Shown one piece after another: positions 1 to 64,000 of a stretch of 64,000 nucleotides of DNA. The stretch covers positions 6,198,927 through 6,262,926 of the forward strand of contig OY811988.1 of assembly GCA_963681505.1 (NCBI GenBank), in the 5' to 3' direction. Origin of the DNA: Eunapius fragilis. Lineage: Eukaryota > Porifera > Demospongiae > Spongillida > Spongillidae. Numbering within the stretch: position 1 is the stretch's first letter; the number at the start of each line of letters is the position of its first letter. The notes beneath the pieces were generated by a model that ran no database searches, was not told the origin of the DNA, and saw only the letters and a list, made by a program, of their open reading frames with translations. A program made the translations under genes and the position numbers.

Positions 1-3000
1 AAAGTAGGTTCCCACCCATACATTTCTATGGGAAATTTTTGACTATCTTAGCATCGAGGTGCTGATGAGGCATGCAATATGAGCAAACCACAGCACACAT
101 GGAAGATAGCAGTAACCATTCCTCTATCTGTTTTAAATGCCACACCGAGGATACCTGCTTTGGAATGGGTTTACCAAGCGATTCAAAAGTAGGTTCCCAC
201 CCATACATTCCTATGGGAAACTACCCATACATCTCTATGGGAAATATTGACTATCTTAGCATCGAGGTGTTGATGAGACACGCAATATGATCAAACCACT
301 GCACACATGGAAGATAGCAGTAACCATTCCTCTATCTGTTTTATATGCCACCCCGAGGATACCAGCTTTGGTATGGGCTACCCAAGCGATTCAAAAGTAG
401 GTTCCCACCCATACATTCCTATGGGAAACCACCCATACATCTCTATGTGAAATATTGACTATCTTAGCATCGAGGTGTTGATGAGACATGCAATATGAGC
501 AAACCACTGCACACATGGAAGATAGCAGTAACCACTCCTCTATCTGTTTTAAATGCCACCCCGAGGATACCAGCTTTGGTATGGGTTACCCAAGCGATTC
601 AAAAGTAGGTTCCCACCCATACATTCCTATGGGAAACCACCCATACATCTCTATGGGAAATATTGACTATCTTAGCATCGAGGTGTTGATGAGACATGCA
701 ATATGAGCAAACCACTGCACACATGGAAGATAGCAGTAACCACTCCTCTATCTCTTTTTAATGCCACCCCGAGCATACCTGCTTTGGTATGGGTTAACCA
801 AGCGATTCAAAAGTAGGTTCCCACCCATACATTTCTATGGGAAATTTTTGACTATCTTAGCATCGAGGTGTTGATGAGGCATGCAATATGAGCAAACCAC
901 TGCACACATGAAAGATAGCAGTAACCATTCCTCTATCTGTTTTAAATGCCACCCCGAGGATACCTGCTTTGGTATGGGTTTACCAAGCGATTCAAAAGTA
1001 GGTTCCCACCCATACATTCCTATGGGAAACCATCCATACATCTCTATGGGAAATATTGACTATCTTAGCATCGAGGTGTTGATGAGACACGCAATATGAG
1101 CAAACCACTGCACACATGGAAGATAGCAGTAACCACTCCTCTATCTCTTTTTAATGCCACCCCGAGCATACCTGCTTTGGTATGGGTTACCCAAGCGATT
1201 CAAAAGTAGGTTCCCACCCATACATTCCTATGGGAAACTACCCATACATCTCTATGGGAAATATTGACTATCTTAGCATCGAGGTGTTGATGAGACACGC
1301 AATATGAGCAAACCACTGCACACATGGAAGATAGCAGTAACCACTCCTCTATCTCTTTTTAATGCCACCCCGAGCATACCTGCTTTGGTATGGGTTAACC
1401 AAGCGATTCAAAAGTAGGTTCCCACCCATACATTTCTATGGGAAATTTTTGACTATCTTAGCATCGAGGTGCTGATGAGGCATGCAATATGAGCAAACCA
1501 CTGCACACATGGAAGATAGCAGTAACCATTCCTCTATCTGTTTTAAATGCCACACCGAGGATACCTGCTTTGGAATGGGTTTACCAAGCGATCCAAAAGT
1601 AGGTTCCCACCCATACATTCCTATGGGAAACTACCCATACATCTCTATGGGAAATATTGACTATCTTAGCATCGAGGTGTTGATGAGACACGCAATATGA
1701 TCAAACCACTGCACACATGGAAGATAGCAGTAACCATTCCTCTATCTGTTGTAAATGCCACCCCGAGGATACCAGCTTTGGTATGGGCTACCCAAGCGAT
1801 TCAAAAGTAGGTTCCCACCCATACATTCCTATGGGAAACCACCCATACATCTCTATGTGAAATATTGACTATCTTAGCATCGAGGTGTTGATGAGACATG
1901 CAATATGAGCAAACCACTGCACACATGGAAGATAGCAGTAACCACTCCTCTATCTCTTTTTAATGCCACCCCGAGCATACCTGCTTTGGTATGGGTTAAC
2001 CAAGCGATTCAAAAGTAGGTTCCCACCCATACATTTCTATGGGAAATTTTTGACTATCTTAGCATCGAGGTGTTGATGAGGCATGCAATATGAGCAAACC
2101 ACTGCACACATGAAAGATAGCAGTAACCATTCCTCTATCTGTTTTAAATGCCACCCCGAGGATACCTGCTTTGGTATGGGTTTACCAAGCGATTCAAAAG
2201 TAGGTTCCCACCCATACATTCCTATGGGAAACCATCCATACATCTCTATGGGAAATATTGCCTATCTTAGCATCGAGGTGTTGATGAGACACGCAATATG
2301 AGCAAACCACTGCACACATGTAAGATAGCAGTAACCACTCCTCTATCTCTTTTTAATGCCACCCCGAGCATACCTGCTTTGGTATGGGTTAACCAAGCGA
2401 TTCAAAAGTAGGTTCCCACCCATACATTTCTATGGGAAATTTTTGACTATCTTAGCATCGAGGTGTTGATGAGGCATGCAATATGAGCAAACCACTGCAC
2501 ACATGGAAGATAGCAGTGACCATTCCTCTATCTGTTTTAAATGCCACCCCGAGCATACCTGCTTTGGTATGGGTTACCCAAGCGATTCAAAAGTAGGTTC
2601 CCACCCATACATTCCTATGGGAAACTACCCATACATCTCTATGGGAAATATTGACTATCTTAGCATCGAGGTGTTGATGAGATACGCAATATGAGCAAAC
2701 CACTGCACACATGGAAGATAGCAGTAACCACTCCTCTATCTCTTTTTAATGCCACCCCGAGCATACCTGCTTTGGTATGGGTTAACCAAGCGATTCAAAA
2801 GTAGGTTCCCACCCATACATTTCTATGGGAAATTTTTGACTATCTTAGCATCGAGGTGTTGATGAGGCATGCAATATGAGCAAACCACTGCACACATGGA
2901 AGATAGCAGTGACCATTCCTCTATCTGTTTTAAATGCCACACCGAGGATACCTGCTTTGGAAAGGGTTTACCAAGCGATTCAAAAGTAGGTTCCCACCCA

Positions 3001-6000
3001 TACATTCCTATGGGAAACTACCCATACATCTCTATGGGAAATATTGACTATCTTAGCATCGAGGTGTTGATGAGACACGCAATATGATCAAACCACTGCA
3101 CACATGGAAGATAGCAGTAACCATTCCTCTATCTGTTTTAAATGCCACCCCGAGGATACCAGCTTTGGTATGGGTTACCCAAGCGATTCAAAAGTAGGTT
3201 CCCACCCATACATTCCTATGGGAAACCACCCATACATCTCTATGTGAAATATCGACTATCTTAGCATCGAGGTGTTGATGAGACATGCAATATGAGCAAA
3301 CCACTGCACACATGGAAGATAGCAGTAACCACTCCTCTATCTGTTTTAAATGCCACCCCGAGGATACCTGCTTTGGTATGGGTTTACCAAGCGATTCAAA
3401 AGTAGGTTCCCACCCATACATTCCTATGGGAAACCATCCATACATCTCTATGGGAAATATTGACTATCTTAGCATCGAGGTGTTGATGAGACACGCAATA
3501 TGAGCAAACCACTGCACACATGGAAGATAGCAGTAACCACTCCTCTATCTCTTTTTAATGCCACCCCGAGCATACCTGCTTTGGTATGGGTTAACCAAGC
3601 GATTCAAAAGTAGGTTCCCACCCATACATTTCTATGGGAAATTTTTGACTATCTTAGCATCGAGGTGTTGATGAGGCATGCAATATGAGCAAACCACTGC
3701 ACACATGGAAGATAGCAGTAACCATTCCTCTATCTGTTTTAAATGCCACACCGAGGATACCTGCTTTGGAATGGGTTTACCAAGCGATTCAAAAGTAGGT
3801 TCCCACCCATACATTCCTATGGGAAACTACCCATACATCTCTATGGGAAATATTGACTATCTTAGCATCGAGGTGTTGATGAGACACGCAATATGAGCAA
3901 ACCACTGCACACATGGAAGATAGCAGTAACCACTCCTCTATCTCTTTTTAATGCCACCCCGAGCATACCTGCTTTGGAATGGGTTACCCAAGCGATTCAA
4001 AAGTAGGTTCCCACCCATACATTCCTATGGGAAACTACCCATACATCTCTATGGGAAATATTGACTATCTTAGCATCGAGGTGTTGATGAGACACGCAAT
4101 ATGAGCAAACCACTGCACACATGGAAGATAGCTGTAACCACTCCTCTATCTCTTTTTAATGCCACCCCGAGCATACCTGCTTTGGTATGGGTTAACCAAG
4201 CGATTCAAAAGTAGGTTCCCACCCATACATTTCTATGGGAAATTTTTGACTATCTTAGCATCGAGGTGTTGATGAGGCATGCAATATGAGCAAACCACTG
4301 CACACATGGAAGATAGCAGTAACCATTCCTCTATCTGTTTTAAATGCCACACCGAGGATACCTGCTTTGGAATGGGTTTACCAAGCGATTCAAAAGTAGG
4401 TTCCCACCCATACATTCCTATGGGAAACTACCCATACATCTCTATGGGAAATATTGACTATCTTAGCATCGAGGTGTTGATGAGACACGCAATATGATCA
4501 AACCACTGCACACATGGAAGATAGCAGTAACCATTCCTCTATCTGTTTTAAATGCCACCCCGAGGATACCAGCTTTGGTATGGGTTACCCAAGCGATTCA
4601 AAAGTAGGTTCCCACCCATACATTCCTATGGGAAACCACCCATACATCTCTATGGGAAATATTGACTATCTTAGCATCGAGGTTTTGATGAGACATGCAA
4701 TATGAGTAAACCACTGCACACATGGAAGATAGCAGTAACCATTCCTCTATCTGTTTTAAATGCCACACCGAGGATACCTGCTTTGGAATGGGTTTACCAA
4801 GCGATTCAAAAGTAGGTTCCCACCCATACATTCCTATGGGAAACTACCCATACATCTCTATGGGAAATATTGACTATCTTAGCATCGAGGTGTTGATGAG
4901 ACATGCAATATGAGCAAACCACTGCACACATGGAAGATAGCAGTAACCACTCCTCTATCTCTTTGTAATGCCACCCCGAGCATACCTGCTTTGGTATGGG
5001 TTACCCAAGCGATTCAAAAGTAGGTTCCCACCCATACATTCCTATGAGAAACTACCCATACATCTCTATGGGAAATATTGACTATCTTAGCATCGAGGTG
5101 TTGATGAGACACGCAATATGAGCAAACCACTGCACACATGGAAGATAGCAGTAACCACTCCTCTATCTCTTTTTAATGCCACCCCGAGCATATCTGCTTT
5201 GGTATGGGTTAACCAAGCGATTCAAAAGTAGGTTCCCACCCATACATTTCTATGGGAAATTTTTGACTATCTTAGCATCGAGGTGTTGATGAGGCATGCA
5301 ATATGAGCAAACCACTGCACACATGGAAGATAGCAGTAACCATTCCTCTATCTGTTTTAAATGCCACACCGAGGATACCTGCTTTGGTATGGGTTACCCA
5401 AGCGATTCAAAAGTAGGTTCCCACCCATACATTCCTATGGGAAACTACCCATACATCTCTATGGGAAATATTGACTATCTTAGCATCTAGGTGTTGATGA
5501 GACACGCAATATGAGCAAACCACTGCACACATGGAAGATAGCAGTAACCACTCCTCTATCTCTTTTTAATGCCACCCCGAGCATACCTGCTTTGGTATGG
5601 GTTAACCAAGCGATTCAAAAGTAGGTTCCCACCCATACATTTCTATGGGAAATTTTTGACTATCTTAGCATCGAGGTGTTGATGAGACACGCAATATGAG
5701 CAAACCACTGCACACATGGAAGATAGCAGTAACCACTCCTCTATCTCTTTTTAATGCCACCCCGAGCATACCTGCTTTGGTATGGGTTAACCAAGCGATT
5801 CAAAAGTAGGTTCCCACCCATACATTTCTATGGGAAATTTTTGACTATCTTAGCATCGAGGTGTTGATGAGGCATGCAATATGAGCAAACCACTGCACAC
5901 ATGAAAGATAGCAGTAACCATTCCTCTATCTGTTTTAAATGCCACCCCGAGGATACCTGCTTTGGTATGGGTTTACCAAGCGATTCAAAAGTAGGTTCCC

Positions 6001-6897
6001 ACCCATACATTCCTATGGGAAACCATCCATACATCTCTATGGGAAATATTGACTATCTTAGCATCGAGGTGTTGATGAGACACGCAATATGAGCAAACCA
6101 CTGCACACATGGAAGATAGCAGTAACCACTCCTCTATCTCTTTTTAATGCCACCCCGAGCATACCTGCTTTGGTATGGGTTACCCAAGCGATTCAAAAGT
6201 AGGTTCCCACCCATACATTCCTATGGGAAACTACCCATACATCTCTATGGGAAATATTGACTATCTTAGCATCGAGGTGTTGATGAGACACGCAATATGA
6301 GCAAACCACTGCACACATGGAAGATAGCAGTAACCACTCCTCTATCTCTTTTTAATGCCACCCCGAGCATACCTGCTTTGGTATGGGTTAACCAAGCGAT
6401 TCAAAAGTAGGTTCCCACCCATACATATCTATGGGAAATTTTTGACTATCTTAGCATCGAGGTGTTGATGAGGCATGCAATATGAGCAAACCACTGCACA
6501 CATGGAAGATAGCAGTAACCATTCCTCTATCTGTTTTAAATGCCACCCCGAGGATACCAGCTTTGGTATGGGTTACCGAAGCGATTCAAAAGTAGGTTCC
6601 CACCCATACATTCCTATGGGAAACCACCCATACATCTCTATGGGAAATATTGACTATCTTAGCATCGAGGTGTTGATGAGACATGCAATATGAGCAAACC
6701 ACTGCACACATGGAAGATAGCAGTAACCACTCATCTATCTCTTTTTAATGCCACCCCGAGCATACCTGCTTTGGTATGGGTTAACCAAGCGATTCAAAAG
6801 TAGGTTCCCACCCATACATTTCTATGGGAAATTTTTGACTATCTTAGCATCGAGGTGTTGATGAGGCATGCAATATGAGCAAACCACTGCACACATG

Positions 6898-9800
6898 AAA
6901 GATAGCAGTAACCATTCCTCTATCTGTTTTAAATGCCACCCCGAGGATACCTGCTTTGGTATGGGTTTACCAAGCGATTCAAAAGTAGGTTCCCACCCAT
7001 ACATTCCTATGGGAAACCATCCATACATCTCTATGGGAAATATTGACTATCTTAGCATCGAGGTGTTGATGAGACACGCAATATGAGCAAACCACTGCAC
7101 ACATGGAAGATAGCAGTAACCACTCCTCTATCTCTTTTTAATGCCACCCCGAGCATACCTGCTTTGGTATGGGTTACCCAAGCGATTCAAAAGTAGGTTC
7201 CCACCCATACATTCCTATGGGAAACTACCCATACATCTCTATGGGAAATATTGACTATCTTAGCATCGAGGTGTTGATGAGACACGCAATATGAGCAAAC
7301 CACTGCACACATGGAAGATAGCAGTAACCACTCCTCTATCTCTTTTTAATGCCACCCCGAGCATACCTGCTTTGGTATGGGTTAACCAAGCGATTCAAAA
7401 GTAGGTTCCCACCCTTACATTTCTATGGGAAATTTTTGACTATCTTAACATCGAGGTGCTGATGAGGCATGCAATATGAGCAAACCACTGCACACATGGA
7501 AGATAGCAGGAACCATTCCTCTATCTGTTTTAAATGCCACACCGAGGATACCTGCTTTGGAATGGGTTTACCAAGCGATTCAAAAGTAGGTTCCCACCCA
7601 TACATTCCTATGGGAAACTACCCATACATCTCTATGGGAAATATTGACTATCTTAGCATCGAGGTGTTGATGAGACACGCAATATGATCAAACCACTGCA
7701 CACATGGAAGATAGCAGTAACCATTCCTCTATCTGTTTTAAATGCCACCCCGAGGATACCAGCTTTGGTATGGGCTACCCAAGCGATTCAAAAGTAGGTT
7801 CCCACCCATACATTCCTATGGGAAACCACCCATACATCTCTATGTGAAATATTGACTATCTTAGCATCGAGGTGTTGATGAGACATGCAATATGAGCAAA
7901 CCACTGCACACATGGAAGATAGCAGTAACCACTCCTCTATCTCTTTTTAATGCCACCCCGAGCATACCTGCTTTGGTATGGGTTAACCAAGCGATTCAAA
8001 AGTAGGTTCCCACCCATACATTTCTATGTGAAATTTTTGACTATCTTAGCATCGAGGTGTTGATGAGGCATGCAATATGAGCAAACCACTGCACACATGA
8101 AAGATAGCAGTAACCATTCCTCTATCTGTTTTAAATGCCACCCCGAGGATACCTGCTTTGGTATGGGTTTACCAAGCGATTCAAAAGTAGGTTCCCACCC
8201 ATACATTCCTATGGGAAACCATCCATACATCTCTATGGGAAATATTGCCTATCTTAGCATCGAGGTGTTGATGAGACACGCAATATGAGCAAACCACTGC
8301 ACACATGGAAGATAGCAGTAACCACTCCTCTATCTCTTTTTAATGCCACCCCGAGCATGCCTGCTTTGGTATGGGTTAACCAAGCGATTCAAAAGTAGGT
8401 TCCCACCCATACATTACTATGGGAAATTTTTGACTATCTTAGCATCGAGGTGTTGATGTGGCATGCAATATGAGCAAACCACTGCACACATGGAAGATAG
8501 CAGTGACCATTCCTCTATCTGTTTTAAATGCCACCCCGAGCATACCTGCTTTGGTATGGGTTACCCAAGCGATTCAAAAGTAGGTTCCCACCCATACATT
8601 CCTATGGGAAACTACCCATACATCTCTATGGGAAATATTGACTATCTTAGCATCGAGGTGTTGATTAGATACGCAATATGAGCAAACCACTGCACACATG
8701 GAAGATAGCAGTAACCACTCCTCTATCTCTTTTTAATGCCACCCCGAGCATACCTGCTTTGGTATGGGTTAACCAAGCGATTCAAAAGTAGGTTCCCACC
8801 CATACATTTCTATGGGAAATTTTTGACTATCTTAGCATCGAGGTGTTGATGAGGCATGCAATATGAGCAAACCACTGCACACATGGAAGATAGCAGTGAC
8901 CATTCCTCTATCTGTTTTAAATGCCACACCGAGGATACCTGCTTTGGAATGGGTTTACCAAGCGATTCAAAAGTAGGTTCCCACCCATACATTCCTATGG
9001 GAAACTACCCATACATCTCTATGGGAAATATTGACTATCTTAGCATCGAGGTGTTGATGAGACACGCAATATGATCAAACCACTGCACACATGGAAGATA
9101 GCAGTAACCATTCCTCTATCTGTTTTAAATGCCACCCCGAGGATACCAGCTTTGGTATGGGTTACCCAAGCGATTCAAAAGTAGGTTCCCACCCATACAT
9201 TCCTATGGGAAACCACCCATACATCTCTATGTGAAATATCGACTATCTTAGCATCGAGGTGTTGATGAGACGTGCAATATGAGCAAACCACTGCACACAT
9301 GGAAGATAGCAGTAACCATTCCTCTATCTGTTTTAAATGCCACCCCGAGGATACCTGCTTTGGTATGGGTTTACCAAGCGATTCAAAAGTAGGTTCCCAC
9401 CCATACATTCCTATGGGAAACCATCCATACATCTCTATGGGAAATATTGACTATCTTAGCATCGAGGTGTTGATGAGACACGCAATATGAGCAAACCACT
9501 GCACACATGGAAGATAGCAGTAACCACTCCTCTATCTCTTTTTAATGCCACCCCGAGCATACCTGCTTTGGTATGGGTTACCCAAGCGATTCAAAAGTAG
9601 GTTCCCACCCATACATTCCTATGGGAAACTACCCATACATCTCTATGGGAAATATTGACTATCTTAGCATCGAGGTGTTGATGAGACACGCAATATGAGC
9701 AAACCACTGCACACATGGAAGATAGCAGTAACCACTCCTCTATCTCTTTTTAATGCCACCCCGAGCATACCTGCTTTGGTATGGGTTAACCAAGCGATTC

Positions 9801-12780
9801 AAAAGTAGGTTCCCACCCTTACATTTCTATGGGAAATTTTTGACTATCTTAACATCGAGGTGCTGATGAGGCATGCAATATGAGCAAACCACTGCACACA
9901 TGGAAGATAGCAGGAACCATTCCTCTATCTGTTTTAAATGCCACACCGAGGATACCTGCTTTGGAATGGGTTTACCAAGCGATTCAAAAGTAGGTTCCCA
10001 CCCATACATTCCTATGGGAAACTACCCATACATCTCTATGGGAAATATTGACTATCTTAGCATCGAGGTGTTGATGAGACACGCAATATGATCAAACCAC
10101 TGCACACATGGAAGATAGCAGTAACCATTCCTCTATCTGTTTTAAATGCCACCCCGAGGATACCTGCTTTGGTATGGGTTTACCAAGCGATTCAAAAGTA
10201 GGTTCCCACCCATACATTCCTATGGGAAACCATCCATACATCTCTATGGGAAATATTGACTATCTTAGCATCGAGGTGTTGATGAGACACGCAATATGAG
10301 CAAACCACTGCACACATGGAAGATAGCAGTAACCACTCCTCTATCTCTTTTTAATGCCACCCCGAGCATACCTGCTTTGGTATGGGTTACCCAAGCGATT
10401 CAAAAGTAGGTTCCCACCCATACATTCCTATGGGAAACTACCCATACATCTCTATGGGAAATATTGACTATCTTAGCATCGAGGTGTTGATGAGACACGC
10501 AATATGAGCAAACCACTGCACACATGGAAGATAGCAGTAACCACTCCTCTATCTCTTTTTAATGCCACCCCGAGCATACCTGCTTTGGTATGGGTTAACC
10601 AAGCGATTCAAAAGTAGGTTCCCACCCTTACATTTCTATGGGAAATTTTTGACTATCTTAACATCGAGGTGCTGATGAGGCATGCAATATGAGCAAACCA
10701 CTGCACACATGGAAGATAGCAGGAACCATTCCTCTATCTGTTTTAAATGCCACACCGAGGATACCTGCTTTGGAATGGGTTTACCAAGCGATTCAAAAGT
10801 AGGTTCCCACCCATACATTCCTATGGGAAACTACCCATACATCTCTATGGGAAATATTGACTATCTTAGCATCGAGGTGTTGATGAGACACGCAATATGA
10901 TCAAACCACTGCACACATGGAAGATAGCAGTAACCATTCCTCTATCTGTTTTAAATGCCACCCCGAGGATACCAGCTTTGGTATGGGCTACCCAAGCGAT
11001 TCAAAAGTAGGTTCCCACCCATACATTCCTATGGGAAACCACCCATACATCTCTATGTGAAATATTGACTATCTTAGCATCGAGGTGTTGATGAGACATG
11101 CAATATGAGCAAACCACTGCACACATGGAAGATAGCAGTAACCACTCCTCTATCTCTTTTTAATGCCACCCCGAGCATACCTGCTTTGGTATGGGTTAAC
11201 CAAGCGATTCAAAAGTAGGTTCCCACCCATACATTTCTATGTGAAATTTTTGACTATCTTAGCATCGAGGTGTTGATGAGGCATGCAATATGAGCAAACC
11301 ACTGCACACATGAAAGATAGCAGTAACCATTCCTCTATCTGTTTTAAATGCCACCCCGAGGATACCTGCTTTGGTATGGGTTTACCAAGCGATTCAAAAG
11401 TAGGTTCCCACCCATACATTCCTATGGGAAACCATCCATACATCTCTATGGGAAATATTGCCTATCTTAGCATCGAGGTGTTGATGAGACACGCAATATG
11501 AGCAAACCACTGCACACATGGAAGATAGCAGTAACCACTCCTCTATCTCTTTTTAATGCCACCCCGAGCATGCCTGCTTTGGTATGGGTTAACCAAGCGA
11601 TTCAAAAGTAGGTTCCCACCCATACATTACTATGGGAAATTTTTGACTATCTTAGCATCGAGGTGTTGATGTGGCATGCAATATGAGCAAACCACTGCAC
11701 ACATGGAAGATAGCAGTGACCATTCCTCTATCTGTTTTAAATGCCACCCCGAGCATACCTGCTTTGGTATGGGTTACCCAAGCGATTCAAAAGTAGGTTC
11801 CCACCCATACATTCCTATGGGAAACTACCCATACATCTCTATGGGAAATATTGACTATCTTAGCATCGAGGTGTTGATTAGATACGCAATATGAGCAAAC
11901 CACTGCACACATGGAAGATAGCAGTAACCACTCCTCTATCTCTTTTTAATGCCACCCCGAGCATACCTGCTTTGGTATGGGTTAACCAAGCGATTCAAAA
12001 GTAGGTTCCCACCCATACATTTCTATGGGAAATTTTTGACTATCTTAGCATCGAGGTGTTGATGAGGCATGCAATATGAGCAAACCACTGCACACATGGA
12101 AGATAGCAGTGACCATTCCTCTATCTGTTTTAAATGCCACACCGAGGATACCTGCTTTGGAATGGGTTTACCAAGCGATTCAAAAGTAGGTTCCCACCCA
12201 TACATTCCTATGGGAAACTACCCATACATCTCTATGGGAAATATTGACTATCTTAGCATCGAGGTGTTGATGAGACACGCAATATGATCAAACCACTGCA
12301 CACATGGAAGATAGCAGTAACCATTCCTCTATCTGTTTTAAATGCCACCCCGAGGATACCAGCTTTGGTATGGGTTACCCAAGCGATTCAAAAGTAGGTT
12401 CCCACCCATACATTCCTATGGGAAACCACCCATACATCTCTATGTGAAATATCGACTATCTTAGCATCGAGGTGTTGATGAGACGTGCAATATGAGCAAA
12501 CCACTGCACACATGGAAGATAGCAGTAACCATTCCTCTATCTGTTTTAAATGCCACCCCGAGGATACCTGCTTTGGTATGGGTTTACCAAGCGATTCAAA
12601 AGTAGGTTCCCACCCATACATTCCTATGGGAAACCATCCATACATCTCTATGGGAAATATTGACTATCTTAGCATCGAGGTGTTGATGAGACACGCAATA
12701 TGAGCAAACCACTGCACACATGGAAGATAGCTGTAACCAATCCTCTATCTCTTTTTAATGCCACCCCGAGCATACCTGCT
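6898..12780 (+). repeat. 3213-bp higher-order satellite duplication
   Basis: Monomers from about 6898 to 9570 reappear at an offset of 3213 bp (11 L + 5 S), sharing rare marks such as GTGATGTGGCATGC (8455 and 11668), GTTGATTAGATACGC (8661 and 11874) and AGACGTGCAATATG (9268 and 12481). A separate block marked by CACCCTTACATTTC and CTTAACATCG occurs three times, at about 7413, 9817 and 10626. Part of the same block is found again near 35119-36539, at an offset of 27049 bp, just before the satellite ends. Confidence 0.75.
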
Positions 12781-14834
12781 TTGGTATGGGTTAACCAAGC
12801 GATTCAAAAGTAGGTTCCCACCCATACATTTCTATGGGAAATTTTTGACTATCTTAGCATCGAGGTGTTGATGAGGCATGCAATATGAGCAAACCACTGC
12901 ACACATGGAAGATAGCAGTAACCATTCCTCTATCTGTTTTAAATGCCACACCGAGGATACCTGCTTTGGAATGGGTTTACCAAGCGATTCAAAAGTAGGT
13001 TCCCACCCATACATTCCTATGGGAAACTACCCATACATCTCTATGGGAAATATTGACTATCTTAGCATCGAGGTGTTGATGAGACACGCAATATGATCAA
13101 ACCACTGCACACATGGAAGATAGCAGTAACCATTCCTCTATCTGTTTTAAATGCCACCCCGAGGATACCAGCTTTGGTATGGGTTACCCAAGCGATTCAA
13201 AAGTAGGTTCCCACCCATACATTCCTATGGGAAACCACCCATACATCTCTATGGGAAATATTGACTATCATAGCATCGAGGTTTTGATGAGACATGCAAT
13301 ATGAGCAAACCACTGCACACATGGAAGATAGCAGTAACCATTCCTCTATCTGTTTTAAATGCCACACCGAGGATACCTGCTTTGGAATGGGTTTACCAAG
13401 CGATTCAAAAGTAGGTTCCCACCCATACATTCCTATGGGAAACTACCCATACATCTCTATGGGAAATATTGACTATCTTAGCATCGAGGTGTTGATGAGA
13501 CACGCAATATGAGCAAACCACTGCACACATGGAAGATAGCAGTAACCACTCCTCTATCTCTTTTTAATGCCACCCCGAGCATACCTGCTTTGGTATGGGT
13601 TAACCAAGCGATTCAAAAGTAGGTTCCCACCCATACATTTCTATGGGAAATTTTTGACTATCTTAGCATCGAGGTGTTGATGAGGCATGCAATATGAGCA
13701 AACCACTGCACACATGGAAGATAGCAGTAACCATTCCTCTATCTGTTTTAAATGCCACCCCGAGGATACCAGCTTTGGTATGGGTTACCCAAGCGATTCA
13801 AAAGTAGGTTCCCACCCATACATTCCTATGGGAAACCACCCATACATCTCTATGGGAAATATTGACTATCTTAGCATCGAGGTGTTGATGAGACATGCAA
13901 TATGAGCAAACCACTGCACACATGGAAGATAGCAGTAACCACTCCTCTATCTCTTTTTAATGCCACCCCGAGCATACCTGCTTTGGTATGGGTTAACCAA
14001 GCGATTCAAAAGTAGGTTCCCACCCATACATTTCTATGGGAAATTTTTGACTATCTTAGCATCGATGTGTTGATGAGGCATGCAATATCAGCAAACCACT
14101 GCACACATGAAAGATAGCAGTAACCATTCCTCTATCTGTTTTAAATGCCACCCCGAGGATACCTGCTTTGGTATGGGTTTACCAAGCGATTCAAAAGTAG
14201 GTTCCCACCCATACATTCCTATGGGAAACCATCCATACATCTCTATGGGAAATATTGACTATCTTAGCATCGAGGTGTTGATGAGACACGCAATATGAGC
14301 AAACCACTGCACACATGGAAGATAGCAGTAACCACTCCTCTATCTCTTTTTAATGCCACCCCGAGCATACCTGCTTTGGTATGGGTTACCCAAGCGATTC
14401 AAAAGTAGGTTCCCACCCATACATTCCTATGGGAAACTACCCATACATCTCTATGGGAAATATTGTCTATCTTAGCATCGAGGTGTTGATGAGACACGCA
14501 ATATGAGCAAACCACTGCACACATGGAAGATAGCAGTAACCACTCCTCTATCTCTTTTTAATGCCACCCCGAGCATACCTGCTTTGGTATGGGTTAACCA
14601 AGCGATTCAAAAGTAGGTTCCCACCCATACATTTCTATGGGAAATTTTTGACTATCTTAGCATCGAGGTGTTGATGAGGCATGCAATATGAGCAAACCAC
14701 TGCACACATGAAAGATAGCAGTAACCATTCCTCTATCTGTTTTAAATGCCACCCCGAGGATACCTGCTTTGGTATGGGTTTACCAAGCGATTCAAAAGTA
14801 GGTTCCCACCCATACATTCCTATGGGAAACCATC

Positions 14835-17800
14835 CATACATCTCTATGGGAAATATTGACTATCTTAGCATCGAGGTGTTGATGAGACACGCAATATGAG
14901 CAAACCACTGCACACATGGAAGATAGCAGTAACCACTCCTCTATCTCTTTTTAATGCCACCCCGAGCATACCTGCTTTGGTATGGGTTACCCAAGCGATT
15001 CAAAAGTAGGTTCCCACCCATACATTCCTTAGGGAAACTACCCATACATCTCTATGGGAAATATTGACTATCTTAGCATCGAGGTGTTGATGAGACACGC
15101 AATATGAGCAAACCACTGCACACATGGAAGATAGCAGTAACCACTCCTCTATCTCTTTTTAATGCCACCCCGAGCATACCTGCTTTGGTATGGGTTAACC
15201 AAGCGATTCAAAAGTAGGTTCCCACCCATACATTTCTATGGGAAATTTTTGACTATCTTAGCATCGAGGTGCTGATGAGGCATGCAATATGAGCAAACCA
15301 CTGCACACATGGAAGATAGCAGTAACCATTCCTCTATCTGTTTTAAATGCCACACCGAGGATACCTGCTTTGGAATGGGTTTACCAAGCGATTCAAAAGT
15401 AGGTTCCCACCCATACATTCCTATGGGAAACTACCCATACATCTCTATGGGAAATATTGACTATCTTAGCATCGAGGTGTTGATGAGACACGCAATATGA
15501 TCAAACCACTGCACACATGGAAGATAGCAGTAACCATTCCTCTATCTGTTTTAAATGCCACCCCGAGGATACCAGCTTTGGTATGGGCTACCCAAGCGAT
15601 TCAAAAGTAGGTTCCCACCCATACATTCCTATGGGAAACCACCCATACATCTCTATGTGAAATATTGACTATCTTAGCATCGAGGTGTTGATGAGACATG
15701 CAATATGAGCAAACCACTGCACACATGGAAGATAGCAGTAACCACTCCTCTATCTCTTTTTAATGCCACCCCGAGCATACCTGCTTTGGTATGGGTTAAC
15801 CAAGCGATTCAAAAGTAGGTTCCCACCCATACATTTCTATGGGAAATTTTTGACTATCTTAGCATCGAGGTGTTGATGAGGCATGCAAAATGAGCAAACC
15901 ACTGCACACATGAAAGATAGCAGTAACCATTCCTCTATCTGTTTTAAATGCCACCCCGAGGATACCTGCTTTGGTATGGGTTTACCAAGCGATTCAAAAG
16001 TAGGTTCACACCCATACATTCCTATTGGAAACCATCCATACATCTCTATGGGAAATATTGCCTATCTTAGCATCGAGGTGTTGATGAGACACGCAATACG
16101 AGCAAACCACTGCACACATGGAAGATAGCAGTAACCACTCCTCTATCTCTTTTTAATGCCACCCCGAGCATACCTGCTTTGGTATGGGTTAACCAAGCGA
16201 TTCAAAAGTAGGTTCCCACCCATACATTTCTATGGGAAATTTTTGACTATCTTAGCATCGAGGTGTTGATGAGGCATGCAATATGAGCAAACCACTGCAC
16301 ACATGGAAGATAGCAGTGACCATTCCTCTATCTGTTTTAAATGCCACCCCGAGCATACCTGCTTTGGTATGGGTTACCCAAGCGATTCAAAAGTAGGTTC
16401 CCACCCATACATTCCTATGGGAAACTACCCATACATCTCTATGGGAAATATTGACTATCTTAGCATCGAGGTGTTGATGAGATACGCAATATGAGCAAAC
16501 CACTGCACACATGGAAGATAGCAGTAACCACTCCTCTATCTCTTATTAATGCCACCCCGAGCATACCTGCTTTGGTATGGGTTAACCAAGCGATTCAAAA
16601 GTAGGTTCCCACCCATACATTTCTATGGGAAATTTTTGACTATCTTAGCATCGAGGTGTTGATGAGGCATGCAATATGAGCAAACCACTGCACACATGGA
16701 AGATAGCAGTGACCATTCCTCTATCTGTTTTAAATGCCACACCGAGGATACCTGCTTTGGAAAGGGTTTACCAAGCGATTCAAAAGTAGGTTCCCACCCA
16801 TACATTCCTATGGGAAACTACCCATACATCTCTATGGGAAATATTGACTATCTTAGCATCGAGGTGTTGATGAGACACGCAATATGATCAAACCACTGCA
16901 CACATGGAAGATAGCAGTAACCATTCCTCTATCCGTTTTAAATGCCACCCCGAGGATACCAGCTTTGGTATGGGTTACCCAAGCGATTCAAAAGTAGGTT
17001 CCCACCCATACATTCCTATGGGAAACCACCCATACATCTCTATGTGAAATATCGACTATCTTAGCATCGAGGTGTTGATGAGACATGCAATATGAGCAAA
17101 CCACTGCACACATGGAAGATAGCAGTAACCACTCCTCTATCTGTTTTAAATGCCACCCCGAGGATACCTGCTTTGGTATGGGTTTACCAAGCGATTCAAA
17201 AGTAGGTTCCCACCCATACATTCCTATGGGAAACCATCCATACATCTCTATGGGAAATATTGACTATCTTAGCATCGAGGTGTTGATGAGACACGCAATA
17301 TGAGCAAACCACTGCACACATGGAAGATAGCAGTAACCACTCCTCTATCTCTTTTTAATGCCACCCCGAGCATACCTGCTTTGGTATGGGTTAACCAAGC
17401 GATTCAAAAGTAGGTTCCCACCCATACATTTCTATGGGAAATTTTTGACTATCTTAGCATCGAGGTGTTGATGAGGCATGCAATATGAGCAAACCACTGC
17501 ACACATGGAAGATAGCAGTAACCATTCCTCTATCTGTTTTAAATGCCACACCGAGGATACCTGCTTTGGAATGGGTTTACCAAGCGATTCAAAAGTAGGT
17601 TCCCACCCATACATTCCTATGGGAAACTACCCATACATCTCTATGGGAAATATTGACTATCTTAGCATCGAGGTGTTGATGAGACACGCAATATGAGCAA
17701 ACCACTGCACACATGGAAGATAGCAGTAACCACTCCTCTATCTCTTTTTAATGCCACCCCGAGCATACCTGCTTTGGAATGGATTACCCAAGCGATTCAA

Positions 17801-20800
17801 AAGTAGGTTCCCACCCATACATTCCTATGGGAAACTACCCATACATCTCTATGGGAAATATTGACTATCTTAGCATCGAGGTGTTGATGAGACACGCAAT
17901 ATGAGCAAACCACTGCACACATGGAAGATAGCTGTAACCACTCCTCTATCTCTTTTTAATGCCACCCCGAGCATACCTGCTTTGGTATGGGTTAACCAAG
18001 CGATTCAAAAGTAGGTTCCCACCCATACATTTCTATGGGAAATTTTTGACTATCTTAGCATCGAGGTGTTGATGAGGCATGCAATATGAGCAAACCACTG
18101 CACACATGGAAGATAGCAGTAACCATTCCTCTATCTGTTTTAAATGCCACACCGAGGATACCTGCTTTGGAATGGGTTTACCAAGCGATTCAAAAGTAGG
18201 TTCCCACCCATACATTCCTATGGGAAACTACCCATACATCTCTATGGGAAATATTGACTATCTTAGCATCGAGGTGTTGATGAGACACGCAATATGATCA
18301 AACCACTGCACACATGGAAGATAGCAGTAACCATTCCTCTATCTGTTTTAAATGCCACCCCGAGGATACCAGCTTTGGTATGGGTTACCCAAGCGATTCA
18401 AAAGTAGGTTCCCACCCATACATTCCTATGGGAAACCACCCATACATCTCTATGGGAAATATTGACTATCTTAGCATCGAGGTTTTGATGAGACATGCAA
18501 TATGAGCAAACCACTGCACACATGGAAGATAGCAGTAACCATTCCTCTATCTGTTTTAAATGCCACACCGAGGATACCTGCTTTGGAATGGGTTTACCAA
18601 GCGATTCAAAAGTAGGTTCCCACCCATACATTCCTATGGGAAACTACCCATACATCTCTATGGGAAATATTGACTATCTTAGCATCGAGGTGTTGATGAG
18701 ACATGCAATATGAGCAAACCACTGCACACATGGAAGATAGCAGTAACCACTCCTCTATCTCTTTGTAATGCCACCCCGAGCATACCTGCTTTGGTATGGG
18801 TTACCCAAGCGATTCAAAAGTAGGTTCCCACCCATACATTCCTATGAGAAACTACCCATACATCTCTATGGGAAATATTGACTATCTTAGCATCGAGGTG
18901 TTGATGAGACACGCAATATGAGCAAACCACTGCACACATGGAAGATAGCAGTAACCACTCCTCTATCTCTTTTTAATGCCACCCCGAGCATATCTGCTTT
19001 GGTATGGGTTAACCAAGCGATTCAAAAGTAGGTTCCCACCCATACATTTCTATGGGAAATTTTTGACTATCTTAGCATCGAGGTGTTGATGAGGCATGCA
19101 ATATGAGCAAACCACTGCACACATGGAAGATAGCAGTAACCATTCCTCTATCTGTTTTAAATGCCACACCGAGGATACCTGCTTTGGAATGGGTTTACCA
19201 AGCGATTCAAAAGTAGGTTCCCACCCATACATTCCTATGGGAAACTACCCATACATCTCTATGGGAAATATTGACTATCTTAGCATCGAGGTGTTGATGA
19301 GACACGCAATATGATCAAACCACTGCACACATGGAAGATAGCAGTAACCATTCCTCTATCTGTTTTAAATGCCACCCCGAGGATACCAGCTTTGGTATGG
19401 GTTACCCAAGCGATTCAAAAGTAGGTTCCCACCCATACATTCCTATGGGAAACCACCCATACATCTCTATGGGAAATATTGACTATCTTAGCATCGAGGT
19501 TTTGATGAGACATGCAATATGAGCAAACCACTGCACACATGGAAGATAGCAGTAACCATTCCTCTATCTGTTTTAAATGCCACACCGAGGATACCTGCTT
19601 TGGAATGGGTTTACCAAGCGATTCAAAAGTAGGTTCCCACCCATACATTCCTATGGGAAACTACCCATACATCTCTATGGGAAATATTGACTATCTTAGC
19701 ATCGAGGTGTTGATGAGACATGCAATATGAGCAAACCACTGCACACATGGAAGATAGCAGTAACCACTCCTCTATCTCTTTGTAATGCCACCCCGAGCAT
19801 ACCTGCTTTGGTATGGGTTACCCAAGCGATTCAAAAGTAGGTTCCCACCCATACATTCCTATGAGAAACTACCCATACATCTCTATGGGAAATATTGACT
19901 ATCTTAGCATCGAGGTGTTGATGAGACACGCAATATGAGCAAACCACTGCACACATGGAAGATAGCAGTAACCACTCCTCTATCTCTTTTTAATGCCACC
20001 CCGAGCATATCTGCTTTGGTATGGGTTAACCAAGCGATTCAAAAGTAGGTTCCCACCCATACATTTCTATGGGAAATTTTTGACTATCTTAGCATCGAGG
20101 TGTTGATGAGGCATGCAATATGAGCAAACCACTGCACACATGGAAGATAGCAGTAACCATTCCTCTATCTGTTTTAAATGCCACACCGAGGATACCTGCT
20201 TTGGTATGGGTTACCCAAGCGATTCAAAAGTAGGTTCCCACCCATACATTCCTATGGGAAACTACCCATACATCTCTATGGGAAATATTGACTATCTTAG
20301 CATCTAGGTGTTGATGAGACACGCAATATGAGCAAACCACTGCACACATGGAAGATAGCAGTAACCACTCCTCTATCTCTTTTTAATGCCACCCCGAGCA
20401 TACCTGCTTTGGTATGGGTTAACCAAGCGATTCAAAAGTAGGTTCCCACCCATACATTTCTATGGGAAATTTTTGACTATCTTAGCATCGAGGTGTTGAT
20501 GAGACACGCAATATGAGCAAACCACTGCACACATGGAAGATAGCAGTAACCACTCCTCTATCTCTTTTTAATGCCACCCCGAGCATACCTGCTTTGGTAT
20601 GGGTTAACCAAGCGATTCAAAAGTAGGTTCCCACCCATACATTTCTATGGGAAATTTTTGACTATCTTAGCATCGAGGTGTTGATGAGGCATGCAATATG
20701 AGCAAACCACTGCACACATGAAAGATAGCAGTAACCATTCCTCTATCTGTTTTAAATGCCACCCCGAGGATACCTGCTTTGGTATGGGTTTACCAAGCGA

Positions 20801-23800
20801 TTCAAAAGTAGGTTCCCACCCATACATTCCTATGGGAAACCATCCATACATCTCTATGGGAAATATTGACTATCTTAGCATCGAGGTGTTGATGAGACAC
20901 GCAATATGAGCAAACCACTGCACACATGGAAGATAGCAGTAACCACTCCTCTATCTCTTTTTAATGCCACCCCGAGCATACCTGCTTTGGTATGGGTTAC
21001 CCAAGCGATTCAAAAGTAGGTTCCCACCCATACATTCCTATGGGAAACTACCCATACATCTCTATGGGAAATATTGACTATCTTAGCATCGAGGTGTTGA
21101 TGAGACACGCAATATGAGCAAACCACTGCACACATGGAAGATAGCAGTAACCACTCCTCTATCTCTTTTTAATGCCACCCCGAGCATACCTGCTTTGGTA
21201 TGGGTTAACCAAGCGATTCAAAAGTAGGTTCCCACCCATACATATCTATGGGAAATTTTTGACTATCTTAGCATCGAGGTGTTGATGAGGCATGCAATAT
21301 GAGCAAACCACTGCACACATGGAAGATAGCAGTAACCATTCCTCTATCTGTTTTAAATGCCACCCCGAGGATACCAGCTTTGGTATGGGTTACCGAAGCG
21401 ATTCAAAAGTAGGTTCCCACCCATACATTCCTATGGGAAACCACCCATACATCTCTATGGGAAATATTGACTATCTTAGCATCGAGGTGTTGATGAGACA
21501 TGCAATATGAGCAAACCACTGCACACATGGAAGATAGCAGTAACCACTCATCTATCTCTTTTTAATGCCACCCCGAGCATACCTGCTTTGGTATGGGTTA
21601 ACCAAGCGATTCAAAAGTAGGTTCCCACCCATACATTTCTATGGGAAATTTTTGACTATCTTAGCATCGAGGTGTTGATGAGGCATGCAATATGAGCAAA
21701 CCACTGCACACATGAAAGATAGCAGTAACCATTCCTCTATCTGTTTTAAATGCCACCCCGAGGATACCTGCTTTGGTATGGGTTTACCAAGCGATTCAAA
21801 AGTAGGTTCCCACCCATACATTCCTATGGGAAACCATCCATACATCTCTATGGGAAATATTGACTATCTTAGCATCGAGGTGTTGATGAGACACGCAATA
21901 TGAGCAAACCACTGCACACATGGAAGATAGCAGTAACCACTCCTCTATCTCTTTTTAATGCCACCCCGAGCATACCTGCTTTGGTATGGGTTACCCAAGC
22001 GATTCAAAAGTAGGTTCCCACCCATACATTCCTATGGGAAACTACCCATACATCTCTATGGGAAATATTGACTATCTTAGCATCGAGGTGTTGATGAGAC
22101 ACGCAATATGAGCAAACCACTGCACACATGGAAGATAGCAGTAACCACTCCTCTATCTCTTTTTAATGCCACCCCGAGCATACCTGCTTTGGTATGGGTT
22201 ACCCAAGCGATTCAAAAGTAGGTTCCCACCCATACATTCCTTAGGGAAACTACCCATACATCTCTATGGGAAATATTGACTATCTTAGCATCGAGGTGTT
22301 GATGAGACACGCAATATGAGCAAACCACTGCACACATGGAAGATAGCAGTAACCACTCCTCTATCTCTTTTTAATGCCACCCCGAGCATACCTGCTTTGG
22401 TATGGGTTAACCAAGCGATTCAAAAGTAGGTTCCCACCCATACATTTCTATGGGAAATTTTTGACTATCTTAGCATCGAGGTGCTGATGAGGCATGCAAT
22501 ATGAGCAAACCACTGCACACATGGAAGATAGCAGTAACCATTCCTCTATCTGTTTTAAATGCCACACCGAGGATACCTGCTTTGGAATGGGTTTATCAAG
22601 CGATTCAAAAGTAGGTTCCCACCCATACATTCCTATGGGAAACTACCCATACATCTCTATGGGAAATATTGACTATCTTAGCATCGAGGTGTTGATGAGA
22701 CACGCAATATGATCAAACCACTGCACACATGGAAGATAGCAGTAACCATTCCTCTATCTGTTTTAAATGCCACCCCGAGGATACCAGCTTTGGTATGGGC
22801 TACCCAAGCGATTCAAAAGTAGGTTCCCACCCATACATTCCTATGGGAAACCACCCATACATCTCTATGTGAAATATTGACTATCTTAGCATCGAGGTGT
22901 TGATGAGACATGCAATATGAGCAAACCACTGCACACATGGAAGATAGCAGTAACCACTCCTCTATCTCTTTTTAATGCCACCCCGAGCATACCTGCTTTG
23001 GTATGGGTTAACCAAGCGATTCAAAAGTAGGTTCCCACCCATACATTTCTATGGGAAATTTTTGACTATCTTAGCATCGAGGTGTTGATGAGGCATGCAA
23101 AATGAGCAAACCACTGCACACATGAAAGATAGCAGTAACCATTCCTCTATCTGTTTTAAATGCCACCCCGAGGATACCTGCTTTGGTATGGGTTTACCAA
23201 GCGATTCAAAAGTAGGTTCACACCCATACATTCCTATTGGAAACCATCCATACATCTCTATGGGAAATATTGCCTATCTTAGCATCGAGGTGTTGATGAG
23301 ACACGCAATATGAGCAAACCACTGCACACATGGAAGATAGCAGTAACCACTCCTCTATCTCTTTTTAATGCCACCCCGAGCATACCTGCTTTGGTATGGG
23401 TTAACCAAGCGATTCAAAAGTAGGTTCCCACCCATACATTTCTATGGGAAATTTTTGACTATCTTAGCATCGAGGTGTTGATGAGGCATGCAATATGAGC
23501 AAACCACTGCACACATGGAAGATAGCAGTGACCATTCCTCTATCTGTTTTAAATGCCACCCCGAGCATACCTGCTTTGGTATGGGTTACCCAAGCGATTC
23601 AAAAGTAGGTTCCCACCCATACATTCCTATGGGAAACTACCCATACATCTCTATGGGAAATATTGACTATCTTAGCATCGAGGTGTTGATGAGATACGCA
23701 ATATGAGCAAACCACTGCACACATGGAAGATAGCAGTAACCACTCCTCTATCTCTTATTAATGCCACCCCGAGCATACCTGCTTTGGTATGGGTTAACCA

Positions 23801-26800
23801 AGCGATTCAAAAGTAGGTTCCCACCCATACATTTCTATGGGAAATTTTTGACTATCTTAGCATCGAGGTGTTGATGAGGCATGCAATATGAGCAAACCAC
23901 TGCACACATGGAAGATAGCAGTGACCATTCCTCTATCTGTTTTAAATGCCACACCGAGGATACCTGCTTTGGAAAGGGTTTACCAAGCGATTCAAAAGTA
24001 GGTTCCCACCCATACATTCCTATGGGAAACTACCCATACATCTCTATGGGAAATATTGACTATCTTAGCATCGAGGTGTTGATGAGACACGCAATATGAT
24101 CAAACCACTGCACACATGGAAGATAGCAGTAACCATTCCTCTATCCGTTTTAAATGCCACCCCGAGGATACCAGCTTTGGTATGGGTTACCCAAGCGATT
24201 CAAAAGTAGGTTCCCACCCATACATTCCTATGGGAAACCACCCATACATCTCTATGTGAAATATCGACTATCTTAGCATCGAGGTGTTGATGAGACATGC
24301 AATATGAGCAAACCACTGCACACATGGAAGATAGCAGTAACCACTCCTCTATCTGTTTTAAATGCCACCCCGAGGATACCTGCTTTGGTATGGGTTTACC
24401 AAGCGATTCAAAAGTAGGTTCCCACCCATACATTCCTATGGGAAACCATCCATACATCTCTATGGGAAATATTGACTATCTTAGCATCGAGGTGTTGATG
24501 AGACACGCAATATGAGCAAACCACTGCACACATGGAAGATAGCAGTAACCACTCCTCTATCTCTTTTTAATGCCACCCCGAGCATACCTGCTTTGGTATG
24601 GGTTAACCAAGCGATTCAAAAGTAGGTTCCCACCCATACATTTCTATGGGAAATTTTTGACTATCTTAGCATCGAGGTGTTGATGAGGCATGCAATATGA
24701 GCAAACCACTGCACACATGGAAGATAGCAGTAACCATTCCTCTATCTGTTTTAAATGCCACACCGAGGATACCTGCTTTGGAATGGGTTTACCAAGCGAT
24801 TCAAAAGTAGGTTCCCACCCATACATTCCTATGGGAAACTACCCATACATCTCTATGGGAAATATTGACTATCTTAGCATCGAGGTGTTGATGAGACACG
24901 CAATATGAGCAAACCACTGCACACATGGAAGATAGCAGTAACCACTCCTCTATCTCTTTTTAATGCCACCCCGAGCATACCTGCTTTGGAATGGATTACC
25001 CAAGCGATTCAAAAGTAGGTTCCCACCCATACATTCCTATGGGAAACTACCCATACATCTCTATGGGAAATATTGACTATCTTAGCATCGAGGTGTTGAT
25101 GAGACACGCAATATGAGCAAACCACTGCACACATGGAAGATAGCTGTAACCACTCCTCTATCTCTTTTTAATGCCACCCCGAGCATACCTGCTTTGGTAT
25201 GGGTTAACCAAGCGATTCAAAAGTAGGTTCCCACCCATACATTTCTATGGGAAATTTTTGACTATCTTAGCATCGAGGTGTTGATGAGGCATGCAATATG
25301 AGCAAACCACTGCACACATGGAAGATAGCAGTAACCATTCCTCTATCTGTTTTAAATGCCACACCGAGGATACCTGCTTTGGAATGGGTTTACCAAGCGA
25401 TTCAAAAGTAGGTTCCCACCCATACATTCCTATGGGAAACTACCCATACATCTCTATGGGAAATATTGACTATCTTAGCATCGAGGTGTTGATGAGACAC
25501 GCAATATGATCAAACCACTGCACACATGGAAGATAGCAGTAACCATTCCTCTATCTGTTTTAAATGCCACCCCGAGGATACCAGCTTTGGTATGGGTTAC
25601 CCAAGCGATTCAAAAGTAGGTTCCCACCCATACATTCCTATGGGAAACCACCCATACATCTCTATGGGAAATATTGACTATCTTAGCATCGAGGTTTTGA
25701 TGAGACATGCAATATGAGCAAACCACTGCACACATGGAAGATAGCAGTAACCATTCCTCTATCTGTTTTAAATGCCACACCGAGGATACCTGCTTTGGAA
25801 TGGGTTTACCAAGCGATTCAAAAGTAGGTTCCCACCCATACATTCCTATGGGAAACTACCCATACATCTCTATGGGAAATATTGACTATCTTAGCATCGA
25901 GGTGTTGATGAGACATGCAATATGAGCAAACCACTGCACACATGGAAGATAGCAGTAACCACTCCTCTATCTCTTTGTAATGCCACCCCGAGCATACCTG
26001 CTTTGGTATGGGTTACCCAAGCGATTCAAAAGTAGGTTCCCACCCATACATTCCTATGAGAAACTACCCATACATCTCTATGGGAAATATTGACTATCTT
26101 AGCATCGAGGTGTTGATGAGACACGCAATATGAGCAAACCACTGCACACATGGAAGATAGCAGTAACCACTCCTCTATCTCTTTTTAATGCCACCCCGAG
26201 CATATCTGCTTTGGTATGGGTTAACCAAGCGATTCAAAAGTAGGTTCCCACCCATACATTTCTATGGGAAATTTTTGACTATCTTAGCATCGAGGTGTTG
26301 ATGAGGCATGCAATATGAGCAAACCACTGCACACATGGAAGATAGCAGTAACCATTCCTCTATCTGTTTTAAATGCCACACCGAGGATACCTGCTTTGGA
26401 ATGGGTTTACCAAGCGATTCAAAAGTAGGTTCCCACCCATACATTCCTATGGGAAACTACCCATACATCTCTATGGGAAATATTGACTATCTTAGCATCG
26501 AGGTGTTGATGAGACACGCAATATGATCAAACCACTGCACACATGGAAGATAGCAGTAACCATTCCTCTATCTGTTTTAAATGCCACCCCGAGGATACCA
26601 GCTTTGGTATGGGTTACCCAAGCGATTCAAAAGTAGGTTCCCACCCATACATTCCTATGGGAAACCACCCATACATCTCTATGGGAAATATTGACTATCT
26701 TAGCATCGAGGTTTTGATGAGACATGCAATATGAGCAAACCACTGCACACATGGAAGATAGCAGTAACCATTCCTCTATCTGTTTTAAATGCCACACCGA

Positions 26801-29448
26801 GGATACCTGCTTTGGAATGGGTTTACCAAGCGATTCAAAAGTAGGTTCCCACCCATACATTCCTATGGGAAACTACCCATACATCTCTATGGGAAATATT
26901 GACTATCTTAGCATCGAGGTGTTGATGAGACATGCAATATGAGCAAACCACTGCACACATGGAAGATAGCAGTAACCACTCCTCTATCTCTTTGTAATGC
27001 CACCCCGAGCATACCTGCTTTGGTATGGGTTACCCAAGCGATTCAAAAGTAGGTTCCCACCCATACATTCCTATGAGAAACTACCCATACATCTCTATGG
27101 GAAATATTGACTATCTTAGCATCGAGGTGTTGATGAGACACGCAATATGAGCAAACCACTGCACACATGGAAGATAGCAGTAACCACTCCTCTATCTCTT
27201 TTTAATGCCACCCCGAGCATATCTGCTTTGGTATGGGTTAACCAAGCGATTCAAAAGTAGGTTCCCACCCATACATTTCTATGGGAAATTTTTGACTATC
27301 TTAGCATCGAGGTGTTGATGAGGCATGCAATATGAGCAAACCACTGCACACATGGAAGATAGCAGTAACCATTCCTCTATCTGTTTTAAATGCCACACCG
27401 AGGATACCTGCTTTGGTATGGGTTACCCAAGCGATTCAAAAGTAGGTTCCCACCCATACATTCCTATGGGAAACTACCCATACATCTCTATGGGAAATAT
27501 TGACTATCTTAGCATCTAGGTGTTGATGAGACACGCAATATGAGCAAACCACTGCACACATGGAAGATAGCAGTAACCACTCCTCTATCTCTTTTTAATG
27601 CCACCCCGAGCATACCTGCTTTGGTATGGGTTAACCAAGCGATTCAAAAGTAGGTTCCCACCCATACATTTCTATGGGAAATTTTTGACTATCTTAGCAT
27701 CGAGGTGTTGATGAGACACGCAATATGAGCAAACCACTGCACACATGGAAGATAGCAGTAACCACTCCTCTATCTCTTTTTAATGCCACCCCGAGCATAC
27801 CTGCTTTGGTATGGGTTAACCAAGCGATTCAAAAGTAGGTTCCCACCCATACATTTCTATGGGAAATTTTTGACTATCTTAGCATCGAGGTGTTGATGAG
27901 GCATGCAATATGAGCAAACCACTGCACACATGAAAGATAGCAGTAACCATTCCTCTATCTGTTTTAAATGCCACCCCGAGGATACCTGCTTTGGTATGGG
28001 TTTACCAAGCGATTCAAAAGTAGGTTCCCACCCATACATTCCTATGGGAAACCATCCATACATCTCTATGGGAAATATTGACTATCTTAGCATCGAGGTG
28101 TTGATGAGACACGCAATATGAGCAAACCACTGCACACATGGAAGATAGCAGTAACCACTCCTCTATCTCTTTTTAATGCCACCCCGAGCATACCTGCTTT
28201 GGTATGGGTTACCCAAGCGATTCAAAAGTAGGTTCCCACCCATACATTCCTATGGGAAACTACCCATACATCTCTATGGGAAATATTGACTATCTTAGCA
28301 TCGAGGTGTTGATGAGACACGCAATATGAGCAAACCACTGCACACATGGAAGATAGCAGTAACCACTCCTCTATCTCTTTTTAATGCCACCCCGAGCATA
28401 CCTGCTTTGGTATGGGTTAACCAAGCGATTCAAAAGTAGGTTCCCACCCATACATATCTATGGGAAATTTTTGACTATCTTAGCATCGAGGTGTTGATGA
28501 GGCATGCAATATGAGCAAACCACTGCACACATGGAAGATAGCAGTAACCATTCCTCTATCTGTTTTAAATGCCACCCCGAGGATACCAGCTTTGGTATGG
28601 GTTACCGAAGCGATTCAAAAGTAGGTTCCCACCCATACATTCCTATGGGAAACCACCCATACATCTCTATGGGAAATATTGACTATCTTAGCATCGAGGT
28701 GTTGATGAGACATGCAATATGAGCAAACCACTGCACACATGGAAGATAGCAGTAACCACTCATCTATCTCTTTTTAATGCCACCCCGAGCATACCTGCTT
28801 TGGTATGGGTTAACCAAGCGATTCAAAAGTAGGTTCCCACCCATACATTTCTATGGGAAATTTTTGACTATCTTAGCATCGAGGTGTTGATGAGGCATGC
28901 AATATGAGCAAACCACTGCACACATGAAAGATAGCAGTAACCATTCCTCTATCTGTTTTAAATGCCACCCCGAGGATACCTGCTTTGGTATGGGTTTACC
29001 AAGCGATTCAAAAGTAGGTTCCCACCCATACATTCCTATGGGAAACCATCCATACATCTCTATGGGAAATATTGACTATCTTAGCATCGAGGTGTTGATG
29101 AGACACGCAATATGAGCAAACCACTGCACACATGGAAGATAGCAGTAACCACTCCTCTATCTCTTTTTAATGCCACCCCGAGCATACCTGCTTTGGTATG
29201 GGTTACCCAAGCGATTCAAAAGTAGGTTCCCACCCATACATTCCTATGGGAAACTACCCATACATCTCTATGGGAAATATTGACTATCTTAGCATCGAGG
29301 TGTTGATGAGACACGCAATATGAGCAAACCACTGCACACATGGAAGATAGCAGTAACCACTCCTCTATCTCTTTTTAATGCCACCCCGAGCATACCTGCT
29401 TTGGTATGGGTTAACCAAGCGATTCAAAAGTAGGTTCCCACCCATACA
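14835..29448 (+). repeat. 7212-bp higher-order satellite duplication, two tandem copies
   Basis: Diagnostic variants recur at exactly 7212 bp. Examples are the CCTTAGGG variant at 15028 and 22240, the monomer with GGTTCACACCC and CCTATTGG at about 16006 and 23218, and the CTCTTATTAATG variant at about 16541 and 23753. 7212 equals 24 L plus 12 S monomers, so no net indel separates the copies. Identity appears to start near 14835/22047 and to break near 22236/29448. The first 7 kb of the window is a further relative of copy 1 at an offset of 13800 bp (45 L + 24 S), changing to 14817 bp after an extra 1017-bp duplication in the right-hand copy. Confidence 0.85.
18033..20066 (+). repeat. 1017-bp satellite tandem duplication (4L+S)
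   Basis: Monomers at 18033-19049 are repeated at 19050-20066, sharing the GAGGTTTTGATGAG and CCTATGAGAAAC variants. The pair is itself copied by the 7212-bp duplication (25245 and 26262). The related block in the first 6 kb has only one copy, so this duplication happened after those blocks separated. Confidence 0.75.
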
Positions 29449-32400
29449 TATCTATGGGAAATTTTTGACTATCTTAGCATCGAGGTGTTGATGAGGCATG
29501 CAATATGAGCAAACCACTGCACACATGGAAGATAGCAGTAACCATTCCTCTATCTGTTTTAAATGCCACCCCGAGGATACCAGCTTTGGTATGGGTTACC
29601 GAAGCGATTCAAAAGTAGGTTCCCACCCATACATTCCTATGGGAAACCACCCATACATCTCTATGGGAAATATTGACTATCTTAGCATCGAGGTGTTGAT
29701 GAGACATGCAATATGAGCAAACCACTGCACACATGGAAGATAGCAGTAACCACTCATCTATCTCTTTTTAATGCCACCCCGAGCATACCTGCTTTGGTAT
29801 GGGTTAACCAAGCGATTCAAAAGTAGGTTCCCACCCATACATTTCTATGGGAAATTTTTGACTATCTTAGCATCGAGGTGTTGATGAGGCATGCAATATG
29901 AGCAAACCACTGCACACATGAAAGATAGCAGTAACCATTCCTCTATCTGTTTTAAATGCCACCCCGAGGATACCTGCTTTGGTATGGGTTTACCAAGCGA
30001 TTCAAAAGTAGGTTCCCACCCATACATTCCTATGGGAAACCATCCATACATCTCTATGGGAAACCATCCATACATCTCTATGGGAAATATTGACTATCTT
30101 AGCATCGAGGTGTTGATGAGACACGCAATATGAGCAAACCACTGCACACATGGAAGATAGCAGTAACCACTCCTCTATCTCTTTTTAATGCCACCCCGAG
30201 CATACCTGCTTTGGTATGGGTTACCCAAGCGATTCAAAAGTAGGTTCCCACCCATACATTCCTATGGGAAACTACCCATACATCTCTATGGGAAATATTG
30301 ACTATCTTAGCATCGAGGTGTTGATGAGACACGCAATATGAGCAAACCACTGCACACATGGAAGATAGCAGTAACCACTCCTCTATCTCTTTTTAATGCC
30401 ACCCCGAGCATACCTGCTTTGGTATGGGTTAACCAAGCGATTCAAAAGTAGGTTCCCACCCATACATTTCTATGGGAAATTTTTTGACTATCTTAGCATC
30501 GAGGTGCTGATGAGGCATGCAATATGAGCAAACCACTGCACACATGGAAGATAGCAGGAACCATTCCTCTATCTGTTTTAAATGCCACACCGAGGATACC
30601 TGCTTTGGAATGGGTTTACCAAGCGATTCAAAAGTAGGTTCCCACCCATACATTCCTATGGGAAACTACCCATACATCTCTATGGGAAATATTGACTATC
30701 TTAGCATCGAGGTGTTGATGAGACACGCAATATGATCAAACCACTGCACACATGGAAGATAGCTGTAACCATTCCTCTATCTGTTTTAAATGCCACCCCG
30801 AGGATACCAGCTTTGGTATGGGCTACCCAAGCGATTCAAAAGTAGGTTCCCACCCATACATTCCTATGGGAAACCACCCATACATCTCTATGTGAAATAT
30901 TGACTATCTTAGCATCGAGGTGTTGATGAGACATGCAATATGAGCAAACCACTGCACACATGGAAGATAGCAGTAACCACTCCTCTATCTCTTTGTAATG
31001 CCACCCCGAGCATACCTGCTTTGGTATGGGTTACCCAAGCGATTCAAAAGTAGGTTCCCACCCATACATTCCTATGAGAAACTACCCATACATCTCTATG
31101 GGAAATATTGACTATCTTAGCATCGAGGTGTTGATGAGACACGCAATATGAGCAAACCACTGCACACATGGAAGATAGCAGTAACCACTCCTCTATCTCT
31201 TTTTAATGCCACCCCGAGCATATCTGCTTTGGTATGGGTTAACCAAGCGATTCAAAAGTAGGTTCCCACCCATACATTTCTATGGGAAATTTTTGACTAT
31301 CTTAGCATCGAGGTGTTGATGAGGCATGCAATATGAGCAAACCACTGCACACATGGAAGATAGCAGTAACCATTCCTCTATCTGTTTTAAATGCCACACC
31401 GAGGATACCTGCTTTGGTATGGGTTACCCAAGCGATTCAAAAGTAGGTTCCCACCCATACATTCCTATGGGAAACTACCCATACATCTCTATGGGAAATA
31501 TTGACTATCTTAGCATCTAGGTGTTGATGAGACACGCAATATGAGCAAACCACTGCACACATGGAAGATAGCAGTAACCACTCCTCTATCTCTTTTTAAT
31601 GCCACCCCGAGCATACCTGCTTTGGTATGGGTTAACCAAGCGATTCAAAAGTAGGTTCCCACCCATACATTTCTATGGGAAATTTTTGACTATCTTAGCA
31701 TCGAGGTGTTGATGAGACACGCAATATGAGCAAACCACTGCACACATGGAAGATAGCAGTAACCACTCCTCTATCTCTTTTTAATGCCACCCCGAGCATA
31801 CCTGCTTTGGTATGGGTTAACCAAGCGATTCAAAAGTAGGTTCCCACCCATACATTTCTATGGGAAATTTTTGACTATCTTAGCATCGAGGTGTTGATGA
31901 GGCATGCAATATGAGCAAACCACTGCACACATGAAAGATAGCAGTAACCATTCCTCTATCTGTTTTAAATGCCACCCCGAGGATACCTGCTTTGGTATGG
32001 GTTTACCAAGCGATTCAAAAGTAGGTTCCCACCCATACATTCCTATGGGAAACCATCCATACATCTCTATGGGAAATATTGACTATCTTAGCATCGAGGT
32101 GTTGATGAGACACGCAATATGAGCAAACCACTGCACACATGGAAGATAGCAGTAACCACTCCTCTATCTCTTTTTAATGCCACCCCGAGCATACCTGCTT
32201 TGGTATGGGTTACCCAAGCGATTCAAAAGTAGGTTCCCACCCATACATTCCTATGGGAAACTACCCATACATCTCTATGGGAAATATTGACTATCTTAGC
32301 ATCGAGGTGTTGATGAGACACGCAATATGAGCAAACCACTGCACACATGGAAGATAGCAGTAACCACTCCTCTATCTCTTTTTAATGCCACCCCGAGCAT

Positions 32401-34994
32401 ACCTGCTTTGGTATGGGTTAACCAAGCGATTCAAAAGTAGGTTCCCACCCATACATATCTATGGGAAATTTTTGACTATCTTAGCATCGAGGTGTTGATG
32501 AGGCATGCAATATGAGCAAACCACTGCACACATGGAAGATAGCAGTAACCATTCCTCTATCTGTTTTAAATGCCACCCCGAGGATACCAGCTTTGGTATG
32601 GGTTACCGAAGCGATTCAAAAGTAGGTTCCCACCCATACATTCCTATGGGAAACCACCCATACATCTCTATGGGAAATATTGACTATCTTAGCATCGAGG
32701 TGTTGATGAGACATGCAATATGAGCAAACCACTGCACACATGGAAGATAGCAGTAACCACTCATCTATCTCTTTTTAATGCCACCCCGAGCATACCTGCT
32801 TTGGTATGGGTTAACCAAGCGATTCAAAAGTAGGTTCCCACCCATACATTTCTATGGGAAATTTTTGACTATCTTAGCATCGAGGTGTTGATGAGGCATG
32901 CAATATGAGCAAACCACTGCACACATGAAAGATAGCAGTAACCATTCCTCTATCTGTTTTAAATGCCACCCCGAGGATACCTGCTTTGGTATGGGTTTAC
33001 CAAGCGATTCAAAAGTAGGTTCCCACCCATACATTCCTATGGGAAACCATCCATACATCTCTATGGGAAATATTGACTATCTTAGCATCGAGGTGTTGAT
33101 GAGACACGCAATATGAGCAAACCACTGCACACATGGAAGATAGCAGTAACCACTCCTCTATCTCTTTTTAATGCCACCCCGAGCATACCTGCTTTGGTAT
33201 GGGTTACCCAAGCGATTCAAAAGTAGGTTCCCACCCATACATTCCTATGGGAAACTACCCATACATCTCTATGGGAAATATTGACTATCTTAGCATCGAG
33301 GTGTTGATGAGACACGCAATATGAGCAAACCACTGCACACATGGAAGATAGCAGTAACCACTCCTCTATCTCTTTTTAATGCCACCCCGAGCATACCTGC
33401 TTTGGTATGGGTTAACCAAGCGATTCAAAAGTAGGTTCCCACCCATACATTTCTATGGGAAATTTTTGACTATCTTAGCATCGAGGTGTTGATGAGGCAT
33501 GCAATATGAGCAAACCACTGCACACATGGAAGATAGCAGTAACCATTCCTCTATCTGTTTTAAATGCCACCCCGAGGATACCAGCTTTGGTATGGGTTAC
33601 CGAAGCGATTCAAAAGTAGGTTCCCACCCATACATTCCTATGGGAAACCACCCATACATCTCTATTGGAAATATTGACTATCTTAGCATCGAGGTGTTGA
33701 TGAGACATGCAATATGAGCAAACCACTGCACACATGGAAGATAGCAGTAACCACTCATCTATCTCTTTTTAATGCCACCCCGAGCATACCTGCTTTGGTA
33801 TGGGTTAACCAAGCGATTCAAAAGTAGGTTCCCACCCATACATTTCTATGGGAAATTTTTGACTATCTTAGCATCGAGGTGTTGATGAGGCATGCAATAT
33901 GAGCAAACCACTGCACACATGAAAGATAGCAGTAACCATTCCTCTATCTGTTTTAAATGCCACCCCGAGGATACCTGCTTTGGTATGGGTTTACCAAGCG
34001 ATTCAAAAGTAGGTTCCCACCCATACATTCCTATGGGAAACCATCCATACATCTCTATGGGAAACCATCCATACATCTCTATGGGAAATATTGACTATCT
34101 TAGCATCGAGGTGTTGATGAGACACGCAATATGAGCAAACCACTGCACACATGGAAGATAGCAGTAACCACTCCTCTATCTCTTTTTAATGCCACCCCGA
34201 GCATACCTGCTTTGGTATGGGTTACCCAAGCGATTCAAAAGTAGGTTCCCACCCATACATTCCTATGGGAAACTACCCATACATCTCTATGGGAAATATT
34301 GACTATCTTAGCATCGAGGTGTTGATGAGACACGCAATATGAGCAAACCACTGCACACATGGAAGATAGCAGTAACCACTCCTCTATCTCTTTTTAATGC
34401 CACCCCGAGCATACCTGCTTTGGTATGGGTTAACCAAGCGATTCAAAAGTAGGTTCCCACCCATACATTTCTATGGGAAATTTTTTGACTATCTTAGCAT
34501 CGAGGTGCTGATGAGGCATGCAATATGAGCAAACCACTGCACACATGGAAGATAGCAGGAACCATTCCTCTATCTGTTTTAAATGCCACACCGAGGATAC
34601 CTGCTTTGGAATGGGTTTACCAAGCGATTCAAAAGTAGGTTCCCACCCATACATTCCTATGGGAAACTACCCATACATCTCTATGGGAAATATTGACTAT
34701 CTTAGCATCGAGGTGTTGATGAGACACGCAATATGATCAAACCACTGCACACATGGAAGATAGCTGTAACCATTCCTCTATCTGTTTTAAATGCCACCCC
34801 GAGGATACCAGCTTTGGTATGGGCTACCCAAGCGATTCAAAAGTAGGTTCCCACCCATACATTCCTATGGGAAACCACCCATACATCTCTATGTGAAATA
34901 TTGACTATCTTAGCATCGAGGTGTTGATGAGACATGCAATATGAGCAAACCACTGCACACATGGAAGATAGCAGTAACCACTCCTCTATCTCTT
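26893..34994 (+). repeat. 4001-bp higher-order satellite duplication, two tandem copies
   Basis: The block from about 26893 is repeated from about 30894. Shared rare marks include the CTCTTTGTAATG monomer, the unique 232-bp monomer with three 24-bp units (30021-30092 and 34022-34093), and the AAATTTTTTGAC monomer with six T (30477 and 34478). The length fits 11 L + 7 S + one 186-bp and one 232-bp monomer. This duplication overlaps the end of the 7212-bp duplication, so it arose after it or reused its edge. Confidence 0.8.
27857..30100 (+). repeat. 994-bp satellite tandem block
   Basis: The monomer string carrying GGTTACCGAAGCG and CACTCATCTATCTC repeats every 994 bp (for example 28504 and 29498), flanked by AAAG-type monomers at 27903, 28897 and 29891. 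The same 994-bp pattern is found in the earlier copy (20691 and 21685) and in the 4001-bp copy (31904, 32898 and 33892). Confidence 0.7.
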
Positions 34995-36891
34995 TTTAAT
35001 GCCACCCCGAGCATACCTGCTTTGGTATGGGTTAACCAAGCGATTCAAAAGTAGGTTCCCACCCATACATTTCTATGGGAAATTTTTGACTATCTTAGCA
35101 TCGAGGTGTTGATGAGGCATGCAATATGAGCAAACCACTGCACACATGAAAGATAGCAGTAACCATTCCTCTATCTGTTTTAAATGCCACCCCGAGGATA
35201 CCTGCTTTGGTATGGGTTTACCAAGCGATTCAAAAGTAGGTTCCCACCCATACATTCCTATGGGAAACCATCCATACATCTCTATGGGAAATATTGCCTA
35301 TCTTAGCATCGAGGTGTTGATGAGACACGCAATATGAGCAAACCACTGCACACATGGAAGATAGCAGTAACCACTCCTCTATCTCTTTTTAATGCCACCC
35401 CGAGCATGCCTGCTTTGGTATGGGTTAACCAAGCGATTCAAAAGTAGGTTCCCACCCATACATTACTATGGGAAATTTTTGACTATCTTAGCATCGAGGT
35501 GTTGATGTGGCATGCAATATGAGCAAACCACTGCACACATGGAAGATAGCAGTGACCATTCCTCTATCTGTTTTAAATGCCACCCCGAGCATACCTGCTT
35601 TGGTATGGGTTACCCAAGCGATTCAAAAGTAGGTTCCCACCCATACATTCCTATGGGAAACTACCCATACATCTCTATGGGAAATATTGACTATCTTAGC
35701 ATCGAGGTGTTGATGAGATACGCAATATGAGCAAACCACTGCACACATGGAAGATAGCAGTAACCACTCCTCTATCTCTTTTTAATGCCACCCCGAGCAT
35801 ACCTGCTTTGGTATGGGTTAACCAAGCGATTCAAAAGTAGGTTCCCACCCATACATTTCTATGGGAAATTTTTGACTATCTTAGCATCGAGGTGTTGATG
35901 AGGCATGCAATATGAGCAAACCACTGCACACATGGAAGATAGCAGTGACCATTCCTCTATCTGTTTTAAATGCCACACCGAGGATACCTGCTTTGGAATG
36001 GGTTTACCAAGCGATTCAAAAGTAGGTTCCCACCCATACATTCCTATGGGAAACTACCCATACATCTCTATGGGAAATATTGACTATCTTAGCATCGAGG
36101 TGTTGATGAGACACGCAATATGATCAAACCACTGCACACATGGAAGATAGCAGTAACCATTCCTCTATCTGTTTTAAATGCCACCCCGAGGATACCAGCT
36201 TTGGTATGGGTTACCCAAGCGATTCAAAAGTAGGTTCCCACCCATACATTCCTATGGGAAACCACCCATACATCTCTATGTGAAATATCGACTATTTTAG
36301 CATCGAGGTGTTGATGAGACGTGCAATATGAGCAAACCACTGCACACATGGAAGATAGCAGTAACCATTCCTCTATCTGTTTTAAATGCCACCCCGAGGA
36401 TACCTGCTTTGGTATGGGTTTACCAAGCGATTCAAAAGTAGGTTCCCACCCATACATTCCTATGGGAAACCATCCATACATCTCTATGGGAAATATTGAC
36501 TATCTTAGCATCGAGGTGTTGATGAGACACGCAATATGAGCAAACCACTGCACACATGGAAGATGGCAGTAACCACTCCTCTATCTCTTTTTAATGCCAC
36601 CCCGAGCATACCTGCTTTGGTATGGGTTAACCAAGCGATTCAAAAGTAGGTTCCCACCCATACATTTCTATGGGAAATTTTTGACTATCTTAGCATCGAG
36701 GTGTTGATGAGGCATGCAATATGAGCAAACCACTGCACACATGGAAGATAGCAGTAACCATTCCTCTATCTGTTTTAAATGCCACACCGAGGATACCTGC
36801 TTTGGAATGGGTTTACCAAGCGATTCAAAAGTAGGTTCCCACCCATACATTCCTATGGGAAACTACCCATACATCTCTGACCCCCGCACTT

Positions 36892-36970
36892 GATGCGTAT
36901 GGCCCAGATGCAATACATTGCGTATTGCGGTTGGTCCCTCATCGAGGGACCAATATTATTCATACGCATC
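36892..36970. repeat. Nested inverted repeats: potential three-way-junction fold
   Basis: Directly after the satellite, GATGCGTATG (36892-36901) pairs with CATACGCATC (36961-36970), a perfect 10-bp outer stem. Inside lie two further perfect hairpins: CAATAC/GTATTG (36911-36916 and 36922-36927, 5-nt loop) and TTGGTCCCTC/GAGGGACCAA (36931-36940 and 36944-36953, 3-nt loop). Together they can form a T-shaped or cruciform fold. It could be the terminus of a foldback-type element or a structured RNA. No protein-coding partner is visible nearby. Confidence 0.6.
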
Positions 36971-36991
36971 TGTGCCTTGCATCGGCGCTAA

Positions 36992-37036
36992 TGGTCCCTC
37001 GAATCCCGTTTATCGCTCCGTACACGCGAGGGACCA
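36992..37036. repeat. Second inverted repeat with the same GGTCCCTC core
   Basis: TGGTCCCTCG (36992-37001) pairs with CGAGGGACCA (37027-37036) across a 25-nt loop. The 8-bp core GGTCCCTC or its complement therefore occurs four times within about 105 bp (36933, 36944, 36993 and 37028). This looks designed or recombinogenic rather than accidental. Confidence 0.55.
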
Positions 37037-37067
37037 CTTGCTCGTGCCCATCTCGCAAGAAGTGAAA

Positions 37068-37322
37068 CAGTTGTAAAGAGCGAGGGCAAGCGTCTACAGA
37101 CTCCCCATGCATCGACAGGTCTAGACCGAACTTTGTACTCGTCTATTGAACGCAGTTGTAAAGAGCGAGGGCAAGCGTCTACAGACTCCCCATGCATCGA
37201 CAGGTCTAGACCGAACTTTGTACTCGTCTATTGAACGCAGTTGTAAAGAGCGAGGGCAAGCGTCTACAGACTCCCCATGCATCGACAGGTCTAGACCGAA
37301 CTTTGTACTCGTCTATTGAACG
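37068..37322 (+). repeat. 85-bp tandem repeat, three identical copies
   Basis: Three exact copies start at 37068, 37153 and 37238 with CAGTTGTAAAGAGCGAGG. Each ends in the ACTTTGTACTCGTCTATTGA motif that recurs singly in other subtelomeric modules (about 39253, 42368, 43658 and 51899). The third copy runs on into a splice-donor-like GAAGGTGCGT at about 37341. This looks like local tandem amplification of an exon-like module. Confidence 0.9.
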
Positions 37323-38129
37323 CTCGTCTTCACTTCCGTCGAAGGTGCGTCCCTATAATCACTATTTTGTACAACGTGTCTGCCGTGCCATGTTCAAGCG
37401 TCTAACACATCTGCCGTACCATGTACCAAGTTAGTACACGTCTGCCGTGCTATGTGCTATCTTCAAACGCGTTTGCCGCGTCGGTTCTACACATATGGCC
37501 GATATGGCTTGTCACCCCGTCTTATATGTCTATACACCAAGCCTCCCACACGACTGGCGATAGATCTGCAAGCTTAGTTCACATCTACAGTGTCATTTTC
37601 AATCTTCGTTAGCATCTGCCGCGCGAGTCAAACACACTTCCGTAACCCCCCCCCCCCCCCCCACCCACGCTCACGTAGGTTTGGTTTTGATACAAGCTTT
37701 GTTCTATTAACCAAGCCTCACACACGACTGGCATGCCATGTAAAAGCTTACTCCATATCTGCCGTGCCATGTGCAATCCTCACACACGTATGCAGCGCGA
37801 GTCAACCGCACTACACACACACATACACACACATACACACACACACACACATGGCCTTGCCACATAGCTTCGTTGATACACCAACATGCCTGAGGCAGAC
37901 TAAATTTCTTTACTCCTACTAAAAAATAAATATAGGCCTAAATTATTTTGTCAAGGCCAATAGGGCCTTCCTTAAAAATCACACACAGTTGCCATGGCAG
38001 TTTTAAAAAAAAAGTTACACAAAACGAAGGTGCACATGTGGGGATCCCAAACATTTCAGGTTGTGCCACTTTCTACCGCCTGCTATTTACAACCTTAGTT
38101 CACATCTGCCGTGCCCCATGTTTCCTAGT
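37323..38129 (+). repeat. Subtelomeric mosaic with module D copy 1; no gene seen
   Basis: No convincing gene. The region contains dispersed copies of a motif close to CTGCCGTGCCATGT (about 37380, 37410, 37442 and 37767), a C17 tract (37646-37662) and a short CA-rich run (about 37811-37851). From about 37705 it contains module D: an AAGCCTCACACACGACTGGC start, the CA run, CATAGCTTCGTTGATACACC and TTTTGTCAAGGCCA. Module D recurs at about 44115-44640 and 54165-54740. Confidence 0.6.
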
Positions 38130-38300
38130 ATACTTACATTCGCTTACATAGCCACGGGTACGCATACATAGCCATGGGGCAAGCTTACGTGGTCACGGGT
38201 ATACTTGCATTCGCTTACATAGCCACGGGTACGCATACATAGCCATGGGGCAAGCTTACGTGGTCACGGGTATACTTGCATTAGCTTACATAACCACGGG
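38130..38300 (+). repeat. 71-bp tandem repeat, about 2.4 copies
   Basis: CGCTTACATAGCCACGGGTA at 38141 recurs at 38212, and as a diverged copy at 38283, giving a 71-bp period. Each unit carries GCCATGGGGCAAGCTTACGT. A partial, rearranged relative is present at 42490-42600. Confidence 0.8.
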
Positions 38301-38997
38301 TACGTAGCCTTTACAACAGACATGGGTACCCTCGTTCAAATCCATACATACTACGCCGTCAGCGTTCTAGGTCACGGGCACACATCAACAAGCTATCATT
38401 CATACGAGAAAAGCTTAGAGTCACGACACCACTTATGCCTTCCGTTCGTTTGGCTGCCAATTGAAAATCAATTGATTTAATTGACATACATGTATGGTCC
38501 GGGCACGACTAAAATTATTTGTTTATCATCTTCGAGTGACTCGCGTTTTGGGCCCAGTGTTGTACTGTGCAACGAATCCTTGTGTTAGCGCCAGGTATAC
38601 GATGATTATATTTGTATGGTTGCTCTGAACAGAGCAGTAATTGTTCAGCACGAATGTCATTTACGGGTGTCTATTTTACTAACATCAAGGCTTGACGTAG
38701 TGTACAATAGGTTCAAAGCGCCACTGCATTAGGACGTGTTGTTGGAAGATTGCGTTGTGCTCTGGCGTATCGTAAGCACCATATAGGACCAATTGCTGCA
38801 TCAAGCAGACCTCTAGTTACGAGGCAGACCATCCAGCGCGTACACACTGCACACGCACTCCACACAGATATAAGCTTTGCCCCTCACCTTTTAAAAACCC
38901 TCACGTCACTACAATAAGCAGCCTGTACGCTCGCTACCTACCAATCTAATCCTTAAAATTTGAATTTGAAATAGTTACTTATTAATAATTCCTTTTA

Positions 38998-39363
38998 ATG
39001 CACTTTGTAGCGATTGGCCTTGGTAGCAGAGCTGAGCTGTTTAAACAGGTACCAAGGGTGGGATATACGTGCCGCACATTTCTGAAGGTGAACAGGGGTA
39101 CGCGGGAGAGTGTACAACCTATTCCGGAATACAATGCGCGAGTCCCTTTATGTACAACCACTCGATACTTTGAAATTTGCCATAGACTTGCCTTACACCT
39201 TTCATCCTTTAGAAATGTGTGGCAAAGGAGCGAGGACAGACTGCCCACGCAAGACCGAACTTTGTTCTCGTCTATTGAACATCCATCGAGGTACGTTCCT
39301 AATTACTTATTTGTACAACGTCCGCACATATGGCCGTTGATACAAGTTTTTTCTATTACCTAA
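38998..39363 (+). CDS. Doubtful 121-codon ORF in module A
   Basis: This frame opens with MHFVAIGLGSRAEL at a conserved module landmark and includes a QDRTLFSSIE peptide. Similar peptides can be read in other modules (DRTLYSSIERSS near 37285, NRTLYSSIKRSS near 42363). However, the second module A copy and both C copies do not keep the full frame, and likely splice donors fall inside it. It resembles no protein I recognise. It may be part of a spliced subtelomeric transcript, coding or not; the uninterrupted ORF itself is probably fortuitous. Confidence 0.15.
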   Translation: MHFVAIGLGSRAELFKQVPRVGYTCRTFLKVNRGTRESVQPIPEYNARVPLCTTTRYFEICHRLALHLSSFRNVWQRSEDRLPTQDRTLFSSIEHPSRYVPNYLFVQRPHIWPLIQVFSIT

Positions 39364-39946
39364 GCTTCCCACACGACTGGCGTGCCACAAACGAGCTTAA
39401 TTCACATCTGCTGGGTCACGTTCAATATTATATCCCTAAGACGTGCGATTCAAACGCACTACCGTACCTACCTTGTCACCTAAATTAAGTCGTTGTCCAT
39501 TAATTAACCAGGCTTCACTCACGCGTGTGGCGTGTCTTTTACCAGCTAGCTTCATACCTGCAGTGCCATGTATAATTTGAACACACGTATGCAGCGCTAG
39601 TAAAAAGCACTACAGTACCTGCATATGGCCTTGTCACTTAGCTAAGGTTACGTGTGCTGCCACGATGGGCTTGTTAGAACGTCTTGATGCACTAAGGGAA
39701 GGACCAACCACCCGCCAACCCACCCAACAGACTTACAAATTTTCCTTGCATAAATTCTATTGAAGTGCACATACTGGAACTACATCATTTTAAGTGTACA
39801 CTGTATTACATGTCCTTAGTATGTGAAGAAACATCGCACTGCGAATTAAAACAACTTGCAATTAGCAAACGACTTAAACAGATTTGTTGACTTAATTACA
39901 TTCATACTGATGAACCCACAACTGCTTCGTAAGGTTAATACATCGC

Positions 39947-39955
39947 TATAAATAG
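39947..39955 (+). promoter_or_regulatory. Conserved TATA-box-like TATAAATAG, module A copy 1
   Basis: TATAAATAG follows CATCGC and is kept in module A copy 2 (52583-52591). It precedes a conserved GC-rich stretch, CCAGCGAGGCCCGGGAAC, about 30 bp downstream in both copies. The spacing would suit a core promoter for a rightward transcript. There is no direct evidence of transcription. Confidence 0.3.
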
Positions 39956-40560
39956 ACAAATCGATTGTATTTCATTTATACCAGCGAGGCCCGGGAACAA
40001 AGTACCGCCAAGGTTCATAGCATTATGGCTTTGGGTCCGCTATGTTCCTCCCATAGCAGGGGTTTTCTTAAGCGTTTTTATTTTTGTGTATCGCAACAAT
40101 ATATTTATTTTATCTCCAGTGTGTTTTACAGTTACCTTACAAAGGCTAGGTGCCCCCGCATCACTACTTTTGTACGTCTGCCTGCCGTGCCATGTACAAG
40201 CTTTGTACACATCTGCCGTGCCACGTGCAATCCTTAACTGTGTTTGCAGTGCCGATTCTAATGCACAACCCCCCCCACCCCACATACACACATACTGCCT
40301 TGTCTATTATCCAAGCTTTACACACGACAGGCGTGGCACGTAAGCTTAATGACATCTTTAATCATGCCGATTCTAACGCACTACCCCTCCACTAGCTTAA
40401 CAAATTACTGGCATGCCATGTAAAAGCAATATCAGCCGTACCCAATCTTCGTACACGTCTGCCACGTGATTGAAATGCACTACCCCCACCACCACACAAA
40501 CACACGCACGCACACGCTCATATATGTCACGTAGCCTTTGTCATGGATACAGATACACGC

Positions 40561-40933
40561 TTTGAACATGCCTAAACGGCAGACCGTGTATATGTATTTA
40601 CCCCTAATAGTGGCATGGCGGTGGCGTCGGTACCGTTGGCAATACATTGAATAGGCGTGTGGTTGCTCATTAGGTAACCATTTTTATTCATTGCCAACGA
40701 TAACCCTGCCAACGGTAGAAATGGTTACCAACCCTAGTAACCATTTTTTTTTTGCGCATATCTCTTGTTGCGTAGCTTATGGCTTGACCTGGCTTGGTTT
40801 TCTCGATAGACCAGTCACTATAGAATTAGCCCGTACCTCTTGTTGTGTATCGGATGGTAGTGGCTTGCGCGCTACGACGCCGCTAGCTAATACCCCCCCC
40901 CCCCCCCCCCCCCCCCCTCTCCAGGTGCTGTAG
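40561..40933 (+). other. Spacer with C25 tract; no gene seen
   Basis: Non-coding by appearance. It holds a C25 homopolymer (40893-40917) just before module E, and near-repeats of GGTTACCA/TAACCATTTTT around 40675-40750. The length of such a tract is prone to sequencing error. Confidence 0.6.
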
Positions 40934-41190
40934 CTCAAATCAATTGTACAAGCACAACACACGATCATATATACTAATGCACAAAATTGTTTCGACATTG
41001 CACTTCCAGTTCTGCCTCCTCAGGTCCTCCTCTCTCGGGCAACGCGTCTGGTCACTCGCCATCTGCAATCCTTTACAGTGTAGCTATGAGAAGGTTGGAT
41101 TAACATAGGACACAGTAAAAAATGAAAACAGCTAGCCAAGCGTTGGCCATGCGGGCCCAAAAAATTCACTACCACACAGCTACGCGGACC
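40934..41190 (+). repeat. Module E, copy 1
   Basis: The stretch from AGCTCAAATCAATTGTACAA to about CACACAGCTACGCGGACCCA is almost identical to 50624-50888, immediately upstream of the helicase gene. Sequences on both sides differ between the two copies, so the module edges are sharp. Confidence 0.85.
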
Positions 41191-42619
41191 CATGGGACAC
41201 CAACAATTCATTATCACACTCCCGTGTGTACGGCACCCACGGTACGGCCGAACATGCCATGTGGACTGTTCGACCCGGCTTACCCATGCGGACCAATGGG
41301 GCACTCTAACAAGCGTTACCACGGGTTAGGGAGGCATGAAGCACTCTATACCAAATCAACTGTTCCAAGCGTTAGCCATGGTGCAGCTTGAAACACTGTT
41401 ACAAATCATTACCAACACCCTGTTCAAGGGCTAACCATACGGGCCATGCGGGCTATGTGGACCCATGGGACACATGCACTTACGCTGCGCTTATAACTTG
41501 TAGAAACACAGCCACATACAATACACGCACGCACCACAAAGCAAATTCTCCTATACACAAGCTAACGAGCCTATTGTAACACGCCAACACATGTACTAGT
41601 GTAACAACCGTCAACCTATTGTAACACGCCAATACTTAAACTGACTAGCACGACCAACTGTATTACTTCCATACTGCCATACATCGCATGAATAAGATTA
41701 GGTTACTCTTCGGGTGCTCGTCATGAATGTAATTAGGTTCCTTTGTCATGGCATATCTTAAAAAGCTGTTTCCTACCCTACAATTGTATCATTTATACCT
41801 TTAGTCACTTGGCGAAGGCTATCCGTGCTACGACGATGGGCAAGTTAGAACGTCTTCATGTGAATAGGAGGGCCAGGACCAACCACCCGCCAACCCAACA
41901 GACTTTGAATACTACGAAGCACACCCACGCCGTACTAGCTCCAGCGCGTGCACACGAGAACACACGCACTCACACTATTACACAGAGCCTGGAGTACGTA
42001 CGGGATCGATGCATCAAGCAACCTCTAGTTACGAGGCAGACCATCCAGCGCGTACACACCGCACATGTGCACTCCACAAAGATAAAAGCTTTGCCCCTCA
42101 CTCACCTTTTAAAAATCCTCAAGTCACTACAAGAAGCCTTTGCTACCTAGTACCTACCAATCTACGTCGCACGAATTCTTAAAATTTGAATTTGAAATAG
42201 TTACTTATTAATAACTCCTTTTAATGCACTTTGTAGTGATTGGCCTTGGTTAGCAGAGCTGAGCTGGATCTATCTTTCCGAGGTAAGTTCCACGTTATAT
42301 GGGCCTGCCCTGTAATTGGGCAACCTTACATTGCCACGAGAACACAGGCAGCCCAGGTGAAAACCGTACTTTGTACTCGTCTATTAAACGCTCGTCGAAG
42401 GATGTTGGTAAGTGCTACCCACAGCATCACTTTCTACCGCGTGCTATTTACAACCTTAGTTCACATCTGCCGTGCCCCATGTTTCCTAGTATAGCCACGG
42501 GTACGCATACATAGCCAGGGGCAAGCTTACGTTGTCACGGGAGCACTTGCATTCACTTACATCGCTTACATAGCCACGGGTACGATTACACTAGCCTAAA
42601 TACTCGAGGGGCAAGCTTT
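41191..42619 (+). repeat. Subtelomeric mosaic including an extra partial module C
   Basis: No convincing gene. 41191-41480 has irregular repeats around GCGGACCCATGGG and AGCGTTAGCCATG. From about 42005, GCATCAAGCAACCTCTAGTT to the GAGGTAAGTTCC donor-like site (42280-42291) duplicates module A/C sequence. 42360-42500 carries the ACTTTGTACTCGTCTATTAA motif followed by a donor-like GGTAAGTGC (42407), then CATCTGCCGTGCCCCATGTT, also found at 38104. Confidence 0.6.
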
Positions 42620-43900
42620 CGTAGTCGCGTGCACACTTGCAAATGCCTTTCAAGCATACTCTAGCCTTTAGAACAGACATGGGTACCCTCGTTCAAATCC
42701 ATGCATACTACGCCGTCAGCGTTCTAGGTCACGGGCACACATAAACAAGCTATCATTACAATGAGAAAAGCTTAGAGTCACGACACCACTTATGCCTTGC
42801 GTTTGTTTGGCTGCCAATTGAAAATCAATTGATTTAATTGACATACATTGTATGGTCCGGGCACGACTAAAATTATTTGTTTATCATCTTCGAGTGACTC
42901 GCGTTATTGGGCCCAGTGTTGCACTGTACTACGAATCCTTGTGGTTAGCGCCAGGTATATGATGATTATATTTGTATGGTTGCTCTGAACAGAGCAGTAA
43001 TTGTTTAGCACGAATGTCATTTACGGGTGTCTATTTTACTAACATCAAGGCTTGTCGTAGTGTACAATAGGTTAAAAGCGCGACTGCATTAGGACGTGTT
43101 GTTGGAAGATTGCGTTGTGCTCTGGCGTATCGTAAGCACCATATAGGACCAATTGCTGCATCAAGCAGACCTCTAGTTACGAGCCAGACCATCCAGCGCG
43201 TACACACTGCACACGCACTCCTCACAGATATAAGCTTTGCCCTCACTCACCTTTTAAAAATCCTCACGTCACTACAAGAAGCTACCTAGTACCTACCCTC
43301 GCACGAATTCTTAAAATTTCAATTTGAAATAGTTACTTATTAATAATTTCTTTTAATGCACTTTGTAGTGATTGGCCTTCGTAGCAGAGCTGAGCTGGAT
43401 CTATCTTTCCGAGGTAAGTTCCACGTTATATGGGCCTATTTAAACGCGTATGAGGGTGGGATAAACGTGCCGTACAGTGCAGCAGGGGTGCTCGGGAGTC
43501 CCGTGCGATAGTGGCTGTGCTATGGTTGTGCGTGCAACCCATTCCTGAATATAACGCGCGCGAGTCCCTTTATGTACAACCACTCGATACTTTTAAATTT
43601 GCCATAGCTCAATTTACATCTTTCATCCTTTAGTAATGGCTGAGCGAGGGTCAAGGCCGAACTTTATACTCTTCTGAAGGCTCGTCCACACTTCCGTGGA
43701 AGGATTTAGGTACGTGGCTAGTTCTTTTTTTGTACAACATCCGCCTATTCAACACCTCGTTTTGTCTATTAATTAAGCTTCCCACACGACCTACGCCCCC
43801 CCCCCCCCCCCCCCCACCACGTACGTTGTCACCTAAATTTAGTCGTTGATACAAGGTTTGTTTTACACTCACCTTACACCGTAACCGGCACACATGCACT
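42620..43900 (+). repeat. Subtelomeric module C (partial module A relative)
   Basis: From GCAAGCTTTCGTAGTCGCG (also at 50898) through ACAGACATGGGTACCCTCG, the CAATTGA hairpin and TGCTCTGAACAGAGCAG to the ATGCACTTTGTAGTGATTGG landmark, this follows module A. It then diverges into a different exon-like stretch ending GAGGTAAGTTCC (43411-43422). A C20 tract lies at 43796-43815. No ORF of interest. Confidence 0.75.
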
Positions 43901-44152
43901 AACCTTATACCACCACAGGCACAGCTTTAACTAGTTTACGCACCGTCATGGGCACACTTACACTAACTTACAATGCCATTGGACAAGCTTGTACTGCCAT
44001 GGGGCCTTGCAATGCCTACAAAAGCTTCAACATAGCCTTGCAATGTCTTGTAAAACCTTACATAGCCACGGGGACACTTGCAATGCTCTAACACATTTGC
44101 CCCAAAATGCTCTTGCTTATCTGCCGTGCCATGTAAAATGCACTACACACAC

Positions 44153-44232
<80 letters not shown>

Positions 44233-44660
44233 GCCTTGTCACATAGCTTCGTTGATACACCAACATGCCTGGGGTAGACTAAATTTTGTTTACTCCTACT
44301 AAAAATAAATATAGGCCAAAATAATAATTGATTTGTTTTGTCAAGGCCACTAGGGCCTTCCTTCAAAATCACACGCATTTGCCATGGCAGTTCAAAAAAA
44401 ATGTTACACATATAAACAAAGGTGCGCATGTATTAAAGGTTGTGCCTCTCACAATTTAGAACCTTGATAAAGAATGTGAATAGTTAAGTATACATGTATA
44501 TATGTAAGTTAATTTTAAAATTCTCACACAAACACACATACACACATGCATATGCACACGCAAATACTAAATTAGTTAAGGTTGCTATAACATATTATGC
44601 AGCAAACATAGCTGCCTGGGTGTAGGCCTTATATACAATTTATCACAAAGACTGTATATG
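43901..44660 (+). repeat. CA microsatellite and module D, copy 2
   Basis: GCCACGGGGACACTTGCAATG-type units at 43980-44090 are followed by a CTGCCGTGCCATGTA motif, a (CA)n run at about 44139-44231, and module D landmarks CATAGCTTCGTTGATACACC and GTCAAGGCCACTAGGGCC. These continue to about 44620 in parallel with 54165-54720. ORFs here are artefacts of the CA repeat. Confidence 0.75.
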
Positions 44661-45925
44661 ATTATAATGCAAGGTGTCTGTAGACGAGGAGTTCAGCATG
44701 AGGTTCTTGAATTGTAGAGTATAACCTGGATGAAAGGATTGGTGTAAACATAGTGCCACTTGTGATTCTCATTCATCCCCCTCATTACATGCACATCTCC
44801 ATCGTTTAAGCCAGCAAACTTCTCACAGCACATACCCCCTAAAGGTGTACTGTTGTGTGCGAGCATGAACTAGCTGCCGTGACACTGTTTATGCACAATC
44901 ATAGCTATAAGTCTATACAAGCAAGGGCATGTACTATCTGTTCACTCATTTGGCCTCCTAAACTATTGTGTGTAGTATGAGCGTGAACCATTTGCATTGG
45001 TTTTGTACTTCAGTGCCAAGTACAACGCTACCTAGCTGACACACATCTAATGCTGCCATCCCAGTTGTACACAAACACACCACTCCTGTCCTACTTGATC
45101 GTTTACACAAATCTTCCGTAGCAGGCATTCACACACGTCTGCCTTAGCTATCAGCTTATGTTTGCAACACGAAGCACGCACGCCTTGCCTAGCTATTAGG
45201 TACACAAATGCCACAGGTGAGCTTACTGGCATCACAAACTCCTTGCAAGCAAGCGCCTCACTATAGCTACGCACAAGCTAAAAAGAAAGCCTTACAGGCA
45301 AATGCCCAGCTAGCGTATGCTTAAGAAAGACTTGCCTCCTATTGGATAACATTTTCTGTGCTACAGCTTGCGCTTGGCAAGGCTTGCTCGCTATGGGACA
45401 AGCTTACACAACTTGTGATCCCTTTTAAAAAGCATTCAATGCCACACACACAGCCACGGGACACTTAGTTGCACTACATAGCCATGTTGCAACATTAGGC
45501 ATTATAGCAGCCAAACGAATGCCACATTGCAACATTACTAAGGCCCAATTGTAGCATTTAGAGCTTGTGATACCGGTAGTATATGTTGATGCTAGTTTGT
45601 ATACGTGCACACATGAGCCTTTAAAATTAGTTAGTATATAAGTGTGGGTGAGTATATAAGCTTATGGAATAACGAAGATTTAAACTTTATTTTTAAATCA
45701 ATGGAGGAATGCACCTTGCCCTTAGTTTTCTGCTAGATATCCACATAAATTATCTACGATGTGTACTAGTCCCCTTCTAACCTGTTATCCACTTTTTTAT
45801 GTGACGTGCATGTGTATGCGTGAGTGTAACATGCATAAACTATACGCATATGCTTGTTTGCATACCTCAAACACACCGTTTTCAATATAATAATGATGCA
45901 TGTGCAGAACGATACAATTTAAATG
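44661..45925. other. Unrecognised spacer downstream of the helicase gene
   Basis: No gene or clear repeat recognised. The sequence lies 3' of the minus-strand helicase gene, so its right part is probably 3' UTR. Short ORFs here show no family features. Confidence 0.5.
45686..45691 (-). terminator. Candidate poly(A) signal for the helicase gene
   Basis: AATAAA on the minus strand lies about 235 bp past the stop codon at 45926. It is the nearest canonical hexamer I noticed. It would give a modest 3' UTR, but such hexamers are frequent by chance in AT-rich DNA. Confidence 0.35.
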
Positions 45926-48900
45926 TCAGCGAGCTGGGCTATACTCCACAAAAAAATTCCATAGTTTTAGTATGCCGCGTTCGTCCCTCTCGTATATATC
46001 AACTGTTGCAACATTGGTGATTTTTACAACTGCTAGACCAAAAAACTTGAGGGTCTCTCCAAAGAGGCAGCCCTTGGAAAACCCATCCGGGTGAAAGACT
46101 GTTACCCCCAGTTTTTCAGGCAGGTAGCAGCGCGGACAAGTGCCACTGATGGTGCGTTTGTTGCTGGCAATGCATTTATTGACAGCATGGGGCCCAAAAC
46201 ACCGCAGGCACTTACCATGCATCATTGGGCAACTCTTAATGCCGTGATTCGCGGAAATTCCAGACACAGCCCAGCAAACAATACACATGGCCTTGAACCT
46301 GTTCAAATAGAACCAAAGTTGTTCACCAAGGTCTCTTGTGGCACAAACCAGGTTTTGTCCATGTGTGCAATCAACAAAGACTGAATCAGGCAGGTTGGCA
46401 AATATGTCTTCCTCACCTATTTCATCATTACTTCTCGTACCTTGAGGGCCATGCTGCTGCATGCAGGTGTCACAGGACTGATTTAAAGGGTCATGGCTAC
46501 ACTCTGTTTCTGTACCATCAAGGTACCTCGCCAAGTATCTTCTTCGGCATACCTGCTTCATTGTTGCAAAATGCAGCATGTCATCAAAGGCTGTTGTGGT
46601 TAGGTGGTGCGACCTGGCCACTTCTGCATTGCGGTCAAATAACGTTAAGGCCACTGAAGGCTCTCCGTCACGCCCCGCTCTTCCCATCATTTGGGCATAA
46701 TCTTCAACTGAGTAACAGAGACCAAAGGAAATGACTTGCCGCACGTGGGCATAGTCAATTCCGACTCCAAATGCGCTTGTCGCAACCATAATCTTCACTT
46801 GGCCTTCCCTCCACAATATAAAATTGGAGGCATTTTCATTAGCCTCTTGCTGCCCACTGTAAGTTGCTGAGGTTATCTCTATGTCTCCAGCTGCGTCCAG
46901 AGCGTGCTTGACAGAATGCATAATGTCCACGGATGGCACATAAATTATAATCCTGTCCTCAGGAACGTTTGATGAGACAAACTGGGCACAACATCTGACC
47001 AAGTTGCTGGTCCTACCAGACTCGTCAAAGGTGTAAGCAAGGTTGGGACGACTCGTGGTCTGCCTTATCACCAAACTGTAAGGCATCCGTGCAGGCCCAA
47101 AAAAATTCTGCATCAAGTCCTCCACGATCCACTGGGGTGCTGTGGCCGTCATGAGGACTAAGGGGGAGCTGAAAGAGCCGAGAGGGCCAGGCAACTGGCG
47201 ATACAGGGGACGGTACCCACATTCCGTTGAAAACATGTGGGCCTCATCCACAAATATTTTTCCTAGCTGCCCGCTGCTGTGAAGTCTAGTTAGCAGTTCA
47301 GTAACCTCCGAGCCTTGAACCACAGCTTCTGGCGTTACAATAACCAACTGCTCCCTGGTTACTGTTAGGGGTGTGCACGAGCAAGATACACCAAGATTCT
47401 GAGCTCTCCTGGCCAGGTCCTGCTTGAGGCTGATGGTTGGTACGACCAAGAGGCTGGTGGTGTTGGCATATTTAACTGCATATGTGAAGAAAACAAGGCT
47501 TTTGCCACACCCTGTAGGAAGAATGACCAACAGGTTCGATCCCGTGTGGAGAACGTTCTCCACAGCTGCCCGCTGTTGGCTGGACTTGAATTGGGCATGG
47601 TCGTCCTTATAAACAGACCGTAGGCACAGCAGCGCATCCTCAGACTGCTGGACTGTTACAAGTGCTGTCTGTCTCCGAACACTGCCACTGGATGCGGCTG
47701 CACCAAGGCTACACTCGCTGGAAGAATTCGAGAGCCCATTGACCACTGAGATGCGGGAAACCTTCCCACTAGTATAGGGTGCTGCGCTGCCCTTCAAAAA
47801 ACGGTGCCATATCTGGGAGACATCTCGAAAGCCTTCCAGGACATGTAGCCTCATATGCTGAGGCTCTCCCGCCTCGATGCCGTACCATGTATTTGAGGTA
47901 CTTGTGGAGTGACCGAACTGTTTGTTAACCAGTGTGTCCCAACCGGCACTGGCGGAGATGTTTTCACCAAAGCCCTCCTCTTCTTCGCTGCTGTTGTCAT
48001 CGCGGTGGCAGTTGTTGAGGTGCAGCTGGAGTGAGTAATACTTGGCTACGTGTCTGTACTCGGCAAAGGATATGGTGCTGCCGCAATACTTGTGAAACAG
48101 GCGGGCAAAGGCATTTCTAATCTGGTCTGACGAAAGCCTTTTCCCACCACTGGCAAACAGATGTGTCCCATGAATGTTGTCATCGTTTTGTTCGACAAAA
48201 GATGACAATGAACAGACAAATGGTCTTATCACCAGAAGGTCAGTCAAGACGATAGAGGAGGCCTCGGGGTCCAGGAAGCGCGAGACTCCTCTATTTGCCT
48301 GCCGTACGGCACGGGTTTTCGAGTACCAGCAGTGTAGGAAGACCTGCCCGTTGAGGAAGAAGACAGTGCGATAGGCACTTGAACCGTTCACAATCCGGTA
48401 TGTCTCCATTTCAGTTGATCTCGCCGGCATGCCTGACCCAACATGGATAAGCACAATGAGGTTCTCCACGAACTCGTCAAACATGGCAAGGTACTTGTTG
48501 ACCTCTCCCGCCCGATACTGGACCATGTCGTCCTTCACCGTGCACACAAACCTTGTCCGAAGAGATTCTGTTGCCAGAATATGCCTCAGCAGACTGCATC
48601 TGATGGACTGGTCGAGGGATGGTATTTTATCAGCCATAATCCGTGAGCCCAAGGCTAAATTGTCAAAAGGGTTTGGACGAAATTCCAAGCCCAAGAGCAG
48701 TTGGACCAGGAGGGCCTTGGACTTGGCGAGGGCTGAACTGTATACGTGACGAAGTTGGTCGAGTCGGAGATGGATTCCTCGAATTATAATGTTCCAGGGA
48801 TTGTCGTCGCTTGTTTTGGAGACCACGGGAAAACGATTGGTACTCTGGACTACCCTATGTGCGAGCCCTTTAATGCTCACAAGGAAAGAAAAGATGTTAA

Positions 48901-49621
48901 AGTGGTCAACTTCGACGCACTTCTTCAACTCGATTATGGCCTCCACGCGATCTGGTTCAGGAGCGTCCATTGCCTTTTCTAGGACACACACTTTTGCCAA
49001 ATACATCAATTTGGCACAGAGGCGCTGAACAAAGTCTGCGTCAGCTAGTGATCCGTCGGCCCTGTGGCAGTTGAACCTTACAAAAAGAGGAATCACTGCA
49101 GTGGTGTCTCTGTTTATGACCGTGCTTTCTGTTAGCATGGACAACACTAGCTTGCACACGGATTGTCGGTCCATAGCACGCATGAAGGCTTCAACGCCTG
49201 TTACAATATCTTCAGACGTGGCTATGGCTGTCTGTGTCGTCAGTTTGATGGCAAACAGAACGAGTCTGGTGTACACTCTGCAGTATTCCCCCACACTGTT
49301 CTCTGTTTGTAGGCTAGTGATTATTCGTGGCACGGCGCCACCACATCTGTCCGCACTGTCGCTCACAGCAGCTCGCATCTGGAATGAGCACGACTCCACT
49401 TTAGTGACAAATGTACGGAATATGTTTGTCAATGGACCCACAAATGAGTGCAAGTGGTCATTGGGATCAGGGAGTTCAACCAGAGCTGCTTTGTTGGTGA
49501 TGTGGCTGAAGGTATCCATCCTCTCTGGCTCTGGGTACCAGCCAGTAATCACATACAGTAGGTTGCGTTCCTGGATGCCATCGGGAGCGACTGTATCACT
49601 GCTCTTGAGGACCGAGCTCAT
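45926..49621 (-). CDS. Tyrosine-recombinase-like/RecQ helicase, telomere-linked (TLH-like), main exon
   Basis: This is a 1231-codon intact frame. Residues 380-590 look like a tyrosine recombinase core: SGMPARSTEM (box I Arg401), a beta-hairpin Lys in YSK435, EYRHVA (Arg523-His524, with Ala where the usual box II His sits), and FGHSTSTSNTWYG with His571 and Tyr580 spaced as in the H-x8-Y box. A WHRFLKG stretch follows at 605. Residues 675-1055 form a RecQ-type SF2 helicase: QQRAAV (motif 0), LPTGCGKSL (Walker A, Lys707), DEAH (792-795), LMTATAP, VATSAFGVGIDYA, QMMGRAGRDG (977-986), and zinc-binding Cys1025, 1041, 1050 and 1053. The tail (1113-1165) has Cys-rich knuckles (CLRCFGPHAVNKC, CPRC). 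The OrsD+RecQ pairing matches fungal telomere-linked helicases. The first ATG of the frame is probably internal to an intron; the likely exon starts at 49603. The frame appears more GC-rich than its surroundings. Confidence 0.9.
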   Translation of the reverse strand: MSSVLKSSDTVAPDGIQERNLLYVITGWYPEPERMDTFSHITNKAALVELPDPNDHLHSFVGPLTNIFRTFVTKVESCSFQMRAAVSDSADRCGGAVPRIITSLQTENSVGEYCRVYTRLVLFAIKLTTQTAIATSEDIVTGVEAFMRAMDRQSVCKLVLSMLTESTVINRDTTAVIPLFVRFNCHRADGSLADADFVQRLCAKLMYLAKVCVLEKAMDAPEPDRVEAIIELKKCVEVDHFNIFSFLVSIKGLAHRVVQSTNRFPVVSKTSDDNPWNIIIRGIHLRLDQLRHVYSSALAKSKALLVQLLLGLEFRPNPFDNLALGSRIMADKIPSLDQSIRCSLLRHILATESLRTRFVCTVKDDMVQYRAGEVNKYLAMFDEFVENLIVLIHVGSGMPARSTEMETYRIVNGSSAYRTVFFLNGQVFLHCWYSKTRAVRQANRGVSRFLDPEASSIVLTDLLVIRPFVCSLSSFVEQNDDNIHGTHLFASGGKRLSSDQIRNAFARLFHKYCGSTISFAEYRHVAKYYSLQLHLNNCHRDDNSSEEEEGFGENISASAGWDTLVNKQFGHSTSTSNTWYGIEAGEPQHMRLHVLEGFRDVSQIWHRFLKGSAAPYTSGKVSRISVVNGLSNSSSECSLGAAASSGSVRRQTALVTVQQSEDALLCLRSVYKDDHAQFKSSQQRAAVENVLHTGSNLLVILPTGCGKSLVFFTYAVKYANTTSLLVVPTISLKQDLARRAQNLGVSCSCTPLTVTREQLVIVTPEAVVQGSEVTELLTRLHSSGQLGKIFVDEAHMFSTECGYRPLYRQLPGPLGSFSSPLVLMTATAPQWIVEDLMQNFFGPARMPYSLVIRQTTSRPNLAYTFDESGRTSNLVRCCAQFVSSNVPEDRIIIYVPSVDIMHSVKHALDAAGDIEITSATYSGQQEANENASNFILWREGQVKIMVATSAFGVGIDYAHVRQVISFGLCYSVEDYAQMMGRAGRDGEPSVALTLFDRNAEVARSHHLTTTAFDDMLHFATMKQVCRRRYLARYLDGTETECSHDPLNQSCDTCMQQHGPQGTRSNDEIGEEDIFANLPDSVFVDCTHGQNLVCATRDLGEQLWFYLNRFKAMCIVCWAVSGISANHGIKSCPMMHGKCLRCFGPHAVNKCIASNKRTISGTCPRCYLPEKLGVTVFHPDGFSKGCLFGETLKFFGLAVVKITNVATVDIYERDERGILKLWNFFVEYSPAR

Positions 49622-49737
49622 TGTTTTGGCAACAATGGTCCCTACTGTATTTCACTGGCACCGGCTGGTGCAGCAGTTTGAGCTCCCACTGTTACTGGCA
49701 GGATGCCAAAGTAGGTCTTGATACAAGAGGTGCTCAC
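49604..49737 (-). other. Predicted spliceosomal intron joining the two helicase-gene exons
   Basis: On the minus strand, ACG|GTGAGC at 49737 and CCTCAAG| ending at 49604 give a 134-nt intron, phase 0 on both sides, and restore one frame (..Q-T|S-S-D-T..). An alternative donor, CCA|GTAACA at 49695, also keeps phase and adds 14 residues. The nearer acceptor-like CAGs (ending 49655 and 49645) either hit a stop or break phase. The intron contains both the stop of the upstream frame and the first ATG of the downstream frame, which explains why the two frames look separate. Confidence 0.6.
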
Positions 49738-50520
49738 CGTCTGCACTTTACATGGAGTGGGCTCATCTTGGCTGTCGTGCATTTCGTTCATGTGCTCCTT
49801 CATGTGGCGCCGTGACTTTCCATAGTGGTAGCAGTGGCCACACATGTAGCCATCAAAGGTTTCAAGGAAATCGATTGCCGGCAGCAAGGGATGGCCAGCC
49901 TCCAAGTAAGGACTCACGTTGGTAAAGCACGATTGCATTATACTGGATTCATCTCCTGGCGATATTCTGACCTGGTGCACCCTTTTCATGTGGTTTGCAA
50001 AGCCCCTCCTCAAAACCACTTTGCAACAAAGACAAATTAGAAGCTTATATTCCTGACGGTAGCAGAGATTGAACCTATCCAGCGATAGGCCGCGAGAAGC
50101 ATCCGAAGAACCAGAAGCGTCGGAACAATGGGCAGTGACCGATTCCTGGACCGAGATAGCTGTTCCAGATTGGAAAGCAGGACCAGCAGTGACCGATCCA
50201 TCTACCGAGATAGCTGTATCCAATTGCTGAACGAGGGCTTCTGGAATGTCCTCGGGGTCGCCGTTGTCTACACTATGTGCTTCCTCGTTCTCGGCTGTCT
50301 CCAGGAAATAGCATCGTCGGTGCTTCATGAATTTCTGCCTGCTAGTGGTTTGGCTGCCGCATACACAAGTGAAGTAGCCATTCACTTTGGCCACTGTTTC
50401 ACTTCTCGTGCCATCCGAAGAATGGAATGTGTGGGTGTCAGTGTGGGTCGTACTTACGTGGTGCCTCAATTTTCCTCTGGATGTTGCCGTAAAGGGGCAG
50501 GTTTTGCACCTATTGGACAT
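49642..50520 (-). CDS. OrsD-like C2H2 zinc-finger N-terminal exon of the same gene
   Basis: This 292-codon frame starts MSNRCKTCPF. It has four finger-like units: C5-C8-H21-H26, C52-C54-H67-C70, C163-C166-H177-H182 and C227-C230-H243-H248. The last two, in the setting YRQEYKLLICLCCK and GYMCGHCYHYGKSRRHMKEH, resemble the OrsD/DUF3505 family, which in fungi is commonly fused to subtelomeric RecQ helicases. A short internal duplication (TAISV..SVTA at about 102-111 and 120-129) forms a linker. The last 30 or so codons after Thr261 look like read-through into an intron. Splicing at GTGAGC (49737) to CTCAAG (49604) joins this to the helicase frame in phase, giving about 1486 residues. A strong donor-like GTAAGTACG at 50457 inside the frame hints at alternative splicing. 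A separate two-gene arrangement is less likely. Confidence 0.75.
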   Translation of the reverse strand: MSNRCKTCPFTATSRGKLRHHVSTTHTDTHTFHSSDGTRSETVAKVNGYFTCVCGSQTTSRQKFMKHRRCYFLETAENEEAHSVDNGDPEDIPEALVQQLDTAISVDGSVTAGPAFQSGTAISVQESVTAHCSDASGSSDASRGLSLDRFNLCYRQEYKLLICLCCKVVLRRGFANHMKRVHQVRISPGDESSIMQSCFTNVSPYLEAGHPLLPAIDFLETFDGYMCGHCYHYGKSRRHMKEHMNEMHDSQDEPTPCKVQTVSTSCIKTYFGILPVTVGAQTAAPAGASEIQ

Positions 50521-50623
50521 CTTGGTCTACGATAATAGATTCCGCGCTGCGCCCGAAGTAGTAATAAATAAGCTGTTATTATTTGGGACAGTGTCCAGCT
50601 AAATCACCATTATGGTACTTTTG
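50521..50623. other. Short upstream region of the helicase gene
   Basis: Only about 100 bp separate the ATG at 50520 from module E copy 2. It is AT-rich (TTATTTATTA on the minus strand), and I see no clear TATA box. The promoter may lie in module E or further out, or an upstream non-coding exon may exist. Confidence 0.4.
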
Positions 50624-50890
50624 GAGCTCAAATCAATTGTACAAGCACAACACACGATCATATATACTAATGCACAAAATTGTTTCGACATTGCACTTCC
50701 AGTTCTGCCTCCTCTGGTCCTCCTCTCTCGGGCAACGCGTCTGGTCACTCGCCAGCTGCAATCCTTTACAGTGTAGCTATGAGAAGGTTGGATTAACATA
50801 GGACACAGTAAAAAATAAAAACAGCTAGCCAAGCGTTGGCCATGCGGGCCCAAAAAATTCATTACTACACAGCTATGCGGACCCAACAAT
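50624..50890 (+). repeat. Module E, copy 2, abutting the helicase gene
   Basis: Near-identical to 40934-41190, same orientation. Its left edge (about 50624) meets helicase-gene upstream DNA, and its right edge (about 50888) meets module A/C sequence (GCAAGCTTTCGTAGTCGCG). The two junctions mark breakpoints of the rearrangement that placed the helicase locus here. Confidence 0.85.
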
Positions 50891-53240
50891 TTTCAGCAAG
50901 CTTTCGTAGTCGCGTGCACACTTGCAAATGCCTTTCAAGCATACTCTAGCCTTTAGAACAGACATGGGTACCCTCGTTCAAATCCATGCATACTACGCCG
51001 TCAGCGTTCTAGGTCACGGGCACACATAAACAAGCTATCATTACTATGAGAAAAACTTAGAGTGACGACACCACTTATGCATTGCGTTTGTTTGGCTGCC
51101 AATTGAAAATCAATTGATTTAATTGACATACATTGTATGGTCCGGGCACGACTAAAATTATTTGTTTATCATCTTCGAGTGACTCGCGTTTTTGGGCCCA
51201 GTGTTGCACTGTGCTACGAATCCTTGTGGTTAGCGCCAGGTATACGATGATTATATTTGCATGGTTGCTCTGAACAGAGCAGTAATTGTTTAGCACGAAT
51301 GTCATTTACGGGTGTCTATTTTACTAACATCAAGGCTTGACGTAGTGTACAATAAGTTAAAAGCGCGACTGCATTAGGACGTGTTGTTGGAAGATTGCGT
51401 TGTGCTCTGGCGTATCGTAAGCACCATATAGGACCAATTGCTGCATCAAGCAGACCTCTAGTTACGAGGCAGACCATCCAGCGCGTACACACTGCACACG
51501 CACTCCACACAGATATAAGCCCTCACTCACCTTTTAAGAACCCTCACGTCACTACAATAAGCAGCCTGTACGCTACCTACCAATCTAATCTATAAAATTT
51601 GAATTTGAAATAGTTACTTATTAATAATTCCTTTTAATGCACTTTGTAGCGATTGGCCTTTGTAGCAGAGCTGAGCTGTTTAAACAGGTACGAAGGGTGG
51701 AATATACGTGCCGCACATTTCTGAAGGTGCAACAGGGGTACGCGGGAGAGTGTACAACCTATTCCGGAATACAATGCGCGAGTCCCTTTATGTACAACCA
51801 CTCGATACTTTGAAATTTGCCATAGCCTTGCCTTACACCTTTCATCCTTTAGAAATGTGTGGCACAGGAGCGAGGACAGACTGCCCACGCAAGACCGAAC
51901 TTTGTTCTCGTCTATTGAACTTCCATCGAGGTACGTTCCTAATTACTTTTTTGTATAACGTCCGCACATTTGGCCGTTGATACAAGTTTTTTTATTAACT
52001 AAGCTTCCCACACGACTGGCGTGCCACCTACGAGCTTAATGCACATCTGCTGGGCCACGTTCAATATTATATCTCTAAGCCGTGCGATTCAAACGCACTA
52101 CCGTACCTACCTTGTCACCTAAATTAAGTCGTTGTCCATTAATTAACCAGGCTTTACTCACACGTATGGCGTGTCTTTTAGCAGCTAGCTTGACACCTGC
52201 AGTGCCATGTATAATTTGAACACACGTATGCAGCGGTAGTAAAAAGCACTACAGTACCTGCATATGGCCTTGTCACTTAGCTAAGGTTACATGTGCCACG
52301 ATGGGCTTGTTAGAACATCTTGATGCACTATGGGAAGGACCAACCACCCGCCAACCCACCCAACAGACTTACAAATTTTCCTTGCATAAATTGTATAGAA
52401 GTGCACATGCTGGAACTACATCATTTTAAGTGTACACTGTATTACATGTCCTTAGTATGTGAAGAAACATCGCACTGCAAATTAAAACTACTAGCAATTA
52501 GCAAGCGACTTAAACAGATTTGTTGACTTAATTACATTCATACCGATGAACCCACAACTGCTTCGTTAGGTTTATACATCGCTATAAATAGAGAAATGGA
52601 TAATATTTTATTTATACCAGCGAGGCCCGGGAACAAAGTACCGCCAAGGTTCATAGCATTACGGCTTTGGGTCCGCTATGTTCCTCCCATAGCAGGGGTT
52701 TTGTTAAGCGTTTTTATTTTTGTGTATCGCAACAATATATTGATTATATCTCGAGTGTGTTTTACAGTTACCTTACAAAGGCTAGGTGAAGGTATGTGCC
52801 CCCGCATCACTATTTTTGTACGTCTGCCTGCCGTGCAACGTACAAGCTTTGTATAAATCTGCTGTGCCACGTGCAATCTATAACTGTGTTAGCAGTGCCG
52901 ATTCTAATGCACAACCCCCCCCACCCCACATACACACATACTGCCTTGTCTATTATCCAAGCTTTACACACGACAGGTGTGGCATGTAAGCTTAATAACA
53001 TTTTTAATCATGCCGATTCTAACGCACTACCCCTCCACTAGCTTAAGAAATAACTGGCATGCCATGTAAAAGCAATATCAGCTGTGCCCAATCTTCGTAC
53101 ACGTCTGCCACGTGATTGAAATGCACTACCCCCACCACCACACACACACACGCACACGCTCATATATGTCACGTAGCCTTTGTCGTGGATACAGATACAC
53201 GGTTTGAACATGCCTAAAGGGTAGACCGTGTATATGTATT
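50891..53240 (+). repeat. Subtelomeric module A, copy 2
   Basis: Follows module A copy 1 (38310-40560) closely, from ACAGACATGGGTACCCTCG at about 50958 to AACATGCCTAAAGGGTAGACC at about 53207. Differences are small indels (for example GTGAAGGTATGTGCC against GTGCC near 52788) and substitutions that break frames. It includes the second TATAAATAG (52583) and a short C tract (about 52914). Confidence 0.85.
52583..52591 (+). promoter_or_regulatory. Conserved TATA-box-like TATAAATAG, module A copy 2
   Basis: Same sequence and context as the site at 39947, with the downstream CCAGCGAGGCCCGGGAAC also kept. Conservation between otherwise drifting copies is the only support. Confidence 0.3.
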
Positions 53241-54164
53241 AACCCCTACTAAAAATTTACTTACTACCATGCGTTGCTCTATTGTTTTGATAAGGCCACT
53301 AGGGCCTTCCTCAAAATCACACATATTTGCCATGCAGTGCAGTTAAAAATAGTACACAAATAAAAAGGATTCCAATATTTCTGATTGTGGCTTTTACAAA
53401 GGTTCTAAATAGACATGTAGGAAAATAACAATATGTATGAATTCTTTGGGTAACCAACACATACCTATACATGTATATAAGATACACTGTAGATGTACGC
53501 ATTATAAGAATCTGCTGTGCTATATAGGTAACACCTACTCGCGAGATTACTGTGCCAGGCAGAGAGACCTTATAAGTTTACAGTAGTAATAAATTTAATT
53601 TTAACGAGAGACTCATTAACCTATGGGCGGTCCTGCTTGAATTGGTTCAAATACATTGTACCAAATACATAATGGTATTCGGTCCCATCTCACCCAAAAT
53701 AAGATCTATTAAGATGTAATAGTTTTTGAACACAAATGTCAAGTCTGTTGTGCACACATGCATTATAATTGACACATAGTGGTCTGCTTAAATATATGGG
53801 AACCACCATAACAATAAGATTTATTGAAGCAATAAAATTAATAGTTGGTACTTGTAGGTTATTATAAATTTTTTCTTCTACGTTTCCAGGTGGACCAGCA
53901 GTGCTTTGAAGGCATGCATCATTTTTGACCGTCATCTGAAAAAAAAAAAGAGTTATCACAAAGTGAAACAAAATACAGCCATGCAGAAAGGCAAATATGA
54001 AGGTGACATTCAAGCAGTGACTATTGCAAAGTAGGGTTGGTAAGAAAAAATGAAATATTGAATTCTTTCAGTGGCTTGTACTTGTATACAATGGCTGCAC
54101 AATGTAAACACGTAGACCATTATACAAATGACAGCCTATATACGGGCTTATGCACAAAGTTTGG
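53241..54164 (-). other. Spacer with module D fragment and a possible minus-strand exon
   Basis: A fragment of module D (AAGGCCACTAGGGCCTTCC) lies at about 53293-53340. On the minus strand a pure T tract ending in CAG (to 53936) is an excellent splice acceptor. It is followed by an open stretch starting ATGACGG, within a 107-codon frame that reads through the acceptor. I do not recognise the peptide; the exon call is tentative. The rest is AT-rich and unassigned. Confidence 0.35.
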
Positions 54165-54770
54165 CCTTTAATATTAACCAAGCCTCACACACGACTGGCA
54201 TGCCATGTAAAAGCTTACTCCATATCTGCCGTGACATGTGCAATCTTCACACATGTATGCAGCGCGAGTAAAATGCACCACACACACACAACTCACACAC
54301 ACACAACACACACACACACACATATGCCCTTGTCACATAGCTTCGTTGATACACCTACATTCCTGGGGCGGACTTAATTTCTTTACTCCTAAAAATAATA
54401 CAGACCTAGATTATAATTGTTAGATTTTGTCAAGGCCACTAGGGCCTCCCTTAAAAATCACACACATTAGTCATGGCAGTTTAAAAAAAAAGTTACACAA
54501 ATAAAAATAAACAAAGGCACACATGTATAAAAAGGATCCCAAACATTAAAGGTTGTGCCTCTCACAATCTACAACCTGGATAAAGAAAGTGAATAGTAAT
54601 ATATAAATATAAGTGAATTTATTCTCACGGAAACACACATACACATGCATATACGCACACACACACAAATACTAAATTATTTAAGGTGCTATAACATATT
54701 AATTATGCAGCAAACGTAGCTTACGGGTCTAGGCCTATGTACTACTTATCACAGGGTACGATGTATTATA
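54165..54770 (+). repeat. Module D, copy 3
   Basis: Starts AAGCCTCACACACGACTGGC, then CTGCCGTGACATGTG, a CA-rich run (about 54278-54322), CATAGCTTCGTTGATACACC, GTCAAGGCCACTAGGGCC and a long AT-rich tail with ACACACATACACATGCATAT. It parallels 44115-44640 over its full length and 37705-38060 over its first part. Confidence 0.75.
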
Positions 54771-55980
54771 TAGATCTATCAATGGTGCACACTGAGACCT
54801 ATAGCAGTTAAATTAATTTTAGTTTGAGGTAGATTAGCTTAAGCACCCTATGGTCCTATTTCATTTGGTTTTAATATATCGTAACACCCATGTAATAACT
54901 ACCAAATGCATCATGGTATATTACTGCCCAAAGCATTTAGCAATTGTGCCATCAGTTAGTTACTAGAAGTGGCCATAGCATTAAAATGAAAAAAAAAGTG
55001 GAGGCAAGTACCTCACTGAGTCAAGGTTGGGTATGGGGGAAAGCTGATCGGACCCAAGGCCATAAATGCCAAACAATCAATTCGTTTTTGCGGCTGGCAT
55101 TTAATGTCTACTTAATCCAGCCAATAAAAAAATAATCAGTCAGGATCAGTTTCACACAAGTTTTAGCACGCACATCCTAGCACTTGTAAGCTTATCATCC
55201 TCATCCAATGGGTGCACCTGCAATGCCGCACAATAATATTACATAGCAATAGCTACACTTGCAATGGTACACCTGCAATGCCTTGCAACGGGTACATTTG
55301 CAGCCTTTTATATAGCCACAGGGACACTTGCAATATGCCTTATGAAAGCTTCTATAGCCACGAGGACATTTACATGAAGCTTATAGACTCGCGCGGGCAT
55401 GCACAACTTATACACTAGCCACCATTACCATACCACGCTTCTACACACTTATACATAGGTTTAGAAGCTTTACAGGCCCACGGACACACAGTTACATGCA
55501 AGATACCGTTAACTCTCTACCATAAGCGTGTCCAATGGGACATACTTATGCTTGGGATCGTATTCAAGGTTGCTGATGAGGTCAAACATTCGTAAAGCCA
55601 CTTTCCATGCTGCAAACCTCATAGCCATGCTATTGTAACAGTATACATTTTTTTGTACTTGTATAGTACAAAAAGCCGTTTGTGTATAACTAAGATGTTT
55701 ATGTATAGTTAACGATTTCAAGAATTAGTGTTAGTTGCAATTAAATAATTATGTATACCATTATAGTAATACCTCTTTAAAATAAAAGCAATTATGTGAT
55801 ATGCTCAGCCAGAATGCACCTTTAAAAACAAGTGCACATGCTTATTACAAAAGGGACTACAGTTTTTCAAGGGTGCACCATATGGGTTCTTGCACATTGT
55901 TTATTACCAGTGTGTGTTTTTAGTAGATAATGCATACAAGTGTAGAGATATGCCTGTTGTACTATCACATTCATAAGTAG
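54771..55980. other. Unrecognised AT-rich region
   Basis: No gene recognised. 55230-55360 contains loose repeats of GCCACAGGGACACTTGCAAT resembling 43980-44090. Short ORFs show no family features. Confidence 0.5.
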
Positions 55981-56029
55981 ATGTGCATAGCTCTTACCTT
56001 TTTTCCACCTCACAAACAGGAAGTACATC

Positions 56030-56165
56030 TGCGTCCTACATGTGTTGGAGTTGCCACTTGGACAAGCCGGACCAAATAAATATACACGATCTTACAAATG
56101 AATCTCGCATCTGCTTCAGTTTGAGACTGTTAGTAGCTATCCTGCAAAGCAAAAAGTTGGACAGT
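56030..56165 (-). other. Duplicated exon-like segment, copy 1
   Basis: About 75% similar by eye to 56946-57080. On the minus strand it reads as a pyrimidine-rich acceptor (TTTTTGCTTTGCAG, about 56145) followed by a short open stretch and a donor-like TTTGTAAGA. On the plus strand an 85-codon frame (55983-56240) also crosses it. Gene identity unknown; it may be a remnant of a decayed gene. Confidence 0.3.
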
Positions 56166-56597
56166 GCAGATGAGGTTTATTTATTTGAGCTTTGTAAGTG
56201 TTGTAAACAAATGTTTATTGAGTTGATTGCATTATTTTAATTTTATTTTAGATACATTAATATAATAAAATCTACACACAGACATACAAAATTATTAATA
56301 CAATCACACTGATATTACGTAATTTTATTAAAAAGTAGCACGATGTTAATAAGCTAGCTGCCACACTTAGACAAGTGGTTTTGCAATGCATCCCAAGGTG
56401 AAGCATTCCCTTTAGGGTTCTAAGAAGGCTTCAATCCAGCGTTGCGGTGCAGAGAGGCAATGCAGCATCTTTCATGGAATATACTAGCAGTGTAATTATA
56501 ATGTATTGAACGTTGTGTTTCTTTCATTCTGTACCTTTAAATAATCGTAGTTAAAAAAAAAATAGTCTACCGTCCGACAATATTAATTATAATATTG

Positions 56598-56890
56598 GGG
56601 CATGGTGATACCCAGAAGGGTATGAAACAAGAAAGAAGGCAGCGATGAAGCTACTCCTGACCAAATGGGTATATGCATTGAAGAGGCTTAAACGATAATC
56701 CGACTTAATATGTTATCGGAGGTAGGACTGCTGAATGATAGCTACTCTTGACCTTTAAAGGCTTTAAAGGAGCCAAAAAATAATAATAAAAATCCGACAC
56801 TACCACAATATATGAAGGTTTAATACCGGAGAGATATCCAGAAGGGTACAAAAAAGAAAGTTGTGATCGATGGAGCTACTCCCGACCCTT
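56598..56890 (+). repeat. Short diverged duplication (CCAGAAGGGTA..GGAGCTACTCC)
   Basis: CCAGAAGGGTATGAAACAAG with GAAGCTACTCCTGACC (56610-56661) has a diverged copy CCAGAAGGGTACAAAAAAG with GGAGCTACTCCCGACC (56838-56888). Between them lies a third partial GCTACTCTTGACC (about 56740). The rest of the surrounding DNA is AT-rich with no gene. Confidence 0.5.
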
Positions 56891-56945
56891 AATTAATGGC
56901 AGCATAAAAGCCTAGACAACAAATTAGGCGTTGTCCCCACCACCA

Positions 56946-57080
56946 GAGGAGTTGCCACTTGAACAAGAAAGACGAAGTATACATGCACGATGAAACAAAT
57001 GAATCTCACATCTGCTCGATTCTGAGGCTGTTAGTAGCCATCCTGCAAGGCAATGCCAATATAGTTGGAGACTGCAGATC
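56946..57080 (-). pseudogene. Duplicated exon-like segment, copy 2
   Basis: Relative of 56030-56165. On the minus strand it keeps CCTTGCAG followed by ATGGCTACTAACAGCC, but hits a stop after about 11 codons and has lost the donor-like site (TTTGTTTCA). This reads as a decayed copy. Confidence 0.3.
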
Positions 57081-57089
57081 AGGATTTTT

Positions 57090-57900
57090 TTGTAACATTT
57101 ATATAGCAGTATTATATAAAAAAAATAGTGCATGATATAGCATTATATTATATAAAAGTGAAAGCATATGCGGCAAGCTGCTGCATTTGAATAAGGGTTC
57201 ATTCTGTCAGAGATCATAGTGTCACCAATTTTCAAATGCAAAAGGCAGAGTTGACACCTATCTTGTATGAGCTTGATATCTGCAAAAAAAACTCATATAC
57301 GGCACATTTGAGCAATTGTCTTGTCCGGTAAATCCTCAGGGAAGTGCTATGATCCCTTAGCCCAGTTATTATTCTTGTTCAATACAGTGTTATATCTTGG
57401 TACAAATTTGCTGATCATATATGAGTTGCCCGAGTTTTTTAAAGATCTACTGTAACTTAGTGATGGGGCATGCAGGATCGATCCTGTTGTGCACGGTCTC
57501 ACTATGTTTCCTTTGAGAGTCATATAAGTTGTTTAGTTTCTGTTAGGGGCCCTATATTTTAGAACGGTTTATTGATCTGCGCATACACATCGTCGGGTGT
57601 TAACCAATAATAGAGGCAAATGCAGGAATCTGTATACCGTTATTGTTGACGAGGTGGATTACATTTACCATTTTATCTAAGCTTCCAATTTTTTTTAAAT
57701 TGAGAAAAAATTGTTATGCAAGTCGGACAACACGGATGGTCTTTCTCACAGGATTGGGAGCAACCTATTACTCACTGGCTCAATCATGTGTCTTGCAAGG
57801 GGGATTAAGGACACTTAATTGGCTCCATACATGCAGCTGCATGGAGCTTGAATGGTAAAGCCTACTGTATTCAAGAAGGATGGAGGTTTGCGGGATCCCT
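57090..57900. other. Unrecognised AT-rich region
   Basis: No gene, RNA or repeat recognised. A 71-codon plus-strand frame at 57643 has no family features. Confidence 0.5.
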
Positions 57901-57904
57901 GTCG

Positions 57905-58859
57905 GGGTGAGAAAATTGACTTAGAATTGCGATGTCCATCTACACTATGCAGATCAGTGAATTTAACATTAACACACGACTGTAACTGTAGGAGAGATGA
58001 TGTGTAAATGCAGATCGAATTATTCTTCGCGTAGATTATACAAAACGGCTTCTAAATCTTGCCATAGAGTATCACCAAGACATTATGTGCATCTGTTGAT
58101 ACACGCGACAATCAACTGACGAGTATAGTATTAACTATTCATCGCACATACAACATGCATGTACGAGTGTTTCCACATTGTACACTTGGTAAATGCATGT
58201 AACCCTTTACATTATACATGCAGCTGTACACGCATATAGTGACGATCATATAAATTTAGACTTATCGATATGCACGAGATAGCAATTGACGGCAATAGCA
58301 TTATTTGCAACCGTTGAACGGTATTCTAGTTACAATGCGAAAAAATACAAATCTCTTGAATAGTAATCAACATGCAAGCAGTGAAATAAAAATAGATGCA
58401 ACATCACTAAGTACGTATGCACAATTTGGAATGCTCCGTTCGTGTGAATGCTGTACATGTAAATACACACGTACATTTGACTGCAGCAAATGCACATTCT
58501 ATATGAAATAATGTATTGACGACAGAAAATGGCAAAGTCAATCAGTATTAATACATTTCTCTGCAGTGATTGGACAGCACGTTCATTGACTGAGAATTGG
58601 CAAGTTCATCTACACTGTGAAGATCAGTTGTCAATTTAGCATCAAACACGACTGTAACGGTCTCTTATGCAGACCGAATTATTATACGTGTGTTCATACA
58701 TTTCAGAATTTATGGCCTTGCTTTGAGTAGCATCTGTCGGGTTAGCTACTATCAACTGACGAGTTTAGAAAACCAGCCTATATAACAGTAGGAGTATTTC
58801 CGATCGACCATTTGCAATACTTGTATTTACACTTGGTAAAGGCATGTACGTAACCAATT
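57905..58859 (+). repeat. Degenerate long-period duplication (about 650 bp)
   Basis: GTCCATCTACACTATGCAGA (57932) and CATCAACTGACGAG-type sequence (about 58105) recur in altered form at about 58606 and 58745, and GCAGCTGTACACGCATATAG at about 58220 recurs at 58871. It leads into the more regular 232-bp repeat. No coding function seen. Confidence 0.5.
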
Positions 58860-59795
58860 TGATTATACCCGCAGCTGTACACGCATATAGGGACTATCGA
58901 TAATATCATTTTAAATATTATGGACTTAATGATATGCACGAGACGGCAATTGACGGCGATAGAAATACTGAACTGGATTTTTTTTGGATTACTACAATGT
59001 GGAGCAATTCAAATCTCTCACAGTTAATAACGTGCAGTGAGAATAAATTATCTGGAAACGTACATGGCAATTTTTGGCAGATCAGACGATGCAAACGATA
59101 CCCGCAGCTGTACACGCATACGGAGACTATCGACAATATCACTTTAAATATTATGGATTTAATGATATGCCCGAGACGGCAATAGACGGCGATAGAAACA
59201 TTGAACGGGATTTTTTTTTGTTTACTGCAATGTGGAGCAATTCAAATCTCTCACAGTAACGTGCAGTCAGAACAAATTATCTGGAAACATACATGGCAAT
59301 TTTTGGCAGATGAGATGATGCAAACGATACCTGCAGCTGTACACGCATATGGGGACTATCGATAATATCATTTTAAATATTATGGACTTAATGATATGCA
59401 CGAGACGGCAATTGACGGCGATAGAAACATTGAACAGGATTTTTTTGTTTACAACAAAGTGGAGCAATTTAAATGTCGCACAGTTAGTAACGTGCAAACA
59501 GTCAGAACAAATTATCTGGAAACATACATGGCAATTTTTGGCAGACGAGACGATGCAAACGATACCCGCAGCTGTACACGCATATGAGGACTATCGATAA
59601 TATCATTTTAAATATTATGGACTTAATGATATGCGCGAGATGGCAATTGACAGCGAAACATTGAACTTGGATTGTTTTGTTTACTACAATGTGATGCAAT
59701 TTAAATCTCTCACAGTAACTAACGTGCAAACAGTCAGAACTAATTATCTTGAAACATTCATGGCAAATTTTGGCAGATGAGACGTTGCAAACGCA
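58860..59795 (+). repeat. Tandem repeat of about 232 bp, four copies
   Basis: ATGGACTTAATGATATGC-type starts lie at 58920, 59153, 59382 and 59617, giving periods of 233, 229 and 235 bp. Each unit includes GAGACGGCAATTGACGGCG, a T-run, CAATGTGGAGCAATTCAAAT, CATGGCAATTTTTGGCAGA and GCAGCTGTACACGCATA. Small ORFs on either strand are by-products. Confidence 0.85.
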
Positions 59796-60200
59796 AATAT
59801 TATATTTCTCAAATGTTTACGAATGCACGTGGGAATACATCGTACAAAAAATACTTTGATAAAAGCGTGTTTGTATGCTTTCATAATATATAAAATGCAA
59901 GACTGTATGAATCCAGCAAATGCAGCATTTTTGGGTGCGTCAAATTTCTGAGCACCGTTCATCTGAATGCAGTACGTGCGTGTGATTATAAATGTAAATA
60001 CATATAAACGACAGCAGCAACTGCTCATGAATTAGAATGCATGCTAATGCAAATCTGTACTAATGTTGAAAACCATAAAAATGCAATTTTGAATGCAGTG
60101 TCGTTAAAAAACAAATGCAACATAGAGAGCAAGACTAAAAGGGTCAGATAAACGTTTGACAACAATGTGTCCAATGTGATAAAGAAGTGGATAAAGATTT
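59796..60200. other. Unrecognised AT-rich spacer
   Basis: No gene or clear repeat. It separates the 232-bp repeat from the telomere-proximal 110-bp repeat. Confidence 0.5.
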
Positions 60201-62159
60201 TAAATTCAGTTAAACATAGGGATAAAAGGGACGGATAAAGCAGGTGTAAGTGAGCAGTATGGGTCATAGGAAAGAGGTTTTGAAATGAAGGGTTCATGAT
60301 ATTTGTGTTTAGTTAAACAATTAAAACAGACCAAGAAAATATTACTTAGTATTATGTGGTAGTAGGAGAGATTTTGAATGAAGTAGGTCATAATCTTCTA
60401 GCGAAGTTAAACAATTATTGACTCCAAAATTTCACCAAGTACATACAGGGCAAGGTCTGGTAGCAGGAAAATAGATATTATGAATGAATAGGGTCGTAAT
60501 TTTCAAGTGTAGATAAACAATTATAGATTAAGAAAATACTGAGAAGTTCATACACGGCAGTGTGTCGGATAGATACTTATAATGAAGAGGGTCAAGATAT
60601 TCATGTGTACATAAATAACTAAAGAACGAACAAGAAGTTATTAGGGGCAATGTATCGTAGTAGGATATCAGACAATAAAAATGAAACAGTTCATGATTTT
60701 CAAGGGTAATGAAAAAATATAGATTGAAGAAAAATAAAACAAGGTCATACTGCAGTGTATGGTAATTGAAAAAATGAGATATCGAATGAAATGGTTAATG
60801 ATTTTCAAATGTAGTTAAACAATAATAGATTGATGAAAAACATCAAGTACATACAGGGCAATGTGTGGTAAAAGGAAATTGGAGATGACAAAAGGTCACG
60901 ATGTTCAAGTGTAGTGAAACAATAATACATTAAGGAAAAAGAACAATTAGATATTACAAGGTAGTGTGAGGTAGTTGGAAAATAGAGATTTTGAATGAAG
61001 AGGTTCATTACTTTCAAGTCAAGTTAAATAATTACTGATTAAACGAATACATCAAGAAGTTCATACAGAGCAATGTGTGGAAGTAGGAAAACAGAGATTT
61101 TGAATGAAGAGGGTCACGATTTTCAAGTTTGGTTAAGAGATAATTAAATATAGAAAGACATTAAATAGTAATTACAGGCTAGTGTGTGGAAAATCGAAAA
61201 AAGATTTTAAATAAAGGGGCATGATGTACAAGTGTTAGTTACATTATTACGAATTAAAGAAATACATCAAAAAGTTAATACAGCAGAGTGTGTAGTAGGA
61301 AAACAGAGAATTTGAATGAAGAGGGTCACACTGCTAAAGTTCAGTTTAACGATAATTTTAAAATATAAATACATAGAGAAGTAGTAACAGGGCAGTGTGT
61401 TGTAATAGGAAAACAGAGATTTTGAATAAAGTGGGTCATGTTATTCAAGTGTTGATTACACAATTACGAATTAAAGAAATACATCGAAAAGTTTATACAG
61501 CTGAGTGTGTGGTAATAGGAAAACAGAGATTTTAAATAAAGTGGGTTATGTTATTAAAGTGTTAGTTACACATTTAAAGAAATACATCGAAAAGTTTATA
61601 CAGCAGTGTGTGGTAATAGGAAAACAGAGATTTTGAATAAAGTGGGTCATGCTATTCAAGTGTTGATTACACAATTACGAATTAAAGAAATACCATCTAA
61701 AAGTATATACAGCAGAGTGTGTGGTAATAGGAAAACAGAGATTTTGAATAAAGTGGGTCATGTTATTCAAGTGTTAGTTACACAATTACGAATTAAAGAA
61801 ATACATCGAAAAGTTTATACAGCAGAGTGTGTGGTAATAGGAAAACAGAGATTTTGAATAAAGTGGGTCATGTTATTCAAGTGTTAGTTACACAATTAGG
61901 AATTAAAGAAATACATCGAAAAGTTTATACAGCAGAGTGTATGGGAATAGGAAAACAGAGATTTTGAATAAAGTGGGTCATGTTATTCAAGTGTTATTTA
62001 CACAATTGCGAATTAAAGAAATACATCGAAAAGTTTATACAGCAGAGTGTGGTAATAGGAAAACAGAGATTTTGAATAAAGTGGGTAATGTTATTCAAGT
62101 GTTAGTTGCACAATTACGAATTAAAGAACTACATCGAAAAGTTTATACAGCAGAGTGTG
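60200..62159 (+). repeat. Telomere-adjacent tandem repeat of about 110 bp
   Basis: The unit contains GGTAATAGGAAAACAGAGATT, GGTCATGTTATTCAAGTGTT, ACACAATTACGAATTAAAGA and CATCGAAAAGTTTATACAGC. GGTAATAGG starts at 61511, 61612, 61723, 61833, 61943 (variant) and 62051, giving periods of 101, 111, 110, 110 and 108 bp. Toward the left, units become progressively diverged (GGTAGTAGGAAAA, TTTTGAATGAAGAGGGTCA and so on) but can be followed to about 60200. The last unit breaks at CAGAGTGTG, directly joined to TTAGGG. Confidence 0.9.
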
Positions 62160-64000
62160 TTAGGGTTAGGGTTAGGGTTAGGGTTAGGGTTAGGGTTAGG
62201 GTTAGGGTTAGGGTTAGGGTTAGGGTTAGGGTTAGGGTTAGGGTTAGGGTTAGGGTTAGGGTTAGGGTTAGGGTTAGGGTTAGGGTTAGGGTTAGGGTTA
62301 GGGTTAGGGTTAGGGTTAGGGTTAGGGTTAGGGTTAGGGTTAGGGTTAGGGTTAGGGTTAGGGTTAGGGTTAGGGTTAGGGTTAGGGTTAGGGTTAGGGT
62401 TAGGGTTAGGGTTAGGGTTAGGGTTAGGGTTAGGGTTAGGGTTAGGGTTAGGGTTAGGGTTAGGGTTAGGGTTAGGGTTAGGGTTAGGGTTAGGGTTAGG
62501 GTTAGGGTTAGGGTTAGGGTTAGGGTTAGGGTTAGGGTTAGGGTTAGGGTTAGGGTTAGGGTTAGGGTTAGGGTTAGGGTTAGGGTTAGGGTTAGGGTTA
62601 GGGTTAGGGTTAGGGTTAGGGTTAGGGTTAGGGTTAGGGTTAGGGTTAGGGTTAGGGTTAGGGTTAGGGTTAGGGTTAGGGTTAGGGTTAGGGTTAGGGT
62701 TAGGGTTAGGGTTAGGGTTAGGGTTAGGGTTAGGGTTAGGGTTAGGGTTAGGGTTAGGGTTAGGGTTAGGGTTAGGGTTAGGGTTAGGGTTAGGGTTAGG
62801 GTTAGGGTTAGGGTTAGGGTTAGGGTTAGGGTTAGGGTTAGGGTTAGGGTTAGGGTTAGGGTTAGGGTTAGGGTTAGGGTTAGGGTTAGGGTTAGGGTTA
62901 GGGTTAGGGTTAGGGTTAGGGTTAGGGTTAGGGTTAGGGTTAGGGTTAGGGTTAGGGTTAGGGTTAGGGTTAGGGTTAGGGTTAGGGTTAGGGTTAGGGT
63001 TAGGGTTAGGGTTAGGGTTAGGGTTAGGGTTAGGGTTAGGGTTAGGGTTAGGGTTAGGGTTAGGGTTAGGGTTAGGGTTAGGGTTAGGGTTAGGGTTAGG
63101 GTTAGGGTTAGGGTTAGGGTTAGGGTTAGGGTTAGGGTTAGGGTTAGGGTTAGGGTTAGGGTTAGGGTTAGGGTTAGGGTTAGGGTTAGGGTTAGGGTTA
63201 GGGTTAGGGTTAGGGTTAGGGTTAGGGTTAGGGTTAGGGTTAGGGTTAGGGTTAGGGTTAGGGTTAGGGTTAGGGTTAGGGTTAGGGTTAGGGTTAGGGT
63301 TAGGGTTAGGGTTAGGGTTAGGGTTAGGGTTAGGGTTAGGGTTAGGGTTAGGGTTAGGGTTAGGGTTAGGGTTAGGGTTAGGGTTAGGGTTAGGGTTAGG
63401 GTTAGGGTTAGGGTTAGGGTTAGGGTTAGGGTTAGGGTTAGGGTTAGGGTTAGGGTTAGGGTTAGGGTTAGGGTTAGGGTTAGGGTTAGGGTTAGGGTTA
63501 GGGTTAGGGTTAGGGTTAGGGTTAGGGTTAGGGTTAGGGTTAGGGTTAGGGTTAGGGTTAGGGTTAGGGTTAGGGTTAGGGTTAGGGTTAGGGTTAGGGT
63601 TAGGGTTAGGGTTAGGGTTAGGGTTAGGGTTAGGGTTAGGGTTAGGGTTAGGGTTAGGGTTAGGGTTAGGGTTAGGGTTAGGGTTAGGGTTAGGGTTAGG
63701 GTTAGGGTTAGGGTTAGGGTTAGGGTTAGGGTTAGGGTTAGGGTTAGGGTTAGGGTTAGGGTTAGGGTTAGGGTTAGGGTTAGGGTTAGGGTTAGGGTTA
63801 GGGTTAGGGTTAGGGTTAGGGTTAGGGTTAGGGTTAGGGTTAGGGTTAGGGTTAGGGTTAGGGTTAGGGTTAGGGTTAGGGTTAGGGTTAGGGTTAGGGT
63901 TAGGGGTTAGGGTTAGGGTTAGGGTTAGGGTTAGGGTTAGGGTTAGGGTTAGGGTTAGGGTTAGGGTTAGGGTTAGGGTTAGGGTTAGGGTTAGGGTTAG
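62160..64000 (+). repeat. Telomere, (TTAGGG)n, right chromosome end
   Basis: About 307 units of TTAGGG, uninterrupted except for one TTAGGGG (63900-63906). The G-rich strand runs 5'->3' to the right edge, so this is a genuine terminal array pointing outward and not an interstitial block in reverse. There is no zone of degenerate repeats at its inner boundary. The long Val-Arg open frame through it is an artefact. Confidence 0.99.

Follow-up and report, generated by a model that had tools for sequence, protein, structure and literature searches.

The window analysed here is a 64-kb stretch of DNA at the end of contig C18 (6,262,926 bp), one of the 24 contigs (C1 to C24) that make up the 218.9 Mb of the searched genome. 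That genome gives 7 matches to PF00110 (wnt), on C6 and C12, which group into about three genes and place the host among the animals. C24 (28,504 bp) bears a mitochondrial COX1 in which TGA is read as Trp; so small a wnt set and so large a mitochondrial contig suggest that the animal is probably a sponge. A terminal TTAGGG array (62159..64000, plus strand) closes both the window and the contig, and a minus-strand gene (45926-50526) is separated from this telomere by 11.6 kb, in agreement with the subtelomeric location given in a preliminary description of this DNA. The gene occupies two open reading frames. ORF1 (49642..50526, minus strand, 294 aa) encodes a C2H2 finger and an OrsD domain (PF12013; 49777..50067, minus strand, ORF1 residues 154-250), the latter matched at 8.3e-6 with 26.7 bits against a cut-off of 26.6. 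ORF2 (45926..49651, minus strand, 1241 aa, first Met at 49621) lies in a different frame and comprises an N-terminal region, a recombinase-like core (47852..48469, minus strand, residues 395-600), a RecQ helicase core (46463..47581, minus strand) and a C-terminal tail. The RecQ core had been recognised previously, and matches to DEAD (3e-16) and Helicase_C (2e-16) support it, with RecQ_Zn_bind under its cut-off.

The shift between ORF1 and ORF2 is due to five extra bases, TACTG (49643..49647, minus strand), which are absent from a closely related copy on C23. The OrsD-type C2H2 fingers proposed for the N-terminus are therefore present, but not in one frame with the rest of the protein in this copy. 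The junction point is read through in a relative on C9, a single open frame of 1564 aa that aligns with ORF2 residues 3-1236, and in a 649-aa fragment on C6; OrsD is over its cut-off in both. A whole-genome OrsD search listed matches on C21, C9 and C6, and not the window copy. The interior C21 match (C21:4523720-4524013) is an OrsD fragment, and the frame that follows it resembles the start of ORF2 by eye. With its frame break the window copy may be inactive, or may make only the recombinase-helicase part.

The gene-bearing segment (44648..50621, minus strand) lies between a repeat, W, and a 270-bp fragment of a subtelomeric repeat, X (50622..50891). Beyond X is the subtelomeric repeat Y (50896..53251, plus strand), which has a 94% copy at 38250-40609 and more copies at other contig ends. 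The left edge of Y at 50896 is sharp, and many copies have it in common, among them a 1.6 kb form that also occurs at interior sites. Window positions 38250-53251 are a mosaic of X, Z, Y and W units, and at several contig ends these units face the nearer end in matching orientation. The subtelomeric repeats are preceded by a tandem satellite of about 36 kb (452-36859), with units of 185 and 208 bp forming a 393-bp double unit.

Residues and fold of the recombinase-like core

Upstream of the helicase, ORF2 carries most of the residues expected of a tyrosine recombinase active site, all on the minus strand: Arg411 of box I in GSGMPARSTEM (48419..48421), Lys445 in YSKT (48317..48319), Arg533-His534 in AEYRHVA (48050..48055), His581 in FGHS (47909..47911) and Tyr590, the candidate nucleophile (47882..47884). 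These numbers run along the stop-to-stop ORF2; counted from the Met at 49621, the residues are exactly the Arg401, Lys435, Arg523-His524, His571 and Tyr580 named earlier. Motif order and the His-Tyr spacing of 9, as in XerD, fit the family as had been stated, and the Glu three residues after the box I Arg (R-x-x-E) likewise fits. The active site had been called full; its Arg, Glu, Lys, Arg-His, His and Tyr are present, but the box II His is missing. Its position is held by Ala530 in the window protein, as the preliminary description recorded (Ala520 in its numbering), by Ser or Gly in the C9 and C7 relatives and by Phe in one broken row, so that this His is absent from every aligned copy.

We compared three lineages without stops in the aligned domain, represented by the window, C9 and C7 copies; the C9 and C7 lineages are each about 40% identical to the window protein, and the reading frame of C7 is broken between residues 430 and 435. 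All seven catalytic-type positions are invariant across the three, where 68 of 188 columns are invariant overall (hypergeometric 7e-4). The residues are also kept in the C23 copy, so the conservation among homologues on which the recombinase proposal was to be judged is observed. A C5 copy retains all six residues despite 7 stops, and a copy at 7869 kb on C9 retains the ones that fall within its extent. Losses are confined to stop-bearing copies: Thr and Lys replace the two Arg on C22; two C16 copies have Arg for Lys and Gln for the His after Arg533, one having lost Arg411 and the other Arg533; and Arg-His is visible only in a second frame on C14. Wherever a copy aligns at His581 and Tyr590, both are present. 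A putative piece of S. pombe Tlh1 aligns at 8e-22 and has the same residues, which we treat as a lead only.

A strict pattern, R..[ED]-K-RH-[GS][HW]-x8-Y, which was written after seeing the sequence and which XerD fits but Cre and lambda Int do not, occurred in 58 of 200,000 shuffles of residues 395-600 and in 0 of 133 E. coli ORFs. A looser pattern that Cre and lambda Int do fit was reached in 233 of 20,000 shuffles and by 2 of the 133 ORFs.

Profile comparisons gave no significant match to the tyrosine recombinase fold, whether in Pfam, PHROGs, PDB sequences, hhalign, an XerD model or block chains; as far as sequence profiles go, this counts against the recombinase proposal by the first of the refuting conditions set for it. 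Two PDB sequence matches (E 0.72 and 0.98) were set aside as chance, and five family members lacked a DUF3504 match. Alignment by hhalign to 76 XerD-like rows returned a probability of 0.26 of 100, or 0.32 with nine more recombinases added, and column-permuted controls scored as well in 28 of 150 cases (386 columns) and 34 of 150 (261 columns). A lambda Int scan found 80 copies, all 99% identical, which were left out; two further scans gave four loci. The best placement of the XerD model on the C9 protein puts box I at the right Arg with a domain E of 0.095, which is not significant, and its best placement on the window protein lies elsewhere, at residues 349-364. An XerD-only block chain run on the whole window protein fell off the motifs; this model was too narrow, having missed the motifs of Cre and lambda Int, and was discarded as uninformative.

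On residues 380-640, a 4-block chain settled on the proposed motifs in the window protein (second block one residue off) and in the C7 protein; in C9 the best chain leaves the catalytic register after block one. Shuffles reached the best chain in 354, 17 and 90 of 2000 trials for window, C9 and C7, respectively; in the same order, 646, 1157 and 153 of 2000 attained the catalytic register. For the family as a whole, 8 of 1500 permutations reached the best chain, which has two of its four blocks in register, and 95 of 1500 reached the full register. With so little depth in the family profile (Neff 1.95), these comparisons could overlook a remote relationship that is real. Since no profile method gave a significant tyrosine-recombinase match, we regard the fold as likely rather than demonstrated: judged on its sequence, the middle region probably adopts a tyrosine-recombinase fold, and whether it is also catalytically active we put a little short of even.

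Genomic copies and their junctions

Searching the genome for closely related copies, as had been suggested, gave 52 matches that, grouped within 10 kb, form at least 23 loci, the window included. Most of the copies listed are fragments or bear stops. Five of the 23 loci (C18, C23 at 25 kb, C6 and two on C5) are no more than 130 kb from a contig end, and three of them no more than 30 kb; about 0.6 and 0.15, respectively, would be expected, with thresholds chosen after seeing the list. The other 18 lie farther in than 130 kb. Mostly broken copies cluster at C10:1108902-1170026, C9:7610889-7870394 and C5:11545371-11621245. Elsewhere on C9 (9625139-9675257), COX1-like stretches with stops occur at two places and are probably nuclear copies of mitochondrial DNA. 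Searches beyond this genome with a two-row alignment produced 87 pattern matches in viral_contigs and 117 in genome_contigs, none of them a relative.

The C23 copy shares 2.35 kb with the window at 98.1% identity, and over the 20 kb compared its flanks have nothing in common with the window beyond simple repeats. Between the two, 13 substitutions are synonymous and 16 non-synonymous (dN/dS about 0.38, from few changes); the C23 copy has in addition a stop and further indels. Directly at its gene-5' side is a TTAGGG run of about 31 bp. The C6 copy is a 5' fragment that ends after residue 279; TTAGGG follows after 67 bp, and another block of it lies 3.5 kb on, in the direction away from the gene. 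At both junctions the G-rich strand points outward from the truncated end. Among 60 sequences compared, which did not cover all 23 loci and from which the terminal array was excluded, only C23 and C6 had two or more perfect TTAGGG units. On C1 (25 Mb), at least 12 sites of four TTAGGG units were found among the matches listed; at this sparse density two TTAGGG neighbours among about 46 copy ends are unlikely by chance genome-wide, although subtelomeres may be richer. Near the C6 copy and its TTAGGG blocks there is also a GIY-YIG-like reading frame (L030:3444-3791), which we take to be possibly of Penelope type.

X also occurs at seven further places, including the left block of the window itself, each time preceded by conserved non-gene DNA, and the gene is thus absent at these sites. 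The X-side junction was compared at all seven and both sides at one, on C13, where about 850 bp of W tail and pre-X sequence stand in the gene's place. In the window, X is shortened on the telomere side. Together with the replacement DNA on C13 this indicates rearrangement rather than clean insertion, and the proposed comparison of empty and filled sites yielded no precise pair at the junctions covered. The non-coding ends of segment 44648-50621 match nothing elsewhere except for 175 bp (44674-44848) on C10. No target duplication was found and no convincing terminal repeats, although the C9 element may be longer than the 6.7 kb examined.

A shared 3' boundary at L010:579 was considered as an element end and rejected. 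The adjoining 240 bp (L010:580-820; C9:7808749-7808989) are a dispersed repeat with more than 30 solo copies, and the edge motif does not occur in the window beyond chance, so this boundary proves nothing. The outer edge of the same repeat is also where, at three further places, homology with the 3' side of the gene breaks off. PF00589 matches less than 10 kb from some C9 and C23 copies were likewise dismissed as a second recombinase; the two that were read out look unrelated and by motif are presumably DIRS-like.

The view of this gene as a self-mobilising element thus holds in part. The spread over at least 23 loci, the 98% copy with unrelated flanks, the contig-end excess and TTAGGG at two truncated ends favour it, but a clean filled/empty pair, terminal repeats and target duplication were not found.

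Relationship to known systems and possible explanations

The closest known system is that of the fungal telomere-linked RecQ helicases (TLH). Three subtelomeric repeat families with helicase, DUF3505 (OrsD) and TTAGGG motifs are described in Colletotrichum higginsianum (PMC5576322); Ustilago has the RecQ-like helicase UTASa, with OrsD reported in UTASb (PMC10532341); many TLH regions, some full and some truncated, lie at the chromosome ends of Fusarium oxysporum (PMC12857005); and in Mycosphaerella graminicola 6 of 13 copies of a subtelomeric RecQ gene are truncated (PMC4522978). Passages of a further study report no domain beyond the helicase core in fungal subtelomeric helicases (PMC7473861). 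The window gene resembles these as a subtelomeric RecQ-type helicase gene, one of a number of copies, with an OrsD/DUF3505 part; some of its relatives lie near contig ends or TTAGGG. It differs in its animal host and in having most copies at interior sites.

With XerD, Cre and lambda Int the core shares the order R-x-x-E, K, R-H, G-H-x8-Y and the 9-residue His-Tyr spacing; in contrast to them it lacks the box II His, has two extra box I residues and a longer acidic spacer before box III, and gives no significant profile match. Cryptons are also eukaryotic DNA elements with a tyrosine recombinase, and DUF3504 (Crypton-type) matches exist in the same genome. Of the Crypton tetrad R-H-R-Y (PMC3212892), however, the window protein has three of four, the box II His being the one missing, and it has no DUF3504 match. 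The word helicase is absent from the main text of that paper (PMC3212892). DIRS and Ngaro elements likewise use a tyrosine recombinase, but the window gene has no reverse transcriptase match. A literature search of titles, abstract openings and some passages, its scope excluding preprints and many journals, found nothing linking TLH-type helicases or OrsD to a recombinase.

The explanation we favour, and hold with about even confidence, is that the gene is an animal relative of fungal TLH whose central 200 residues are a strongly diverged tyrosine-recombinase catalytic core, cutting and rejoining DNA and spreading the gene between chromosome ends. From the residues, copies and junctions described above we infer the fold, the catalysis and the mobility. 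The OrsD/C2H2 fingers would bind DNA of the element itself or of the subtelomeres; Tyr590, with Arg411, Lys445, Arg533 and His581, would cut and rejoin one strand at a time; the RecQ motor would open or migrate the joint; and the gene would thereby copy or exchange itself between chromosome ends. More tentatively, fungal and animal TLH may form one old class of DNA element in which zinc fingers precede a tyrosine recombinase and a RecQ motor belonging to the element, and which seeds or targets both chromosome ends and TTAGGG sites in the interior.

The gene could instead be a plain TLH gene whose middle is not a recombinase, with motifs that are coincidental or serve DNA binding and copies spread passively via subtelomere exchange and segmental duplication. 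The absence of a significant profile match for the middle region agrees with this, as do the fragments and stops in most listed copies and the position of the window copy amid shared subtelomeric repeats that form a mosaic and have been reshuffled with no clean insertion. However, the motif positions are kept across distant copies with a His-Tyr spacing of 9, the C23 copy shares the gene and none of the flanks beyond simple repeats, and copies occur at many interior sites; we consider this reading less likely than the favoured one. Less probable still, the domain could descend from a recombinase but be inactive and serve DNA binding, having been domesticated together with the helicase to maintain chromosome ends, like DUF3504 from Cryptons. 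In its favour, no aligned copy has the box II His, Crypton-derived genes that lost catalytic residues are known (PMC3212892), and passages in two sources discuss TLH as possible telomere-maintenance factors (PMC12857005, PMC10532341). Domestication of this kind sits poorly with His581 and Tyr590 in every copy aligned there and with both Arg and the Lys in three lineages, whereas DUF3504 genes are described as having all lost the Tyr and the second Arg (PMC3212892). The TTAGGG at truncated copies might also mark broken ends healed by telomerase and later buried rather than element targeting, which is compatible with the other readings and which we judge evenly poised. The outward G-rich strand on both C23 and C6 is as healing predicts, and the second C6 block accords with it, but healing alone leaves the interior copies unexplained.

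The animal genome examined holds a TLH-type gene with a conserved recombinase-like active site, which sequence profiles do not confirm. In the passages seen, the role of TLH is so far only proposed (PMC12857005, PMC10532341, PMC4522978). A recombinase core, if true, would account for the multiple copies of TLH, for their truncation and for their link with chromosome ends, and would single out one residue to test, Tyr590. A tyrosine recombinase would then also come with a RecQ helicase of its own, a pairing not found in the titles, abstract openings and passages searched. Should the recombinase reading be confirmed, telomere genes of a kind known for a long time could come to be seen as mobile elements.
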